Below are positions 1 to 64,000 of a DNA stretch of 64,000 nucleotides, piece after piece (position 1 is the first letter of the stretch; every line of letters begins with the position of its first letter). The position numbers and the translations under genes were made by a program. The notes below the pieces were generated by a model. The model saw only the letters and a list, made by a program, of their open reading frames with translations, searched no databases and had not been told where the DNA came from. This DNA comes from Bryobacteraceae bacterium CoA2 C42 (GTDB lineage Bacteria; Acidobacteriota; Terriglobia; Bryobacterales; Bryobacteraceae): positions 1 to 64,000 of the forward strand of contig JAINDL010000057.1 in NCBI GenBank assembly GCA_019931245.1. Reading direction: 5' to 3'.

Positions 1-61
1 GACGGGCCGGTAGGCCGCATCGACAACGGCATCCGGTTGCGCGATACTTGCAGGGTAAGCT

Positions 62-349
62 ATGGGCGACGCACTGGGAATGGTGGAGACCCGCGGACTG
101 GTCTCGATGATTGAAGCCGCGGATGCGATGGTGAAGGCGGCGAACGTCCGCCTGGTTGGTTGGGAAAAGATAGGGTCAGGCTACGTGACGGCCATTGTCC
201 GCGGCGATGTGGCGGCCGTGCGCGCGGCCACCGATGCCGGCGCTGCCGCGGCCCGACGCGTGGGCGAACTCGTCAGTGTCCATGTGATCCCGCGTCCGCA
301 TGCCAGCCTCGAGGGCGTGCTTCCCATCGGCAAGGCCAACGGCAAGTAG
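62..349 (+). CDS. BMC-H hexameric microcompartment shell protein (PduA/EutM type)
   Basis: This 95-residue protein is one BMC domain (Pfam00936 type), the subunit of the hexameric tiles that form the facets of a bacterial microcompartment. The start motif [10 protein letters not shown], the edge lysine in DAMVKAAN and the pore-loop region KIGSGYVT are all visible, followed by the usual RPH near the end of the fold. Its length matches the PduA/EutM family. It is the first of four rightward shell genes; the next gene starts immediately after its stop, so they are surely co-transcribed. It is a close paralogue of the leftward BMC-H gene at 5.8-6.05 kb. The 61 bases before it hold no gene I can resolve; the operon probably begins left of the window. 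Confidence 0.95.
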
Positions 350-637
350 ATGATCCTGGCGCGCGTAGTCGGAACGATCGTCGCCACGCGCAAGGATCCG
401 CGTCTCGATGGGAAGAAGTTGCTCATTTTGAAGCCGGTTTCCCCCGAAGGCAAGGATGAGGCGAGTTACCTGATTGCCGTTGATGCCGTTGGCGCCGGTT
501 TTCGCGAGACGGTCATCGCCGTGACCGGCAGTTCGGCGCGCATGGCGGACGGCTGCAAGGACCGGCCCGTCGATACGGCTATCATCGGCATCGTCGACAC
601 GGTCAGCCTCGATAAGGGCGCCGTGAAGGGCGGTTAG
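350..637 (+). CDS. BMC-P pentameric vertex protein (EutN/CcmL family), copy 1
   Basis: The 95-residue product is an EutN/CcmL-type protein, which forms the pentamers that cap the vertices of a microcompartment shell. The family opening ARVVGTIVATRKDP, the middle segment VDAVGAGFRETVIAVTGSSAR and the closing VDTAIIGIVDTV are all present. It begins at the base after the stop of the BMC-H gene and ends two bases before the next BMC-P gene. Three BMC-P paralogues in a row are characteristic of PVM-type loci. The pentamer role follows from the family; which vertex position each paralogue takes cannot be read from sequence. Confidence 0.94.
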   Translation: MILARVVGTIVATRKDPRLDGKKLLILKPVSPEGKDEASYLIAVDAVGAGFRETVIAVTGSSARMADGCKDRPVDTAIIGIVDTVSLDKGAVKGG

Positions 638-639
638 CG

Positions 640-906
640 ATGTACATCGGCAAGGTGATCGGTCGGGTGGTTGCGACGGTAAAGGATCCGGGCCTGGCGA
701 GCCAGCGGCTCCTGATCGTACAGCCGTTGACCGCATTGCTCGCGCCCTCCGGCAGGCAGATCGTCTGTACTGACGCCATCGGCGCCGGGGCCGGCGAACT
801 GGTCTACTGGACCCGCGGCAAGGAGTCGAGCTTCCCCTTTCTCCCGGTGGAAGTGCCCACCGATACAACGATTGTGGGGATCATTGACCGGGTGAATCGA
901 TGCTGA
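640..906 (+). CDS. BMC-P pentameric vertex protein (EutN/CcmL family), copy 2
   Basis: This is the shortest of the three EutN/CcmL-like proteins (88 residues). It has the usual start GKVIGRVVATVKDPG and the end TTIVGIIDRVN. The central loop differs from its neighbours: WTRGKESSFPF replaces the small-residue TGSSAR-like loop of copy 1, so pore or edge properties may differ. Its stop overlaps the start of the next BMC-P gene by seven bases, which suggests translational coupling. Confidence 0.92.
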   Translation: MYIGKVIGRVVATVKDPGLASQRLLIVQPLTALLAPSGRQIVCTDAIGAGAGELVYWTRGKESSFPFLPVEVPTDTTIVGIIDRVNRC

Positions 907-1190
907 TCGCGCGCGTGATCGGCGATGCCGTAGCGACCATGAAGAACGCCAGCCACGAGGGCCAGAAGCTGCTGCTGGTACAGCCGGTACAGCTCGATCA
1001 GACCACGCCCCGCGGTGATGCCGTCCTCGCCGTGGACGCGGTCGATGCCGGCCCCGGCGATCTGGTGCTGTTGGTCACCGAAGGCTTCAGCGCGATGACA
1101 GCCGTAGGCCGGCCCGATTCACCGATTGATATGGCCGTTATAGGTGTAATCGATCGAATCGACCTGATCGGCGCGACTGCTCCGGCTTGA
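900..1190 (+). CDS. BMC-P pentameric vertex protein (EutN/CcmL family), copy 3
   Basis: The third EutN/CcmL-like protein (96 residues) begins ARVIGDAVATMKNAS and ends with the family segment MAVIGVIDRID. The region LLVTEGFSAMTAV corresponds to the central loop and again differs from copies 1 and 2. Its last 72 coding bases are antisense to the end of the leftward membrane-protein gene, so the two genes converge and overlap. It closes the rightward shell-gene group. Confidence 0.92.
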   Translation: MLIARVIGDAVATMKNASHEGQKLLLVQPVQLDQTTPRGDAVLAVDAVDAGPGDLVLLVTEGFSAMTAVGRPDSPIDMAVIGVIDRIDLIGATAPA

Positions 1191-1715
1191 CCGGCTCCGC
1201 GGGGCCCGGGCGAACAGGAGCGCCGCCATCGCCGCGGCGATGAGAAAGCGGAGAAAGCCGATGCTGTGGAACATGCGGTTGAGCGCGGTAAACTGCTGCC
1301 GGTCGGGCGTGTCAATACCCACGGCCCGAAAATCGAGTAACCTTCCCACGGCCACGACCTGCGGCGTCAGCAGGAACGCGGACACCAAGCCGAGCAGCAG
1401 CAGGAGGGCGGAGCCGATCAGCGTGGGTTTCCCGCTCTTGCTCATTACCGCACTCACCAGCAGGAGAGTACCCAAAAGCAGGTCGGCGTAGCGCCAGGAC
1501 TCGAGCACCTGGCGCCCCACTTCGGCATCGTAGTGCCGCAGCAGAGTGGCCGTGCGCTCCTTGGTCAAAACCTCGATCCATTTCGCGGCTTCGTACGGCG
1601 GATTATCGACCATGGCGTAAGCCAGACGTGGGCGAAACGTCGTGAACAGTGTGACGCCCACCAGACCGGCAAACCAAACGCCGAGCATAAAAGAGAGAAT
1701 CCGTCTCGAATGCAT
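1119..1715 (-). CDS. Predicted multi-pass membrane protein (DUF4149-like)
   Basis: The 198-residue product has an N-terminal membrane segment (about residues 7-26), two central hydrophobic segments (about 78-118, with LLLLLGLVSAFLL) and a fourth near residue 155. The run LLTPQV..GRLLDF followed by FTALNRMFHS resembles DUF4149-type membrane proteins, but I am not certain of the family. The last ~25 residues are Arg/Ser-rich and come from the stretch that overlaps the third BMC-P gene in antisense. It lies 40 bp downstream of recJ on the same strand and may end that operon. No function is assigned. Confidence 0.7.
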   Translation of the reverse strand: MHSRRILSFMLGVWFAGLVGVTLFTTFRPRLAYAMVDNPPYEAAKWIEVLTKERTATLLRHYDAEVGRQVLESWRYADLLLGTLLLVSAVMSKSGKPTLIGSALLLLLGLVSAFLLTPQVVAVGRLLDFRAVGIDTPDRQQFTALNRMFHSIGFLRFLIAAAMAALLFARAPRSRSSRSSRADQVDSIDYTYNGHINR

Positions 1716-1755
1716 AGCCTCCTCAATGTAGCAAGCAGCGCCGCACCGCAGAGAT

Positions 1756-3492
1756 CTATTCGCCGGACCGCCGCAAATCCTTCAGTACTAGGCCCCATCC
1801 CGCCCCGCCCCGCGCCCGGCTCCAGGCGTCTTCCTCGACGAGAACGGCCACGTCCACCCGGTCGCCCGCCCGCAGCCCTTCGCCAGCCTCGGCCAGGTTC
1901 CACCCTTTAATCTGGTTCGTCACCCCATCCTGCCGCACTTTCAGGAAAAGATGCTTGCCGTTCTTCACCTCCGGCGTCAGCACCAGATCGAGCCCGCGCA
2001 GGGCCAGCAGCGGCGGCGGATTCGACGCGCCAAAAGGCGCTAGCGATAACAAATCCGCCGCCGCGGGATCCTCGAGTTCCGCCAGGTTCGCCGTCGCGTC
2101 AATACGCAGTACCGAAACTCTATCCTCCTGACTTAACACCGCCGCCGCGTACGCGGCGAAGCGCTGCCGGAACTCCCCGATGCGGTTTGCCTTCATCGTC
2201 AGCCCCGCTGCCTGCCGGTGGCCCCCGAACTTCAGGAACAGATCCGGCATGCTCTCGAGCGCCTCAAGCAGATGGAAGTTGGCCGGACTCCGGCCCGATC
2301 CCTTCGCCTCGCCCGTCTCCGCGTCCTCGCTCAACACGAATACCGGCCGCGCGTAGCGTTCCACCAACCGCCCCGCCACAATGCCCACCACCCCCGCGTG
2401 CCAGTCCGGCGCCGCAAACACGAGCCCCGCCTCCTCCGCGCCCACCGGCACCGCTTCGCACGTTCGCACAATCTCGGCCTGCGTTTCCTGCCGCTCTTTG
2501 TTCATCGCATCCAGCGCGGCCGCCAGTTCGTGTGCGCGTCCGGCGTCCGTGGTCAGAAACAGCTCAATCACGTTCCGCGCATCATCCATCCGCCCGGCCG
2601 CATTCAGGCGCGGCGCGATCTGGAAGGCCACCTGCCGCGCCGAAGGCATCACCCCCTCCTCGAGGCCGGCCACGGCGAACAGCGCCTTCAAACCCGGATT
2701 CCGCGGGTCGCGCAGACCCTCGAGGCCATGCTTGACAATCGCGCGGTTCTCCCCCGTCAGCGGGACCACATCGGCCACCGTGGCAATGGCCGCCAGCTTG
2801 AGGAACGACCCCAGCAGACGCTCCCGCCGCCCTGCCTCCCAGCCCAGTTCGACAAACAGCGCCTGCGCCAGTTTCAACGCCACGGCGGCGCCGCACAGGT
2901 TCTTCGACGGATAGCCGCAATCGGCCCGGTTGGGATTCAGCACGGCCACCGCAGCCGGCAGTTCCCCCTCGGGCAGATGGTGATCGGTCACGATAACGTC
3001 GATCCCAAGTTCATTGGCATGCGACACAACGGAGCCCGCCCGGATGCCCGTGTCGACGCTGACGATCAGCCCCACCCCGTCCGCCTTCGCCTGCCCAACC
3101 ACCTCCGTGCGCATCCCGTAGCCCTCCCGCATCCGGTGCGGCACATGAAACCCCACCACCCCGCCGGCCAGCCGCAGCGCGGTCATCAGAATCACCACCG
3201 ACGAGGTGCCGTCAACATCGTAATCGCCGTAGAGAAGTACCTTCTCCTGCGTCCGCACTGCCCGGGCCAGCCGCGCTGCCGCCCGCCCCATATCGGCCAG
3301 CCCGAACGGGTCGTGCAACTCGGCCAGCGTCGGACGCAGAAACCGCTCCGCGATGGCCGGCGTGCGAACCTCCCGCGTCCACAAGACGCGCGTGGCGGGC
3401 AGCGTCAGCCGCAGAGCCCTCGCCAGCGCGGCGATCTCCTCGTCCGGGTAGACCGGAAGCTCCCAGCGAAAAGGCTGCCGTCCGTTCGTCAA
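1756..3492 (-). CDS. recJ: Single-stranded-DNA-specific 5'-3' exonuclease RecJ
   Basis: RecJ degrades single-stranded DNA 5' to 3' in recombination and mismatch repair in the cytoplasm. The DHH phosphoesterase core is clear: GDYDVDGTSS (residues ~89-98), SVDTG near 146 and VTDHHLPEG near 169. The DHHA1 part is shown by GSGRSPANFHLLEAL and KFGGHRQAAGLTM, and the C-terminal ~110 residues match the OB-fold region. At 578 residues it is full length. Its ATG overlaps the TGA of the upstream unknown gene (ATGA), so it is translationally coupled to that gene and sits downstream of the BMC dehydrogenase. Being placed inside a BMC region is odd and probably accidental. Confidence 0.95.
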   Translation of the reverse strand: MTNGRQPFRWELPVYPDEEIAALARALRLTLPATRVLWTREVRTPAIAERFLRPTLAELHDPFGLADMGRAAARLARAVRTQEKVLLYGDYDVDGTSSVVILMTALRLAGGVVGFHVPHRMREGYGMRTEVVGQAKADGVGLIVSVDTGIRAGSVVSHANELGIDVIVTDHHLPEGELPAAVAVLNPNRADCGYPSKNLCGAAVALKLAQALFVELGWEAGRRERLLGSFLKLAAIATVADVVPLTGENRAIVKHGLEGLRDPRNPGLKALFAVAGLEEGVMPSARQVAFQIAPRLNAAGRMDDARNVIELFLTTDAGRAHELAAALDAMNKERQETQAEIVRTCEAVPVGAEEAGLVFAAPDWHAGVVGIVAGRLVERYARPVFVLSEDAETGEAKGSGRSPANFHLLEALESMPDLFLKFGGHRQAAGLTMKANRIGEFRQRFAAYAAAVLSQEDRVSVLRIDATANLAELEDPAAADLLSLAPFGASNPPPLLALRGLDLVLTPEVKNGKHLFLKVRQDGVTNQIKGWNLAEAGEGLRAGDRVDVAVLVEEDAWSRARGGAGWGLVLKDLRRSGE

Positions 3493-3989
3493 TTCCGTGA
3501 AAAGAAGCCGCCACCCATCGGGCCGTCGTCCTCTTCACTCTCCTCACCGGGCGGGAGCCACAGATCGATGTCGCTCATGATCGACAGCAACTCGTTCATG
3601 AACTCGCTGCGGGCCTCGTACATGTAGACCTTGTCTTCGTAGTCGAAGCTGATCTCAATCTGCGAGGTGAATCCCGTGTAGGGTGTGAGCTTTTTCAACC
3701 GCCGCTCCATCTCCCGGCGTTCCGGCTGCGGCATCTCGCTCTCAGCCAACTCTTCCATCACATCGTCTATGCTCTGCTGCTCAAACTCGCGGGCGTGCAG
3801 CACCACCAGCTTCACCCCCAGCCGCTGCGTGCATTCGATGAACTCGCGGAAATCGGGCCGCCGCTCGACATCCCACATCACCACGCCTCCCTGGTCGCTC
3901 AGTCGCGACTCGCCGTGGAAGACAATCATGCCTCGCGACTCGAGATAGGGCGGAAGCTCATTTTTCAAAGTATCGAGATCAGGATGCAT
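3489..3989 (-). CDS. Uncharacterised acidic protein between BMC dehydrogenase and recJ
   Basis: I chose the ATG at 3989 (MHPDLDTLKN), preceded by AAGGGAAAA, rather than the upstream GTG of the ORF track, because it avoids overlapping the dehydrogenase stop. The product is about 166 residues, soluble and acidic, with no signal peptide. It contains GMIVFHGESR, a predicted mixed alpha/beta body, a charged helix region (PERREMERRLKKL) and an acidic tail (GEESEEDD). It overlaps recJ by four bases. I do not recognise a family; the natural amino-acid composition and coupling to recJ argue that it is real. Confidence 0.75.
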   Translation of the reverse strand: MHPDLDTLKNELPPYLESRGMIVFHGESRLSDQGGVVMWDVERRPDFREFIECTQRLGVKLVVLHAREFEQQSIDDVMEELAESEMPQPERREMERRLKKLTPYTGFTSQIEISFDYEDKVYMYEARSEFMNELLSIMSDIDLWLPPGEESEEDDGPMGGGFFSRN

Positions 3990-3993
3990 TTTT

Positions 3994-5742
3994 CTATTTT
4001 CCCTTTTCACTGCGGTGCAGGATCAGCACCTCATCGCGCTGTTGGCCGGCCAGGTCCCGGGCGGCGGGAGTCACAATGCTCTTCGGACAGATGTGGATTT
4101 TGCGGCCGTGGCGGACCGCCTCTCGCACATCATTCTCGCAGACGAAATCCACGATCGTGGGCCGCGGCGCCGGCTCTGTTGCAACCGGGGCCGGTTCGGC
4201 GGCCGCCGAACCGCGCCGGGCGAGAAACCGGTCGACGATGCTCGCCGTCGTCGATGGCGCCGTGGTCACGCCCCGCGCCGTCAATACCCTTTCGACCGCC
4301 GCAATCACCCGGGCCTTCGTAACGGGTCCTCCCCCTGTGCCCGCGCTCGCCACCGCGGCCGGCTGGCCCAGCGATGGCAGCGCCTCGTGCGGCTCCCGCA
4401 CGGCCCACGCCACCCGCTTAATGTTCAACAGATGCAGCGGGGTAACGTTATCTCCGGTTGAGTTCCCGGCCACCGCACCGCAGCCGAGCGTCATCGCCGG
4501 GAACAGATTCGTCGTGATGCCGACCGAGCCCTGCGGCGTTGGCGAATTCACCAGAATTCGGTGCGCCGGCATGCGTAGGCCATACTCGCGGGCCCGCGCC
4601 TCGTCCTGCGTATAGATGCCGCATGTGTGGCCCAGCCCATGGAAGCGCAGCACCGCTTCACACGCCGCCAGCGCCTCGGGCCAGCCCGCGACAAAGTGCA
4701 GCGCCAGCACCGGCGACAGCTTCTCGGCCGAGAGCGGATGCTCCTTGCCAATGCCGCCAATCTCGCAGGCCAGCACCCGCACCCCGCTGGCGATGGCAAA
4801 TCCCGCCGCCTCCGCAATCGCCGCGGCCGAGTGGCCCACCAACTCCGGGTTCACCGCCGTGCCCCGGCTGAACAGTACTTTTTCGAGCGCCCGCGTCTGC
4901 TCCGGGGTGCACACATGCGCCCCCTGCGCCCCGAGCGCCCGCAGGATCGCCTCCCGGCGGCTCGTTTCGGCCACCACCGTCTGCTCGCTCGAACAGAGCG
5001 TGCCGTGGTCGAACGACTTGCCGGAGAGCAGTTTGCCTACCGCGGCGTCGACATCGGCCGAGGTGTCGACCAGCACGGGGACATTGCCCGGTCCCACGCC
5101 GAAGGCGGGCTTGCCGCTGGCGTAGGCCGCCTTCACCATGGCGCCGCCGCCGGTGGCGAGAATCACGGCGGTCTTCGGATGACGCATCAGCGTATTGGTC
5201 GCCTCGAGCGTCGGCTGCGTCAGACATTGCAGCAAACCCTCGGGCGCCCCGGCCGCGATCGCCGCGCGGTAGAGAATCTCCACCGTGGCGCACGTGCAGC
5301 CCTTGGCCCGCGGATGCGGGCTGATCACAATCGCGTTGCCGGCCTTAAGGGCAATCAGGCTCTTGTAGATCGCCGTCGAGGTCGGGTTGGTCGTCGGCAG
5401 CACGGCGGCCACGACGCCGAGCGGCGCGGCGATCTCCGTGATTCGCTCCTCGGCCAGTTCGCGCAATACGCCCACCGTCTTCATGCCGCGCAGCCGCTGC
5501 GGGAGCAGTTCGGCGGCCAGCAAGTTTTTGGCGAGCTTATCGGCGGCGTTGCCGTAGCCGGTCTCCTCGACAGCCATCGCCGCGAGTTTTGCCGCCTGGC
5601 CGCGCGCGGCCTCCGCCATGCGCTGCACAATCGCATCGACCTGTTCCTGGCTGAAGGAGCGGTACTTCTCCCCGGCCGCCCAAGCCTTCTCGACCTTCGT
5701 GCGGACCTCTTGAATCGTAAGCAGGTCGGGATCGTGCAGCAT
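3994..5742 (-). CDS. BMC-associated CoA-acylating aldehyde dehydrogenase (PduP/EutE-like) with C-terminal module
   Basis: This enzyme would oxidise an aldehyde to its acyl-CoA inside the microcompartment lumen. The aldehyde dehydrogenase core spans about residues 1-450 with the catalytic cysteine in DHGTLCSSEQ (Cys250) and the glycine-rich ATGGGAMVKAAY before it. At 582 residues it is about 100 longer than usual PduP/EutE. An Ala/Pro linker (near 510-525) leads into a ~55-residue tail with DVREAV..GRKIHICPKS and IVTPAARDL, which looks like a separate small module and may be the encapsulation or docking element. It starts 23 bases after the leftward BMC-H gene, so shell and cargo share an operon. 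Substrate is inferred (lactaldehyde in PVM-type loci); the signature aldolase is not in view. Confidence 0.92.
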   Translation of the reverse strand: MLHDPDLLTIQEVRTKVEKAWAAGEKYRSFSQEQVDAIVQRMAEAARGQAAKLAAMAVEETGYGNAADKLAKNLLAAELLPQRLRGMKTVGVLRELAEERITEIAAPLGVVAAVLPTTNPTSTAIYKSLIALKAGNAIVISPHPRAKGCTCATVEILYRAAIAAGAPEGLLQCLTQPTLEATNTLMRHPKTAVILATGGGAMVKAAYASGKPAFGVGPGNVPVLVDTSADVDAAVGKLLSGKSFDHGTLCSSEQTVVAETSRREAILRALGAQGAHVCTPEQTRALEKVLFSRGTAVNPELVGHSAAAIAEAAGFAIASGVRVLACEIGGIGKEHPLSAEKLSPVLALHFVAGWPEALAACEAVLRFHGLGHTCGIYTQDEARAREYGLRMPAHRILVNSPTPQGSVGITTNLFPAMTLGCGAVAGNSTGDNVTPLHLLNIKRVAWAVREPHEALPSLGQPAAVASAGTGGGPVTKARVIAAVERVLTARGVTTAPSTTASIVDRFLARRGSAAAEPAPVATEPAPRPTIVDFVCENDVREAVRHGRKIHICPKSIVTPAARDLAGQQRDEVLILHRSEKGK

Positions 5743-5765
5743 CGCTGCCTATGCCTGGCCGGCGC

Positions 5766-6053
5766 CTACTTCTCGGACTTTTTCATCGCGCCGGGAAGGA
5801 TCTTCTCCACTTCCTCGTGCGGGTTCGGAATGACGTGTACCGCCACCAGTTCCCCCACGCGCCGCGCCGCGGCCGCGCCCGCATCCGTCGCTGCCTTCAC
5901 CGCGCCCACGTCGCCGCGCACGGTCACCGTCACGTAGCCGGCGCCAATGTACTCTTTGCCGGTCAACGTCACGTTGGCCGTCTTCACCATTGCGTCTGCC
6001 GCTTCAATCGCGCCGACGAGGCCTTTTGTCTCCACCATGCCAAGTGCTTCCAT
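5766..6053 (-). CDS. BMC-H hexameric microcompartment shell protein, second copy
   Basis: A single-domain BMC protein of 95 residues, start [12 protein letters not shown], with the edge lysine in DAMVKTAN and the pore segment YIGAGYVTV. It is highly similar to the rightward copy at 62-349, sharing for example the run [16 protein letters not shown], but the pore loop is GAG instead of GSG and the usual RPH is NPH. It heads the leftward unit that continues into the aldehyde dehydrogenase 23 bases later. The two copies probably form different hexamers or mixed facets. Confidence 0.95.
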
Positions 6054-6160
6054 AGGGTCTTCAGCGAGAGTACCACATTAAGCCGCTCCGGAATAGAATT
6101 CTCCCCTGGCCGCAACATTCCTAAGTAACGTGGGTTTCAAAGGCGAAGCGCGCTCCTCCC

Positions 6161-6562
6161 ATGCCCTGTGCTCTCTTTCGTAACTTGGTCTCGCCCGGCC
6201 GCCGCCTGGGGCTCGCCCTCGGGTTTACCGCTCTGTCTGCCGCCGGCGCCGATCCGTCCGGCATCTGGAGCGGCAGCATGACCGGCCGGGACGGTAACCA
6301 GCGCGAAGTCAGCTTCCGCTTTGCCGCCGATGGCCCCCGCCTCACCGGCAGCATGCTGGGTCCCACCGGCAACGAAATCGAGATCTCCGACGGCAAGGTG
6401 CAGGGCGAAGAGGTGACATTTAAGGTAGTCCTCAACTGGAACGGCCGCCCGGCGGCTCTCCTCTACCGCGGCCGACTCACCGGCGGCGAACTGCGCCTCA
6501 AAATGCAGCGCGTCGGCGCTCCGCGGGCTATCGAGATGCTCCTCAAAAAGGCCGGGGCGTAG
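6161..6562 (+). CDS. Small secreted beta-rich protein
   Basis: The 133-residue product has a signal-peptide-like N-terminus (about residues 13-30, LGLALGFTALSAAGA) followed by a ~95-residue beta-strand-rich domain with DPSGIWSGSMTGRDG, FRFAADGPRLTGSM and a LYRGRLTGGELRL segment. Small domains like this recur beside TonB and VWFA genes in Acidobacteriota, but I know of no function. It is nine bases upstream of the TonB/Oar gene, so the two are likely co-transcribed. Confidence 0.75.
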   Translation: MPCALFRNLVSPGRRLGLALGFTALSAAGADPSGIWSGSMTGRDGNQREVSFRFAADGPRLTGSMLGPTGNEIEISDGKVQGEEVTFKVVLNWNGRPAALLYRGRLTGGELRLKMQRVGAPRAIEMLLKKAGA

Positions 6563-6571
6563 CCAGTCGCC

Positions 6572-9500
6572 GTGGGTAGACTGCTCCTGTTCGCCCTTCT
6601 TTTTGACGTTGCCGCCGCCCGGGCGCAGTCCACCGGCACGGTGCGGGCGAGCGGACGGCCCGTGCCGGGCGCTATCGTCACCGCCAACCAGGGCCAGACC
6701 CGCCTTGAGACCTCCACCGATGAACAGGGCCGTTATGAACTCCCGCTCACGCCCGGCGAGTGGACTCTCAACGTCCAGATGTTCGGTTTCGTCACCGCCA
6801 CGGCAGCGCGCAAAGTTCCGGAATCCTCGCCGGCGCAATGGTCGCTCCAACTGCGTACGCAGACCCAGGGCCCCGGGCCGGCGACCGGCTTCGCCCTCCC
6901 CGAACTCCCCGCCGCGGATGCGCTGCCATCGCCCGATCCAGCCGATAACAACGAAGCTTTCCTGCTCAACGGCAGCTTATCGCGCGGCCTGGCGTCCGCC
7001 CGCGCCGACGGGCCGCCGGACGCCGGCTTTCCCTCGGCTTCCCCGCTCGAGATGCGGAGCCTGAACGCGGGCGGTCCCGAGGACGCCGGCCTGGGTGCGC
7101 GCGGCCCGGGCGGGGGCTCTGGTGGCGGATTCGGTGGCCCGGGCGGGGGGCGGGGCGGGCGCGGCCCGGGCGGCGCCCGCGGCGGCTTCGGCGACCGCCT
7201 GGGCCCCGGCGGTCGCGCCGCTCTCCGCCAGCGGCTCGAACAGATGCGCAACGCCACCGTCGGCAACCGGCGGCGCCGCGGCGACCAGGGCGTGCGCGGC
7301 GCCCTCTCCTACGAAGGACGAAGCGCCGATTGGAACGCCCGCCCCTACTCGCTCACCGGCCTTGTCTACCCTCGCCCCGACCAATCCCTGTCCCGCTTCA
7401 ACGGCGTCCTCGGCGGGCCGCTCAAGATCCCGAAACTGATCCTCGGCGACAGCACCTTCTTCTCCCTCACTTACAACCTCACCCTCGGCCGCAACCCCTT
7501 CAACGGCGCCGCCACCGTCCCTACCGCCGCCGAACGCAGCGGCGATTTTTCCGCCTCCCGTGTCAACGTCCCCGTTGCCATCTACGACCCCGCCGGCGCT
7601 CTCCCCTTCGCCGCCAACCGGATCCCCGCCTCCCGCTTCGACCCCGCTGCCCGCGGCCTGCTCTCACTGATTCCCCACCCCAACTCCCTCGCCGGCATCC
7701 AGAACTACCAGTTCATCACCGGCGTTGCGCAAAATTCGCAGCAGCTCAGCGGACGCCTCAACCGGGCCGTCAACCGCAAAGACCGCCTGGCGCTCCAACT
7801 CGGCTGGCAACTCCGCGACGGCCAAAACGCTCAGCTCTACGGCTTCCTCGACCAGACGCGCGGCCACGGCTACAGCGCCGACCTCAGCTGGAACCGCAAC
7901 CTCACCCCCCGTCTCCTCCAGTCCCTCCGCTACCGACTTACCCGCAACCTCACCGAAAACACCCCCTACTTCGCCTTCACCCGCGACATCGCTGGCGAAC
8001 TCGGCATCCGCGGCGCCTCGCGCGACCCCATCAACTGGGGCCCGCCCACGCTGAACTTCACCAACTTCGGCCGCCTCGCCGACGGCGTCCCCCTCTTCCG
8101 CCGCGACCTCTCGAACAATCTCAACTGGGGACTCACCTGGGTCCGCGGCAACCACTCCCTCGTCTCCGGCTTCGACTTCACCCGCCTGCGCAACAACCAG
8201 CGCACCGACACCAACGGCCGCGGCACCTTTACCTTCTCCGGCCTCGCTACCAGCCGGCTCGACGCCGGCCAACCCGCCGCCGCCACCGGCTACGACCTGG
8301 CTGACTTCCTGCTCGGCTTCCCCCAGTCGAGCTCCCTGCGTTTCGGTTCGCCGGCCAACTACTTCCGCGGCTCCAGCTACGCCGCCTTCGTCCAGGACGA
8401 ATGGAAAGCTCGCCCCAATCTCAGCTTGAACCTCGGTCTCCGCTACGAACTCTTCGCGCCGCTTTACGAACGCTACGACCGCCTGGCCAATCTCGACCTC
8501 GCGCCCGGCCTGACCGCCGTCGCCCCCGTCACCCCCGGCCAGCCCGGGCCCTACAGCGGCCCCTTCTCGCGCGCCCTCGTCGACCGCGATGGCAACAACT
8601 TCGGCCCCCGGCTCGGCCTCGCCTGGAAGCCCGCCAACGGCGGACGCCTCACCATCCGCGCCGGCTACGGCTGGTATTACAACGGCAGCGTCTACCAGAA
8701 CTTCGCCACCCGGCTCGCCTCCCAGCCCCCCTTCGCCCAAACCGGCACCGTCCAAGCCACGGCCACCCGGCGGCTGACCCTCGCTGACGGCTTCGCCCAG
8801 ACCCCGGCGCAGAACATCACGAACACCTTCGCCGTCGACCGCTCCTACCGCATCGGCTACGCCCAAACCTGGTCGCTGTCGGTGCAGCGCGATCTGTTCC
8901 GCTCCTATGTGTTCGAAGTAGGCTACCTCGCCACCAAGGGCACCCGGCTCGACATGCAGCGGGCCCCCAATCGCGCCGCTCCCGGCTCCCAACTCGACGC
9001 CGAAGCCCGGCGCCGCATCGGCAACGCCGTCGGCTTCACGCTCGACACCGCCGAGGCCAACTCCATCTTCCACTCGGCCCAACTCCGGCTCACCCGCCGG
9101 TTCACCCGCGGCTTGTCCGGCGCGGCGCTCTACACGTGGGGCAAGTCGATCGACAACGCCAGTTCGATCGGCGGTGGCGGCGGCACCGTCGCTCAGGACG
9201 ACCAGAACCTCGCCAACGAACGCGGGCTGTCCAGCTTCGACATCCGCCATAACTTTGAAGGCCGCTTTGTCTTTGCGCCGCAGCGCCGGAGCCGCTGGGG
9301 ACGCGACTGGTCCTTCACGGGCGCCTTGCTCTGGCGCACCGGTCACCCGCTCACCGCCCGCGTCCTCGGCAACCAGTCCGACACCGCCGGCACCGGCGTC
9401 ATCGGCGCCGGCCGCGCCGAAGCCACCGGGCTCCCCGTCACCGCCGGCGACGGCCTGTTCAATCTTGCCGCTTTCACCCTCCCGCCCCCGGGCCGCTACG

Positions 9501-9739
9501 GCAACTCGGGGCGGAACGTCATCCCCGGGCCGGGGCTGTTTTCCCTAAGCGTCGGCCTCGGGCGCTCCTTCCGCCTCAGCGAACGGCGCCGCCTCGAACT
9601 ACGGGCCGAATCGAACAACCTGACCAACCATCCGGTGATCACCAACGTCGCCACCACCGTCAACGCCTCCAACTACGGGCTGCCCCTCGCCATCGGCGAC
9701 ATGCGCACCGTCCGCGTGCAGATCCGCTTCCGCTTCTAG
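6572..9739 (+). CDS. Oar-like TonB-dependent outer-membrane protein with carboxypeptidase-regulatory-like domain
   Basis: The start is GTG and is followed by a signal peptide ending AAARAQS. Residues ~22-100 form a carboxypeptidase-regulatory-like beta-sandwich (GTVRASGRPVPGAIVTANQ, ELPLTPGEWTLNV). A Gly/Arg-rich low-complexity stretch occupies about residues 175-225. The remaining ~800 residues are an outer-membrane beta-barrel of the acidobacterial Oar/TonB type: FFSLTYNLTLGRNPFNG, RSGDFSAS, FVQDEWKARPNLSLNLGLRYE, ending in an aromatic FRF. The substrate is unknown; these proteins are expected to move large ligands or act at the surface. The next gene starts two bases after the stop. Confidence 0.9.
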   Translation: MGRLLLFALLFDVAAARAQSTGTVRASGRPVPGAIVTANQGQTRLETSTDEQGRYELPLTPGEWTLNVQMFGFVTATAARKVPESSPAQWSLQLRTQTQGPGPATGFALPELPAADALPSPDPADNNEAFLLNGSLSRGLASARADGPPDAGFPSASPLEMRSLNAGGPEDAGLGARGPGGGSGGGFGGPGGGRGGRGPGGARGGFGDRLGPGGRAALRQRLEQMRNATVGNRRRRGDQGVRGALSYEGRSADWNARPYSLTGLVYPRPDQSLSRFNGVLGGPLKIPKLILGDSTFFSLTYNLTLGRNPFNGAATVPTAAERSGDFSASRVNVPVAIYDPAGALPFAANRIPASRFDPAARGLLSLIPHPNSLAGIQNYQFITGVAQNSQQLSGRLNRAVNRKDRLALQLGWQLRDGQNAQLYGFLDQTRGHGYSADLSWNRNLTPRLLQSLRYRLTRNLTENTPYFAFTRDIAGELGIRGASRDPINWGPPTLNFTNFGRLADGVPLFRRDLSNNLNWGLTWVRGNHSLVSGFDFTRLRNNQRTDTNGRGTFTFSGLATSRLDAGQPAAATGYDLADFLLGFPQSSSLRFGSPANYFRGSSYAAFVQDEWKARPNLSLNLGLRYELFAPLYERYDRLANLDLAPGLTAVAPVTPGQPGPYSGPFSRALVDRDGNNFGPRLGLAWKPANGGRLTIRAGYGWYYNGSVYQNFATRLASQPPFAQTGTVQATATRRLTLADGFAQTPAQNITNTFAVDRSYRIGYAQTWSLSVQRDLFRSYVFEVGYLATKGTRLDMQRAPNRAAPGSQLDAEARRRIGNAVGFTLDTAEANSIFHSAQLRLTRRFTRGLSGAALYTWGKSIDNASSIGGGGGTVAQDDQNLANERGLSSFDIRHNFEGRFVFAPQRRSRWGRDWSFTGALLWRTGHPLTARVLGNQSDTAGTGVIGAGRAEATGLPVTAGDGLFNLAAFTLPPPGRYGNSGRNVIPGPGLFSLSVGLGRSFRLSERRRLELRAESNNLTNHPVITNVATTVNASNYGLPLAIGDMRTVRVQIRFRF

Positions 9740-9741
9740 CC

Positions 9742-11670
9742 ATGCGCCCCCTGCTTCTGCTCTCCGTCGCTGCTCTCCTGGCCCAATCCCCCACGCGGGA
9801 CCCCGGACTGGCCAGCTTCTCCACCTCCTCGAACCTCGTCCTCGTCAACCTCGCCGCCCAGGGCCGCGGGAGCCTCAAACGCGGGGATTTCCGGATCTTC
9901 GAAGACGGCAAACCGCAGCAGATCGCCGTCTTCGAGTACCAGAAGCTGGATTCCACCCCCTTGCCCCCGGTGCCCATCCCGCCCTTGGCTCCGCTCCCCG
10001 CGCCGGCCGCCGCGCCCCCGGCGCCCGCGTATAAGGACCGCCGCCTGCTCGTTCTCTTCTTCGACTTCTCCTCGCTGGGCATCGCCGAGCAGGTCCGCAG
10101 CCAGCAGGCGGCCGCCCGCTTCCTGGCCACGCAGATGACCGCCGCCGACCTCGTGGCCGTCTATACATTTTCCAACCGCCTCAAGAAGCTCGTCGAATTC
10201 ACCGCCGACCGCGCCGCCCTGCTCGCCGCCATCCAATCCTTCGGCGCTGTCGACTCCCTGGACCTCGCCGTCGCCGACGCCGATGCCGCCGACCCCGACT
10301 CCTTCTCGCTCGACGAAGCCGAATTCGCCATCTTCAATACCGACCGCAAACTGGCCGCCCTCGAAGACCTCGCCAAGGAGCTGCGCGCCATCCCCGAGAA
10401 AAAGGCCGTTCTCTACTTCTCGAGCGGCGTCTCGAAGACCGGCGTTGAAAACCAGTCGCAGCTGGATGCCACCACCAACGCCGCCGTCCGCGCGGGGCTC
10501 AGCTTCTATCCCATCGACGCTCGCGGCCTGATGGCATCCGCCCCGGCCGGAGACGCTTCGGCGGCGTCCCCGCGCGGCGCCGGCGTCTTCTCCGGGCAGA
10601 CGCAGCGGCAGCGCCGCGAGAAAGAAATGGGCTCGCAGGAGACGCTCTTCTCGCTGGCCAACGACACCGGTGGACGGGCGCTGCTCGACTCGAACGACTT
10701 ATCTGCCGGTATCCGGCAGGCGCAGAAGGACCTCGATAGCTATTACATTCTCGGCTACTACTCGACCAACGACGCCAAAGACGGCCGCTTCCGCAAGATC
10801 CGCGTCGAGGGCCCGCCGAAGATGAAGCTGGCCTACCGGCCCGGCTACTACGCCGAAAAGGTCTGGGCCAAGCTGAACGAAGACGAGCGCGAAAAGCAGC
10901 TCGCCGAAGCGCTGCAACTGGGCAATCCCGTTACCGACCTGCCGCTGGCCGTGCAACTGCTCTACTTCCGCACGGCGCCCAAATCCTATTTCGTCTCGCT
11001 GGCCGTCAAAATCCCCGGCTCAAGCCTCACACCCGATACCGGACTCGATTTCACCGGCAGCGTGAAGGATGCGCGGGGCCGGACCGTCTCGACGCTCCGC
11101 GACACGCTCCGGCTGAAGGCCGAACTCGGCAGCCGAAGCCTGCTCTACGATGCCGGCTTCTCGCTGCCTCCGGGTGAGTACCGCGTGAAGGTGCTGGCCC
11201 GGGAGAACACCCGCGGCACCATGGGCACGTTTGAAACCCGTCTGCAGGTGCCGGATCTCGAGGCCGGCCCGGAGGCGCCGGTTTCGAGTCTCGTGCTCGC
11301 CACTCAGCGCGCCCCGCTTACCGCCCCGTCCCGGGAACGCAAGCTGCAGCAGCTTCACCCTCTCGTGTCCGGCGGGCAGAAGCTGCTGCCGGCGGTGACC
11401 AACGTCTTCCGGCGCGGGCAAACGCTGCGTGTATTCGCCGAGGTCTACACCCCCTCCCTTGCCACCCTGTCCATCTACCGGGGCCGGCAGCGTGTCTTTG
11501 AGGCGCCAGCCAAACAAAGCCCAAAGCAGATCGAGTTCGCCGTGCCGCTCGCCTCCCTGCCGCCCGGCGAGTATACGGCTCAGCTGACCGTCATCAACCC
11601 GGCCAGCCAGCGCTTTGCCTTCTCCCGCCAGGGCTTCGTGGTGCTAGCGGGGGGAACCGCGGCCCAATAG
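9742..11670 (+). CDS. Secreted VWFA-related domain protein (acidobacterial type)
   Basis: The protein has an N-terminal signal segment, then the DUF-like opening LASFSTSSNLVLVNLAAQG..LKRGDFRIFEDGKPQQ typical of acidobacterial VWFA-related proteins (TIGR03436 type). The von Willebrand A fold spans about residues 90-340: LLVLFFDFSSLG carries a MIDAS-like D-x-S, and VLYFSSGVSKT and NDTGGRALLDSND follow. The motif YYILGYYSTNDAKDGRFRKI closes the module. The last ~270 residues are beta-rich. It is fully spaced as an operon partner of the TonB/Oar gene, which suggests a joint cell-surface job, possibly substrate or metal-dependent protein binding. Confidence 0.88.
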   Translation: MRPLLLLSVAALLAQSPTRDPGLASFSTSSNLVLVNLAAQGRGSLKRGDFRIFEDGKPQQIAVFEYQKLDSTPLPPVPIPPLAPLPAPAAAPPAPAYKDRRLLVLFFDFSSLGIAEQVRSQQAAARFLATQMTAADLVAVYTFSNRLKKLVEFTADRAALLAAIQSFGAVDSLDLAVADADAADPDSFSLDEAEFAIFNTDRKLAALEDLAKELRAIPEKKAVLYFSSGVSKTGVENQSQLDATTNAAVRAGLSFYPIDARGLMASAPAGDASAASPRGAGVFSGQTQRQRREKEMGSQETLFSLANDTGGRALLDSNDLSAGIRQAQKDLDSYYILGYYSTNDAKDGRFRKIRVEGPPKMKLAYRPGYYAEKVWAKLNEDEREKQLAEALQLGNPVTDLPLAVQLLYFRTAPKSYFVSLAVKIPGSSLTPDTGLDFTGSVKDARGRTVSTLRDTLRLKAELGSRSLLYDAGFSLPPGEYRVKVLARENTRGTMGTFETRLQVPDLEAGPEAPVSSLVLATQRAPLTAPSRERKLQQLHPLVSGGQKLLPAVTNVFRRGQTLRVFAEVYTPSLATLSIYRGRQRVFEAPAKQSPKQIEFAVPLASLPPGEYTAQLTVINPASQRFAFSRQGFVVLAGGTAAQ

Positions 11671-11701
11671 AACCGGGCAACGCGGCCGGTTCTGGTATAA
11701 T
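11669..11701 (+). promoter_or_regulatory. Inverted repeat overlapping an extended -10 promoter
   Basis: A perfect 8-bp inverted repeat (AGAACCGG ... CCGGTTCT, 9-base loop) lies just after the VWFA stop. Its right arm runs into TGGTATAAT, an extended -10 hexamer (11693-11701) with no good -35. The repeat could be a weak terminator for the upstream gene or an operator for the downstream promoter; the overlap with the -10 favours a regulatory role. Confidence 0.5.
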
Positions 11702-11707
11702 AAAGTA

Positions 11708-11800
11708 ATGCGATAAACCTCTAGCGGAAACGATTGCTCGCTTTCCGTCATCCACACTTTGGATCGTAAGACCGATATCTAACTTAGAGGCGACTTCCTA
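11708..11800 (+). promoter_or_regulatory. Structured 5' leader of the glucosaminidase-like gene
   Basis: About 90 bases separate the predicted start of transcription from the gene. CCTCTA (11718-11723) can pair with TAGAGG (11785-11790), enclosing CGGAAA/TTTCCG (11725-11730 with 11742-11747) and ATCC/GGAT (11750-11753 with 11761-11764), or alternatively ATCG/CGAT just downstream. The result is a junction-like fold ending at the ribosome-binding region (AGAGG). I cannot match it to a known riboswitch consensus. Confidence 0.4.
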
Positions 11801-12277
11801 TTGAAACGATGGATTACCAAGGGACTCGTGTTGTTTGCCGTCTCCCTGCCACCCGCTATGAACGCTCCCGCCGAGGATCTGCGTTCCGGGGTGTACGCCG
11901 AAGATAGCCGGATGCAGCGCATCCGCAGCTTTTTTCGCAAACGGAAGTGCCCCGCGCAACGCTACGCCGCCGAATTCCTCCATGCGTCTGACCGCTATCG
12001 GCTCGATTGGCGTCTGCTCCCGTCTCTCGCTCTGATTGAAAGTAGCGGCGGCAAAGCTTTCACCAATAACAACATATTTGGGTGGGATTCCTGCCGGCAG
12101 CGGTTTTCCTCCGTACAGGCAGGGATCCACGCGGTCGCCGAGCGGCTCGCCAACTCACCGCTTTATCAGGGCAAGTCGATCGACGACAAACTCAAGGTCT
12201 ATAATTCCAGACCGCACTATCGCGTGGCCGTCAAGCGGGTCATGCAACAACTCGAGTTCGAAACTGCCGGATTCTAA
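11801..12277 (+). CDS. Secreted glucosaminidase/lysozyme-like cell-wall hydrolase
   Basis: The start is TTG (MKRWITKGLVLFAVSL), giving a good signal peptide ending near residue 25; AGAGG lies 10 bases upstream. The mature part has AAEFLHASDRYRLDWRLLPSLALIESSGG, with a candidate catalytic glutamate in LIESSGG, then NNNIFGWD and IHAVAERLANSPLYQGKSIDDKL. This is the pattern of the small glucosaminidase / transglycosylase-like fold acting on peptidoglycan. At 158 residues it holds only the catalytic domain. It overlaps the convergent small membrane gene by four bases. Regulation may involve the structured leader. Confidence 0.75.
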   Translation: MKRWITKGLVLFAVSLPPAMNAPAEDLRSGVYAEDSRMQRIRSFFRKRKCPAQRYAAEFLHASDRYRLDWRLLPSLALIESSGGKAFTNNNIFGWDSCRQRFSSVQAGIHAVAERLANSPLYQGKSIDDKLKVYNSRPHYRVAVKRVMQQLEFETAGF

Positions 12278-12420
12278 CCCGCCAGCCGAACCCCGAAATA
12301 GAGCCCGGCGAACAGCAGCACACTTGCCGCCGCCACCGCGACCCAAACCATAGTTCGCTCGGACGCCGAACTTGCCGTTTTGGCGTCATTTTTCATCGTT
12401 TCGTCGAGGCTGTCAAACAT
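12274..12420 (-). CDS. 48-residue single-pass membrane protein (not in ORF track)
   Basis: Reading leftward from ATG at 12420 gives a 48-residue protein: a polar, acidic N-terminus (MFDSLDETMKNDAKT) and one membrane helix (MVWVAVAAASVLLFAGLYFG) with a short end. The Shine-Dalgarno GGAGG sits six bases before the ATG, unusually good for this window. A promoter-like pair TTGCGC-16-TAAGAT lies ~75 bases upstream. Its stop overlaps the stop of the convergent glucosaminidase-like gene. I do not recognise the family; topology would be N-in or N-out tail-anchor-like. Confidence 0.65.
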   Translation of the reverse strand: MFDSLDETMKNDAKTASSASERTMVWVAVAAASVLLFAGLYFGVRLAG

Positions 12421-12500
12421 GGGAGACCTCCAATTTCCTTTGCCCAAAGAAGAATTAGGCCAAACGAAAGTACGGGCGCCGGAACGGTCTTCCTAGCCGA

Positions 12501-12528
12501 ATCTTACACCCAAATCGCTCCCGCGCAA
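12501..12528 (-). promoter_or_regulatory. Candidate sigma-70 promoter for the 48-residue protein
   Basis: On the minus strand TTGCGC (12528-12523) and TAAGAT (12506-12501) are separated by 16 bases. The predicted transcript would start near 12494, leaving a leader of about 74 bases before the strong GGAGG site. Confidence 0.45.
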
Positions 12529-12574
12529 ATTGTTTTTCTCGCGCTGACGTTGTTTTTTCGCTGACGCTGCCGCG

Positions 12575-13105
12575 TTATTCGGCGGGCCGTTCGAGCCGGG
12601 CCTGAATCTGTTCGAGCAGGGCAATCTGCCGCTCCTGCATCTGCACCAGCGTGGCCCACTGCCGGTCCCGCAGTTCGTCGATCTTGGTATGGAGGCCCAT
12701 CACCTCCATTTCCGCCTTCAGGTTGATCTGGTAGTCGTACTGCGCGTCCAGCCGGTCGTGGGCGGCCTGCCGGTTTTGGCTCATCATGATTACGGGGGCC
12801 TGAATCGCCGCCACGCAGCTCAGCACGAGATTGAGCAGGATGAAGGGATAGGGGTCGAACGCGCCCGTTCGTCCCAGGTTGGCGCTAATCCAGATCGCCA
12901 TGGCTCCCAGAAATAGCCCCAGAAACGACCAGCTGCCGCCAAAGGCAGCCACCCGGTCCGCCAACCGCTGACCGAACGTCAACTTGCCGCTCAACTCCTC
13001 GTTGATGTTCCGGGCAATCGTGCTCTGGCGGAGCAGGGCAGCCACGACCATCCGTTCCTGTTCATCCAGCAGGTGGATCTGCTCGATCAGTTCGTTCGTG
13101 TTCAT
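12575..13105 (-). CDS. DUF1003 family membrane protein
   Basis: The 176-residue product matches DUF1003: an N-terminal helical part, LTFGQRLADRVAAFGGSWSF, two membrane helices (about residues 59-75 and 87-107, including PFILLNLVLSCVAAIQAPVIMMSQNRQ) and the family signature NRQAAHDRLDAQYDYQINLKAE. A coiled-coil-like C-terminus (about 130-175, QMQERQIALLEQIQARL) follows. The function of the family is unknown. It is downstream of clpC on the same strand; a large hairpin holding its ribosome-binding site lies between them. Confidence 0.9.
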   Translation of the reverse strand: MNTNELIEQIHLLDEQERMVVAALLRQSTIARNINEELSGKLTFGQRLADRVAAFGGSWSFLGLFLGAMAIWISANLGRTGAFDPYPFILLNLVLSCVAAIQAPVIMMSQNRQAAHDRLDAQYDYQINLKAEMEVMGLHTKIDELRDRQWATLVQMQERQIALLEQIQARLERPAE

Positions 13106-13113
13106 AACAACAT

Positions 13114-13149
13114 ATTCCCCCGAATCGGCCCTGGCCGATACGGGGGAAT
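13114..13149 (-). promoter_or_regulatory. Strong hairpin overlapping the DUF1003 ribosome-binding site
   Basis: Two 17-nt arms pair with a single A-A mismatch: ATTCCCCCGAATCGGCC and GGCCGATACGGGGGAAT, separated by two bases. In the minus-strand transcript the run GGGGGAA, the likely Shine-Dalgarno of DUF1003, is the last part of the stem and ends about 9 bases before the ATG. It could end the clpC transcript, shield the ribosome site, or both; the tail (ATGTTGTT) is only weakly U-rich. Confidence 0.6.
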
Positions 13150-13171
13150 CGTTAACAACAGATCACCGGAT

Positions 13172-15644
<2,473 letters not shown>

Positions 15645-15652
<8 letters not shown>

Positions 15653-16325
15653 GCGCTAATTCTCCATTCTGCAGATACAACACCCGGTCGCAGGACCGGG
15701 CAAAACTCGGGTTGTGGGTGACATAGATCGATGTCAGGCCATGCCCACGGTGCAGGTCAGCCAACAAACTGCTGATGACCTCGCCCGTCCGCTCATCCAG
15801 ATTCCCCGTGGGCTCATCGGCCAACAAATATTTCGGGCGGCCCACCAGGGCCCGCGCCAGTACTACCCGCTGCTGCTCGCCGCCGGATAACTCCCCGGTC
15901 CGATGGTGCGCCCGGGCGCCCAGGCCCACTTCGTCGAGACGAGCGCGCGCCGCCGGCGCGGCGTCCTCTCGAGCCAATCCCCGGATCAGAAGAGGCATCA
16001 TCACGTTCTCTTCGGCTGTAAACTCCGGCAGCAGGTAGTGAATTTGCCAAACGAACCCAACTTCGCGATTCCGGAACTCGGCCAGTTCGGCCTCACTCAA
16101 ACCCTGCAGCTCGCGGTCGCCACAGTAAATTTGTCCGGCCGTCGGACGATCCAGACCGCCCAGACAGTGCAGCAGAGTCGACTTGCCGGCGCCGCTCGCG
16201 CCCATCAAAGCCACCCGCTCTCCTTGCTCGACCTCAAGGTCGAGATTCGCAAACACAGTGAGCGGCAACGAACCCGACTGGTACGTCTTCTTCAGTCCGA
16301 CCGTGCGTATGACTACTCCTGCCAC
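15645..16325 (-). CDS. LolD-type ABC transporter ATP-binding protein
   Basis: The 226-residue protein is a MacB/LolD-family ATPase. It shows Walker [10 protein letters not shown], the Q-loop segment [20 protein letters not shown] (close to the LolD QFHHLLPEFTALEN pattern), signature LSGGEQQRV and Walker [14 protein letters not shown]. LolD powers release of lipoproteins from the inner membrane together with LolC/LolE, but no permease gene is nearby. It sits between an esterase-like gene and clpC and overlaps clpC by eight bases. Assignment to lipoprotein transport rather than another MacB-like exporter is likely, not certain. Confidence 0.88.
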
Positions 16326-16360
16326 CGTTCCTTCAGGCTATCACCAATTGCCGCCCCGCA

Positions 16361-17098
16361 TCAGAAGGGCGTTCCGGCCAGCGTCAGCCAGGCGTGCGCG
16401 TAGCGCCGCCCGAACTCCCGGAGCGAAGGTGCGTCAAAGTGCACCCCATCGGCTTTGGCGCGCAATCCTCCCGCGCTGACGAACGCCGTCCGGGGGAAGC
16501 GCACCGGCAGCAGGGCCAGTTGCTCGCTCACGGCGGAGTATTTGGGGTTGAAACGGCCCAGTTCGCCGACCACCACCGGGACATCGCCCACCGCCTCACG
16601 GAGCGCCTTCATCACGACCATCCACCGTTCGGCGTAGGTGCTGTCGAGACCCGGTTGCGAGTCGGCCTCGCCCTGGTGCCAGAGAATGCCGCGCAGCCGG
16701 CCGCCGGCGGCCTTGGTCCGGTCGACGGCGTTGGTGAACAGCTTGCCGCCCGGGGACCACTCTTCGAGGCTCGAACCGCCCATCGCGGCCGGAATCAGGC
16801 CCACCTCCCGCAGTTCGCCATGCTTCTGCACCGTCGCCGCGAACGTTCGGCCCAGCCCCACGCCGGCAATGGCCGGTTTGTCGAAGTGCAGCGGGTCCAG
16901 CGCCGGGGCCCACGTGCGCTCTTTTGTGAAAACGGAGATGCCGGCCAGCGGCTGCTTGTCGGCCGCTTCCACCTCGCCGCGGCCCGCCATGTTGGACTGC
17001 CCGGCCAGCAGGAATACATCCCGGCCGCTTTGGGCGAAGACGGGGCCGGCAAATAACGAAACGAACCCAAACCGGGTCAGGCGTATCGAGCTTGTCAT
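16361..17098 (-). CDS. Secreted sialate O-acetylesterase-like SGNH hydrolase (CE6 type)
   Basis: A 245-residue secreted SASA-domain carbohydrate esterase. After a signal peptide (ending FAGPVFAQ) come block I with the nucleophile, LLAGQSNMAGRG, block ILWHQGEADS and the catalytic Asp/His block ADGVHFDA. These enzymes remove acetyl groups from sialic acids or xylan-type sugars. Its start overlaps the stop of the upstream oxidoreductase (ATGA), so the pair may process one substrate. Xylan or pectin acetyl esters are as likely as sialate. Confidence 0.88.
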   Translation of the reverse strand: MTSSIRLTRFGFVSLFAGPVFAQSGRDVFLLAGQSNMAGRGEVEAADKQPLAGISVFTKERTWAPALDPLHFDKPAIAGVGLGRTFAATVQKHGELREVGLIPAAMGGSSLEEWSPGGKLFTNAVDRTKAAGGRLRGILWHQGEADSQPGLDSTYAERWMVVMKALREAVGDVPVVVGELGRFNPKYSAVSEQLALLPVRFPRTAFVSAGGLRAKADGVHFDAPSLREFGRRYAHAWLTLAGTPF

Positions 17099-18390
17099 AC
17101 GCTGAGCTTCCAGGGGCCGCGCTCTTCGCGCTTGAGCAGTTTTCGCGCCTCGGGCTGCAGGACGGTCTGCCGGGCGTCGTCCCAGTCGACCTTCAGCTTG
17201 GAGCGGAGGGCAACGTTGGCGAGCAGGCAGGTCGCCGTCGATTTGTGGCAGATCTCGATATCGGAGGCGGTCTTCTCGCGCGACTTCACGCAGGCCAGGA
17301 AGTTGGCCCAGTGCGCCAGGCTCGCGTTGTTCGAACTCTTGACTTCGACCACTTCACCCGGGCCCTCCGGATGGATGCGGTAGAGCGAGCGGTCGACAAA
17401 CAGCGACGCTTTGGTGCCGTGGAACAGCGTTCCGTAGCTCTGCTTGAACATCGAGTTGCCGTTGAACATCCGGTTCTCGTAGTGGGCCAGGAAGCCGGGG
17501 AACTCGTAGACGGCCGTGAGGGTGTCGGGCGTTTCGCGGTTGTCCTTGATCTGAAATTTGTCGCCGAGGGCGACGACGGATTTGGGCATCGGCTCGCCCA
17601 TGCCCATGCGGGCGATGTCGAGCACGTGGACGCCCCAGTCGGTCATCATGCCGCCGGCGTAGTCCCAGAACCAGCGGAAGTGCGAGAAGGCTTTGGGGTC
17701 GACGCCGAAGCGGTTGGCGTTGAAGGGGCGCTTGGGCGCGGGGCCGAGCCACATGTCCCAGTCGAGTTCGCTCGGCGGGGCGCCGTCGGGGGGATTGCCG
17801 ATGCCTTCGGGTTTCGCGTTGCCGTAGTTCCAGGTTTTGACAACCGTGACCTCGCCGATGTCGCCGCGCTTGACGATATTGCAGGCTTCGATGAAGTGGG
17901 CGCCGCTGCGCTGCATGGTGCCGCCCTGCACGACACGCTTGTATTTGCGCGCGGCCTGGACCATCTTCTGGCCCTCTTCAATCGTGACGCTCGAAGGCTT
18001 TTCGACGTAGACATCTTTGCCGGCCTTGCAGGCTTCGATGGTCATGTAGGCGTGCCAGTGGTCGGGCGTCGAGATGCAGACGATGTCGACGCTCTTGTCG
18101 GCGAGGATCTCGCGGAAGTCGCGGATTTTGCGCGCCGCCCCGCCGGGTTGCTTCGAGGACTGTTCGGCGGCGAGATCGAGGTTGGGGGTGTAGACGTCAC
18201 AGACGGCGCTGACGTGCAGATTGTCCTGGCGCATGGCCGAGTTCAGGTTGCCGCGGCCCATGCGGCCCATGCCGATAAAGGCGGCATTCAGTTTGTCGTT
18301 GGCGCCGCGCACCTGGCCGGTGAAGAGGTTGGTGGTGTAGGCGAGGCTGGCGGCCTGCAGCACCGTTCGACGGGTGGAATCCTGGGACAT
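17095..18390 (-). CDS. Gfo/Idh/MocA oxidoreductase with Tat-like leader
   Basis: I prefer the ATG at 18390 (MSQDSTRRTV); the ORF track begins at a TTG six bases earlier. The leader DSTRRTVLQAASLAY resembles a short Tat signal. The Rossmann part has AFIGMGRMGRGN, and the catalytic-type motif DVYVEKPSSV is clear; the C-terminal domain (LDWDMWLGPAPKRPFN, GGMMTDWGVHVLDIA) is the class found in exported acidobacterial/planctomycete oxidoreductases acting on sugars. It is coupled to the SASA esterase gene. Confidence 0.9.
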   Translation of the reverse strand: MSQDSTRRTVLQAASLAYTTNLFTGQVRGANDKLNAAFIGMGRMGRGNLNSAMRQDNLHVSAVCDVYTPNLDLAAEQSSKQPGGAARKIRDFREILADKSVDIVCISTPDHWHAYMTIEACKAGKDVYVEKPSSVTIEEGQKMVQAARKYKRVVQGGTMQRSGAHFIEACNIVKRGDIGEVTVVKTWNYGNAKPEGIGNPPDGAPPSELDWDMWLGPAPKRPFNANRFGVDPKAFSHFRWFWDYAGGMMTDWGVHVLDIARMGMGEPMPKSVVALGDKFQIKDNRETPDTLTAVYEFPGFLAHYENRMFNGNSMFKQSYGTLFHGTKASLFVDRSLYRIHPEGPGEVVEVKSSNNASLAHWANFLACVKSREKTASDIEICHKSTATCLLANVALRSKLKVDWDDARQTVLQPEARKLLKREERGPWKLSV

Positions 18391-18514
18391 CAGCAAAGGC
18401 TACCACGAGTTTCGGCCGGACTTGAAGCCATCGGCGGCGCCGCGCGTTTCCGCTGCACGCGCGGCCTGTGCGCGGTGGGTGATCCGGGCGCAGCCGGCGG
18501 GCTGCCCCCGGATA

Positions 18515-19207
18515 TCAACCAAACTCGAACCCGCAGATCGCGCGGGCGGGGACGTCGGGAACGAAAGGGCCGCGGCGCATGCGGACCAGTTCGCGCCGGC
18601 GCTCGAAGCCGTAGCGTTCGGCCAGCGTCAGGGCTTCGGCGTCGGAGGGAAACAGGTCCCAGCAGATGGCCTCGCCGCCGCGGCGGGAGATCGTCAACTG
18701 TAGCGCCGTCTCCAGCCCCGGCCCCACCCACGGGCCGAAGTACCAGGCGAGGCGGCCCGGGCGGCCCACGCAGGGGCCGGCGCCGGCCAGCGCGGCCAGC
18801 AGTCGGGCATCGTAGGCAACCGCGGCCCGGGGCCGCTCCCAACGCTCGATCGGCTGTTCGTCCACGAAGTTCAGCTTGCGGTAGAGCGGGGCGCCCATGG
18901 CCGTGGCGTCGAGCCGGAAGCAGGTCGCCTCCATCCCGAGGGCCTCTTCGAGGAGCCGGGTGGCATAGCCGCGGCCGCGGTAGGCGGGGGCGGTCAACAC
19001 CATGCCGATCCAGACGACGCCGTTCGAGTAGCGGACAGCCGTTGTGGTCGCGGCCAGTTCGCCATCGGCGAAGATGCCCCAGCAAGTGTCGGGGGCAAGC
19101 GAGAGGGTTCGAGCCCAGTCGGCCGCCGTCTGGTTCCAGTGGGCGGCTTCGACGAGGCGCATGGCGGCGGGGATGTCGGAGGCCTGCAGGAGGCGCAGTT
19201 CACTCAT
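18515..19207 (-). CDS. GNAT-family N-acetyltransferase
   Basis: The 230-residue protein has an N-terminal GNAT domain: the acetyl-CoA-binding loop is visible in VLTAPAYRGRGYATRLLEEAL and the closing segment GAPLYRKLNFV. The C-terminal ~90 residues (WDLFPSDAEALTLAERYGFERR) look like the end of a second, degenerate GNAT-like unit, as in some two-domain members. Substrate is unknown. It is followed on the minus strand by a ~115-base gap before the oxidoreductase gene with nothing recognisable. Confidence 0.85.
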   Translation of the reverse strand: MSELRLLQASDIPAAMRLVEAAHWNQTAADWARTLSLAPDTCWGIFADGELAATTTAVRYSNGVVWIGMVLTAPAYRGRGYATRLLEEALGMEATCFRLDATAMGAPLYRKLNFVDEQPIERWERPRAAVAYDARLLAALAGAGPCVGRPGRLAWYFGPWVGPGLETALQLTISRRGGEAICWDLFPSDAEALTLAERYGFERRRELVRMRRGPFVPDVPARAICGFEFG

Positions 19208-19260
19208 AACCGATCTCCAGCGTACCCCGGTGTGCTACCGTTTTTCTTTCCCTTTCTTCC

Positions 19261-21375
19261 ATGACCCGCCGAACCTGTCTGGCTGTAACGGGCGCCGCTG
19301 TACTGCCGGCGCAGGAGCTTCCCTATCCGGGCGTTGTCTATCGCAACTATGCCCGCTGCCTGCCCGAGTATCTGAAGGGCCTGGCGACGGCGGCCTACAC
19401 CCGCCGCCTGGCCGCTATCCGGCAGTTGACCACCCCGGCCGCCATCGCCGCACGACAGCGCTGGGCGCGGGAGACGTTCTGGTCCCTGATCGGCGGCGAA
19501 CTGCCGAAGACGCCGCTCGCGGCGCGGTCGACCGGGGTGATCAAGCGCCCGGGTTACCGGATTGAGAAGGTGATTTATGACTCGCGGCCCGGCTTTCCGG
19601 TGACGGCCAATCTCTACGTCCCCGAGCCCGGCCCCGGGCCCTTTCCCGGGGTCCTGTTGCAGATGGGGCACAGCCCGCTCGGCAAGGCCTACGCCACCTA
19701 TCAGCGGTGCGCGCAGGGCCTGGTGCAGTTGGGCTTTGTGGTGCTGGCGTTTGATCCGCAGGGGCAGGGCGAACGGATCTACTACCCCGATGCCTCCGGC
19801 CGGCGCTCCCGGCTGCCGAGCGCCGACGACGAACATTCAACGGCCGGCTGGCAGATGCTGCTCACCGGCGATACCGCCACGCGCCTGCAGACCTGGGACG
19901 CGGTCCGCTCCCTCGACTACCTGCTCTCACTGCCCTATGTCGATCCGCGCCGCGTGGCCACCACCGGGCAATCGGGCGGCGCCACCGACTCGATGTTCCT
20001 GCTCGCCGTGGATGACCGGCTGAGTTGCGCCGCGCTGACGAGCGCCAACTCCGAGAACTTCGCCTGCAAAGAGTTCTCGGCGCCCGGCTCAACCGACGAC
20101 GCCGAGCAGAACCTGCTTAACGCTGCGCCGGCCGGCTTCGACCGCTGGGATACGCTCTACCCGTTCGCGCCCAAGCCTCTGCTGCTGACCGTGAGCGACA
20201 AGGATTTTCTTGGCACTTACAGCCCGCAGTACCTGCGGAGCGGCTGGGAGGAGTTCGGGCACCTGAAAAAGCTCTATAGCACTTTGGGACGAGCGGACCG
20301 GCTGGCGTGGGGCGGCACGGCGTTGCCGCATTCGCTCGAACTGGATACGCGCCTGCAGGTTTACAACTGGTTTCTCCGCTGGATGCAGCCCGGCTCCCGG
20401 CCCGTCACCGAAGAGCCGCCCACGCGGGTAGAGGCGCCCGAGACGCTCGAGTGCACCGCGGGCGGCGGGGTGATCGCCTCGCTTGGCTCCGAGACTCCGT
20501 TTACGCTGCAGCGCCGGAGTCGCCCCCCGCGGCGGCCGCGCCCGCTGGCTGAACTGCTGCAGATGGACGCTCCGGCGGCGGGTCCGTTTGCAATTCTGAA
20601 GACTTTTCCGGGCCGCGGCGTGACGATCGAGGCGGTGGAGGTGGCTTCGGCGCCGGCGGTGCATGTCCCGGCGTGGCTGTTTACGCCGCGGCCGCCGGTG
20701 GGTGGAGGGCTGGACCCGGTGATCGTACTGCTGCAGAACGGGGGACGGCGCACGGGCTGGCATGAGGATGAGCTGCACCAGACGCTGGCGCGGCGTGGCT
20801 TCGCCGTCCTCGTGCCGGACCTGCGCGGGGTGGGCGATCTGCTGCCGGAGATGGGGCCGGGCAATCCGCGCTACGTGCGCTGGCATAACGAGGAGGAGGC
20901 TTATGCATGGGCATCCCTGATGCTGGGGCGCAGCCTGCTGGGCCAGCGGGTGAGTGATCTGCTGGCGGTGGTGCGTGGATTGCAGCTCCACCCGGCGCAC
21001 CGGGACCGACCGGTAGTGGTGGCGGCGCAGGGGCAGTTTGCGGTGGCGGCGCTGTGCGCGGCGGCGCTCAGCCCGCGGATCGGGCGACTCTATCTGGCGG
21101 GCGGCGTGGTGAGCCTGGCGAGCGTGGCCGCGACCGAGAGCTACCGGCCCGCTCCCGCCGACATTGTCCCTGGCTGGCTGACGGCGACGGACCTGCCGGA
21201 GATTGCGGCGGGATTGGGCGATCGTCCGGTGACGCTGGCCGGCACGGTGGACGGGGCGGGACGCCGGATGGCGCCGGAGGCGGTGCGTGCGGCGTATGGG
21301 GCAGGCCGCCGGATCAGCGTGCTGCCGGAGGCGGCCTGGACGGAGGAGGCGCTGGCGGGGTTTGCGCGCGGGTAG
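19261..21375 (+). CDS. Secreted tandem alpha/beta-hydrolase (acetyl-xylan-esterase-like), second half degenerate
   Basis: A 704-residue protein with a short exported leader (MTRRTCLAVTGAAVLPAQ). The first hydrolase domain (residues ~95-400) has the nucleophile elbow TTGQSGGAT (Ser238), the strand VLAFDPQGQGERI and a C-terminal LPHSLELDTR that carries the likely catalytic His. The second half (about 440-700) repeats the fold (VPAWLFTPRPPVGGG, VLVPDLRGVGDLLPE) but its elbow reads VAAQGQFAV: the nucleophilic Ser is missing. It likely deacetylates plant polymer esters; the second half may bind rather than cut. Confidence 0.82.
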   Translation: MTRRTCLAVTGAAVLPAQELPYPGVVYRNYARCLPEYLKGLATAAYTRRLAAIRQLTTPAAIAARQRWARETFWSLIGGELPKTPLAARSTGVIKRPGYRIEKVIYDSRPGFPVTANLYVPEPGPGPFPGVLLQMGHSPLGKAYATYQRCAQGLVQLGFVVLAFDPQGQGERIYYPDASGRRSRLPSADDEHSTAGWQMLLTGDTATRLQTWDAVRSLDYLLSLPYVDPRRVATTGQSGGATDSMFLLAVDDRLSCAALTSANSENFACKEFSAPGSTDDAEQNLLNAAPAGFDRWDTLYPFAPKPLLLTVSDKDFLGTYSPQYLRSGWEEFGHLKKLYSTLGRADRLAWGGTALPHSLELDTRLQVYNWFLRWMQPGSRPVTEEPPTRVEAPETLECTAGGGVIASLGSETPFTLQRRSRPPRRPRPLAELLQMDAPAAGPFAILKTFPGRGVTIEAVEVASAPAVHVPAWLFTPRPPVGGGLDPVIVLLQNGGRRTGWHEDELHQTLARRGFAVLVPDLRGVGDLLPEMGPGNPRYVRWHNEEEAYAWASLMLGRSLLGQRVSDLLAVVRGLQLHPAHRDRPVVVAAQGQFAVAALCAAALSPRIGRLYLAGGVVSLASVAATESYRPAPADIVPGWLTATDLPEIAAGLGDRPVTLAGTVDGAGRRMAPEAVRAAYGAGRRISVLPEAAWTEEALAGFARG

Positions 21376-21622
21376 CTTGGGGCGGGAGCCCGGATGGGGG
21401 AGGCTCCTGCCGCGGGTGGCGAGGGCGGGGAGCGGGGCGGGACACCTGGTGGCACCGATTCCACGTGGCCCGGAGGAACGCCTGGACCGACCGGGGCCGT
21501 ACGGCGCTTTTGCTGGCTCCGCGGTGGGTTCTGGGCGGCGGGAGGGCGTCCTCGCGGTGCGGGCGCGGTGGGCACCCGAAAAATGCCGCCGAACTTTTTC
21601 GCTGCGGCTGCGTATCTTTGCC
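21376..21622. other. Intergenic gap, nothing recognisable
   Basis: This 247-base, very GC-rich stretch separates the esterase stop from the lipoprotein gene. The overlapping open frames here have the composition of high-GC noise. I see no repeat, RNA or hairpin that stands out; a promoter for the next gene must be near its end but has no clear hexamers. Confidence 0.5.
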
Positions 21623-22552
21623 ATGCGACTCCTGCCCCTTCTCCCCTTAGCGCTGCTCCTGTCCGGCTGCGGTGCCGGCTCGCTCTTGAATAGCAGCCGC
21701 GAGTATGAGGATTTCTCCTTCGATTTCCCGCTGCGGTCCGGCGGCCGGATTACCCTCGAAACCTACAACGGGTCCGTGGAGGTCACGGCGTGGGATCAGG
21801 AAAAGATTGAGATCCGAGGCCGCAAACACGCGGCTACCAAAGGGCTGCTGGCCGAGGTGCGGGTGGAGGCGAATGCCCTGGGGCCGGATGCGGTCGCCAT
21901 CCGGGTCGTGCCGCCGGTGCCGCGGGGCAATTCCGGCGCGCGGTTTACTCTCCGGGTACCGCGCCGGACCACGGTTGAGCGGATCGTCAGCGCCAACGGC
22001 GCGATCCGGATGGACGGGTTGGAGGGACCAGGCATGCTGCGGACCTCGAACGGACGGATTGCGGTGGGGCGGCATCAGGGAAAGCTCGAACTGACAACCT
22101 CGAACGGTGCTATCGATCTCGGCTCGGTGACGGGGACTGTGATCGCCCGAACTGCGAACGGGCGGGTGAACGTCGATGAGCTCACGGGAGGCCTCGACGC
22201 GGCTACCTCGAACGGCTCGATTGCGGCCAAGCTGCTTGATGCGCCGCCGGAGGGGCCGCTGCGGTTCTTAACCACCAACGGAAGCGTTGATGTCAGACTG
22301 CTGCGGGCACCCCGCGGCGATCTTCGCGTGCGGAGCAGCAATGGTGCGGTGACGCTGCGGATGCCGGCCGGAAGCGATGCCCGGTTGTCGCTAAACACCT
22401 CGAATGCGACCGTCCGCAACGAGTTCCCGCTCTCCGGGAGCGAGGGCATCTCCACCAAAACGCGTGTGGAGGGGAAAATTGGCAACGGCGGGCCGCTGCT
22501 GGACATCTCTACAGACAACGCGACGATTGGGCTGTTCCGGTCCATCCTCTAA
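21623..22552 (+). CDS. Lipoprotein with DUF4097-type beta-helix domain
   Basis: The ORF track starts too early; the ATG at 21623 gives MRLLPLLPLALLLSGCG, a signal peptide with lipobox LLSGC. The rest is a DUF4097 (putative adhesin) beta-roll made of repeats of about 20 residues around (T/S)(A/S)NG: IVSANGAIRM, LRTSNGRIAV, LTTSNGAIDL, ARTANGRVNV, AATSNGSIAA and so on. The family lies outside the cell or in the periplasm; function is unknown. No strong ribosome-binding site is visible. Confidence 0.87.
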   Translation: MRLLPLLPLALLLSGCGAGSLLNSSREYEDFSFDFPLRSGGRITLETYNGSVEVTAWDQEKIEIRGRKHAATKGLLAEVRVEANALGPDAVAIRVVPPVPRGNSGARFTLRVPRRTTVERIVSANGAIRMDGLEGPGMLRTSNGRIAVGRHQGKLELTTSNGAIDLGSVTGTVIARTANGRVNVDELTGGLDAATSNGSIAAKLLDAPPEGPLRFLTTNGSVDVRLLRAPRGDLRVRSSNGAVTLRMPAGSDARLSLNTSNATVRNEFPLSGSEGISTKTRVEGKIGNGGPLLDISTDNATIGLFRSIL

Positions 22553-22563
22553 ACGGGCGATGG

Positions 22564-22592
22564 TTGCCGACCGGTCCATTTTCCATTACACT
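22564..22592 (+). promoter_or_regulatory. Candidate sigma-70 promoter of the small cysteine protein
   Basis: TTGCCG (22564-22569) and TACACT (22587-22592) are 17 bases apart, about 60 bases before the gene. The spacing and the TACACT hexamer are the same as in the aromatic attenuator promoter at 50.2 kb. Confidence 0.5.
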
Positions 22593-22653
22593 CAATTTGG
22601 GTGATTCGGTAACCCGATCCGGCGCCCAACAATCCAGGGAGGATTATCCAGTT

Positions 22654-22950
22654 ATGAAAAAGTTTGCTCTGTGTTTGGCTCTTTGCTCGGTGGCTGCTTT
22701 CGCGGACACCTGGAAGGGCACCGTTTCCGACGCCAAGTGCGGCGCCAAGCACGCTGATGCTTCCGAGAAGTCGATGGGCTGCGTGAAGGGCTGCGTGAAG
22801 GGTGGTTCCGCCCCTGTGTTCGTGACCGAGGACGGCAAAGTGGTTCCGATCCACAACGCCGACTCCGTGAAAGATCACCTCGGCCACAAGGTCACCATCA
22901 CCGGTAAGTTGAAGGACGGCTCCGTTCACATCGACTCGGTGAAGATGTAA
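22654..22950 (+). CDS. Small secreted protein with three conserved-type cysteines
   Basis: The true start is the ATG at 22654 (MKKFALCLALCSVAAFA), preceded by AGGGAGG; the track's start is upstream. The mature ~80 residues contain KCGAKHADASEKSMGCVKGCVKGG with a Cys-His-Cys-Cys cluster and then a small beta domain (VFVTEDGKVVPIHN, KVTITGKLKDGSV). The pattern is common in Acidobacteriota and could bind metal or heme-like ligand, but this is a guess. Confidence 0.85.
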   Translation: MKKFALCLALCSVAAFADTWKGTVSDAKCGAKHADASEKSMGCVKGCVKGGSAPVFVTEDGKVVPIHNADSVKDHLGHKVTITGKLKDGSVHIDSVKM

Positions 22951-22971
22951 TTCTCCCCGGGGCGCGGCGGG

Positions 22972-24009
22972 CTACTGCAGCTTGCCGCGCCCCGCAACTT
23001 CCCAAGTCTCCACCACTTCCTCTCCCCGTACCCCGTAAATTCTCTCCTCCATGTTGACGCTCACGCAGACGTGATTCATCAACACCCTGGCCCGGTCTCC
23101 CACTTTAAAATTTGCTCCGTTGCGCTTGATGTAGCCGTGTTCTTCGTTCATTTTGAAGAAGAAGGCCTCCGGGCTGCCGAGAACTTCGCCGTAGCCGCCG
23201 GCGGCGGTCTGGTCACTCGTGAAGGTCTTTGAGCCGCCATCGATGATCATTTGATCGTCTACGCTTGTAGAAACAACGGTGCACAGAATACTGGCCGCGC
23301 AGTCTTCCCGGCCGCAGGCGCCACTGGCGATGGTATTGCGGTCGTTAAAGATGTAGGTGCCGGGGCGCATCTCGTTCATGCCCTGGACCAGATGGGACTG
23401 CCACATGGTGGGGGTGGAGCCGCCGCTGACGAGTTCGAATTCGATACCGGCAGCGGCCGCTTCGCGCAGCACCTGCTGAACCAGATTCGACACCTGTAAG
23501 AGTCCGGCGGGGTCGTTCGATTTCAGATGGCCGGGGTAGAAGGCGAGACCCCGGACGTTTTTGCCGATGCGCTTGGCGAGGGGGACGACCTCTTCGGGCC
23601 GAACGCCTACGCGGCCGAGGCCGGCGTCCATTTCGATCAAAAATTCTACTCCGGTAGGAATAAGGGGTTCGGCGACCTCATAGCTATCGACCGAGACGGT
23701 AAGGCGCGTCTTTTTGGCGACTTCGGCGACGCGGGGCCACTTTTTGGGGCCGTAGAGGGGGTAGGCGATGAGAAGATCCTCGACGCCGGAGGCGAGCATG
23801 ACTTCGGCTTCGCTGACTTTGGCGACGGTGAGTCCGGCGGCGCCGAGGTCGAGTTGGAGGCGGCCGAGGGCGGGAATCTTGTGGGTTTTGGTGTGTGGCC
23901 GGAGGCGGATGCCATGGGAGGCGGCATATTCCGACATTCGTCGGAGATTGCGCTCCATGATGTCCAGGTCGATCACGAGAGCGGGGGTATCGAGTTCAGA
24001 GATGTGCAT
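22972..24009 (-). CDS. D-threonine-aldolase / D-serine-dehydratase-like PLP enzyme (DSD1 family)
   Basis: A fold-type III PLP enzyme of 345 residues. RPHTKTHK near residues 37-44 carries the Schiff-base lysine (Lys41 likely). ELVSGGSTPT binds phosphate, and the C-terminal domain has the metal-binding NHVCVSV His-x-Cys. It could cleave D-threonine/D-allo-threonine to glycine and acetaldehyde, or dehydrate D-serine. The stop of the upstream secreted gene overlaps its start by one base. Substrate is not decided by sequence. Confidence 0.9.
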   Translation of the reverse strand: MHISELDTPALVIDLDIMERNLRRMSEYAASHGIRLRPHTKTHKIPALGRLQLDLGAAGLTVAKVSEAEVMLASGVEDLLIAYPLYGPKKWPRVAEVAKKTRLTVSVDSYEVAEPLIPTGVEFLIEMDAGLGRVGVRPEEVVPLAKRIGKNVRGLAFYPGHLKSNDPAGLLQVSNLVQQVLREAAAAGIEFELVSGGSTPTMWQSHLVQGMNEMRPGTYIFNDRNTIASGACGREDCAASILCTVVSTSVDDQMIIDGGSKTFTSDQTAAGGYGEVLGSPEAFFFKMNEEHGYIKRNGANFKVGDRARVLMNHVCVSVNMEERIYGVRGEEVVETWEVAGRGKLQ

Positions 24010-24647
24010 CAGTTTTTAAATCGTACCGCGAACTTGCCGGCGGGTCCGCGGTAGAAGAGTTCGAGGTCTTTGGCTTTTTGCTTGCCGTCGAAGCCGAAGT
24101 AGAGGAGGCCGCTGACGGGTTGGAGGCTTTTGCCTTCGGGGAGCACTTTTTCTTTCAACACTTTAAGGACGGGGTCTTCTTTGGTGTCGGTCATGCCTTT
24201 GCTTTCTACCGTTGTGCCGCCGCCGGCGCCGCCGCCGCCGACCATGCCGCCGTTACCGAGCGGAATGCCGCCGAGGCGGGGGCCGGTGGGGTTGTTGCCG
24301 ACATAGGTGCCGCCGCCGCCGGGCGCCTGGCCGAGGACGAGGGCGCCGCGGCCGGCGAGTTGGGCGGGGTGGAAGGGGGGAGAGCGTTGGGCGTCGCGCG
24401 TTGAGAAGAGCTGGAACTGTTCGCGTTGGATGTCGAGGGGTTCTTCGCCGAGGGGGGTGACGGTGAGGTCGACGACGATGATGGCGCCGTCGAAGTCGCT
24501 GCCGAGGAGGCGCTTGATGTCGGCGCGGTCGGGGTAGACGGTGGCTTTGATCTGGATGCGGTCATCTTCGTAGACGCCGGCGGGGAACTTCTTTTCCGCC
24601 GCGAGCAAGCCGACCGCGAGCGCGAGTGGCACAAGTTTCAGCCGCAT
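24009..24647 (-). CDS. Secreted acidobacterial protein with Gly-rich centre
   Basis: A 212-residue protein with a signal peptide (LKLVPLALAVGLLAAEK). A beta-rich domain (residues ~20-100: GVYEDDRIQIKATVYPDR, IIVVDLTVTPLGEEPLDIQ, FQLFSTRD) precedes a glycine-rich, flexible stretch (about 108-150) and a final SGLLYFGFDGKQKAKDLELFY strand. Proteins with this SGLLYF... ending are known from Acidobacteriota but have no assigned role. Its start codon overlaps the start of the divergent gene at 24646, and it is coupled to the DSD1-type gene. Confidence 0.75.
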   Translation of the reverse strand: MRLKLVPLALAVGLLAAEKKFPAGVYEDDRIQIKATVYPDRADIKRLLGSDFDGAIIVVDLTVTPLGEEPLDIQREQFQLFSTRDAQRSPPFHPAQLAGRGALVLGQAPGGGGTYVGNNPTGPRLGGIPLGNGGMVGGGGAGGGTTVESKGMTDTKEDPVLKVLKEKVLPEGKSLQPVSGLLYFGFDGKQKAKDLELFYRGPAGKFAVRFKN

Positions 24648-24987
24648 GCCGCAATTATACGCTCAAACTTCGGCGGTGGCCGCCGAGAAGGTTTTGGTGA
24701 CCGCCTTTTTGCAGGACGCCAATTCGATCCTCGAGACCGCGCAGTATAGCGGTGAGGGCACGAACTGGACGATTCTGACCGGTGGACCCGGGGGAGTCCG
24801 AATGATCGCCGACTCGGACTGGCCGCTCGACTCGCTGCAGGTGCATACCGGCGCGGCGGCGGCCTACCGGATCCACCGGCGGGGCGGGGCAGTGATGGTG
24901 GAGGGGCGGTCGGCGCATCAGGCGCTGGCGGTGCGGTCGACTCCTCCGGCGCAGGTGGCGCGCTTTATGTTGGGCGCGCGGGGGTAG
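24646..24987 (+). CDS. Small uncharacterised protein
   Basis: Up to 113 residues; the true start is uncertain (ATG at 24646 overlaps a divergent start codon, in-frame GTG/TTG codons lie inside). The body reads like a real small domain: GTNWTILTGGPGGVRMIADSDWPLDSLQ, AAYRIHRRGGAVMVEGRS. I recall similar short acidobacterial proteins without function. No membrane or signal segment. Confidence 0.6.
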   Translation: MPQLYAQTSAVAAEKVLVTAFLQDANSILETAQYSGEGTNWTILTGGPGGVRMIADSDWPLDSLQVHTGAAAAYRIHRRGGAVMVEGRSAHQALAVRSTPPAQVARFMLGARG

Positions 24988-25036
24988 GCCATAGGTTTTA
25001 CGTCAGGGTCGGGCGTAAGACGATAGAATATTGGCC

Positions 25037-26401
25037 ATGATGCAGCGCATGGCATTGGCAGTCGCGGGAGGCCTGTGGGCCGCCTCCGGTCTTTGGGCAC
25101 AGTTGGCGACGGGGCCGACGGTGCGGTTCAACACTTCGCTGGGAGAGATTGATGTTCTCCTGCTGCCCGGTTCGGCGCCGGCCACGGTGCAGAATTTTCT
25201 GAACTATGTGCGGCGGGGGACGTATAACAATTCGATCTTTCATCGCTCCGTGCCCGGTTTCATCATTCAGGGCGGCGGCTTTACGTTCTCGAGTGGCACT
25301 TTCCGGGCGTTGGCGGCCGACCCTCCCGTGCGGAACGAGTTCCGCACCTCCAACTCGCGCGGCACGATCGCCATGGCCAAGCTGGGCAACAACCCGAACA
25401 GCGCCACCAACCAGTGGTTCTTCAACCTGGCCAATAACGCTTCGAACCTGGACAATCAGAACGGCGGTTTTACCGTGTTCGGGCGCATCACGAATGGCCT
25501 CGCCAACATGGACCGCATTGCGGCGACCCCGGTTTTCCGCTTGAATTCGGCCGAGTTGACCGACATTCCGCTGCTGAACTTCCGTTCGGGCCAGACGGTG
25601 ACGGAGTCAAACGTGGTCTTCGTGCGTTCGATCACCATTCTCGATGAGACGCCGGTGCCGGAGATTTCGCCCAATGGCGTGATTTCGGCCGGGAACTTTG
25701 GCGGGATGCCGTTTGCCGCCCCGGGCTCCTACATTGAGATCTACGGCAACAACCTGGCTGGCGACGTCAGCCGCGGCTGGAACACGGCCGACTTTGCCGC
25801 CGGGGCCGCGCCGCAGACGCTTGAAAACGTCCGGGTGACGGCGGGTGGGCAGCTGGCGTTTGTGAACTTCGTGAGCAAGAACCAGATCAACGTGCAACTG
25901 CCGGCGAGTCTGCCGGTGGGAGGCAATGTGGATATTGTGGTGACGAACCGGAACGAGCAGAGCGCGGCTTACTCGCTACCGGTGCGGGCGCTGGCGCCAG
26001 GGTTGCTCGCGCCGGCGAGCTTCAAGGTGGGCGATAAGCAGTTCGTGGCTACCGTGCGCTCGACCGATGGCAGCTTTGTGACGGCTGCGGCGCCGGCGAA
26101 GCCGGGTGAACTGTTATTGTTCTACGGCGTGGGCTTCGGGCCGGTGAATCCGGCGACGGTGCCGATTGCGGGGCGCGTGGTGGAGGTGGCGGCAACGGTG
26201 ACGGCGCCGGTGGTGTTTGAGTTCGGCGCGGAGAAGGCCGAGGTGATCTACGCTGGCCTGGCGGGGGGGCTGGTGGGGGTCTACCAGTTCAACGTGCGGG
26301 TTCCGGCGGGGGTGCCCGACGGGGATACCGTGCTGAAGGTGAGCGTCAACGGCGAGGCGACGGGGCAGAACCTGTTTATTCCGGTGCGGGCGGGCAACTA
26401 A
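25037..26401 (+). CDS. Secreted cyclophilin (peptidyl-prolyl isomerase) fused to a TIGR03437 domain
   Basis: After a signal peptide (MALAVAGGLWAASGLWAQ) comes a cyclophilin domain, residues ~27-205, with the active-site segments IFHRSVPGFIIQGG, GTIAMAK, NQWFFNL and GFTVFGRI. The rest (about 220-454) is the Solibacter-type C-terminal domain: GNFGGMPFAAPGSYIEIYGNNL, VNFVSKNQINVQLPASLPVG, LLFYGVGFGPVNPATVPIAG, GVYQFNVRVPAGVPDG. It would assist protein folding outside the membrane. The ATG at 25037 (or 25040) is preferred to the track's TTG. Confidence 0.9.
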   Translation: MMQRMALAVAGGLWAASGLWAQLATGPTVRFNTSLGEIDVLLLPGSAPATVQNFLNYVRRGTYNNSIFHRSVPGFIIQGGGFTFSSGTFRALAADPPVRNEFRTSNSRGTIAMAKLGNNPNSATNQWFFNLANNASNLDNQNGGFTVFGRITNGLANMDRIAATPVFRLNSAELTDIPLLNFRSGQTVTESNVVFVRSITILDETPVPEISPNGVISAGNFGGMPFAAPGSYIEIYGNNLAGDVSRGWNTADFAAGAAPQTLENVRVTAGGQLAFVNFVSKNQINVQLPASLPVGGNVDIVVTNRNEQSAAYSLPVRALAPGLLAPASFKVGDKQFVATVRSTDGSFVTAAAPAKPGELLLFYGVGFGPVNPATVPIAGRVVEVAATVTAPVVFEFGAEKAEVIYAGLAGGLVGVYQFNVRVPAGVPDGDTVLKVSVNGEATGQNLFIPVRAGN

Positions 26402-26620
26402 GCCTCGAGCGGCTGGGCTCCGGGCGGATGGATGCCGTCCGGGTCCGCCGCCGGCGCGCGCTACCCCTTGCGGTGGGCGACAACGCTGTCTTTCGTGGGT
26501 TCGGGTGCGGGTGCTGCCCGGCGTCGCGGCTATTCGGTGCCGGGTGGCGGGGGAGGGAGGAGCACCTGCGGCTGAGGCGGTGGGGTTCGTGCGTTCCTGG
26601 CCGTGCCGGCCGTTCCCTGA

Positions 26621-28018
26621 TCAGGGCTGTTTAGCCGGGGGCGGCGGGGGCGGCGGGGGCGGCGGAGCGTCCTGGTCTGTGACGCGCCGCCAGCCGCCCT
26701 TTTTGGCGGGGGCGGCTGTTGCGGGTGCGGGGGTGGTTGCGGGTGCTGGTTCGGTTGCGGGCGCCGGGGTGTCGGCGGCATCGGCGCGGCGCCAGCCGCC
26801 GCCACTCGCGGGGGCGGGGGCCGGAGCGGGGGCTTCGGACGCGCCAACGGCCGGATTCGGCCCGCGTCCGCCGCCGGAGCCGTCGCCGACCGGGCGGCGG
26901 CGCAGGGCGGGACGTTCGGGGTCGGTGGCGCTGGCGGCAGGCTCTGGTTTGGCCTCCGAGATCACTGTCACATTGGGGTCGCTGTCGTTTGAGGCCGGGG
27001 CGAGATAGTTCTGACGGTAGCGCAGTTCGGCATCGGGGTAGCGGCGGGCGCCGTTGCCTGCCAAGGAGACCTGGAGCCGTCGCTGCTGCCCTTGGCGGGC
27101 TCCCGCCGGAAGGTTGAAGTAGAGAGCGTAGCGCTGCCGTAGCCGGGCGACGGTCGTTTCGAGCGCCGAGGCGCCATCGACGGCCATGCTGTCCCCGCCC
27201 GAGGCCCGGGCGATCTCGGCGGTCCCGGCCGAGGAGAGGCGTCCGAGGCTGATGCCGCCGCCCCCGCCGCCGGGATAGCCGCCCCCGCCGAGAACAATGG
27301 TCCCCAGACCGCCCCAGCCGCCGCCGCCCCGCCGCCGTCCGGAGGGCGGATAGCCGCCGCCCCCGCCCGGGGGATAGCCGCGCATCGCGTTGGGAGCCAG
27401 CAGAGCGCTCATCACCGCATCGGCGTCGATCAGCGCCTGGCCAACGCCTTCGTCGTCGCGGCCGAACTCGGTCTGATCGTCGGTAAGGATGATAATAGCG
27501 CGGCGGGCGTCTTTGCGGGCGTGGCGCTGCATGTAGGAGGCCGCGTCGAGCATGCCGCGGGTGATGTCGGTACCGCCGTTGAAGCGTTCGCGATCGAGGA
27601 CGAGGTCGAACTGGCGGTAGACGTTGTCGCCGATGGGGGTGAAGGGCAGGCGGGTCCGGGTCTGCCGGTCAAAGACCATGATGGCGAGGCGATCCTCTTC
27701 GCTCAGGCTGTCGAGGGCGGACTGCGCGGCGCGGGCGATCCGTTCGACATGGGGGCGCATGCTGCCGCTGACATCGAGGAGAAACAGGATGTCGATCGGC
27801 ATCTTCTCGCTGGCGAAGTTGACGATCGGCAGCTCTTTGCCGTTCTCGCGCAGCGTGAAATCCTCTTTCTGCAGATAGGCTACCGGCCGGGAGGTCCGGT
27901 CGAGGACTTGAACGTCGATCCGCACCAGGGAGACATCGCTGCGGAAGACCGGGAGGTCGCCGTCCTGGGCGAAGAGGGCGGCCGGGGCCAAGGCGGTCAG
28001 CAAGAGGGTTCGTAGCAT
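26621..28018 (-). CDS. Secreted VWFA-domain protein with Gly- and Pro-rich tails
   Basis: The ORF track extends far upstream by chance; ATG at 28018 gives MLRTLLLTALAPAALFAQ, with AGGAG eight bases before it. It has the acidobacterial opening FRSDVSLVRIDVQVLDRTSRPVAYLQKEDF, the VWFA MIDAS motif LLDVSGSM near residue 85 and AIIILTDDQTEFG. A Gly-rich insert (about 225-275), the closing YALYFNLP segment and a Pro/Ala-rich tail with a run of prolines follow. The perfect DxSxS MIDAS suggests metal-dependent binding. Confidence 0.88.
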   Translation of the reverse strand: MLRTLLLTALAPAALFAQDGDLPVFRSDVSLVRIDVQVLDRTSRPVAYLQKEDFTLRENGKELPIVNFASEKMPIDILFLLDVSGSMRPHVERIARAAQSALDSLSEEDRLAIMVFDRQTRTRLPFTPIGDNVYRQFDLVLDRERFNGGTDITRGMLDAASYMQRHARKDARRAIIILTDDQTEFGRDDEGVGQALIDADAVMSALLAPNAMRGYPPGGGGGYPPSGRRRGGGGWGGLGTIVLGGGGYPGGGGGGISLGRLSSAGTAEIARASGGDSMAVDGASALETTVARLRQRYALYFNLPAGARQGQQRRLQVSLAGNGARRYPDAELRYRQNYLAPASNDSDPNVTVISEAKPEPAASATDPERPALRRRPVGDGSGGGRGPNPAVGASEAPAPAPAPASGGGWRRADAADTPAPATEPAPATTPAPATAAPAKKGGWRRVTDQDAPPPPPPPPPPAKQP

Positions 28019-28071
28019 AGGGCGCTCCTGCAGGGGAGACGTAAGCCTTGTCCCCGGCGTTCCGAAAGTTT

Positions 28072-28962
28072 CTAGAGGGCCCGTTGGGCGGCGGTGCGGG
28101 GTTTCCAGCGGTAGGCGGCCCGGGAGTTCCGGGCGAAGTATTTGGCCATGGCTTCGGGTCCTTTGGGGGCGAAGTAGGCTTTGACGAGTTCGAAGCCCTG
28201 GGCGTAGGGGGCCCAGTTGTCGCTGTTGGGCCAGTCGCTGCCGAACAGGATGCGGTCGGGGCCGAACAGGCCGGTGAGCTGATCGAGGCGGGCTTTGTAG
28301 AAAGCCGGGTCGGTGATGACTTTGCCGTCGACGCGGCGGAGGACCTCGGAGATCTTGATGAAGACCTGCGGGCGCTGGGCCAGTTTGGCGAGGTCGGCGG
28401 GCGGTTCGATCTGCGGGAGGTGGTCGACGACGAGGCGGAGGTTGGGGACGGCGTCGGTGACGCGGACGAGGTCGGCGACGAGTTGGGGGTTGGGGTTGGC
28501 GCTGTCCATGGTGAGGCCGGCGTCGGCGATGCGCTTGATGTCGGCGATCACGGTTGGCTTGCTGATGGCGGAGTGGAAGTCGCGGTCCCAGAGATTGCCG
28601 TAGCGGAGGCCGAGAAAGAGGGGGTCTTTGCGGAAGCGGTCGAGGTTTTGGGCGAAGTTGGGCTGGCCGGGCTCGATATTGCCGATCATGCCGACCAGGA
28701 TGGGTTCGTTGCGGATGATGTCGAGCACCCATTGGTTGTCTTCGAGCCACGGGCTGCATTCGACCATGACGGCGCCGACGACGTTGTGGGGGGCGACGAG
28801 TTTCCGGTAGCGATCGGGGAGGGCGGGCTGGTAGAGGGCTTTGTTTTCGGGCTTGGGCCAGGGGATGCCCTGGGGGCGACGGGGGTCGAACAGGTGGATG
28901 TGGGTATCGATGACCGGCTGCGGCGCCGGGGCCATGGCGGCCAGGAAGGTGCGTCTGAGCAT
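28072..28962 (-). CDS. Amidohydrolase_2 family protein (sugar lactonase-like)
   Basis: A TIM-barrel metal hydrolase of 296 residues with the N-terminal DTHIHLFDPRRPQG and the C-terminal FGSDWPNSDNW typical of Amidohydro_2 enzymes such as L-rhamnono/L-fucono-1,5-lactonases. A short Tat-like leader (MLRRTFLAAMA) precedes the fold. GGAG lies eight bases before the ATG. The DapA-like gene is immediately upstream on the same strand, which supports a sugar-acid pathway. Confidence 0.87.
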   Translation of the reverse strand: MLRRTFLAAMAPAPQPVIDTHIHLFDPRRPQGIPWPKPENKALYQPALPDRYRKLVAPHNVVGAVMVECSPWLEDNQWVLDIIRNEPILVGMIGNIEPGQPNFAQNLDRFRKDPLFLGLRYGNLWDRDFHSAISKPTVIADIKRIADAGLTMDSANPNPQLVADLVRVTDAVPNLRLVVDHLPQIEPPADLAKLAQRPQVFIKISEVLRRVDGKVITDPAFYKARLDQLTGLFGPDRILFGSDWPNSDNWAPYAQGFELVKAYFAPKGPEAMAKYFARNSRAAYRWKPRTAAQRAL

Positions 28963-28974
28963 GGGGAGGTCTCC

Positions 28975-29898
28975 TTAGAATTGCAGGCTTTCGACGGCGC
29001 CGGGCAGGGCGGCGGACTGTTCGCTGGTCAGTTCGGTGATAAAGGGCGGAATGGCGCCGGCGTCGGCGATGCCGGCCGCGGTGGTGGCGGCGTGGAGGAC
29101 GCGGGCGGGGCCGAGCGAGTCGCGGATGTCTTCGAGCGGAATGAAGCGTTCGCGGATGGCGGCGGCGGCCTCCCATTCGCCCTTTTGGCAGAGTTCAAAC
29201 ATCTGCTGGGTCCAGGCCGAACCGATGCAGCCGCTGCCGGTGGTGTAGCCAGGCAGGCCGAACTGATGCATGTGCACGATGGCGGGCCGTTCGCCGATGC
29301 CGCTGATGACGAGCGACTTGTCGACGCGGGCGAGCAGGGCGGTGAGATAGGGGTCGTCGGCGGGGTTCTGGCGGACGACGGCGTATTTGATGCCAACGCA
29401 GAGGCCGCGGTCGACCATGCGGGCGACGGCGTCGAGGCCGGCGAGTTTATCGGCGCCGAAGTTGTTTTCCTCCTTGAGGTAGAGGATGAGCGGGAGGCCG
29501 GAGGCGTTGGCGAAGTCGGTGAGGCCGGCTTCCAGGCCTTTGGCGTCGCGGGGGTCGCCGCAGGGCAGGTGCATGACGGTGGGGAACTTGTAGCGGCGCA
29601 GGAGCGGGGCCTGGTCGAGGAGGCGGCCGAAGCTGGGTCCGGCCGAGGGGATGGCCCAGAGGTTGTCGTCAAACGAGGAGAGCCAGTCGAGCAGGGCTTC
29701 AAACTCGGCGAGGGTGATGTGGTAAAGGAACGCGTTGCCGCCGTAGAGGAGGCGGGTGACGCCGCCTTTGTGGATGTGGGCCGCGATCCTGGCGCTGGCC
29801 TCCCAGTTGATGGAGCGCGCGGCGTCGCGATGGCGGGCAAGCGGGGGAACGGAGAACACTCCCTGCCAGTCGGCTTTCTGGATGGACGAAGTCTTCAT
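28975..29898 (-). CDS. DHDPS/NAL-family aldolase (DapA-like)
   Basis: A class I aldolase of 307 residues: Schiff-base lysine in GIKYAV (Lys171) and catalytic Tyr in LILYLKEEN (Tyr140) are in the expected order; the family GGN segment is LLYGGNAFLYH. The chromosomal dapA would usually be more canonical, so a sugar-acid aldolase (KDG/KDGal or keto-deoxy acid) or a relative is more likely. It starts the pair with the lactonase-like gene (12-base gap). Confidence 0.88.
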   Translation of the reverse strand: MKTSSIQKADWQGVFSVPPLARHRDAARSINWEASARIAAHIHKGGVTRLLYGGNAFLYHITLAEFEALLDWLSSFDDNLWAIPSAGPSFGRLLDQAPLLRRYKFPTVMHLPCGDPRDAKGLEAGLTDFANASGLPLILYLKEENNFGADKLAGLDAVARMVDRGLCVGIKYAVVRQNPADDPYLTALLARVDKSLVISGIGERPAIVHMHQFGLPGYTTGSGCIGSAWTQQMFELCQKGEWEAAAAIRERFIPLEDIRDSLGPARVLHAATTAAGIADAGAIPPFITELTSEQSAALPGAVESLQF

Positions 29899-29975
29899 AT
29901 CACCGATACACTACCATTTTAGAGGACGGTTGCCGGAGACCCCGGGCGGGCACGGCGTCTCGATTGGGAGGTGGG

Positions 29976-30494
29976 GTGATCTCGCTGCGGCTGTTTTCGC
30001 TGGTTGTCTATCTGCTGTCGTGGGTGGGGGTGGCGGTCGGTTCGCTGTGGAGTCTGCGGCCGGCGCACGGGCGGGTTCCGGCGCACCACCATCCGGCCGG
30101 GATGCTGCTGCAGGTGGCCGGGGTGCTGGTGATTACGCTGTTCCTGCCCGCGGGGCCGCTGCAGCCGGCGTTGTGGGAGCAGGGTGTGGCCGCGGTGCTG
30201 GCGCCGGCGGGGGCGGCGTTGTACCTGGCGACGGTAGCGGCGGGGCGGCGTGGCGGCTTGGTGACGACGGGGCCTTTCGCCCTGGTGCGTCACCCGATGT
30301 ACCTGGCGTTTTTCCTGCTGCTGGGGGCGACGGCGGCGTTGGCGCACGCGGGTTGGCGGAGCGCGCCGGCGCTGGCGATGTACCTGGCGGGGTCGGAGTT
30401 GCGGGCCGCGCGAGAGGAGGCGGCGCTGGCGGGCGAAGCTTACGCCGCCTATCGCGCGCGGACCCGGTGGCGGTACTTCCCCGGATTCTGGTAG
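29976..30494 (+). CDS. Isoprenylcysteine-methyltransferase-like membrane protein
   Basis: A small multi-pass protein with four to five membrane segments and the ICMT/PEMT signature GPFALVRHPMYLAF, which binds S-adenosylmethionine, plus the closing YAAYRARTRWRYFPGFW. It probably methylates a lipid or a lipidated substrate in the membrane. The GTG at 29976 follows GGGAGG closely; a TTG at 29964 is the alternative. Confidence 0.78.
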   Translation: MISLRLFSLVVYLLSWVGVAVGSLWSLRPAHGRVPAHHHPAGMLLQVAGVLVITLFLPAGPLQPALWEQGVAAVLAPAGAALYLATVAAGRRGGLVTTGPFALVRHPMYLAFFLLLGATAALAHAGWRSAPALAMYLAGSELRAAREEAALAGEAYAAYRARTRWRYFPGFW

Positions 30495-30497
30495 ACG

Positions 30498-30533
30498 CCC
30501 GGTCTGTCGCAGGGGCCCGGTCTGTCGCAGGGG
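30498..30533 (+). repeat. Two perfect 18-bp tandem repeats
   Basis: CCCGGTCTGTCGCAGGGG occurs twice head-to-tail between the methyltransferase stop and the DUF507 gene. It may be a replication-slippage product; no role is visible. Confidence 0.85.
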
Positions 30534-30559
30534 TTTGGTACACTCATCGCTGACACCCC

Positions 30560-31150
30560 ATGCTGCTGCCGAAGGAACTGATTGAGTATCTCTCCCGCCA
30601 ATTGATCAAGCGCCTCAACCCGCTGTACGTGGAGGTGGGCGACCCGGCCAAGGGGGCGCTGGTTGTAAGCGATCTGATTGTGCAGGAGTTGTCGACCGAG
30701 GACCGGTTGAACGACGAGGTGCGCGGTATCCTCGAACAGTATGCCAATTACATGCGCGAGAATCAGATCAGCTACGCCGACATGTTCCGGAAGATCAAGA
30801 ATCAGCTGATCGCCGAACGCAAGGTGATTCGCGCCTCGGGGCGGGACACCGGCGATGCGATGAAACTGTCACGCGATAAAATCACCGATATCTCCCATAA
30901 GGTGATCGCCGCGTTTCGTAAATCGCGCGAGTTCCGCCTGAAGAAGCCGGAAAATGATATCCGGCTGGAGATCGTCAAAGGCTTTACCGAACTGCTGCTG
31001 GCCGAGGACAAGATCGACAAGGCCGCCCGGGAAAAGGTGCGGAAGCAAAAGCGGGAGATTCTCGAGGGCAGCGAGGAGTTTGAACTGCTGCAGCGCCGCT
31101 ACTATGCCGAGGAGTTGAAGAAGATCGGTATTGAACTGTCCCGGCCGTAG
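30560..31150 (+). CDS. DUF507 family protein (two copies of the unit)
   Basis: A soluble, helix-rich, highly charged 196-residue protein. LLPKELIEYLSRQLIKRLNP with LSTEDRLNDEVRGIL is the N-terminal DUF507 unit and MKLSRDKITDISHKVIAAF with LAEDKIDKAAREKVRKQKREI the second. DUF507 proteins occur in Acidobacteriota, Aquificota and deltaproteobacterial lineages with unknown function. It is followed by a strong bidirectional terminator. Confidence 0.9.
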   Translation: MLLPKELIEYLSRQLIKRLNPLYVEVGDPAKGALVVSDLIVQELSTEDRLNDEVRGILEQYANYMRENQISYADMFRKIKNQLIAERKVIRASGRDTGDAMKLSRDKITDISHKVIAAFRKSREFRLKKPENDIRLEIVKGFTELLLAEDKIDKAAREKVRKQKREILEGSEEFELLQRRYYAEELKKIGIELSRP

Positions 31151-31181
31151 ACGGCGCCGCTGCGGAGGCCCGGAAAGTAGA

Positions 31182-31216
31182 AAACCCGGCCCCGGGGGAT
31201 ACCGGGGGCCGGGTTT
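31182..31216. terminator. Bidirectional terminator between convergent genes
   Basis: AAACCCGGCCCC pairs with GGGGCCGGGTTT around an 11-base loop. The A-run on one side and T-run on the other let it work for both the DUF507 gene and the convergent PEGA-like gene. Confidence 0.8.
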
Positions 31217-31242
31217 CAGTTACGGCGGTGGGCCGCCGCGGA

Positions 31243-31812
31243 TTACTGTTCTTTCTTTGATCCGTAATCGACGCGATTCACTTTGTTCGCCTCGATTGTG
31301 ATGCTCTTTTTGACGTTGCCGTAGATCTGGCTTTCGACGGTGAGTTCGTAGGTGCCGGCCGGGATCAGCAGGCCGCCGCCATTGTTATTCAGTTCGTCGA
31401 CAAAGCCCATGAAGCGGCCATTGAGATAGAAAGGCCCCGTGTCGCCCTGCGCTACCGACCAGAACGATTCCGATTCGCCGCCGCGCAGACGAAGACGGCC
31501 GAAGGGACCCTGCGGCACCTCACGCTTCTTCAATTTGGCGCGCAGTTTGGTGGTCTTTCCAGCCTTGACGTCCACTTTCGCGGTGAAGTCCTCGTAGCGC
31601 GGATCTTTGAGAGCGATTTCGTGGGAACCTGACTCGACCGGCCACTTCTCCGGAACGGAAAACCGCCCCGCCGGACCAACGTACTTCCCGTCAACGAAAA
31701 GGCCGGCGCCAACGGGCGACGACCGCACCCGAAGATAGCCGGTTTCAGCGGCCAGAGGCAGAGCGGCAAAAACAAGTACAGCGAGCGAAGTAAACCAAGG
31801 TTTCATAATCAT
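31243..31812 (-). CDS. Secreted PEGA-like domain protein
   Basis: A 189-residue protein with a signal peptide (FTSLAVLVFAALPLAAE). Residues ~24-95 form a PEGA-like surface beta domain (GYLRVRSSPVGAGLFVDGKYVG, SGSHEIALKDPRYEDF). A second unit follows (FYLNGRFMGFVDE, IPAGTYELTVE). PEGA domains are seen in surface-layer or adhesion contexts. Start is ATG 31812 (GGAA five bases upstream) or the second ATG six bases on. It lies immediately downstream of tRNA-Leu. Confidence 0.82.
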   Translation of the reverse strand: MIMKPWFTSLAVLVFAALPLAAETGYLRVRSSPVGAGLFVDGKYVGPAGRFSVPEKWPVESGSHEIALKDPRYEDFTAKVDVKAGKTTKLRAKLKKREVPQGPFGRLRLRGGESESFWSVAQGDTGPFYLNGRFMGFVDELNNNGGGLLIPAGTYELTVESQIYGNVKKSITIEANKVNRVDYGSKKEQ

Positions 31813-31844
31813 TAGAGTTCCGGAATCCGTTCCAACGTTTCAAA

Positions 31845-31931
31845 TGGTGCGCATGAGAGGACTTGAACCTCCACACCCTTGCGAGTACCGGAACCTAAAT
31901 CCGGGGCGTCTGCCAATTCCGCCACATGCGC
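31845..31931 (-). tRNA. tRNA-Leu, anticodon UAG
   Basis: The minus strand folds as a class II tRNA of 87 bases with an encoded CCA. The acceptor stem pairs GCGCATG with CATGCGC; the anticodon stem CCGGA/TCCGG encloses TTTAGGT, giving UAG; the variable arm (TACTCGCAAGGGTG) is long as in leucine tRNAs; the T-loop GGTTCAAGTCC is standard. Confidence 0.95.
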
Positions 31932-31949
31932 CCGTGGCACAAACACTTT

Positions 31950-32762
31950 TCAGTTTATCACCATCAGCTTGCGCGGGGAAGGCGAAGCCGCCGGGCGGCG
32001 CCGGAGGTCGAGCAGCCGGGGTGTGGTTTGGCCGCACGGGCAGGTCCCGTGGGCGAGGCGGGCGCTCAGATTCGTGGCTAGGCGGAACAGCGGCGTCCGT
32101 TGGTTCCGCAGGAAGCTGATCTCCAGCTGTCCATCGGCGCCGACGCCGAAAATGGCGTTTGTCTGCTCGATGTGCATGCCGCTGTGCGCCTCGCACTCCT
32201 GGGCCAGAAGTTCGCCGGCGAAGCCGCGGAACTGTTCAAACACCGGAACCTCAAAGACGCGCCAGAAGTAGTCCCGGTCCTCCTCGCTAAGGGATCCGCG
32301 CACCACATCGGTAAAGACGACGAGGGCCTGGTCGAGCCGCCGCCACGGGATCTGTTCCTGTTCGATGCTTTGCGCGAGGGACCGGATGGTGTCGCCGGGG
32401 GCCGCCAGCGCCTGCGGCGCGAACTGCCGCAGCTTCTCGCTCCGGTAGCTTGCAAAGCTGCGGATGCGCCAACTGCCGCGAATCTCCTGGCCGAGTACGG
32501 CGGTGCGTGGCGGCGCGCCCGTGGGATAAACCAGTTCCGGGGGGCGCGCCGGGGGAGGAGAGACCGCGGCGAAACGATCCGGGTGCCGCAGATAGTCGAG
32601 TAACTGCACGCGCGGTAGGTCCGCGAGTGAAGTCGCCCCGGCCCACTCCCGGTAGAACCGGGTCTGGCGCTGGGCGTAGCCGAGCATCCAGGCGAGCTGC
32701 CGTTGCTGTTCGACAACCGGGTCGGCGGCGCGCGACCGCCCCCAATGGAGATGCAGGATCAC
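31950..32762 (-). CDS. Partial-length adenylate-forming / PaaK-like protein
   Basis: Start chosen at GTG 32762 (about 270 residues); GTG 32819 is possible but lies only 13 bases from a divergent gene. The C-terminal third resembles the end of phenylacetate-CoA-ligase/CoF-synthetase proteins: SGMHIEQTNAIFGVGADGQLEI, PLFRLATNLSARL and CPCGQTTPRLLDL. The ATP-binding P-loop and most of the first adenylation half are missing compared with ~430-residue relatives, but part (PELVYPTGAPPRTAVLG) has a nucleotide-loop-like look. It could be a shortened, non-catalytic family member. I am moderately sure of the kinship only. Confidence 0.6.
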   Translation of the reverse strand: MILHLHWGRSRAADPVVEQQRQLAWMLGYAQRQTRFYREWAGATSLADLPRVQLLDYLRHPDRFAAVSPPPARPPELVYPTGAPPRTAVLGQEIRGSWRIRSFASYRSEKLRQFAPQALAAPGDTIRSLAQSIEQEQIPWRRLDQALVVFTDVVRGSLSEEDRDYFWRVFEVPVFEQFRGFAGELLAQECEAHSGMHIEQTNAIFGVGADGQLEISFLRNQRTPLFRLATNLSARLAHGTCPCGQTTPRLLDLRRRPAASPSPRKLMVIN

Positions 32763-32831
32763 GTCAGGGAGTGTTTTGGCCGCGCGAGGACTCTCTCCAG
32801 ATTGCCCCGTAATGCACACTACAATGGAAGA

Positions 32832-33341
32832 ATGTTTCAACTCCTGGTCCTGCTGCTGACGGCGGCATTCCTGCTTCCGGCGCAGAGCATCGGCGTGGGC
32901 TTCAAGGGTGGGGTGCCGGTGAAGGATGCTTATCGATTCACCCGCCAGGGGGGGGCCAGCGTCCTCCGCGACGGGGACTTCGTGGTTGGTCCGTTGTTCG
33001 AGGTCCGGCTGCCGGCCGGCGTGGGAATTGAACTGAATGCCCTTTACCGTCAAGGGGCAGGCAGCCGAACCTGGGAGTTGCCCCTGCTGCTCAAGTACCG
33101 CTTTCCGGGCGTCCTGGTGCGGCCCGTGGTCGGCGGCGGCTATAGCTTCCAGCGTCTGAGCGACCTGCCGGGCCTCAACAATCGCCAAGGGGTCGTCGCC
33201 AGCGGCGGCGTTGAGTTTAAACTGCCGCGCCTGCGCCTCACCCCGGAGTTGCGCTACACGCGATTCAACGAGCAGCGGCCGAGTTCCGGCTTGCTGACCG
33301 GCACCAATCAGCTCGATGCCCTGATCGGGTTCAGCTTCTAG
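32832..33341 (+). CDS. Small outer-membrane beta-barrel protein
   Basis: The real ATG is at 32832 (MFQLLVLLLTAAFLLPAQS, signal peptide); the track's version starts earlier in the divergent gene. The ~150-residue mature protein alternates beta-strands with a GVGFKGGVPV start and ends in DALIGFSF, the terminal aromatic residue expected of outer-membrane barrels (eight strands likely, OmpX/OmpA-like). Three bases separate it from nadD, which is co-transcribed. Confidence 0.82.
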   Translation: MFQLLVLLLTAAFLLPAQSIGVGFKGGVPVKDAYRFTRQGGASVLRDGDFVVGPLFEVRLPAGVGIELNALYRQGAGSRTWELPLLLKYRFPGVLVRPVVGGGYSFQRLSDLPGLNNRQGVVASGGVEFKLPRLRLTPELRYTRFNEQRPSSGLLTGTNQLDALIGFSF

Positions 33342-33344
33342 CGC

Positions 33345-33899
33345 ATGCGGATAGCCATCTTCGGCGGTACGTTCGACCCGATCCACTCCGCGCATCTGGT
33401 GGTTGCCGAAGAAGCGGCGCGGCAGTTTCAGCTCGACCAGATTCTGTTCATCCCCAATGCCGTGCCGCCGCATAAACCGGGCCGTACGCCCTACGCTCAG
33501 CGACTGCGCATGGTGCAGATCGCCTGCGCCGGCCATCGGCGGTTCGCCGTTTCCGACATCGAGCAGGCCAACGAGAAGAGCTACTCGATTCTCACGCTCG
33601 AACGTCTGCTGCCCACCGGCGGCGAATGGTTTTTTCTGATTGGCGCCGACGCCTTTGCCGAGATCGCCACCTGGTTCCGCTGGCGCGAAGTGCTCGAACT
33701 GGTGACCTTCATCGTCGTCTCGCGCCCGGGCAGCGCCTACGCCATTCCCGCAGGGGCGCGGGTGCTGCCGCTTGAAACCGTCGAACTCGACGTCTCCTCA
33801 ACGCGCATCCGCGCCGAACTGGCCCGCGGGGAGATGCCGGCTGAACTTCCCCCCGCCGTGGCCGACTATATTCGCGCCGAACGTCTCTACGGCTTCTAG
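33345..33899 (+). CDS. nadD: Nicotinate-nucleotide adenylyltransferase NadD
   Basis: NadD makes deamido-NAD from nicotinate mononucleotide and ATP. GGTFDPIHSAHL holds the nucleotidyltransferase HxGH-like motif (here HSAH, with Ala for the usual Gly), PPHKPG and YSILTLERL follow, and SSTRIRAEL is the C-terminal ATP-site motif. Length (184) is normal. It is three bases after the outer-membrane gene and its stop directly abuts the stop of the convergent Rid-like gene. Confidence 0.95.
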   Translation: MRIAIFGGTFDPIHSAHLVVAEEAARQFQLDQILFIPNAVPPHKPGRTPYAQRLRMVQIACAGHRRFAVSDIEQANEKSYSILTLERLLPTGGEWFFLIGADAFAEIATWFRWREVLELVTFIVVSRPGSAYAIPAGARVLPLETVELDVSSTRIRAELARGEMPAELPPAVADYIRAERLYGF

Positions 33900-34355
33900 T
33901 TAGAGATAAGCAATCACGTCGATTTCCACCAGCGAATTGCCCGGGATACCGCCGTAGGCCGCAATCGTGGTCCGCACCGGCGGCTCTTCGCCGAACCGGC
34001 CGCGAAACACCTCGTTCATCCCGGCGTAGTCGTTCAGATCGTGCAGGTAGACGTTACACTTGAGCACCTTCTCCATCGAAGAACCGGCGTTCACCAGCTC
34101 CTTTTCCACCTCATCGAGCACGTGCTTGGTGTGGGCTTTGATATCGCCCGGAAAGTGGGCGCCTTTGCCGGCGATGAACAGCAGATTGCCGTAGGAGACA
34201 GCGCCGTTGAACAGGGGCGTCTTTTCGGGTTTGGCCCCTTTGTAGTGCACTTTTTTTTCCGGTTTGGCTGGAGTCTGGGCCTGGGCGGCGGCGCCGCCGG
34301 CCAAACCGGCGGCGGCGGTGATGAGATTCCGTCGGGTGTTGGATGGTTTTTTCAT
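33900..34355 (-). CDS. Exported RidA/YjgF-like protein
   Basis: Start is the ATG at 34355 (MKKPSNTRRNLITAAAG), a Tat-like leader of about 27 residues ending AQAQT. The RidA fold follows: LFNGAVSYGNLLFIAGKG, VLKCNVYLHDLNDYAGMNEVF and PPVRTTIAAYGGIPG. The Arg in PVRTT matches the substrate-binding arginine of Rid proteins, which hydrolyse reactive enamines. Export makes the target unclear. No gap separates it from nadD. Confidence 0.87.
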   Translation of the reverse strand: MKKPSNTRRNLITAAAGLAGGAAAQAQTPAKPEKKVHYKGAKPEKTPLFNGAVSYGNLLFIAGKGAHFPGDIKAHTKHVLDEVEKELVNAGSSMEKVLKCNVYLHDLNDYAGMNEVFRGRFGEEPPVRTTIAAYGGIPGNSLVEIDVIAYL

Positions 34356-34416
34356 GCTACGAGGCATTGTACGCAAATGCGGGCGCCGCGCAAAGGCGGA
34401 AGCCTACAACCATCAC

Positions 34417-34456
34417 GTTCACGAAATGTTTCAGATTTGTTCATGCATCTGTAACG
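34417..34456 (+). promoter_or_regulatory. 11-bp phased repeats in the divergent promoter region of the PhoR/PhoB-like pair
   Basis: GTTCACGAAAT, GTTTCAGATTT, GTTCATGCATC and TGTAACG follow each other at exactly 11-bp spacing. PhoB/PhoP-type regulators bind such phased half-sites. The pair sits between the exported Rid gene and the histidine kinase; a TACAAT hexamer is at 34493-34498. Confidence 0.5.
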
Positions 34457-34520
34457 GCCCGTATCTCATGCTCAGAGTTTGGGAATCCCGGCTACAATCA
34501 AGCGAAGGAGCGGTTCGCCG

Positions 34521-35981
34521 TTGACAGGGAAGATTTTCTTTAAGCTGATTGCCGCCGTGCTGTGCCTGTTGGTGGTGGCGCTGGTGGCCGTAGACTTTTT
34601 CGCCTCGAAGGTGGCCGAATCCACCTACCTCGAAACGCTGGAGCGCGAACTCGTCGACAAGGGCAGGATGCTGGCGTTGGTGGTACCCTCGGACCGGGCG
34701 CAATTCACCCGGTACGCGCAGGCGGCGCGCGGACGGCTGACGCTGATCGCGCGCGACGGGCGCGTACTGGCCGACTCGGAGGCGCCGGCCGAGAGGATGG
34801 AGAATCACGCCAACCGCAGCGAAGTGCAGAGCGCGCTGGCCGGCCGTGCCGGCTCGGTCCGCCGCCAAAGCCCCACGCTCGGCGTGCCCTTTCTTTACGT
34901 GGCCGTTCCGGTGGGGGAGGGGGCGTTGCGGTTGGCCGTGCCGCTGGCCGAGATTCAGAGTCAGGTGGATGCCATCCGCCGCCGGATGCTCGCCTCGACG
35001 GCGCTCGCGTTCGTCCCCGCCATTCTGCTGGCCGCGCTGTTTGCGCGGTGGGTATCGCGGCGTCTCGGACTGATCATCGAATACTCGGCCGAGTTGGCCA
35101 AGGGCAACTTTCAGGCGCGCCTTGCCACGCCCGGCCGGGACGAACTCGGCCTGCTCGAACGGAAGCTGAACGAAACCGGACAGACGCTCGAAGGCATGTT
35201 CCAGGAACTCGAACGCGAGCACGCCGAACTTGAAAAGCTCGAGCGCGTGCGCAAAGACTTCGTCATCAATGTCTCGCACGAACTGCGGACGCCGCTGGCG
35301 TCGATTCAGGGTTACACGGAGACCCTGCTCGACGGCGCCATCCACGAACCCGAGCACAACGTTCGCTTCCTCGGCATCATCCGGCAGAACGCCGAGCGGC
35401 TGGCCAACCTCACCGCCGATCTCCTCACGCTCTCCCGCGTCGAACTGAAGCAGCAGAAGTTCCAGTTCGCCTCCTACCTGGTCGACGAACTGGTGCAGAG
35501 CACGGTGGACTCCATGCTCCCCCTCGCCCGGCGAAAAAACATCACGATCGCATTCTCCCGCTGCCCCGCCCGGCCCGAGGCTTTCTGCGATGCCGAAGCG
35601 GTCAATCAGGTGCTGACGAATCTGGTGGATAATGCGCTCAAATACACACCCGAGAATGGCACGATTCAGTTGGGCGTGCGCCAATTGAGCCCCCAGCCGT
35701 TTGTTGAGGTCTACGTCAAGGACTCGGGAATCGGCATCCCACAGGAGGATCTGCCCAGGTTGTTCGAACGCTTCTACCGGGTGGATAAGGCCCGCTCCCG
35801 GGAACTGGGCGGTACCGGCCTCGGTTTGGCCATTGTCAAACACCTCGTGCGGGCGCAGGGCGGGGAGGTGCGCGTGACCAGCGTGGTCGGCCAGGGCTCC
35901 GAGTTCTCCTTCACCCTGCCCCATGACGACCTCGGGATGAGCGAACAGAGCGATATTCGCTCACAGTTAATGGTTTCGTAA
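34521..35981 (+). CDS. PhoR-like membrane sensor histidine kinase
   Basis: Best start is TTG at 34521 with AAGGAG ten bases upstream; the track's start is earlier. Membrane segment 1 (KLIAAVLCLLVVALVAVDFF), a ~125-residue extracytoplasmic sensor, membrane segment 2 (ALAFVPAILLAALFARWV), HAMP, the H-box VSHELRTPLASIQGY, N-box NLVDNALKYTP, and G-boxes DSGIGIP and GGTGLGLAIVKH are all in order. About 486 residues. It phosphorylates the response regulator 39 bases downstream, probably for phosphate starvation. Confidence 0.92.
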   Translation: MTGKIFFKLIAAVLCLLVVALVAVDFFASKVAESTYLETLERELVDKGRMLALVVPSDRAQFTRYAQAARGRLTLIARDGRVLADSEAPAERMENHANRSEVQSALAGRAGSVRRQSPTLGVPFLYVAVPVGEGALRLAVPLAEIQSQVDAIRRRMLASTALAFVPAILLAALFARWVSRRLGLIIEYSAELAKGNFQARLATPGRDELGLLERKLNETGQTLEGMFQELEREHAELEKLERVRKDFVINVSHELRTPLASIQGYTETLLDGAIHEPEHNVRFLGIIRQNAERLANLTADLLTLSRVELKQQKFQFASYLVDELVQSTVDSMLPLARRKNITIAFSRCPARPEAFCDAEAVNQVLTNLVDNALKYTPENGTIQLGVRQLSPQPFVEVYVKDSGIGIPQEDLPRLFERFYRVDKARSRELGGTGLGLAIVKHLVRAQGGEVRVTSVVGQGSEFSFTLPHDDLGMSEQSDIRSQLMVS

Positions 35982-36019
35982 TCGAATTGAAACGAGTTTA
36001 CGGTTAGCGTGAAGAAGTG

Positions 36020-36748
36020 ATGAAGAAGATAGTGCTGATTGAAGACGATGCCGATTTGTTCGCGCTGCTCAAATATAACCTTGAGAAAGAGGGCTACTTC
36101 TTTGCGGGTTCGCAGACGGGCAAAGGCGCTATCGACCTCTGTCGGCGGGAGCGGCCCGACCTGATCATCCTTGACATCATGCTGCCGGATTCCGACGGTC
36201 TCGAAATCTGCAAGGCCATCCGCAGCCATCCCGAACTGGCCAACATCCCGGTGATTTTTCTCACCGCGCGCGCCACCGAGACCGACCGCATCGTTGGCCT
36301 CGAACTCGGGGCCAACGACTACATCGTCAAGCCTTTCTTTGTCCGTGAACTCATCGCCCGCATCAAGATTCAGTTCCGCAGCCAGGGCCAGCCGGCGCGG
36401 TCGTTGAAGGCCGGTTCGCTCGAACTCGACCGCAACGCCTGCCGGGTCTACCTAGCCGGTGAAGAACTGACCCTGACGGCCACCGAGTTTCGCCTGCTTG
36501 AGTTCCTGATGTCCCGTCCCGGCGTCGTCTTCAGCCGCGAACAGCTTCTGAACGCAGTCTGGGGCCACGATCGCGCCGTGACCGATCGCACGGTCGACGT
36601 CTATGTTCTTCGCCTCCGGCAGAAGGTGGAACGGGACCCGGCGAATCCGCACTCCATCCGCAGTGTGCGGGGCTTCGGATACAGCTTCAACGATGGTGCC
36701 GGCGCTACCGCCGACACCGCCGCCGAAGGCGCCGGTTCGCCCGGCTGA
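36020..36748 (+). CDS. PhoB-like OmpR-family response regulator
   Basis: The receiver (residues ~1-120) has the acidic pair IEDDAD, phosphorylation site LILDIMLPDSDG, Thr/Ser in FLTARA and the lysine in IVKPFF. The winged-helix OmpR/PhoB C-terminal domain (about 130-225) shows TATEFRLLEFLMSRPGVVFSRE and RSVRGFGYSFN. A low-complexity tail ends it. It pairs with the preceding kinase. Confidence 0.93.
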   Translation: MKKIVLIEDDADLFALLKYNLEKEGYFFAGSQTGKGAIDLCRRERPDLIILDIMLPDSDGLEICKAIRSHPELANIPVIFLTARATETDRIVGLELGANDYIVKPFFVRELIARIKIQFRSQGQPARSLKAGSLELDRNACRVYLAGEELTLTATEFRLLEFLMSRPGVVFSREQLLNAVWGHDRAVTDRTVDVYVLRLRQKVERDPANPHSIRSVRGFGYSFNDGAGATADTAAEGAGSPG

Positions 36749-36765
36749 GTTCTTCCACCCCGCCG

Positions 36766-37110
36766 CTACTCAACCAGGATCGCCGAAGCCGGTTGAGCCG
36801 CCTTCACGATCAGAGAGAGCAGATTCCAGGCAATGAGCACTGCAAAGCCGAGGTTAATCTTCGACAACAGTTGAAGTTTCTTCGATTGCCAGCAGTACAA
36901 CCCGAGGCCAAGCGCCGCGAGCTTCACAAGCAGAAGTCCAAGAAAAGGAGAGGGCGCGGCGACGAGCGCCCAGCGGACCAGAGGATTCCCCTCCTGCACG
37001 CCATTCATCAGGAACGCGATGGTTGTCAGAAAGTCCAGCATCTGTAGATAAGAGTATTGAAAAAGAAGGTGGCTCACGTGCTGCGTCCTCAGAACCAAGA
37101 CTATCCCCAT
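36766..37110 (-). CDS. DUF5658-like small membrane protein
   Basis: A hydrophobic protein with the DUF5658-type opening LQMLDFLTTIAFLMNGVQEGNPLVRW followed by two more membrane segments (LGLLLVKLAALGLGLYCW, INLGFAVLIAWNLLSLI). The start is uncertain: ATG at 37110 or GTG at 37077, the latter preceded by GAGG. Function is unknown. It converges with the response-regulator gene. Confidence 0.75.
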   Translation of the reverse strand: MGIVLVLRTQHVSHLLFQYSYLQMLDFLTTIAFLMNGVQEGNPLVRWALVAAPSPFLGLLLVKLAALGLGLYCWQSKKLQLLSKINLGFAVLIAWNLLSLIVKAAQPASAILVE

Positions 37111-37327
37111 GATGCAAGACGGACAAGATTACCCTCCTCCCAGAACCCCTGCAGAAGTACCTGCTCTCGTCTGGTACTAAGGCCTCCGGTACTCTTGCGG
37201 CTAAGGTCCTTCGCCGGGGTGGTAGTATGCTGGTGCCTGGGCTTTTGAATTTATTTTCTAAGCCTTTTCAATAACTTACGTGGAGATGGGCCGGGCATGG
37301 GGCAGGCGTGGACCTTAGGTTGGATGC
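37111..37327. other. Intergenic region with promoter for the next gene likely
   Basis: This 217-base region is locally AT-rich near 37.24-37.27 kb (TTGAATTTATTTTCTAAG). No gene, tRNA or clear hairpin is visible. Confidence 0.4.
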
Positions 37328-37678
37328 ATGAAGAAGAGTTTTCCCTGCCAGATTGCCGTTGCCCAGGCGCGGCTGGAACGAGCACAGCGTTTGGAGTCCA
37401 CCCTGCTGGACCGGTTTGCCGCCAACCCGGAAAACGGGGCGGCTGGCGCCGCCTTTGCCCTCGCCCAAAGCCATGTCGAGTCCGCCGAGCGCTCCTACTA
37501 CCGCGCCCTGCGCGAGACCGGGGCGCCCAAACCGCCCGCGCAGGCTCTATCGCTGCTCGACCCGGGCGCTTACCCGCATCCGCAGACCATGCTTCGGCCG
37601 GAGGGTGAGGAGCCCCAGCGGCTCCACCTGGTTCCCCGGAAGAAGATCCAGACGGAAGCGCTGCGCCAGGTTGGCTAG
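37328..37678 (+). CDS. Small helical protein overlapping the P450 gene in antisense
   Basis: The first ~75 residues are an Ala/Arg/Glu-rich helical hairpin-like body ([41 protein letters not shown]) with realistic composition; a polar tail follows. The last 132 bases are antisense to the C-terminal coding part of the cytochrome P450. I do not know the family. Either the tail is real or the reading frame runs by chance to this stop. Confidence 0.5.
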   Translation: MKKSFPCQIAVAQARLERAQRLESTLLDRFAANPENGAAGAAFALAQSHVESAERSYYRALRETGAPKPPAQALSLLDPGAYPHPQTMLRPEGEEPQRLHLVPRKKIQTEALRQVG

Positions 37679-38854
37679 GCAGAGGACCCCTTCCATCCAG
37701 GCATAGCGCTCCCCGATGCAGAGGCGGGCGCCGCCGCCGAAGGGGAGATAGGCGAACTTTGGCGCGGTCGATTGCAGCCAGCGGTCCGGGAGAAAGTGGT
37801 CCGGTTCGGGGAAGAACTCGGCTCGCCGGTGCAGCACGGCCATCGAGACAAGCAGGACCGAGCCCTTGGTGGCCGTAAAGTCCTGGAAGGTGTACGGGGC
37901 GAGCGCCCGCCGGCCGAGAATCCAGACCGGGGGATAGAGCCGCATCGCCTCCTGAAACACGCGCTGGCAGAACGGTAGTTGCGGGTAGTCCTCCGGGCCG
38001 GGCGGGCGGGCGCCGAGCACCGCGTCGAGTTCAGCCTCGAGCTGCTGCCGCGCTTCCGGGTTCTCCGAGAGCAGGTAGAGCGTCCAGGCCAGCGCGTTGG
38101 CCGCCGTTTCGTGGCCAGCGACGAAGATGGTCATCACCTCGTCGCGGATCTGCAGGCGGTCCATCCGCTCGCCGGTATCGGCATCGCGGACGCTGAGCAG
38201 CATGCCGAGCAGGTCATCGTGCTCGCGGCCGCACGCCAGGCGTTCGTCGATGATGCCGTAGACAATCGCGTCCAACTGGCGGAGGGCGGCCCGGTAGCGC
38301 AGACTCGCCGGCAGTGGCAGGCCGAGCAGCAGCGGCCCCCAGGGCATCACCAGCTGATTCAGCATCTTGAGCACCACCTCGAGTTCGTGGGCGATGGTGG
38401 TCGCCTTGTCGCCGGCTTCGGTGGTGAACAGGCTGCGGGCGACGATTTCGAGCGTGAGTTCGCTCATGGCGGCCGTGGCCTCGATCTCCTGGCCGTCCCG
38501 CCAGTTGGCCATCAGCGCCTGGGTGCAGCGAGTCATCATGCGGCCGTACTCGGCGATGCGCTCGCGCTGGAACGCGGGCTGCATCAGCCGCCGCTGGCGC
38601 AGATGAACCGGGTCTTCGCTTGTCAGCAGCCCTTCGCCGAACAGGCCCTTGGTGCGTTCGATGCGGGGAAATTTCTCAAACAGCGCCCCTTGCGTAATCA
38701 GCAGGTCGCGGATTAGCTCCGGGTCGTTGAGCAGGTAGAAGTGGCGGTCTCCCAACTGCAAATGGGCGCGGGGACCCTGGGTATCGGCAAGATGCGCGAA
38801 GTAGCGCAGGGGGTTGCGGATCATCTCCCACGGAGAGATTTTGACGCGTCTCAA
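37547..38854 (-). CDS. Cytochrome P450
   Basis: A 435-residue heme monooxygenase. I-helix oxygen-binding motif FVAGHETAANAL, the ExxR of the K-helix in EAMRLYPP, PERF-like LPDRWLQ and heme-binding FGGGARLCIGERYA with the cysteine ligand are all clear. The relation to CYP102/bacterial class II-like fatty-acid or terpenoid hydroxylases is likely, but partner ferredoxin genes are not nearby. The TTG at 38854 is a weak start; an ATG eleven codons on (MIRNPL) is the alternative. The gene is divergent to DUF1080. Confidence 0.93.
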   Translation of the reverse strand: MRRVKISPWEMIRNPLRYFAHLADTQGPRAHLQLGDRHFYLLNDPELIRDLLITQGALFEKFPRIERTKGLFGEGLLTSEDPVHLRQRRLMQPAFQRERIAEYGRMMTRCTQALMANWRDGQEIEATAAMSELTLEIVARSLFTTEAGDKATTIAHELEVVLKMLNQLVMPWGPLLLGLPLPASLRYRAALRQLDAIVYGIIDERLACGREHDDLLGMLLSVRDADTGERMDRLQIRDEVMTIFVAGHETAANALAWTLYLLSENPEARQQLEAELDAVLGARPPGPEDYPQLPFCQRVFQEAMRLYPPVWILGRRALAPYTFQDFTATKGSVLLVSMAVLHRRAEFFPEPDHFLPDRWLQSTAPKFAYLPFGGGARLCIGERYAWMEGVLCLANLAQRFRLDLLPGNQVEPLGLLTLRPKHGLRMRVSARVEQR

Positions 38855-38879
38855 TGCTCTTGATGATAGGATTTATGCT

Positions 38880-39500
38880 GTGAAACGCGCAACTCTACTC
38901 CTGCTCACTTGCACGGCCCTATTCGCCCAGCTCGACAAGGCGGAAAAGAAAGAGGGCTTCAAGCCCCTGCTCAATAAGTCGCTCAAAGGATGGAAGGGCG
39001 ACTCCCGTCTCTGGAAGGTCGAAGGCGGGGTGCTGACCGGCTCGACTGACGGGGTGAAGATCAACAGCAACACCTTTCTGATCTCCGAGCGCGAGTATAG
39101 CGACTTCGTCCTGCGCGCCGAATTCAAACTGCGCAACCACAACTCGGGGATTCAGTTCCGCAGCGCCGAACTGCCTGACTACGTCGTGCAGGGTTTGCAG
39201 GCCGACATCGCCTACGACAACTGGACCGGTTCCATCTACGATGAGAAGGGCAAGCGCGGCGTGATCGTCAACGGCTGGAAGGGCAAGGGCGAGAAGTTCT
39301 ACAAAAAGGACGAGTGGAACCAGATTGAGCTGTCCGCGATTGGCGAAAACATCGTCATCAAGATCAACGGGCAGGTGACGAGTGAGTTGAAGGACACCTC
39401 CAAGCCGTCCGGCATCCTGGCCATTCAGCTGCACCGCGGCCCGGACATGAAGGTTGAGTTCCGGAATATCCGGCTGAAGGAAGGGAAAGCTACCAGGTAG
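38880..39500 (+). CDS. Secreted DUF1080 (3-keto-disaccharide-hydrolase-like) protein
   Basis: Start is GTG at 38880 with AGGA upstream, giving MKRATLLLLTCTALFAQ. The LamG-like DUF1080 domain spans the rest: FKPLLNKSLKGWKGDS, FVLRAEFKLRNHNSGIQFRS, GLQADIAYDNWTGSIYDEKG, GPDMKVEFRNIRLKE. The family binds or hydrolyses sugars in extracellular space. The 3' end (last ~100 bases) takes part in the tandem duplication described separately. Confidence 0.9.
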   Translation: MKRATLLLLTCTALFAQLDKAEKKEGFKPLLNKSLKGWKGDSRLWKVEGGVLTGSTDGVKINSNTFLISEREYSDFVLRAEFKLRNHNSGIQFRSAELPDYVVQGLQADIAYDNWTGSIYDEKGKRGVIVNGWKGKGEKFYKKDEWNQIELSAIGENIVIKINGQVTSELKDTSKPSGILAIQLHRGPDMKVEFRNIRLKEGKATR

Positions 39501-39850
39501 CCGGCAGGCCTTAGGGTGAGCCGCCAAGCCGGGACCGTGGGTCTCGCGGGCGTGCCGTTGAGGGCCGGGAGGGTGCTGCCGCGCGCCGGAATAATGATCC
39601 CGGGCTGCCGCGATGGGCTGCGTCCTCCAGCCGTCCGGCCTCCAGGCGATGCCGCTGCACCGGGGCCCGGACATGAAGGTTGAGTTCCGGAATATCCGGC
39701 TGAAGGAAGGGGAGGCTACCAGGTGACCGGCAGGCCCGGGGTGAGCCGCCAGACCGGGACGTCCACGAGGGCCTGCAACTCCGCTGGCGTGCCGGTGAGA
39801 GGCGGGAAGGTGCCGTAGTGCGCCGGAATGATGATCTTGGGCTGCAGCAG
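39397..39850. repeat. Diverged tandem duplication across the 3' ends of two convergent genes
   Basis: Copy A (about 39397-39622) and copy B (about 39624-39850) repeat each other in the same order: the end of the DUF1080 gene, then the end of the UPF0173 gene. The segment CCGGACATGAAGGTTGAGTT is identical in both at 226-bp spacing and continues for ~20 more bases. The stretch 39501-39622 is therefore a decayed UPF0173 end and 39624-39715 a decayed DUF1080 end. Confidence 0.85.
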
Positions 39851-40408
39851 ACGGGCCGCCACGGCGGCCCCGCGCGGACTCATCGTGTACACGTCGCCGA
39901 TGGGCAGCACGACTAGCTCCGGCGCGTGCAGTTCGCGGATCAAGGCCATATCGCCGAACACGTCGGTATCGCCCGCGAAGTAGACGGCGCGGCCGTCCTC
40001 GAGGCGCACGATGTAGCCGCCGGGATTCCCGCCGTAGATGTTGCGGCCGTCGGGCTGCTCGATGGCGCTCGAGTGCAGCGCCGGGGTCATGGTCACCGCG
40101 ACGCCGCCGACGGCCATCGTGCCGCCGAAGTTCATCGGAACCGTGTTTTTGACCCCCTGGGCGTCCAGCCAGTTGCAGATCTCGTAGTTGGCCACCACCC
40201 GCGGCGCAAACTGCCCGGCCAGGCCCTGCACGCCGCTCAGATGGTCGCCGTGGCCGTGCGTGACGAGAATGGTATCGACGCGGGGGAACTCGTAGCCGGA
40301 GGGGAAACTGGGGTTTCCGGCGATAAAGGGATCGACGACGATCACCTCGCCCGAGGCGAGGGTCAGCGAGAAGGTGGAGTGGCCTAACCAGGTAATTTGC
40401 GGCATCAC
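39716..40408 (-). CDS. UPF0173 metallo-beta-lactamase-fold hydrolase
   Basis: A 230-residue metal-dependent hydrolase: TWLGHSTFSLTL opening, the zinc motif VTHGHGDHLSG, YFAGDTDVFGDM and IIPAHYGTFPPL are the UPF0173 pattern. Its start overlaps the GH3 stop (ATGA), so it is coupled. The substrate is unknown. Its 3' end is part of the tandem duplication. Confidence 0.92.
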   Translation of the reverse strand: MMPQITWLGHSTFSLTLASGEVIVVDPFIAGNPSFPSGYEFPRVDTILVTHGHGDHLSGVQGLAGQFAPRVVANYEICNWLDAQGVKNTVPMNFGGTMAVGGVAVTMTPALHSSAIEQPDGRNIYGGNPGGYIVRLEDGRAVYFAGDTDVFGDMALIRELHAPELVVLPIGDVYTMSPRGAAVAARLLQPKIIIPAHYGTFPPLTGTPAELQALVDVPVWRLTPGLPVTW

Positions 40409-42105
40409 TCCACTGTTACCACTTTTTTGCCCGTCATCGGCGAATCGCCGAACAGGGCCCGAACGGCGGCGGTTTCGCTGGTGGCCGCCGGGCTGTAGGT
40501 GGTGAAGTAGGTGGAGATGTCGGGAAACGCGCGGATCAGGTAGGGATTGCCGAGGCCGATCAGAATGATGGGTTTGCCGGAGCGGGCGAGTTCGCTAACG
40601 AGCTCCGGATGGTTGCCCGGCAGCGGCGCGTTCCGCTCGCCGTAGCCGCCCGACTGGGCGTAGGCGCCGAGCACGATGGTACCGCATTCGGCTGGCGGCG
40701 TGACCGTGGGGGTCTGCGGGTCCAGCAACCGGACCGGGATCCGCGGGGCGCGGAGGGCCATTTCGTCCAGAAAGGCCTGACCGTGCGTGTTGCCCTGTCG
40801 TTCGACGAGCAGCAGGACGCAGGCGTTGGCGTTCTTGGCGAGCGGCAGCAGTCCGGCCTTGTCGCGGATGAGGGTGACGGCGCGGCTGGCGATCTGCTGC
40901 GCCTTTTCGGCCGCGCCCTGCGCGTCAAGAGCGTCCGGGAGTGTCTCGGGCGCCACGTAGCGGTTCTTGTCGAGGCCCAGGCGAAGCTTGGCGGCGAGAA
41001 TCTTGCGGACACTGGCGTCGATGCGGGATTGTTTGAGGCGCCCGCTACGGACGGCGGCGAGAATGCCTTGGATGGCCGCTTCCGGATCGGAAGGGATGAG
41101 CAGGACATCGACACCGGCTTCGAGCGCCCGCACGGCGGCCTCGCCCGGTTGATAGCGGGCGGTGAGGCCGGCCATGTCCATGGCGTCGGTGGAGACAATA
41201 CCGTCGAAGCCGAGTTCGCCGCGCAGCAGGCCCGTGATGACGGGCTTTGAGACCGTGGCGGGTTCGCCCGAAGGATCGACGGCGGGCAGGGCGATGTGGG
41301 CCGTCATGACGCTGTCGACGCCGGCGGCGATGCCAGCCCGGAACGGCACCAGTTCAACGCGGTTGAGCCGCGGGCGGTCCGCGTCGAGCCGGGGCATGCC
41401 GGCGTGTGAGTCCACAGCGGTGTCGCCGTGGCCGGGAAAGTGTTTGAGGGTGACGAGGACGGGGTGGGCGGGGTCGCTTCTGGCGCCTTCGACGTAGGCC
41501 TGGACATGCTGGGCTACAAGCTGGGGGTCCTCGCCGTAGGAGCGGATGTTGATGACGGGATTCTGCGGATTGTTGTTGACATCGGCATCGGGGGCGTAGA
41601 TCCAGTGGACGCCGAGCGCCCGTGCTTCGCGGGCGGTGGCTCGTCCGAGTTCGCGGGAGAACTCCGGGCTGCCGGTGGCGGCGAAGGCCATCGCGTGGGG
41701 GTACTTGATGGTCCCGGCGACCCGCATGGAGGCGCCGCGCTCAAAGTCGCCGCCGATCAGCAACGGGACGCGGGCGAGCTTCTGCATCCGGTTGACAAAC
41801 GAGACGATCTCGAAGGGCTCGGCGTTGACGGCGCCGGTGCGGGTCACCCGGTTGTTGATGATGATGCCGCCGACGCCATCGGTTTGCACGGACTTGAGGA
41901 AGGCGCGGTAGGAACGGGAGCGGGTGGGTGGCAGCACGCCGGTGCTCTTGATGATTACCAACTGGGCGGCCCGCTGGCGGGGCGTGAGGGCGGTCAGCCA
42001 GCGCTGCGCGGGGCTGGCTGACGCAGCACTCTTCCGGGGAGGAGCCCCCGACAGGACGGACGCACAAAGCAGGAGAGCAGGAAGCCAACGGGACATCCTG
42101 CCCAT
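40405..42105 (-). CDS. GH3 family glycosidase (beta-N-acetylhexosaminidase/beta-glucosidase-like), secreted
   Basis: A 566-residue protein with a signal peptide (WLPALLLCASVLSGA). The GH3 (alpha/beta)8 domain shows GGIIINN, LIGGDFERG, YAPDADVNNNP, LKHFPGHGDT and the nucleophile region FDGIVSTDAMDM. KHFPGHGDT with a loop His fits the NagZ-like group that releases N-acetylglucosamine from cell-wall or chitin fragments. A smaller second alpha/beta sandwich (about 385-560) follows. Start ATG at 42105 or 42096. Confidence 0.92.
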   Translation of the reverse strand: MGRMSRWLPALLLCASVLSGAPPRKSAASASPAQRWLTALTPRQRAAQLVIIKSTGVLPPTRSRSYRAFLKSVQTDGVGGIIINNRVTRTGAVNAEPFEIVSFVNRMQKLARVPLLIGGDFERGASMRVAGTIKYPHAMAFAATGSPEFSRELGRATAREARALGVHWIYAPDADVNNNPQNPVINIRSYGEDPQLVAQHVQAYVEGARSDPAHPVLVTLKHFPGHGDTAVDSHAGMPRLDADRPRLNRVELVPFRAGIAAGVDSVMTAHIALPAVDPSGEPATVSKPVITGLLRGELGFDGIVSTDAMDMAGLTARYQPGEAAVRALEAGVDVLLIPSDPEAAIQGILAAVRSGRLKQSRIDASVRKILAAKLRLGLDKNRYVAPETLPDALDAQGAAEKAQQIASRAVTLIRDKAGLLPLAKNANACVLLLVERQGNTHGQAFLDEMALRAPRIPVRLLDPQTPTVTPPAECGTIVLGAYAQSGGYGERNAPLPGNHPELVSELARSGKPIILIGLGNPYLIRAFPDISTYFTTYSPAATSETAAVRALFGDSPMTGKKVVTVE

Positions 42106-42109
42106 GCTA

Positions 42110-42565
42110 TCAGGACCCGGAGGATTTCTTCAGCTTGAGAGAGCTTTTCGCCCGGGCGGGCTGCTTGGCCGCCGAGCGCTTGCTGAGCCGGTTCACGGCG
42201 CGGACCAGTTGCAGAACCTCGTTCGCACTTTTCATGATCACCACATCCGCGCCGCTGCTCTCCTCCGTCATGCCCATGGCGTCCACGAAGCCGGAGATGA
42301 GAACAACCCTCGTAGCGGGTGCGATTTCCCTGATCGCTTGAATCAATTCGACGCCGTTTTTGCCGGGCATCTTGTAGTCCGTGACCATCAACGGGAACGG
42401 ACTCTGACGGAACAACTCTATGGCGCTTTCAGCATCAGGTGCGGTTGTGATCTCATAACCCAGTTCGGCCAGAACCATCTTCCGTGCCGCCAAACCGGAG
42501 GGATTATCGTCGACCAGCAGCAGAGAGGTGCCTGCCGGAGGAGTTCTTTCAGGTTTAGACTTCAT
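42110..42565 (-). CDS. Single-domain response regulator with basic tail
   Basis: A 151-residue receiver: LLVDDNPSGL acidic pair, phospho-Asp in LMVTDYKMPGKNG, LISGF and the lysine in VIMKSAN. No output domain is attached; the tail is basic (SKRSAAKQPARAKSSLKLKK), so it may bind DNA, RNA or a partner. No kinase gene is adjacent. It ends five bases before the GH3 start. Confidence 0.88.
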   Translation of the reverse strand: MKSKPERTPPAGTSLLLVDDNPSGLAARKMVLAELGYEITTAPDAESAIELFRQSPFPLMVTDYKMPGKNGVELIQAIREIAPATRVVLISGFVDAMGMTEESSGADVVIMKSANEVLQLVRAVNRLSKRSAAKQPARAKSSLKLKKSSGS

Positions 42566-42660
42566 TGAGGGAGCTAAGAACCCTGCGACAGTAACAGAGG
42601 TGTAAACGGAGTGTCAACAGACGTGTATCGGACTCAAAACGTGCCAGATGTTTCGCTTGA

Positions 42661-43806
42661 CTATTCGACTTCTTTGGGGGCGTTGTAGCCGGCCTTGGCG
42701 ATGATGGTGTACTTCATCGGCTTGCCCTTTTCGTCAACGATGCGCAAGGGCTCGTTGGTGGCCGGGTTGACGAGTTGGACGCGGATCTTGCGGAACTTGC
42801 CGTCCTTGGTCTGGTTGGTCGGGGTATAGGTGATGGCGTACTGGTTGCGCAGGGCCTGATGAATCTGCTGGTAAATATTCGGAAATTCGCCGAAAAAGCG
42901 AGGGAAATAAGATTGACCGCCGGTTTCGCGGGCGAAGGTGCGCATCTGGTTATCGGCCTGCAGGAAGTCGAGCCGCTCAATGGCGCCCATGAAGCCCCGG
43001 GCGTCCATCCACTCGCGGAGTGCCTGCATGATGCCGATGGCATAGATGGGCACGCCGCTCTGCTGGAGCGATTTGCGGGTCTTGTCAAAGGTGAGCTTTG
43101 AGAAGGTATCGACGCCGCTGGCGATGACGACGATGGCCTTGCGGCCTTCGATGGTTGACATCCGGTCGGCGGTGTCGGTCAGGGCGTCGTAGAGATTGCT
43201 TTCGCTGTAGGCGGCAATGCGGAGCCGCTGCATGGCTTCGTAGGCCTTACGCTTGTCGGTGGAGAAGTCGCTGAGGATTTCGCTGCGCAGGTCGTAGGCG
43301 ACTACGGCCACGTAGTCTTCGGGCTTGAGCGTTTCAAGGAAGCCATAAGAAGCCTGCAGGGTTTCATACCAGCCGGAACTCCAGTATTGCTGGTAGAGGT
43401 TTGAAAATTCGATGACAAGGCAGACCGTCATTGGGGCCTCTCCCATCGTGAAGCCCCCAATGTTCTGCGGCACTTCGTCCTCGAGGACGCGGAAGTTGCC
43501 GCGGGGAATATTGGGAATGAAACGGCCGTTCTTGTCGAGTACCGCCACGTCGACGCTGACCGTCGCGACATCGCTCTTGAAGGTGGGCAGACCCTCAGGC
43601 AGCTGTTCGCCTTCCTTCTTTTTGAACTTCGATTCCACCTTCTGCTGTTCCGGCTCCGAGGGGGGCGCCCCATCAGCGGTTTTCTTGCGGGACTTGGCTT
43701 TGGTCTCCGAGCCGATGGGTCCAGGACCTTGTTGGCTCCAGACCACCGAGAAGGAGGCCACGAAGACGAAGGCGAGCAGGAAAAGGCGATTGCGCATGAT
43801 GGTCAC
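42661..43806 (-). CDS. Secreted VWFA-related protein (acidobacterial TIGR03436 type)
   Basis: A 381-residue protein with signal peptide (LFLLAFVFVASFSVVWSQ), a charged linker and the VWFA core: FKSDVATVSVDVAVLDKNGRFI, FRVLEDEVPQNI, VCLVIEFSNLY, VVAYDLRSEIL, IVVIASGVDTF, YAITYTPTNQTKDGKFRKI. The MIDAS is imperfect (IEFSN in place of DxSxS). The start is GTG at 43806 or ATG at 43797. Third protein of this type in the window. Confidence 0.88.
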   Translation of the reverse strand: MTIMRNRLFLLAFVFVASFSVVWSQQGPGPIGSETKAKSRKKTADGAPPSEPEQQKVESKFKKKEGEQLPEGLPTFKSDVATVSVDVAVLDKNGRFIPNIPRGNFRVLEDEVPQNIGGFTMGEAPMTVCLVIEFSNLYQQYWSSGWYETLQASYGFLETLKPEDYVAVVAYDLRSEILSDFSTDKRKAYEAMQRLRIAAYSESNLYDALTDTADRMSTIEGRKAIVVIASGVDTFSKLTFDKTRKSLQQSGVPIYAIGIMQALREWMDARGFMGAIERLDFLQADNQMRTFARETGGQSYFPRFFGEFPNIYQQIHQALRNQYAITYTPTNQTKDGKFRKIRVQLVNPATNEPLRIVDEKGKPMKYTIIAKAGYNAPKEVE

Positions 43807-43813
43807 TTTACTC

Positions 43814-44584
43814 CTATTGGACGTCGAATGGGTCGCGGCCGCTTTTCCGCTTCATGTAGACCTGAAACTTCTTGCGGGCCCGCCGCAGCTTCCACTCCTT
43901 CCACTGTTTGCGAAACGAAGCCACCGGGTCCCAGCCGGGCCCAGGTTTGCCGCCGAGGCGCTGCAGCAGGCCGGTGCGGATGAGAAGCCACCCGGTCAAT
44001 AAACCGCCGAGATGGGCGACATAGCTGACGCGGGAGCCGTCGAGGGCGATCGCCCCCAGCAGACTGATGGCGCCGAAAATCATCACAAAGTACCGGGCGG
44101 GAATGGCGCCGAAAAACAGCAGGTTCGGAAAGAGCACGCCGTAGGCGATCATCAGGCCGAAAATGGAGCCGCTGCAGCCGATGGTGGCCTGTTGCTGCGC
44201 ACCCAGCGGGACGCTGGCCAGACAAACGAGCAGCGCGGCGCCGATGCCGGACAGAAGATAGTAGCGGAGGAAGCGGGGCGTGCCCCAGGCGCTTTCGAGC
44301 ATCGGGCCGATGAAAAACAGCGACGCCATGTTGAAAAGAATGTGCTGGAAGCCGTTCACATCGTGAAGAAACTGATAGGTCACCAACTGCCAGAGGCTAC
44401 CCGTGAAGACGTCCTCCGGGGTGAGTTTGAGAGCGGCGAACTGCCAGCCGAGGAAGGCTTTCGTCAGCAGGGCGAAGACAAATATCGAAGTGTTGCTGAT
44501 CAGCAACACCTTCACGCCCGGGGTAACCAACCCCGAAGATGACGAACCCGACGAGAAGGAGCGAAACGGGGAGCCCATGGACAT
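43814..44584 (-). CDS. Rhomboid-family intramembrane serine protease
   Basis: A 256-residue polytopic protease with about six membrane helices. Catalytic Ser138 in GCSGSIFG and His191 in YVAHLGG are present, as is the WQLVTYQFLHDVNGFQHILFNM oxyanion region. The C-terminal 50 residues are basic and cytosolic. It would cleave membrane proteins within the bilayer. It lies eight bases upstream of the VWFA gene and may be co-transcribed. Confidence 0.92.
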   Translation of the reverse strand: MSMGSPFRSFSSGSSSSGLVTPGVKVLLISNTSIFVFALLTKAFLGWQFAALKLTPEDVFTGSLWQLVTYQFLHDVNGFQHILFNMASLFFIGPMLESAWGTPRFLRYYLLSGIGAALLVCLASVPLGAQQQATIGCSGSIFGLMIAYGVLFPNLLFFGAIPARYFVMIFGAISLLGAIALDGSRVSYVAHLGGLLTGWLLIRTGLLQRLGGKPGPGWDPVASFRKQWKEWKLRRARKKFQVYMKRKSGRDPFDVQ

Positions 44585-44642
44585 TTTCAGAATAGCAGCA
44601 CTCGCTTACTGGCAGAGATGCATGCCGGGGCCGGCCGGTTCC

Positions 44643-44921
44643 CTATTCCGGTGATGGCGTGCCGTAGCGGTTGAGCAGCGCCGCGCCCGCCTGCAGAAAC
44701 AGTCCGACGCCGATCCAGATCTGCCAGTGCGACAGCGGTCCATCGACGAACACAAACTCCTGCGCCCATTGCATGTCGGCCGCCAGACGCCAGAAGCCGA
44801 GCGCGAATGCCATGAGGGAAAAGGGGATCAGCAGGGCGGCGGCCGCCAGCGCGAGCCGCTGGTTCCGGGTACCTCTCCGCTTGACGCGCGGCCCGGAGCC
44901 CAAGCGAATTGTCAACTTCAT
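44643..44921 (-). CDS. Small two-helix membrane protein
   Basis: A 92-residue protein with a basic N-terminus (RLGSGPRVKRRGTRNQR), one helix (LALAAAALLIPFSLMAFALGFW) and a second (WQIWIGVGLFLQAGAAL). Natural composition, no family recognised. It ends 58 bases before the rhomboid start. Confidence 0.65.
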   Translation of the reverse strand: MKLTIRLGSGPRVKRRGTRNQRLALAAAALLIPFSLMAFALGFWRLAADMQWAQEFVFVDGPLSHWQIWIGVGLFLQAGAALLNRYGTPSPE

Positions 44922-44966
44922 CGGTAACTGTTAACAGCATAGCCTACTGTAAGATACAGTGAGGAT

Positions 44967-46109
44967 ATGAAAAAACTGACCACCGCAATCATCGGCACCG
45001 GGTTTATGGGCCGGGTTCACATTGAAGGCGTTCGCCGGCTGGGCAACGTGGAAGTCGTCGCTGTGGCCGGCTCCTCGGAGGCATCGGCCGAGAGCTTTGC
45101 GGCGTCCATGGGTGTGGAGCGTTCGACCGGCGACTACAAGACGCTGCTGGCCGATCCTTCGATCGACGCCGTCCATGTGCTGACGCCCAACGCGCTGCAT
45201 TACCCGATGTCGATGGCCGCCCTCGAAGCCGGCAAAGCGGTGCTTTGCGAAAAGCCGCTGACGATGACCTCGAAGGAGGCCAAGGCGATGGTGGCGCTGG
45301 CCGCCAAGAACAACCTGGCCAACGCGGTCTGTCATAACCTGCGCTACTACCCGGTGGTACAGCACATCCGGCGCATGATCGAATCGGGCGAACTGGGCGA
45401 GATCCTGCACGTGCAGGGTACCTACTCGCAGGACTGGCTGCTCTACGAGACCGACTACAACTGGCGCATCGAGACCGAGCGCAACGGCGCGCTGCGCGCC
45501 ATGGGCGATATCGGGTCGCACTGGATGGACATGATCCAGCACCTGACCGGGCTGCCCATCACGGGCGTCTGCGCCGACCTCGCTACCTTCCACAAGACGC
45601 GGAAGAAGCCGAAGGTGGCCATCCAGACCTTCGCCGGCAAGAAGCTGAAGCCCAAGGATTACGAGGACGTCGAGATCACGACCGACGACTGGGGCGCCGT
45701 CATGCTGCACCTCGGCGACCGCGCCCGGGGCGCTTTTACCGTGAGCCAGGTGGCCGCGGGCTGCAAGAACCGGTTTGCGTTTGAGATTTACGGCACCAAG
45801 GCCGGGGTGCAGTGGAACCAGGAGGAGCCGGACCGGCTGTGGATCGGCCACCGGAACCACCCGAACCAGGTGATCGTCAAGGACGGCTCGCTGCTGCATC
45901 CGAAAGCGGCCGAGTACGCCGAACTGCCCGGCGGCCACAGCGAGGGCTACGACGACTCGCACAAGGCGCTCTACAAGCGCTTCTACCGCAAGGTGGCCGA
46001 TTCGTCGGCGCCGGTAGAGTACCCGACCTTCGAAGACGGCCTGCGCGGCATGATTCTGCTCGAAAAAGTGGCCGAATCGGCCAAGAAGCAGAAGTGGGTG
46101 AAGGTCTAA
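44967..46109 (+). CDS. Gfo/Idh/MocA-family oxidoreductase
   Basis: A 380-residue cytoplasmic enzyme: Rossmann opening AIIGTGFMGRVHIEG, catalytic-type motif KAVLCEKPLTMTSKEA, and the C-terminal substrate domain with ALRAMGDIGSHWMDM. Family members oxidise sugars, often NAD-linked inositol/glucose derivatives. GAGGAT precedes the ATG. It heads a rightward unit that includes the cytochrome, DUF1501 and ATR genes (10-base gap). Confidence 0.93.
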   Translation: MKKLTTAIIGTGFMGRVHIEGVRRLGNVEVVAVAGSSEASAESFAASMGVERSTGDYKTLLADPSIDAVHVLTPNALHYPMSMAALEAGKAVLCEKPLTMTSKEAKAMVALAAKNNLANAVCHNLRYYPVVQHIRRMIESGELGEILHVQGTYSQDWLLYETDYNWRIETERNGALRAMGDIGSHWMDMIQHLTGLPITGVCADLATFHKTRKKPKVAIQTFAGKKLKPKDYEDVEITTDDWGAVMLHLGDRARGAFTVSQVAAGCKNRFAFEIYGTKAGVQWNQEEPDRLWIGHRNHPNQVIVKDGSLLHPKAAEYAELPGGHSEGYDDSHKALYKRFYRKVADSSAPVEYPTFEDGLRGMILLEKVAESAKKQKWVKV

Positions 46110-46119
46110 GGGAAGCGCG

Positions 46120-48198
46120 ATGCGTTGGCTTCTGTTTTTCGTGGCCGGCTCACTGGGGGCGGTCGACTTTGCGACCGACGTGCACCCGATTCTTGCCTCG
46201 CGCTGCCTGGGCTGCCACAGCGGCGCGACGCCGCAGGGCGGCTTTTCGCTGGCGACGCGCGAAGGCGCGCTCAAGAGCAAGGGCGAGATTGTGGCCCGGG
46301 TGAAGGGTGAGGCCGGGTTGGCGATGCCGCCGACCGGCCAGAGCCTGGACGAAAAACAGATCGCCATTCTGGAGGCGTGGGTAAAGGAGGACCTGCCATG
46401 GACGGACGTCGCGAAACGGGCGCCCCGGACCTGGCAGGCTCCGCTCGAGCCGCGCGCCATCGCGCTGCCGGCCAGTGACCAAAAGAACCCAATCGATCAG
46501 CTGCTCGATAAAGGGATGCCGTGGCGGAAGGTGGTGCCGGACGCCGTCTTTGTCCGCCGGGTCTATCTGGACCTGTGGGGGATCACCCCGACGCCGGAGC
46601 AGTTGCGGGCCTTTGACGGCAACCGGGCCAGGCTGGTGGAGCAGTTGCTGGCCGACCGGAAGATGGTGACCGGCCACTGGATCAGCTTCTGGAACGACCT
46701 GCTGCGGGACGACCTGCGCGCCTACCACGGGGGCGAGAAGTCCATCCGGCCGTGGCTCATGAAAGCGCTGAACGCGAACATGCCCTACGACCAGATGGTG
46801 CGGGAACTGGTCAATCCCGTGGGACCCGATTCCCCGGAAGGCTTCCTGCTCGGCATCAACTGGCGCGGCGACGTCAACGCCAGCCAGCGGCCGATGATTC
46901 AGGCGGCGCAGAACACGGCGCAGGTGTTTCTCGGGGTGAACCTGAAGTGCGCCAGCTGCCATGACTCCTTCATCAACCACTACAAGCTGAAACAGGCTTA
47001 CGGCATGGCGGCGCTGTTCAGTGAAGAGCGGGAACTCGACCTCTACCGCTGCGATGTGAAGACGGGCGAAAAGGTGGGGCCGCAGTTTCTGTTTCCGGCC
47101 GTGGGGCCGCCGGTGGGCGAGAACCGCCGGGCCGATGCCGCCGCGCTGTTCACGAGCCCGAAGAACGGGAGGCTGGCGCGCACCTTCGTCAACCGGATCT
47201 GGGCCAAACTGTTCGGGCGGGGCATTGTCGAGCCGGTGGATGACATGGACGCTGAGCCTTTTAACGCCGATCTGCTTGACTGGCTGGCGGTGGATTTTGC
47301 CCGTGACTATGACATTCACCGGCTGGTGAAGCTGATTCTGACGAGCCGCGCTTGGCAGCAGCCGGCCGAGGCCAACCTGACGAGCCAGTTCCGCGGCCCG
47401 CTGCCGCGGCGGCTGACGGCCGAGCAGGTAGTGGACACGCTATCGGCGATTACGGGCGAGTGGCGGGTGGTACAGACCGACACCTCCGCGCGGTTTGCGC
47501 GGGAGTGGGAGATGCGCAGCACGGCGCTGACGCGCGCGCTGGGCCGGCCGATTCGGGACCAGGTGATTACGACGCGAAACGCAGAAAACTCCACCCTGCA
47601 GGCGCTTGAGTTGGTCAACGGAACAACGATCCACCAACAGCTACGGCGCGGGGCGCAGCGACTGGTCGGCATGCTGCCGGCGCCGCCGCCGAGCTTGTGG
47701 GACAGTGCGGGTTTACGCCGGGAGGGTAAGCGCCCGTTCGAGGTGCAGGTGCGGGGGCCGGAGCTGCATTTCTTCGTGGACGACATCGGGAGCTTCGACC
47801 CCGAGCGGACGGTGGTGCGTTGGCTGGACGTGCAGGTGGACGGCAGGCCGCTGGCCGTCGAAGGAAAGCTGGGCGCGGTGGTGAAGGTGACGATCCCGGC
47901 GGGCGAGCACCGGTTGACCGGGGCTTTCGAGTTGGACGTTTCGGGCAAGCAGAGCGACATCAACAGCGCCGTGCGCGGCTACATCTTCCCGTCGGCGCCG
48001 GACCGGAACCTGCTGGCGCGGATTACGGATCCGCCGCCGGTGCCGCTGCGCAAGCCGGCAACGCTGATCGACGACCTCTTTCTGCAGACGCTGGGCCGGA
48101 CGCCGGCACCCGCCGAGCGCAAGCTGGCGCAGCAGGCCGAGGTGGAAGATCTGCTGTGGATTTTGCTCAATCATCCGGAGTTTCAGTATGTCGATTGA
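46120..48198 (+). CDS. Secreted cytochrome-c-like / DUF1549 / DUF1553 protein (PSCyt type)
   Basis: The N-terminal Planctomycete-cytochrome domain has heme motif CLGCH (Cys29, Cys32, His33), followed by DUF1549 (about 120-290) ending in a second CASCH at 277-281, and DUF1553 (about 370-690, with RTFVNRIWAKLFGRGIV and RLVKLILTSRAWQ). The architecture is typical of secreted multi-heme oxidoreductase-like proteins of Planctomycetes and Acidobacteriota acting with DUF1501 proteins. It overlaps the DUF1501 start by 11 bases. Electron acceptor is unknown. Confidence 0.92.
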   Translation: MRWLLFFVAGSLGAVDFATDVHPILASRCLGCHSGATPQGGFSLATREGALKSKGEIVARVKGEAGLAMPPTGQSLDEKQIAILEAWVKEDLPWTDVAKRAPRTWQAPLEPRAIALPASDQKNPIDQLLDKGMPWRKVVPDAVFVRRVYLDLWGITPTPEQLRAFDGNRARLVEQLLADRKMVTGHWISFWNDLLRDDLRAYHGGEKSIRPWLMKALNANMPYDQMVRELVNPVGPDSPEGFLLGINWRGDVNASQRPMIQAAQNTAQVFLGVNLKCASCHDSFINHYKLKQAYGMAALFSEERELDLYRCDVKTGEKVGPQFLFPAVGPPVGENRRADAAALFTSPKNGRLARTFVNRIWAKLFGRGIVEPVDDMDAEPFNADLLDWLAVDFARDYDIHRLVKLILTSRAWQQPAEANLTSQFRGPLPRRLTAEQVVDTLSAITGEWRVVQTDTSARFAREWEMRSTALTRALGRPIRDQVITTRNAENSTLQALELVNGTTIHQQLRRGAQRLVGMLPAPPPSLWDSAGLRREGKRPFEVQVRGPELHFFVDDIGSFDPERTVVRWLDVQVDGRPLAVEGKLGAVVKVTIPAGEHRLTGAFELDVSGKQSDINSAVRGYIFPSAPDRNLLARITDPPPVPLRKPATLIDDLFLQTLGRTPAPAERKLAQQAEVEDLLWILLNHPEFQYVD

Positions 48199-49588
48199 TC
48201 GCCGCTTTTTCCTTCGCCACGGGGCCGCGGCCACCCTGGCGGCGCTGCACGGGGCGAGTCCGCGCCTGGTTTCGGCTCCGCGTACGGGCAAGGCCGACAG
48301 CATGATTCTGCTGTGGATGGCCGGCGGCATGGCGCAGACCGAGACGTTCGACCCGAAGCGGTACACGCCGTTTTCGACGGGCCTGGCGAGCGACCGCGTC
48401 TTGTCGACCTTCAAGCCGATTCCCACGGCGGTTGATGGCGTGCAGATCTCCGAGGGTCTCGAAAAGATCGCCGGGGTGCTCGACCGGGGGACGCTGATCC
48501 GGTCGCACCGGGTGGGCGATTTGGGCTTTATTCTGCACTCGCGGCACCAGTACCACTGGCATACGGGCTATGCGCCGCCGCAGAGCGTGGCGTGTCCGCA
48601 TTTCGGCGCGTTTGTGGCGCGGACGCTCGGCAAGAAGAACCCGGATATCCCGGCGTTTCTATCGATTGGACAGAACCTGGAGATTGGCGGGGAGTCCGAT
48701 GCGGTGAAGGCGTTTCATACGGCGGGCTTTCTGGGCGCCGAGCACGGGCCGTTCCACATTGTGGACCCGCGGGACGCCGTGGCGGTGACGCGGCCGAATG
48801 AGTTGATCGGGCAGAGCCGGTTTGCGAGCCGGCGGGAGCTGTACCGGAAGATGCTGGCGGCTTCGCCGCTCGGGCAGGGAAGTGATGCGCAGAAGGAGAG
48901 CTTCCTGAACTCGCTCGACAACGCGCACCGGCTGCTGACCTCGCCGGCGGCCAAGGCGTTCGACCTGTCGCTTGAGCCGGAAAAGAGCTACCGGACCTAC
49001 AACACGTCGCGGTTCGGGTTGGGCTGTCTGCTGGCGCGGCGGATGGTGGAGGCCGGGGCGCGGTTTATTGAAGTCACCACCGAGTACATCCCGTTCCGCT
49101 TCTGGGATACGCACGAGAACGGGCACGCGCGGGTGGAGGCGATGAAGCGGACGATTGACGCCCCGATTGCGCAGCTGATTCTGGATCTGGAGCAGCGCGG
49201 GCTGCTCGACAAGACGCTGGTGGTGGTGGCGACCGAGTTCGGCCGCGATATGATGACCGAGGGCAAGCCGGGCCTGGAGGTGAAAAACCAGGTGAATGTG
49301 CCCGAAGTGATGACCGAGACCAAGCACTACGGGATGCACCGGCACTTTACCGATGCCGTGAGCGTGCTGGCGTTTGGCGGCGGCATCCGGAAGGGATCTG
49401 TTTACGGGGAGACGGCGCCGGAGCGGCCGTGCAAGACGATTAAGGATCCGATCGGGATTGAAGACCTGCACGCGACGCTCTATTCGGCTCTGGGGATCGC
49501 TCCCGATACAAAATACGAAATCGAACAGCGCCCGTTTTACGTCACTAGAGATGGCAAGGGAAAGGTCCACGACCGGCTCTTTGCTTGA
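48188..49588 (+). CDS. DUF1501 family protein
   Basis: A 466-residue sulfatase-like-fold protein with a Tat-like leader (DRRFFLRHGAAATLAALHG). ILLWMAGGMAQTETFDPK, VVATEFGRDMMTEG and YGMHRHFTDAVSVLAFGGGI are characteristic of DUF1501, usually partnered with DUF1549/1553 proteins. Function unknown, probably acting on polymers outside the membrane. It is translationally coupled to the cytochrome gene. Confidence 0.93.
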   Translation: MSIDRRFFLRHGAAATLAALHGASPRLVSAPRTGKADSMILLWMAGGMAQTETFDPKRYTPFSTGLASDRVLSTFKPIPTAVDGVQISEGLEKIAGVLDRGTLIRSHRVGDLGFILHSRHQYHWHTGYAPPQSVACPHFGAFVARTLGKKNPDIPAFLSIGQNLEIGGESDAVKAFHTAGFLGAEHGPFHIVDPRDAVAVTRPNELIGQSRFASRRELYRKMLAASPLGQGSDAQKESFLNSLDNAHRLLTSPAAKAFDLSLEPEKSYRTYNTSRFGLGCLLARRMVEAGARFIEVTTEYIPFRFWDTHENGHARVEAMKRTIDAPIAQLILDLEQRGLLDKTLVVVATEFGRDMMTEGKPGLEVKNQVNVPEVMTETKHYGMHRHFTDAVSVLAFGGGIRKGSVYGETAPERPCKTIKDPIGIEDLHATLYSALGIAPDTKYEIEQRPFYVTRDGKGKVHDRLFA

Positions 49589-49596
49589 AAAAAATC

Positions 49597-50175
49597 ATGA
49601 CTTCTATTGCAACTCAGCTCGGCGATGACGGCCAGACCAGCCTCGTTGGGGGCCAACGTGTTTCAAAGGGCGCCTTGCGCGTTGAGTCCTACGGCACGGT
49701 GGACGAATTGAACGCCGCGTTGGGTTTTGCGCGGTCGATTTGTAGCGACGAGGGGATCGCCACGGCGACGCTGGCGATTCAGCGGGAGCTGTTTCAGGTG
49801 GCGGCGGCGCTGGCGACGCCGGCCGAGGCGCGCAAGGGCCAGGCGCCGGTGACGCAGGCGATGGTGGACGGGTTAACGGCGCAGGTGCATGCGCTCGAGG
49901 CGGTGAGCGGATTGCTGAGCGACTGGTCGGTGCCGGGGGGCGACCCGGCGGGGGCGTTTTACGATCTGGCGCGGACGGTTTGCCGGCGGGCGGAGCGGTG
50001 TGTGGTGCGGCTGGGCGAGGAGGAGGAGTTGGCGCCGCACGTGCTGGCGTACCTGAACCGGCTGAGTGATCTGCTGTGGCTTTTTGGCCGGAAGCTGGAG
50101 GTGGAGGCTAAGGCGCAGGCGGCTTTGCGGGAGCTAAACGATAAGCCGGGGCCGCGCTGGTCGCGGGCCTGGTAG
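49597..50175 (+). CDS. Cob(I)alamin adenosyltransferase (PduO/ATR type)
   Basis: The enzyme adds the adenosyl group to cob(I)alamin, making coenzyme B12. The ATP motif LGDDGQTSLVGGQRVSKG, SYGTVDELNAALGFAR and the ending ...LNRLSDLLWLFGRK are the PduO-type signature; about 192 residues. The ATG at 49597 is preferred over the track's TTG. It follows DUF1501 by eight bases, yet its function is separate. It is 43 kb from the BMC genes and does not make them a B12-dependent system. Confidence 0.9.
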   Translation: MTSIATQLGDDGQTSLVGGQRVSKGALRVESYGTVDELNAALGFARSICSDEGIATATLAIQRELFQVAAALATPAEARKGQAPVTQAMVDGLTAQVHALEAVSGLLSDWSVPGGDPAGAFYDLARTVCRRAERCVVRLGEEEELAPHVLAYLNRLSDLLWLFGRKLEVEAKAQAALRELNDKPGPRWSRAW

Positions 50176-50229
50176 GGGTCGATAACACCTCGGCAAGGTG
50201 TAACGAAAAAATTACTTATTTACAGCCTC

Positions 50230-50258
50230 TTGCAATCCGTTCCGGGTCCCTATACACT
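50230..50258 (+). promoter_or_regulatory. Candidate promoter of the aromatic leader
   Basis: TTGCAA (50230-50235) and TACACT (50253-50258) with 17-base spacing. Transcription would begin near 50265, just before the leader ATG, so the leader transcript may be nearly leaderless. Confidence 0.5.
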
Positions 50259-50266
50259 AAGAGGAG

Positions 50267-50350
50267 ATGTCAGCCCCGGCGTACAGCTTTTCCTTCTTTC
50301 GATTTTGGCGCTATTGCCGCATCGAACGAGTGGCGTTGGCCCGGCGGTAG
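50267..50350 (+). CDS. Aromatic-rich attenuator leader peptide (27 residues)
   Basis: An ATG at 50267, directly preceded by AAGAGGAG, opens a 27-codon frame ending TAG at 50350. Codons 6-16 contain seven aromatic residues: Tyr, Phe, Phe, Phe, Phe, Trp, Tyr (AYSFSFFRFWRYC). Ribosome pausing on these codons when charged Phe/Tyr/Trp tRNAs are scarce would control downstream RNA folding and hence the DAHP synthase gene. Too short for the ORF track. Confidence 0.8.
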   Translation: MSAPAYSFSFFRFWRYCRIERVALARR

Positions 50351-50410
50351 GACTCGAAAGTTCTCAATCCCCCAAACCAACCCACTCCGAGGAGTGGGTT
50401 TTCGTGTTTT
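50328..50410 (+). terminator. Attenuator: antiterminator and rho-independent terminator
   Basis: AACCCACTC (50379-50387) pairs with GAGTGGGTT (50392-50400), a 9-bp stem with CGAG loop followed by TTCGTGTTTT: a terminator. The alternative is GAGTGGCGTTGG (50328-50339, inside the leader coding region) pairing with CCAACCCACTC (50377-50387): 11 base pairs with one bulged C. The two are mutually exclusive, as in trp/phe attenuators. Confidence 0.8.
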
Positions 50411-50451
50411 CTGGAGATCCAGTTTTAGTTTAGTTGAGGCAGGACAGACCC

Positions 50452-51501
50452 ATGATCATTTCGATGAAACTCCACAGCACCAAGGAAGATATTGAAGCCG
50501 TATGCGACCGCATCCGTCACTTCGGCTACAAGATACATGCCATTGAGGGAGAGGAGCGCTGCGTGATTGGCGTGGTCGGTGTTGGCGATGTCACCAACTG
50601 TCTCGAGTCGCTCGAGGCGATGCCGCAGGTGGAGAAGGCCGTGCGGATCTCGGCGCCCTACAAGTTTGTCTCGAAGGAGTACAAGGCGACGCCGACGGTG
50701 ATTACGGTGCGGACGCACGCCGGTGCGGTGGAGATCGGCGGCGATGAGTTCGTGATGATGGCCGGCCCGTGTTCGGTCGAAAACGAGAAGCAGATCATGG
50801 AGTCGGCCTACGCCGTTGCCGAGGCCGGGGCGAAGGTGCTGCGCGGTGGGGCCTTCAAGCCGCGGACCTCGCCCTACGATTTCCAGGGCATGGAGGGCGA
50901 CGGGCTGAAGCTGCTCGCCAAGGCGCGGGAGGCGACGGGCCTGGCGATCATCACTGAAGTGATGGCGGAAAAAGACGTCGAGCTGGTGGCCGAGTATGCG
51001 GACATCCTGCAGATCGGGGCTCGGAACATGCAGAACTTTTCGCTGCTCAAGCGTTTGGGATCGTGCGGGCGTCCGATTATGCTCAAGCGCGGCTTGAGCG
51101 CGCAGATTAAAGAGCTGCTGATGTCGGCCGAGTACATTGTGGCGCACGGGAACCCGAACATTATGTTGTGCGAACGGGGCATCCGGACGTTTGAGACGGC
51201 GACGCGGAACACGTGCGATATTACCGCGGTTTCGGTGCTCGATGAGCTGACGCATCTGCCGGTGGTGCTCGATCCGTCGCATGCCGTGGGCAAGCGCAGC
51301 CTGGTGCCGGCGTTGTGCCGAGCGGGAGTGGCGATTGGCGCGGACGGGTTGATTGTCGAAACGCATCCGTGTCCGGAGAAGGCGGTCAGCGACGGGGCGC
51401 AGAGCCTGACGCTTGATCAGTTCCGCAAGATGATGAAGGAGTTGGTGCCCTACATTGCCCTGTGGAAGAACTCGCGGACGGCGGACGCGATCGCTGTCTA
51501 G
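50452..51501 (+). CDS. 3-deoxy-7-phosphoheptulonate synthase (DAHP synthase, type I-beta)
   Basis: The enzyme makes DAHP from phosphoenolpyruvate and erythrose 4-phosphate, the first shikimate step. The N-terminal ~70 residues ([33 protein letters not shown]) are a ferredoxin-like domain that in relatives gives Tyr/Phe feedback. The barrel shows [51 protein letters not shown] and [12 protein letters not shown]. The ATG at 50452 has AGGAC upstream; the track's TTG is earlier. It follows the attenuator directly. Confidence 0.94.
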
Positions 51502-51518
51502 CGTTGTGAGCTGTTTCG

Positions 51519-52436
51519 ATGCGTTTTCGCTGGCAGAACTGGATGGCGGCTCTGGTTATGGTGGCCGCCTGCGTGGCAGTGGGCGGCGGGGTGGTCTGGT
51601 ACCGGTCCCGGTCATTGCCGTCGTTGGCGGAGCGGATGGAGCGGCTGCCGGCGGGTGCGAATGTGCTGTATCTGGATCTGGCGACCATGCGCCGGACGGG
51701 TTTGCTGGCGCTGCTGTCGGGTCAGAATGTGACCGAGGACGCCGACTACACTGCTTTTGTCGCCTCGACGGGATTCGACTACCGGGCGGACCTCGATTCG
51801 GTGCTGATCGGATGGGCAGGTGCGGATGTTTACATTCTGGCGACAGGCCGGTTTGACTGGAAGGCGATACAGGAGCACTCGGCGCGGTCGGGCGGCAAGT
51901 GCTGGAACGGCGTGTGCCGGATGCCGGGGTCGATGCCGCAGCGGATGGTGTCGTTTGCGCCGTTGAGCAACGGGATGGTCGGGATGGCGGTGTCAATGGA
52001 TGAGTGGGCTGTCGTGAAGCTGCAAAACAAGGCGCCGAACCGGCTGACGGCGCCGGATGCGGTGGTGTGGGCGGGTGGCGTGGGGCGGAACTGGCGGGAG
52101 AGTGAGTCCCTGCCGGCGGGGACGCGGCTGTTTGCCAAGGCGTTGGGAGAAGCCGAGGTGGTGACGCTGGGGTTACACGTGGGGGTGGCGGGGGCGGAGG
52201 TGCGGCTGCGGGCGGAGTGTTTGAGCGAGAGCGCGGCCGGCGGTTTGGAGAGTCAGTTGCGGGGGGTGACGGGAGTCTTCCGGAAGTATCTGGAAAACGT
52301 CCAGCAGAAGCCCAACCCCGAGGATTTGAGCGGCATTCTGACGAGCGGGACTTTCAGTCGAGAGGGGGCGGTGGTGACGGGGAGATGGTCGGTGCAGCGC
52401 CCGTTTTTGGAGAAGCTGCTGAGCGGGCAGTTGTAG
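51519..52436 (+). CDS. Anchored or secreted protein, Acidobacteriota type
   Basis: A 305-residue protein with a single N-terminal membrane helix (about residues 9-27, AALVMVAACVAVGGGVVWY), then a beta-rich outer part (GANVLYLDLATMRRTGLLALL, FDYRADLDSVLIGWAG, VVKLQNKAPNRLTAPDAV). Two cysteines in GGKCWNGVCRM may form a disulfide. I do not recognise a family. It begins 17 bases after the DAHP synthase stop and is probably in its operon. Confidence 0.75.
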   Translation: MRFRWQNWMAALVMVAACVAVGGGVVWYRSRSLPSLAERMERLPAGANVLYLDLATMRRTGLLALLSGQNVTEDADYTAFVASTGFDYRADLDSVLIGWAGADVYILATGRFDWKAIQEHSARSGGKCWNGVCRMPGSMPQRMVSFAPLSNGMVGMAVSMDEWAVVKLQNKAPNRLTAPDAVVWAGGVGRNWRESESLPAGTRLFAKALGEAEVVTLGLHVGVAGAEVRLRAECLSESAAGGLESQLRGVTGVFRKYLENVQQKPNPEDLSGILTSGTFSREGAVVTGRWSVQRPFLEKLLSGQL

Positions 52437-52447
52437 CGGCGGGGCTG

Positions 52448-53317
52448 ATGCGGTTGCTGGTGCTGGGCAGTCTGGTGTGGGATGCGCTAGCGGGGCCGGT
52501 GGAGGGGCTGGAGTGGGAGACGACGCGGTGGGTGGAGTCGCTGACGGCCGGGCTGGGGGGAAACGGCGGCACGACGGCGTATACGTTTGCCCGTCTGACG
52601 CACGGGACGGGGCACGGGGTGGCGCTGGTGAGTGCGCGGGGGGATGACGCGGCGGGGGAGTGGTTGGAGCAGCGATTGGGCGAAGCTGGGGTGGATTGCC
52701 GTTGGGTGCAGCGGCTGGCCGGGGCGACGGCGTCGACGGTGGGGGTGTTTCATCCGGACGGGCGGCGGCAGCTGTTTCACCATCCCGGGGTGAACCGGGA
52801 GGTGGAGTTTACGCTGCCGGAGGGATTTAGCCATCTGCACGTGGCCAATCCGTTCGCGCTGCCGGACGTCCGGCGCCGGGCGCCGGCGCTGCTGCGGCAG
52901 GCGCGGGAGCGGGGGATGGGAACTTCGCTCGATTTAGGCTGGGACGGGTTGGGGGAGTGGGGCGAGGTGGTCGCGCCGTGTCTGCCGTATACCGATCTGC
53001 TGCTGGCGAACGAGGGGGAGGCGGCGCGGGTGCTGGGGCCGTATCCATGTCCGGTGGTGGTGAAGCGGGGGCGGGAGGGGTGTACCGTGGAGGGGGAGGT
53101 GGTCGAGGGCTTCCCGGTGGAAGCGCTCGATTCGACCGGTGCGGGGGACTGTTTTTGCGGAGCGTTTTTGGCGGGGCGGGCGCGCGGCTTGAGTGTCCGG
53201 GAGGCGGCCCGGATGGGGAACGCCGCCGGGGCGCTGAGCGTCCGGGTGGCGGGGGCGACGGGCGGGCTGCTCGACTGGGAGCCGATGACGGAGTGGGCGG
53301 CTCAGTTCAGAAAATAG
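52448..53317 (+). CDS. PfkB-family sugar kinase
   Basis: Start is ATG at 52448 (MRLLVLGSLVWDALAGP); the track's version is longer. The ribokinase-like fold shows AGLGGNGGTTAYTFARL, GVFHPDGRRQLFHHPGVN, LLLANEGEAARVL and the catalytic PfkB motif LDSTGAGDCFCGAFLAGRA with the base Asp. About 289 residues. Substrate unknown. It overlaps the convergent mqnC stop by 16 bases. Confidence 0.9.
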   Translation: MRLLVLGSLVWDALAGPVEGLEWETTRWVESLTAGLGGNGGTTAYTFARLTHGTGHGVALVSARGDDAAGEWLEQRLGEAGVDCRWVQRLAGATASTVGVFHPDGRRQLFHHPGVNREVEFTLPEGFSHLHVANPFALPDVRRRAPALLRQARERGMGTSLDLGWDGLGEWGEVVAPCLPYTDLLLANEGEAARVLGPYPCPVVVKRGREGCTVEGEVVEGFPVEALDSTGAGDCFCGAFLAGRARGLSVREAARMGNAAGALSVRVAGATGGLLDWEPMTEWAAQFRK

Positions 53318-54342
53318 GTGCGGTAGAGCGTATCGCGCTGCTTGGGAATGAAGCCGGCATCGCGGATGATGCGGCGGAGATCCTCTTCCGAGGCGTGAAA
53401 GTTGGCGCCGGCCTGCGAGACAACGTTCTCTTCGAGCATGATGCTACCGACATCGTTGCCGCCGAAGCGGAGGCCCAACTGGCAGACCTTGAGGCCCTGG
53501 GTGACCCAGGAGGTTTGGATGTTGACAATGTTGTCGAGAAACAAGCGGCAGACGGCGAGGGTGCGGAGGAACTCGACGCTGGTGGCCTCTTGCTTGACGA
53601 AGCGGCCGAGCGAGGTGTTATCGCGCTGAAAGCTCCAGGGGATGAAGGCGGTGAAGCCGCCGGTTTCGTCCTGCAGCCGGCGGAGGACGTTGAGGTGGTG
53701 AACGCGATGGTCTAAGGTCTCCCCGCAGCCCCACATCATGGTGGCTGTGGTGCGGACGCCGAGTTGATGAGCGGTGCGGTGGACGCTGAGCCACTCTTCG
53801 GTGTTGCACTTCAGGCGGGCGATGCGGTGGCGGACCTCGTCATGCAGGATTTCGACGCCGGCGCCGGGGATGGAGTCCATGCCGGCGTCGCGGAGGCGGG
53901 CGATGGTGTCGCGCAGGGAGAGACCGCTGATCTGAGCGATGTTGAGAATTTCGGGGGCGGAGAGGACGTGGAGGTGGACGGGGAAGCGTTTTTTGATGGC
54001 GGCGAAGAGCTCTTCGTACCATGTGATGGGGAGATCGGGGTGAAGTCCGCCCTGCATGAGGACGCCGGTGCCGCCGACGTCGATCGTTTCCTGGATTTTG
54101 GCGAAGATCACTTCCTGGGGGTGGACATAGGCTTCGGCGTGGCCTTTGGCGCGGTAGAAGGCGCAAAAGCTGCAATATTCGGTGCAGACGTTGGTGTAGT
54201 TGATATTCCGGTCGATGATGTAGGAGGCGATGTTGTGGGGGTGGTGGCGCCGGCGGGCCGCGTCGGCGGCCATGCCAAGGCCGATCAGGTCGTGGTCGGC
54301 GAACAGTTCGAGGGCTTCGTCGGTGGAGAGGCGGTGACTCAT
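53302..54342 (-). CDS. mqnC: Cyclic dehypoxanthinyl futalosine synthase MqnC
   Basis: A radical SAM enzyme of the futalosine route to menaquinone. CTEYCSFCAF gives the 4Fe-4S triad (Cys53, Cys57, Cys60). Further MqnC/CofH-like motifs are MQGGLHPDLPITWYEEL and PGAGVEIL. Length 346. Its start overlaps the mqnA stop (ATGA), so the two steps are coupled. Confidence 0.93.
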   Translation of the reverse strand: MSHRLSTDEALELFADHDLIGLGMAADAARRRHHPHNIASYIIDRNINYTNVCTEYCSFCAFYRAKGHAEAYVHPQEVIFAKIQETIDVGGTGVLMQGGLHPDLPITWYEELFAAIKKRFPVHLHVLSAPEILNIAQISGLSLRDTIARLRDAGMDSIPGAGVEILHDEVRHRIARLKCNTEEWLSVHRTAHQLGVRTTATMMWGCGETLDHRVHHLNVLRRLQDETGGFTAFIPWSFQRDNTSLGRFVKQEATSVEFLRTLAVCRLFLDNIVNIQTSWVTQGLKVCQLGLRFGGNDVGSIMLEENVVSQAGANFHASEEDLRRIIRDAGFIPKQRDTLYRTYFLN

Positions 54343-55115
54343 AGGCTGAGGGCGGGTTCGAGGGAGGCGGCCAGTTGGAGATAGGCTTCGAGGCCCTGCA
54401 GTTCGCGCGGGCCGATGGTAAAACGGATGTGGTTTTGAAGGTACTGGCGAACGAGGCCGCGAGGGAGACCGCGACGGTCGGCCTGGTGGTCGATGATCTC
54501 GGGGAGGCGTTCCTGGCCGTAGTGCCAGGAGCCGTCAAAGAGCGCCGGGGCATCGGCGGGCAGACGGGGGCCGGCCCAGCGGGCGAAGACCATGGGGAGT
54601 CCGGTGAGGTCGCGCCAGGCGGCGCCGAGGTCGAGGGATTCGTAGGGCTGCCGTTCCGGTTGGACGCGGAGGGCGGCATCGCCGATGAGGAGGGCGGCGT
54701 CGGCATCGGCGAGCATGGAGGGCAGGTGGGGGCGAATGGGTAGGCAGTCCGGTTCAACGCCGAAGCGTTCGCGCAGGAGGATCCGGGTGAGCATGACCGA
54801 GGTGCGGGAGCCGTGGTCGACAGCGAGGCGACGGATCTGCGTCCAGGGGGTTTTGGTGAACAGGAGAATACTGCGAACCGGTCCTTCGCAGGCGATGCCC
54901 GTCCCGGGGACGGCGGGAAGGTTCTGACGGGCGGCTTCGATCACGGGGATGAGGCCGATATCCGCGGAGCCATCGCGGAGGCGTTCCGCGCACTCGGCGG
55001 GAAGACAGAAGGAGAGATCGGCCGCGTCTTTTTGGGGACCCTGCAGCATGCCCCAAACCAGAGGGACGGTGTTCAAATAGCTGACAGCGGCGACGCGGGG
55101 CTTGGGCAGGGACAT
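54339..55115 (-). CDS. mqnA: Chorismate dehydratase MqnA
   Basis: MqnA converts chorismate to 3-enolpyruvyl-benzoate, the first futalosine step. It has the periplasmic-binding-like fold of the family: VAAVSYLNTVPLVWGM, DIGLIPVIEA, VDHGSRTSVMLTRILLRERFG. The ATG at 55115 (MSLPKPRV) is used; the track begins 28 residues earlier. About 258 residues. The gene faces the NHL protein gene. Confidence 0.93.
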   Translation of the reverse strand: MSLPKPRVAAVSYLNTVPLVWGMLQGPQKDAADLSFCLPAECAERLRDGSADIGLIPVIEAARQNLPAVPGTGIACEGPVRSILLFTKTPWTQIRRLAVDHGSRTSVMLTRILLRERFGVEPDCLPIRPHLPSMLADADAALLIGDAALRVQPERQPYESLDLGAAWRDLTGLPMVFARWAGPRLPADAPALFDGSWHYGQERLPEIIDHQADRRGLPRGLVRQYLQNHIRFTIGPRELQGLEAYLQLAASLEPALSL

Positions 55116-55293
55116 GGGACTACTCTCATAGATGATAGCGAAGTGGCCCCGCGGTGCACTGTCTTGCAGAAATCGAGCGAGAAAACCCCTCGATTTCACT
55201 CACTTCCTATCAAGTGTTATCCTCAGTTTGCCGATGGACATTCGCGGGAGGAGTTTCAGGCTGCGGCTTGTCCGGAGGCCGTTTGGGAATCCT

Positions 55294-58200
55294 ATGAAAT
55301 TTTTGAATCACTTGCGAATCGCCCTGCTGGGTCTTGTTGCCTTGGCCGGGTTGCCAATGCGGGGACAGATCCCGGTGGAATTGAGTCCGATTCCAGCCCG
55401 GACTTACGGGCACGCTCGTCAGACTTTGAACACAACGGAAGCGAATCTGGTTGAGGGGCGGGAGTTGAACACCCCGAGCGGGGTGGCCCTCGATACGAGC
55501 CAGAACCCGCCGATTACTTACGTTGCCGACACGGGGAACAACCGGGTTCTGTTCTGGCGGAACGCCCGGAGTGCGAACGGTCAGATGGCGGACGGCGTGA
55601 TCGGACAGCGGGATCTGGTGACGACGTTTCCCGGGGGGCCGGGGTCGGGTTTTACGATCGGGTTTCGGTCGCCGACCGGCATCGCCGTTGATCGCAACGG
55701 CAATCTGTACGTGGCGGATACGGCGAACAACCGCATTTTGCGTTTCCCGCGACCGGCCCAGCAGACGGGGGATCTCATTCAGCCCGATTTCGTTATGGGC
55801 CAGACCAACTTTACCTCCAGCGCGGCCAATCAGAATGAGTTGAATGCCTCGGCCCGCACGCTTGCGTTCAGCCGGGACGGCCAAGTATACCGGGTTGCAC
55901 TCCTGTTTGATCCCTCGGGCAATCTTTGGGTAACCGATCCGGGCAACCACCGGGTGCTCCGCTATCCGGCCGCGGTGCTGGCGCCGGGAAGCGGGAACGC
56001 TCCCGAGGCTGATTTAGTTTTGGGTCAGTCCGATTTTTCGTCGCGGAATACCTTTGAGTTGGGTACTCTGGGACCGTTGCAAAAGAGTGGTCTGCGGTTC
56101 CCTGGGACGTTGGCGCTTGATGGCGGCGGCCGGTTGTATGTAGGCGACCAGTTGGGCCGGGTATTGGTTTATACCGGTCCGTTGCGGACCGGGTTGGCGG
56201 CGAGTCGCGTATTGGGAATCGTGGTCAATGTGCAGGGGCAGCCGCCGCGGCCGCCGGTCAATGAATTTTCGCTTGAGACACCGGAAGGCATGTTTGTTTT
56301 CAACAACCACGTCTATGTTGTCGACACCCTGGTGAATCGGATTGTCCGCTATGACCCGTTTGAGTCCTGGGCCGAGGAGTCTGTCCTCGTCCCGTCACCA
56401 CCCGCGCGGGCCGTGTTCGGTCAGCCTGATCTGCTGAGCTTCCGGGCTAACCGCGGAGGGCGGTCAGCGACCGACTCCTCCTTCTTTCGACCGACGAACG
56501 CCGCCGTGGTCGGAACGGACCTCTATCTCTGCGATTCGGCCAATCACCGCCTGTTGGTGATCCCGATCAGTTCGAACAATTTGATGCCGGCAGTCCGGGT
56601 GCAGGGGCAGTTGGGCATGACCTACAACTCCCGGAATCTGATCGAAGGCCGGGAGCTGTTTACCGTCACGGGCCTGTTAGATCTTCCCAATGGCGGCGGT
56701 CGCGCCATCCTGAGCGGGGGGGTCACGATTGACCGGACGAGTTCGCCGCCACGTCTCTATGTGGCTGATTCGGGCAACAACCGGATTCTTGGGTTTGCCA
56801 ACGCGCTGACGGTGAAGCCGGGCGATTTGGCCGACATCATTATCGGGCAGGCGGACCGTTTCTCGGGAGTGGTGAACTCCCCGGCCAATGACGCGGATGT
56901 GCTCAACGATACCGGGCTGTTTAATCCGACCGGGATTATCACCGATGCGCAGGGCAATCTGTGGGTCGCTGATACCGGCAACGGGCGGGTGCTGCGTTTT
57001 GCGCGGCCCTTTGATCAGCCGCGGGACCGGCAGCAGCGGGCGAGCCTGGTGATTGGTCAGAGCAACTTCAACATCAAGCTCACCGACCCGACCCGCACGA
57101 ACATGCGGTCGCCCTACGGGATCGCGCTCACGGTTGACGGTCACCTGATCGTGTCCGACTCGGCTCTAAACCGGCTGCTGTACTTCCGGCGTCCTCCGAA
57201 CGGCGACTTTACTAACGGTCAAGCGGCGAACACCGTGTTTGGCCAACGCGATTTCACCTCCCAGGCCACGGCGGACGGAGATAGCCGGTTTAATGTACCC
57301 GGCCATTTGGCGACGGATACCGACGACCGCGTCTACGTCTGCGACATGGGCAAGAGCCGGATTGTTATTTTCGACCGCGTGCCAACGGCGGCGAACGATC
57401 CGGCGCCGGTGCTCGTGTTGCGTACGGCGTTGAACCCGAATGATGGGCTGCGGAACCCTCAGGGCATCACGGTGAGTGAGCGGACCGGAGAAATCTGGGT
57501 CGCGGACGGGCAGAACAACCGTCTGGTTCGCTTCCCCCGCTTCGACCTGCTCATTTTTAACCCTTTGGCCAACTTCCGGATCGATGCCCCTTCGCCCGTA
57601 GCCCTAGCTCTCGATCCTTTGGATAATCTGGTGGTGGCGGACGGGACGAACCGTCTGGCGTTCCACTACGCGCGCCTGGTGGCGATCAGTGCGGCGCACT
57701 ACCTGGACCGCGATCTGTCGCCCGGTTTGGTGGCGACCATGGCGCCGCTGGGGATTCGGTTTACCGAGAATACGATGACGTTCTCGAGCGTTCCCATCCC
57801 AAAGGTGATGGATGACGTCGAGGTTTTGGTGAACGGCGAGGCCGCTCCGCTGTACTACATCTCGCCGACGATCATTAACTTCTACGTGCCGATGAGTACG
57901 CCCACCTCGGGAACGATCGACGTGCTGGTGCAGAAGAAGTCCACTGGTCAAATCCTGGCCAGTTCCGCGTTACCTGCGGCGGTGGCCACGCCAGGATTCT
58001 TCACGACGACGCAAAACGGCAGGGGTCAGATTGCCGCCCTGAACGAAGACAACACCGTAAACTCGGCCTCGAATCCGGTAGGCCGCGGCAGGGTCATCCA
58101 ACTCTATGCCACCGGACAGGGATTCCTGCCCGATGCTCCGCCCGACGGAGAACCCGCACCCACCAACCGGTTGGTGTCGACACCCTTGCGACCGCGCGTC

Positions 58201-58401
58201 ATCGTCAACACCACCGATGGCGAGGTGCTGTTCTCGGGCCTTGCGCCGGGCTTTGTCGGGGTATGGCAGCTCAATGTGAAGGTGCCGGAATCGGTGCCGC
58301 CTGGCAACAGTATCGTGGTCGCGATTCTGCATCTGGGGATTCCGAGTAACTCGAACCGGGGCGGCGGAACTCCGATTCAGACTACCATCGCGGTTCGCTA
58401 A
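55294..58401 (+). CDS. Secreted NHL-repeat protein with TIGR03437 C-terminal domain
   Basis: ATG at 55294 (MKFLNHLRIALLGLVALAG) gives a signal peptide. The protein has repeated NHL blades, each with D(T/S)(G/A)N(N/H)R: YVADTGNNRVLFW, VADTANNRILRFP, VTDPGNHRVLRYP, VADSGNNRILGFA, VADTGNGRVLRFA, LIVSDSALNRLLYF and WVADGQNNRLVRF. The last ~240 residues are the Solibacter-type domain (LGIRFTENTMTFSSVPIPK, INFYVPMSTPTSG, VIQLYATGQGFLPDAPPDGEPAP, GVWQLNVKVPESVPPGN). About 1035 residues. Likely an extracellular binding protein. Confidence 0.92.
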   Translation: MKFLNHLRIALLGLVALAGLPMRGQIPVELSPIPARTYGHARQTLNTTEANLVEGRELNTPSGVALDTSQNPPITYVADTGNNRVLFWRNARSANGQMADGVIGQRDLVTTFPGGPGSGFTIGFRSPTGIAVDRNGNLYVADTANNRILRFPRPAQQTGDLIQPDFVMGQTNFTSSAANQNELNASARTLAFSRDGQVYRVALLFDPSGNLWVTDPGNHRVLRYPAAVLAPGSGNAPEADLVLGQSDFSSRNTFELGTLGPLQKSGLRFPGTLALDGGGRLYVGDQLGRVLVYTGPLRTGLAASRVLGIVVNVQGQPPRPPVNEFSLETPEGMFVFNNHVYVVDTLVNRIVRYDPFESWAEESVLVPSPPARAVFGQPDLLSFRANRGGRSATDSSFFRPTNAAVVGTDLYLCDSANHRLLVIPISSNNLMPAVRVQGQLGMTYNSRNLIEGRELFTVTGLLDLPNGGGRAILSGGVTIDRTSSPPRLYVADSGNNRILGFANALTVKPGDLADIIIGQADRFSGVVNSPANDADVLNDTGLFNPTGIITDAQGNLWVADTGNGRVLRFARPFDQPRDRQQRASLVIGQSNFNIKLTDPTRTNMRSPYGIALTVDGHLIVSDSALNRLLYFRRPPNGDFTNGQAANTVFGQRDFTSQATADGDSRFNVPGHLATDTDDRVYVCDMGKSRIVIFDRVPTAANDPAPVLVLRTALNPNDGLRNPQGITVSERTGEIWVADGQNNRLVRFPRFDLLIFNPLANFRIDAPSPVALALDPLDNLVVADGTNRLAFHYARLVAISAAHYLDRDLSPGLVATMAPLGIRFTENTMTFSSVPIPKVMDDVEVLVNGEAAPLYYISPTIINFYVPMSTPTSGTIDVLVQKKSTGQILASSALPAAVATPGFFTTTQNGRGQIAALNEDNTVNSASNPVGRGRVIQLYATGQGFLPDAPPDGEPAPTNRLVSTPLRPRVIVNTTDGEVLFSGLAPGFVGVWQLNVKVPESVPPGNSIVVAILHLGIPSNSNRGGGTPIQTTIAVR

Positions 58402-58461
58402 ATTTTGACGGCCGGCCGGCCTCAAGGGTACGGCCGGTCGTTATAAACTGGTGTCACATCT
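58402..58461 (+). other. GC-rich inverted repeat between NHL and kinase genes
   Basis: GACGGCCGGCCGGCC ... CGGCCGGTCG can form a stem of about seven base pairs (CCGGCCG with CGGCCGG) before TTATAAAC. It may be a terminator for the NHL gene but lacks a U-run. Confidence 0.35.
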
Positions 58462-59544
58462 ATGAAATATGGTCTTTCCATTCGTCCGGATGGCGGTCTT
58501 GATTTTGTCGCGCTCGGCGCGTTGATTCATCGCCTCGATCCGGGAGTAATTCCTTTCCGCAAGGCTACGGAGTGTCACATCCATGTGAGCGGTGGCGAAT
58601 TCAACGTCGCCGCCAACCTTGCCGACTGCTTCGGTCTCCACACGGGTGTCGTCTCGGCTATGGTCGATTACCCGATCGGCGAACTGATTGCCGAACGGGT
58701 CAAAGCGATGGGGGTCAAAGCCTTCTACAAACGGTTCAAGCACGACGGGGTCCACGGTCCCAACATGGCGACCGTTTACAGTGATCGCGGCCAGGGGATG
58801 CGTGCGCCGGTCGTTTTCTACAACCGCTCGAATGAAGCGGCGGCGCAGTTGAAGCCGGGCGATTTCGACTGGCAGCATATCTTTTCGGGCGGAGTCCGCT
58901 GGTTCCACAGCGGTGGGATCTTTGCCGCCCTGTCGAAAACGACTCCCGAGTTAATCATCGAAGGCATGGAAGCAGCCCGGCAAGCCGGGGCCATTGTTTC
59001 TCTGGACCTGAACTACCGCGCCAAGCTGTGGAACATTCTCGGCGGGCACGAGCGTGCCCTTGAGGTCATTGGCCGCATCGTCAAAAATGTTGACGTGCTG
59101 ATCGGCAACGAGGAGGACCTGCAACTCGGCTTGGGCATTCCGGGACCGGAAGTGGCGGCGACCTCCAAGCTCGATCCTTCGACCTTCTTCGGGATGATCG
59201 ACCGGGTGCGGGAGCAGCATCCGCAGATCAAAGTCGTGGCGACGACGCTGCGCGAAGTCCATTCGACCAACCGTCACAGCTGGGGAGCGGTGGCCTGGAT
59301 CGATGGCAAGACCTATGTCTCGCCGACTTGTGAGCTCGATGTTGTGGACCGCGTGGGCGGCGGTGACGGGTTTGCGGCCGGCCTGATCTTCGGTATGCTC
59401 TCGGGCGAAGAGCCGGAGGAGTGCGTCCGGCTTGGCTGGGCGCACGGCGCTCTGCTGACCACCTTCCCCGGCGATACCACCATGGCTACGGTCGAGCAGG
59501 TGCGCGCTCTGGCCAAGGGCGGTTCGGCGCGCATCCAGCGCTAG
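58462..59544 (+). CDS. PfkB-family kinase, KDG-kinase-like
   Basis: A 360-residue ribokinase-fold kinase: SGGEFNVAANLADCFG, the sugar-binding FYNRSNEAAAQL and DLNYRAKLWN, DVLIGNEEDLQLGLG and the catalytic motif VVDRVGGGDGFAAGLI. This long form with R-S-N and D-R-V-G-G-G-D resembles 2-keto-3-deoxygluconate/galactonate kinases. The convergent dehydratase gene supports a role in KDG/KDGal phosphorylation. Confidence 0.9.
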   Translation: MKYGLSIRPDGGLDFVALGALIHRLDPGVIPFRKATECHIHVSGGEFNVAANLADCFGLHTGVVSAMVDYPIGELIAERVKAMGVKAFYKRFKHDGVHGPNMATVYSDRGQGMRAPVVFYNRSNEAAAQLKPGDFDWQHIFSGGVRWFHSGGIFAALSKTTPELIIEGMEAARQAGAIVSLDLNYRAKLWNILGGHERALEVIGRIVKNVDVLIGNEEDLQLGLGIPGPEVAATSKLDPSTFFGMIDRVREQHPQIKVVATTLREVHSTNRHSWGAVAWIDGKTYVSPTCELDVVDRVGGGDGFAAGLIFGMLSGEEPEECVRLGWAHGALLTTFPGDTTMATVEQVRALAKGGSARIQR

Positions 59545-60707
59545 AGGCGGTAGCGGCGAGCGAGTTTCTCGTTCCAGGAGATCCCGAAGCCGGGGCGCGG
59601 TGGGATGTCCATCGCTCCGTTAGTGATCCGTTCGGGAGGATCGAGTAACTCGCCTCGCCAGCTCACTTCGCCCCACTGCAACTCGAGGATCTCGCAGTTG
59701 CCAAGTCCGGCGATCGCATGGAGACTGGCCACCGTGGCTACCGGGCCACTGGGATTATGAGGCGCGACCGCCACCTGGTGGGCCGCGGCCATGGCGGCGA
59801 TGTGAGTTAACGCCAGTAGGCCGCCGCAATGTTTGACGTCCGGCATGATCACTGCTGCGGCCTTCTCCCGGCAGAGGGGCAGGAATCCATCGACTCCGAA
59901 CAGAAACTCGCCGCCGGCGATGGGCTGGCGGATCTGGCGGGCGATCTCCACGGTCTCCGCCACCCGCGTCGGGGCCACCGGCTCTTCATACCAGCGCAGA
60001 CGCAGGGACTCGAGCTCCCGGGCGACGCGCACGGCCTCGGCGACGGTGAAGTTGCTGTGCACATCCACCATCACGTCGACCGATGGACCGACCGCCTCGC
60101 GGATAGCACGGGTACAATCGATCCCCTGACGCGCTGAGATCCGGGGATAGCCGTCCCAGGGCGCCGCTTTCAATGCCGTGTAACCTTCCGCCACGGCTTG
60201 GCGCGCGGAGGAGGCAAAGCCGGCAGGCGAGCGATCGGTGGTTGCCCGGTTGATGTTGGCGTAGAGCGGAATCCGCTGGCGGAGGGCGCCGCCAAACAGG
60301 GTGTGGGTGGCGACGCCCAGCGTCTGTCCGGCCAGGTCCCACAGGGCCTGTTCGATGGCGCTGTAGGCGGTCGCGGCGAGCAGCCCACCGGCCCGCGCCA
60401 GCGGCTCGGCCGCCCGGCGGTAGGCCGCGATGGCAAGGGCTGACCGGCCTTCGACGAGGGCGGCGAAGCTGGCGAGCGCCTGCTCCATCTCGCGCGCCTG
60501 GGCGGCGGAAGTGGAGGCGAAACCGAAGGCATCCGAGGCCTCGCCGAGGCCGCTGATCCCGCTGTCGGTGTGCAGTTGGACGATCAGCCATACCGTTCGG
60601 GAGGTCGCCCGCACCGGCCACAGCGAATAGCCCTTGATCTTCGGCCTGGCCTGCCCGAGCAGCGGGATCGTCCCCGCGGCCAAAAGCGCCCGTCTGCTCC
60701 ATTGCAT
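59541..60707 (-). CDS. Exported enolase-superfamily sugar-acid dehydratase (galactonate-dehydratase-like)
   Basis: The ATG at 60707 opens MQWSRRALLAAGTIPLLGQA, a Tat-like leader; the track starts far upstream by chance. The barrel has metal ligands in DVMVDVHSNF, YEEPVAPT and GGEFLFG, catalytic PDVKHCGG, and APHNPSGPVATVASLH, which is close to D-galactonate dehydratases. It would form a keto-deoxy acid for the neighbouring kinase. Its stop overlaps the kinase stop by three bases within CTAG. Confidence 0.88.
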   Translation of the reverse strand: MQWSRRALLAAGTIPLLGQARPKIKGYSLWPVRATSRTVWLIVQLHTDSGISGLGEASDAFGFASTSAAQAREMEQALASFAALVEGRSALAIAAYRRAAEPLARAGGLLAATAYSAIEQALWDLAGQTLGVATHTLFGGALRQRIPLYANINRATTDRSPAGFASSARQAVAEGYTALKAAPWDGYPRISARQGIDCTRAIREAVGPSVDVMVDVHSNFTVAEAVRVARELESLRLRWYEEPVAPTRVAETVEIARQIRQPIAGGEFLFGVDGFLPLCREKAAAVIMPDVKHCGGLLALTHIAAMAAAHQVAVAPHNPSGPVATVASLHAIAGLGNCEILELQWGEVSWRGELLDPPERITNGAMDIPPRPGFGISWNEKLARRYRL

Positions 60708-60761
60708 CGCTCGATTATCCGCTATTTCCCGGTTGCGCCGCGCCTTGGTTACCCTGGGGGG

Positions 60762-61262
60762 ATGCTCCGTTTTCGCCGCTACCGTTCCGCTGACCGGGAG
60801 GCCGTGCTGCGGGTGTTTCGCAGCAATGTGCCGGATTACTTTGCGGCGGCCGAAGAGCCCTGGCTGAAGCAGGTGTTGCGCGAGGCCGGCTGCCCGCTGT
60901 TCGTTCTGACCGAAGATCGGGACCTCATCGGCTTTGGCGGCTTTGAAGTGGCCGAGTTTGCCAACGTGGCGTACCTCGTTTTTGGTATGGTCGACCGCCG
61001 CCATCATGGGCGCGGTCTGGGCCGGCGCCTGCTCGAGTTCCGCCTCGCCCGGATTGCGGTGGCGCGGCGGGCCCCGCGCTATGTCGCGGTCGATACTACC
61101 CCCGCGATTGCCCCTTTCTTTGAGCACTGCGGATTTGATCGGATTGCCGAGTGGCCGGAGGGCTACCGCCACGGCTTCGACCGGATCGACTTGCGCTACG
61201 ATTTCGCCAAGCGCGGGGTGTCGCCGCCAGCGGCCCGGTCGCGTCGTCCTGGGGCGGATTGA
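60762..61262 (+). CDS. GNAT-family N-acetyltransferase
   Basis: The true ATG is at 60762 (MLRFRRYRSADREAV). The acetyl-CoA motif is RRHHGRGLGRRLLEF, followed by VDTTPAIAPFFEHCGFDRIAEWPEGY, a GNAT end. 166 residues. A decayed copy of its 3' end lies directly downstream. Substrate unknown. Confidence 0.88.
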   Translation: MLRFRRYRSADREAVLRVFRSNVPDYFAAAEEPWLKQVLREAGCPLFVLTEDRDLIGFGGFEVAEFANVAYLVFGMVDRRHHGRGLGRRLLEFRLARIAVARRAPRYVAVDTTPAIAPFFEHCGFDRIAEWPEGYRHGFDRIDLRYDFAKRGVSPPAARSRRPGAD

Positions 61263-61270
61263 CGCAGATG

Positions 61271-61330
61271 GCCGAGTGTCCGCGGGGCTACCGGCATGGC
61301 TCTGACCCGTTCGTGCCGTTCCACGAGTTT
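61271..61330 (+). pseudogene. Decayed duplicate of the GNAT 3' end
   Basis: The 37 bases from 61271 match the GNAT 3' end at 61146 at 30 positions; the translation AECPRGYRHG corresponds to AEWPEGYRHG and the likeness continues weakly (HEFAARR against YDFAKRG). The offset is 125 bases. The remainder of the gap to 61531 shows nothing else. Confidence 0.55.
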
Positions 61331-61531
61331 GCAGCGCGCCGTTCCTCGACCGGCGGCCCGCGCCCTTCTGAGTGCCGCTGCCGCGCCCGTGAGAGTTTCC
61401 CGTTACCGTGGGCTGTTTCCGCGGCCCACCGCCGTCTCTGTCTTCAGCGCGTTGCTCAGCTTTGGGGGCCGCCGGGGGGGCGGTCAATGCTCGCGATGGG
61501 GACCGATGCCGAGGACCGGCCGACTGGAGAG

Positions 61532-61852
61532 CTACCCGTCCGCCGCGCGCGGAGCGTTGCCGTCGGCGGCTTGGCCGCCGCGCTGAGCCTGTTTGGCGCG
61601 CAGCCGGGCCAGCGCCTCCTCCCCGGCGCGCCGGGCCTCGGACGTTAACGGCTCCGGCGATTCGGCGTACTCCCGGGCCGCCCCCGCCAGCCAGAACGCA
61701 TAGCCGGAGGCCACCACCACACTGAAAACGCCGAAAGACACCGCTCCGATGCGCAAAATCGACAGCGCAAACCACGCCACGAGTCCGTATCCGGGCAGCG
61801 CGCCGAAAACAAGGATAAGAAGTTTTGTTTTCGGGCTCACAGTCGAACCCAT
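61532..61852 (-). CDS. Small membrane protein with helical tail
   Basis: A 106-residue protein with two membrane helices (LILVFGALPGYGLVAWFALSIL and AVSFGVFSVVVASGYAFWLAG) and a charged helical end (SEARRAGEEALARLRAKQAQRGG). It overlaps the oxidoreductase stop by 16 bases. No family recognised. Confidence 0.65.
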   Translation of the reverse strand: MGSTVSPKTKLLILVFGALPGYGLVAWFALSILRIGAVSFGVFSVVVASGYAFWLAGAAREYAESPEPLTSEARRAGEEALARLRAKQAQRGGQAADGNAPRAADG

Positions 61853-62802
61853 CCCCCTTCCGCCGCCGACCGGAACACTCCCTCGATCACCCGCATGTTG
61901 TGCACCGCCTGCGCCGCCGGCACCGGAACCGGGGTCCCGGCCAGCACGGCTTCTGAAAACGCATCGAACTCCACAGTGTACTGATCGACAACCGGCAACT
62001 CGGTCGGGGCGCCGTTCAGGAAGATGCGGCTCGGCCGGTCCGGCGGCGCGTTGAACGGGATCTCGACTTCAATATGCCCCGCCGTGCCGTAGAAATGCAT
62101 TTTCTGGTAAGGGTGCAGCTGCGTCGAGCAGGTGAAACTGGCCTGCACACCGTCAAAGTCGAGCAGGGCGGAGGTCAGCCGGTCGGTGCCGAAGACCGGA
62201 TCCCGTTCGACCATCCCGAGCACGCGCACCGGTTCGCGCTCGCTGACAAAACGCGAGGTGAAGATCGGGTAGCAGCCGATATCCATCAGCGCCCCGCCGC
62301 CGGCCTCCACTTTGTTCCGGATGTTCGCCGGATCGACGTTGTGATAGCTGAAAAACCCTTGAATCGCCCGCAGTTGCCCGATTTTACCCGCGCGGACCCA
62401 CTCGCGCACCTGCACCCACTGTGGGTGGGTGGCAACCATGAACGCCTCCCCGATCTGCACGCCGCACTCCCGCTGCACGGCGGCAAGCTGTTCGGCTTCG
62501 GCCACGTTCATGGCGATGGGCTTTTCGCACAGCACGTGCTTGCCGGCGCGGGCGGCGGCCGCGGCCCATTCGACGTGCAGGTGATTCGGCAGCGGGATGT
62601 AGACGGCGTCGATGGCCGGGTCGTTGAGAACGCCGGCGTAGGAGTCGAAAACGCGGGGAATCCCAAGCGTTTCGGCCTTGGCCACCTGGGCCGAGCCGAT
62701 GGCCGTTAGGCGGGCGGTCCGGCAGTGCGCCAGAGCGGGTAGGACTTTGGTCAGAAAGAACTTAGACGTGCTGAGGACTCCCCAGCGGAGAATGGTGGCC
62801 AC
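61837..62802 (-). CDS. Gfo/Idh/MocA-family oxidoreductase
   Basis: A 321-residue enzyme: RWGVLSTSKFFLTKVLPAL, NHLHVEWAAAAARAGKHVLCEKPIAMNVAEA, GGGALMDIGCYPIFTSRF. The last two motifs match the sugar or D-xylose/glucose dehydrogenase-like branch with NADP. Substrate uncertain. It is divergent to the photolyase gene. Confidence 0.92.
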   Translation of the reverse strand: MATILRWGVLSTSKFFLTKVLPALAHCRTARLTAIGSAQVAKAETLGIPRVFDSYAGVLNDPAIDAVYIPLPNHLHVEWAAAAARAGKHVLCEKPIAMNVAEAEQLAAVQRECGVQIGEAFMVATHPQWVQVREWVRAGKIGQLRAIQGFFSYHNVDPANIRNKVEAGGGALMDIGCYPIFTSRFVSEREPVRVLGMVERDPVFGTDRLTSALLDFDGVQASFTCSTQLHPYQKMHFYGTAGHIEVEIPFNAPPDRPSRIFLNGAPTELPVVDQYTVEFDAFSEAVLAGTPVPVPAAQAVHNMRVIEGVFRSAAEGGWVRL

Positions 62803-62848
62803 GTGAAAACTTTACCGCTTTTTGCCGGTGCCCCGCATCCACTCGATT

Positions 62849-64000
62849 ATGCGGAATCTCGTCATCGTTCTGGGTGATCAACTGAACGATGATTCGTCGG
62901 CGTTTGATGGATTTGACCGGAACAAGGATGCCGTCTGGATGGCGGAGGTGGCCGAAGAGTCCACTCACGTCTGGTCGCACAAAGCGCGGATCGCCCTGTT
63001 CCTCGCCGCCATGCGGCATTTCGAGCAGCGGCTGACGCAGAAGGGCCACTGCGTGGTCTACCGGCGCCTGGACGATTTCAACAACACCCACTCCCTCCGC
63101 AAAGAGCTGCTCAAGGCCTGTGAACAGTTCCGTCCGGCGAAACTGATCCTGGTCGAGCCCGGTGACTACCGGGTGCGAGGCGAACTGCTGCAGGCGGCCA
63201 AGAAGGCCGGCGTACCGCTCGAAATCCGTCCGGACCGGAGCTTCTTCTGCTCAGTGGACGAGTTCAAGCGCTGGGCCGAAGGCCGTAAGCAGCTGCGCAT
63301 GGAGTTTTTCTACCGCGAGATGCGCCGCAAGTTCGGTGTCCTGCTCGATGGCAGCGAACCCGAGGGCGGCCGCTGGAACTATGACGTCGAGAACCGCGGC
63401 TCCCTGCCCAAGTCCGGTCCCGGCCCGCTGCGCCCGCCGCTGCGCTTTGAACGGGACAACACGACGAAGTACGTCCTCGAACTGGTTGATTTCCGGTTCA
63501 GCCGCCACCCCGGCTCTCTCGACAACTTCGATTGGCCGGTGACGGCGGAGCAGGCCGACGCCGCCCTCGACGACTTCATTACCCATCGCCTCCCGCACTT
63601 CGGGCAGTATCAGGACGCCATGTGGACCAACGAACCCTGGCTCTACCATTCGCGCCTGTCGGCGGCGATGAACCTGAAACTGCTCGACCCCCGGAAGGTG
63701 GTTACCGCTGCCGAAGCGGCCTACCGGGCGGGCCAGGTGTCACTCGCGCAGGCCGAAGGCTTCATTCGGCAGGTTCTCGGCTGGCGCGAGTACGTGCGCG
63801 GCGTTTACTGGAGCTACATGCCCGAGTATGCTGACCGCAACGAGATGGGCGCTCACGAACCGCTACCCAAGTGGTTCTGGACCGGCAAGACCGAGATGAA
63901 CTGCCTCAAGCAGACGCTGCGGCAGACGCTCGATTACGGCTACGCCCACCACATCCAGCGGCTCATGGTGACCGGTCTCTACTGCCTGCTCGCCGGGATC
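62849..64000 (+). CDS. Cryptochrome/photolyase-family protein (iron-sulfur PhrB type), truncated by window end
   Basis: A frame without stop from ATG 62849 to the window edge: 384 residues of an expected ~500. MRNLVIVLGDQLN opens the alpha/beta antenna domain; FIRQVLGWREYVRGVYW and NCLKQTLRQTLDYGYAHHIQRLMVTGL belong to the FAD domain. The Cys in EMNCLKQ fits the first ligand of the 4Fe-4S cluster of prokaryotic (6-4) photolyases. It repairs UV photoproducts. Not in the ORF track because it is open at the edge. Confidence 0.92.
   Translation, partial: MRNLVIVLGDQLNDDSSAFDGFDRNKDAVWMAEVAEESTHVWSHKARIALFLAAMRHFEQRLTQKGHCVVYRRLDDFNNTHSLRKELLKACEQFRPAKLILVEPGDYRVRGELLQAAKKAGVPLEIRPDRSFFCSVDEFKRWAEGRKQLRMEFFYREMRRKFGVLLDGSEPEGGRWNYDVENRGSLPKSGPGPLRPPLRFERDNTTKYVLELVDFRFSRHPGSLDNFDWPVTAEQADAALDDFITHRLPHFGQYQDAMWTNEPWLYHSRLSAAMNLKLLDPRKVVTAAEAAYRAGQVSLAQAEGFIRQVLGWREYVRGVYWSYMPEYADRNEMGAHEPLPKWFWTGKTEMNCLKQTLRQTLDYGYAHHIQRLMVTGLYCLLAGI

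Follow-up and report, generated by a model that had tools for sequence, protein, structure and literature searches.

The trpL and pheL leaders of enterobacteria combine a leader peptide with an antiterminator and a terminator that have one strand in common, and transcription stops there by intrinsic termination. Each senses a single amino acid of a terminal branch, and a 1:2 hairpin competes with the antiterminator; in attenuators of the leader-peptide type, switching is generally accepted to be kinetic. Both leaders are named in a paper that also summarizes, after Neshat et al. 2014, the leader AroR of the Corynebacterium glutamicum operon aroF (DAHP synthase); AroR contains Phe-Tyr-Phe codons and is reported there to respond to limitation of Phe, not of Tyr (PMC11802643). 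In Sinorhizobium meliloti trpL (rnTrpL/peTrpL), which senses Trp only, precedes trpE(G), and yields products that act in trans, the 5' end of the attenuator RNA is the leader ATG itself (PMC7298713), and leaderless leader ORFs are also known from Streptomyces (PMC8079986). For Acidobacteria, among other phyla, a survey of bacterial attenuators could link almost no candidate to a function (PMC2965389).

The locus described here lies in a window of 64,000 nucleotides (the whole stretch of DNA that was analyzed, part of contig C120 of a 6.07 Mb genome) from a member of the Acidobacteriota. Its aromatic codons, their spacing, the covariation of two helices, and constrained folding support what the first-pass annotation of the sequence had proposed, namely that the region ahead of the DAHP synthase gene is very probably a ribosome-mediated transcription attenuator responding to charged Phe-, Tyr-, and Trp-tRNA.

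Like AroR as summarized in the source above, the locus places a leader peptide with aromatic codons ahead of a DAHP synthase gene, and ribosome stalling would raise transcription; unlike AroR, it brings Phe, Tyr, and Trp codons together and belongs to another phylum, a comparison made by description and not between the RNAs. Given the C. glutamicum aroR-aroF precedent, attenuation of DAHP synthase is itself not new. The leader peptide, the antiterminator and terminator built on a common strand, and intrinsic termination recall trpL and pheL, but the 1:2 competitor is not conserved here and the leader has no Shine–Dalgarno sequence in most relatives. The predicted near-leaderless leader finds its counterpart in the leaderless ORF of S. 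meliloti trpL, from which the locus differs in that system's Trp-only signal and trpE(G) target. The mechanism is thus known and of the trpL/pheL type, and what differs is the phylum, the joint Phe/Tyr/Trp codons, and the missing conserved 1:2 hairpin. The first-pass annotation named no described attenuator of this kind in Acidobacteriota, and our search of the literature and of Rfam release 15 yielded no description of this one, although the coverage of that search is incomplete and an earlier prediction from Acidobacteria is possible. Trp-rich leaders occur before trpE in other members of the phylum.

The leader ORF and its surroundings

The putatively regulated gene (50452–51498, on the plus strand, as are all stranded features below) encodes a type I-beta DAHP synthase (NF006421, TIGR01361) with an N-terminal FXD regulatory domain (PF18152) and a catalytic domain (PF00793); its sequence relatives in the PDB are 4grs, 1rzm, and 3pg9. 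We set the start at the ATG at 50452, and the ORF list also has an upstream TTG at 50434. The protein has its closest named relatives in Acidobacteriota, several of them labelled Bryobacterales, an order of the class Terriglobia, and one Candidatus Sulfopaludibacter. The gene upstream of the block, on the same strand as DAHP synthase, encodes a cobalamin adenosyltransferase. The feedback domain expected of the enzyme by the first-pass annotation is present in the window gene as the FXD domain, and double control by attenuation and allostery is plausible for this gene, whereas a few relatives keep the attenuator without an FXD match. In genus g55 (L080/L235, L238, L241), the DAHP synthase match begins only at residue 72, about 36 nt after the motif, and the FXD domain is apparently missing while the attenuator is retained.

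Ahead of the gene, a leader ORF runs from an ATG at 50267 to a TAG at 50348–50350 and encodes the peptide MSAPAYSFSFFRFWRYCRIERVALARR, with seven aromatic residues within codons 6–16 of its 27 codons, just as first noted. Homologous leaders occur in relatives, where an ATG-started ORF ending within reach of the antiterminator arm was found at 128 of 129 aligned loci. These 128 leaders have a median length of 19 codons, and Phe, Trp, and Tyr make up 32% of their residues; the share is 8% in the two remaining frames and 11% in shuffled sequences. All of them contain Phe, 90% contain Trp, 94% contain Tyr, and 84% contain all three, frequently in a core of the form S-F-x-F/Y-R-F-W-x-F/Y. The element is thus a short ORF in which codons for the pathway's end products are abundant, and its translation is predicted.

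The placement of these codons is as telling as their number. Across the 128 leaders, with positions counted from the first base of the antiterminator arm, aromatic codons lie between −39 and −15 and are nearly absent from −12 on, leaving a gap of ≈13 to 15 nt between the last of them and the arm. Such a boundary is what a ribosome reaching ≈13 nt past its A site would need, so that a ribosome stalled on any aromatic codon would leave the arm free. The first nucleotide of the leader stop falls at −17 to −1 from the arm or, in 24 leaders including that of the window, at +14 to +28, in which case the ORF runs through the arm; in the window, the 5' arm lies within the leader ORF just upstream of the stop. 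A ribosome at the stop would therefore cover the arm, although the position of the stop is variable, and in leaders where it is at −11 the ribosome would cover the first arm bases only.

A promoter of the form TTGCAA-N17-TACACT (50230–50258) precedes the leader. A strict consensus promoter scan did not report it in the window; it was recognized by its sequence and its conserved position in relatives, whose leaders are preceded by a TTG-type −35 and a TAnnnT −10. In 95 of 128 leaders, the −10 hexamer ends 8 to 10 nt upstream of the ATG, a spacing for which Streptomyces lividans, where the distance from −10 to start averages 6.3 nt, offers a comparison (PMC8079986). The transcript would accordingly begin ≈1 to 4 nt upstream of the ATG, making the leader probably near-leaderless. 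Shine–Dalgarno sequences are mostly lacking in the leaders (mean duplex energy −1.3 kcal/mol, 6% below −5), and the GAGGAG of the window directly adjoins the ATG, too close for normal use. At the DAHP synthase start of attenuator loci, the site is strong (mean −7.6 kcal/mol, 93% below −5).

Upstream of the promoter, and outside the attenuator proper, lies the palindrome ACACC-TCGGCAA-GGTGT (50185–50201). The dyad recurs at 26 of 128 leader loci, compared with 0.7% of shuffles; in 21 attenuator-bearing loci it lies 82 to 89 nt upstream of the leader ATG. This element could possibly be the site of a candidate regulator. Sites of the form ACACC-N7-GGTGT/GTGGT are also found at L085, L171, L191, L205, L254, L263, and other loci.

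Helices competing for a common strand

Two helices follow from the sequence between the leader and the gene. The 5' arm of the antiterminator, GAGTGGCGTTGG (50328–50339), reads GAGTGG-C-GTTGG and pairs with the 3' arm CCAACCCACTC (50377–50387) in 11 bp with one bulged base. The 3' arm overlaps the 5' side of an intrinsic terminator (50379–50410) situated between leader ORF and gene, in which a 9-bp stem (50379–50387 with 50392–50400) closes a tetraloop as AACCCACTC-CGAG-GAGTGGGTT and is followed by the U-rich tail TTCGTGTTTT (50401–50410). The first-pass annotation had drawn both helices with these boundaries, and we recovered them unchanged; the U tract of the window is interrupted, and many relatives have TTTTTATTTT.

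The antiterminator duplex averages −17.7 kcal/mol over 145 loci, compared with −11.3 kcal/mol when the upstream sequence is shuffled. Pairing and covariation were counted for each helix separately on an alignment of 100 sequences (A2). The antiterminator is paired in 91.7% of cells, compared with 36 to 49% when it is slid, and has 30 doubly changed cells where 11.0 are expected; the terminator is paired in 98.2% of cells, with 51 doubly changed where 17.0 are expected. For neither helix did any of 500 shuffles reach the observed count, although the shuffles ignore kinship. Because the helices have one strand in common, changes come threefold: GAGTGG/CCACTC/GAGTGG becomes GGGTGG/CCACCC/GGGTGG at four loci and GAGCGG/CCGCTC/GAGCGG at two. 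The common strand also explains why RNAalifold on 38 leaders recovered the terminator and not the antiterminator. An alignment of relatives had been put forward at the outset as one way to judge the model, and in it the aromatic codons and both stems are conserved and both helices covary.

A further hairpin, P1 (50298–50326), spans the Phe/Arg/Phe/Trp/Arg/Tyr codons. It had been noted as a small possible pause structure at 50300–50324; the hairpin is probably real but longer, with 50298–50303 pairing with 50321–50326 and 50306–50309 with 50316–50319. Per-sequence folding gives a mean z of −2.0 for the 42 nt preceding the arm (130 loci), and the Arg wobble base exchanges within the helix, forming A-U or G-C in 69 of 107 cases. 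Covariation is weak when P1 is counted as a fixed-register helix because loop and register vary, while the per-sequence folding supports it. Since P1 ends upstream of the antiterminator arm, it is likelier to be a pause hairpin than an anti-antiterminator. Compared with the genes of the window, the leaders prefer CGA for Arg (0.34 versus 0.09) and TTT for Phe (0.66 versus 0.32), preferences that may stem from the hairpin over these codons.

Predicted switching and rival explanations

From these elements we infer the following course of events. Transcription would start just upstream of the leader ATG, and a ribosome would load on the near-leaderless 5' end. A shortage of charged Phe-, Tyr-, or Trp-tRNA would stall the ribosome on the aromatic codons, and the arm at 50328–50339, ≈13 nt or more downstream, would remain free to pair with 50377–50387 as that strand emerges; the terminator would be blocked until RNA polymerase had passed, and DAHP synthase would be made from the antiterminated transcript. 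With all three tRNAs charged, the ribosome would proceed to the stop at 50348 and cover most of the arm, so that the terminator would form and the transcript would end at ≈50405–50410.

To compute this switch, we imposed ribosome footprints as folding constraints on a transcript ending in the terminator loop, with the stall placed at the Trp codon nearest upstream of the arm or, in leaders without Trp there, at the last aromatic codon. The median probability of the antiterminator was 0.88 with the ribosome stalled and 0.00 with it at the stop; for the window, the corresponding values were 0.94 and 0.28. In these computed folds, antiterminator and terminator exclude one another, and the arm is freed or masked by the position of the ribosome. 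The pre-terminator transcript was used because equilibrium folding of the full transcript proved uninformative as a test: on average, the terminator is the dominant structure whatever the state of the ribosome, and it usually wins when the ribosome is stalled, too (mean P(T) 0.90). The switch must therefore be kinetic.

Transcripts of 128 loci were also folded without a ribosome, and no conserved anti-antiterminator of the 1:2 type was found, which led us to reject a classical trp-type three-hairpin attenuator as a description of this family of leaders. In the untranslated transcripts, the arm finds an upstream partner at 63 of the 128 loci, at 60 it pairs with the terminator side, and close relatives disagree, so that the untranslated state is not conserved. 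In the window, the arm pairs upstream with a probability of 0.00 and with the terminator side with a probability of 0.91, and an untranslated leader is predicted to leave the locus ON. A wider role, in which one leader at the entry of the common pathway reads all three tRNAs, may sense translation itself through an ON state when untranslated, and may release a near-leaderless RNA or its peptide that acts in trans in the manner of rnTrpL/peTrpL, is conceivable but rather improbable.

Other readings of the same features deserve consideration. The GAGTGG and CCCACTC arms are conserved above what base pairing alone requires, as might be seen under riboswitch, TRAP-like, or T-box logic, with a ligand, a protein, or an uncharged tRNA switching the competing hairpins and an aromatic ORF that is incidental. 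That conservation, however, is accounted for by a single strand serving two helices, while the aromatic enrichment is limited to a single frame and ends roughly a ribosome footprint short of the arm, and the space from promoter to arm is almost wholly leader ORF. Rfam gives neither a T-box nor a riboswitch: at gathering score, leader and T-box families are absent from the whole window, which yields a single tRNA, and at E up to 10 the best matches in 50170–50470 fall below 14 bits and are unrelated. We therefore consider a switch of this kind very unlikely. Equally unlikely is a leader acting mainly on translation, through coupling or reinitiation at DAHP synthase or exposure of a ribosome site instead of termination. 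Short upstream ORFs have been proposed to increase translation via reinitiation (PMC4833913), but here the leader stop lies a median of 97 nt from the DAHP synthase ATG with the terminator in between, the gene has its own strong Shine–Dalgarno site (−7.6 versus −1.3 kcal/mol for the leader), and the partner of the antiterminator is the terminator strand and not a ribosome site. The location between two same-strand genes would also suit a terminator of the upstream cobalamin adenosyltransferase gene with a chance ORF ahead of it, yet a conserved promoter separates that gene from the leader ORF, the block accompanies DAHP synthase at well over 100 loci, and both the leader statistics and the three-way covariation exceed chance, which leaves this explanation with almost no weight. 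Ribosome-mediated attenuation is the reading that we retain.

Occurrence within the family, class, and phylum

We built a covariance model (R1) from 38 leaders found via the DAHP synthase protein, the window leader among them. R1 scores 102 bits at the window site and 16 bits at the next site in the genome, where it matches the terminator-like part only; the genome has no second strong R1 site, and inspection upstream of its trpE-like gene, a trpE/G-type fusion, revealed no trp attenuator. The model has matches in 150 of 200 family genomes (E ≤ 0.001) and in 108 of 250 class genomes (E ≤ 1e-4), including full-length matches in families f90 and f91, from which all seven loci inspected lead into a DAHP synthase-like start, MIISMK. 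When 145 R1 loci were compared with the DAHP synthase protein, the gene was directly downstream in 139, one ended with its contig, and five preceded trpE; in the 139, the gene starts ≤130 nt from the motif. A few of the loci represent the same contig twice. The attenuator block thus stands ahead of DAHP synthase in ≈130 relatives examined.

In a phylum-wide draw, the remaining matches were mostly terminator-only, and such weak matches in other families were left out as members. Eight full-length weak matches outside the class are real leaders with Trp-rich peptides, five before trpE and three before DAHP synthase.

Other leaders came to light in these surveys. Five loci from other families (L120, L122, L128, L130, L134) have Trp-rich leader ORFs and terminators before trpE, with peptides ending, for example, in NNYFWCWYRQGGWSAF or NRYYWWYR at the stop, and are likely trp attenuators. 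In family f18 (L123, L124, L126), a longer DAHP synthase leader containing CANWFWWSWRF follows the same logic with a Trp-heavy cluster. In two loci of family f2, in the same class (L121 and L136, from ≈1501), a peroxiredoxin-like gene is preceded by a leader ORF rich in Cys (MTTISNTFSFRCCCCC...) and by a hairpin resembling a terminator, possibly a cysteine attenuator.

About a quarter of family genomes have no R1 match, and the block is therefore dispensable. We inspected 19 DAHP synthase regions of the family that lack a match, together with one positive control (L266), which matched. Many of the 19 show a promoter-like sequence 6 to 9 nt before the DAHP synthase ATG and no visible leader, and a palindrome of the ACACC-N-GTGGT type occurs 86 to 100 nt before that ATG. 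Two regions (L251 and L258) retain only the terminator, and one (L248) only a leader-like ORF. This pattern, judged by inspection and not on a tree, points to a block that comes and goes as a whole between a single promoter module and the gene, and its presence and absence within one family constitute a natural test of attenuator gain or loss.

The analysis also leaves a sequence model that has no match in Rfam release 15. For one attenuator of the Acidobacteriota, conserved across much of its class, the target gene, the signal, and the mechanism can thus be named, each at the strength given above, and all three end products appear to gate an enzyme of the common pathway through a single leader.
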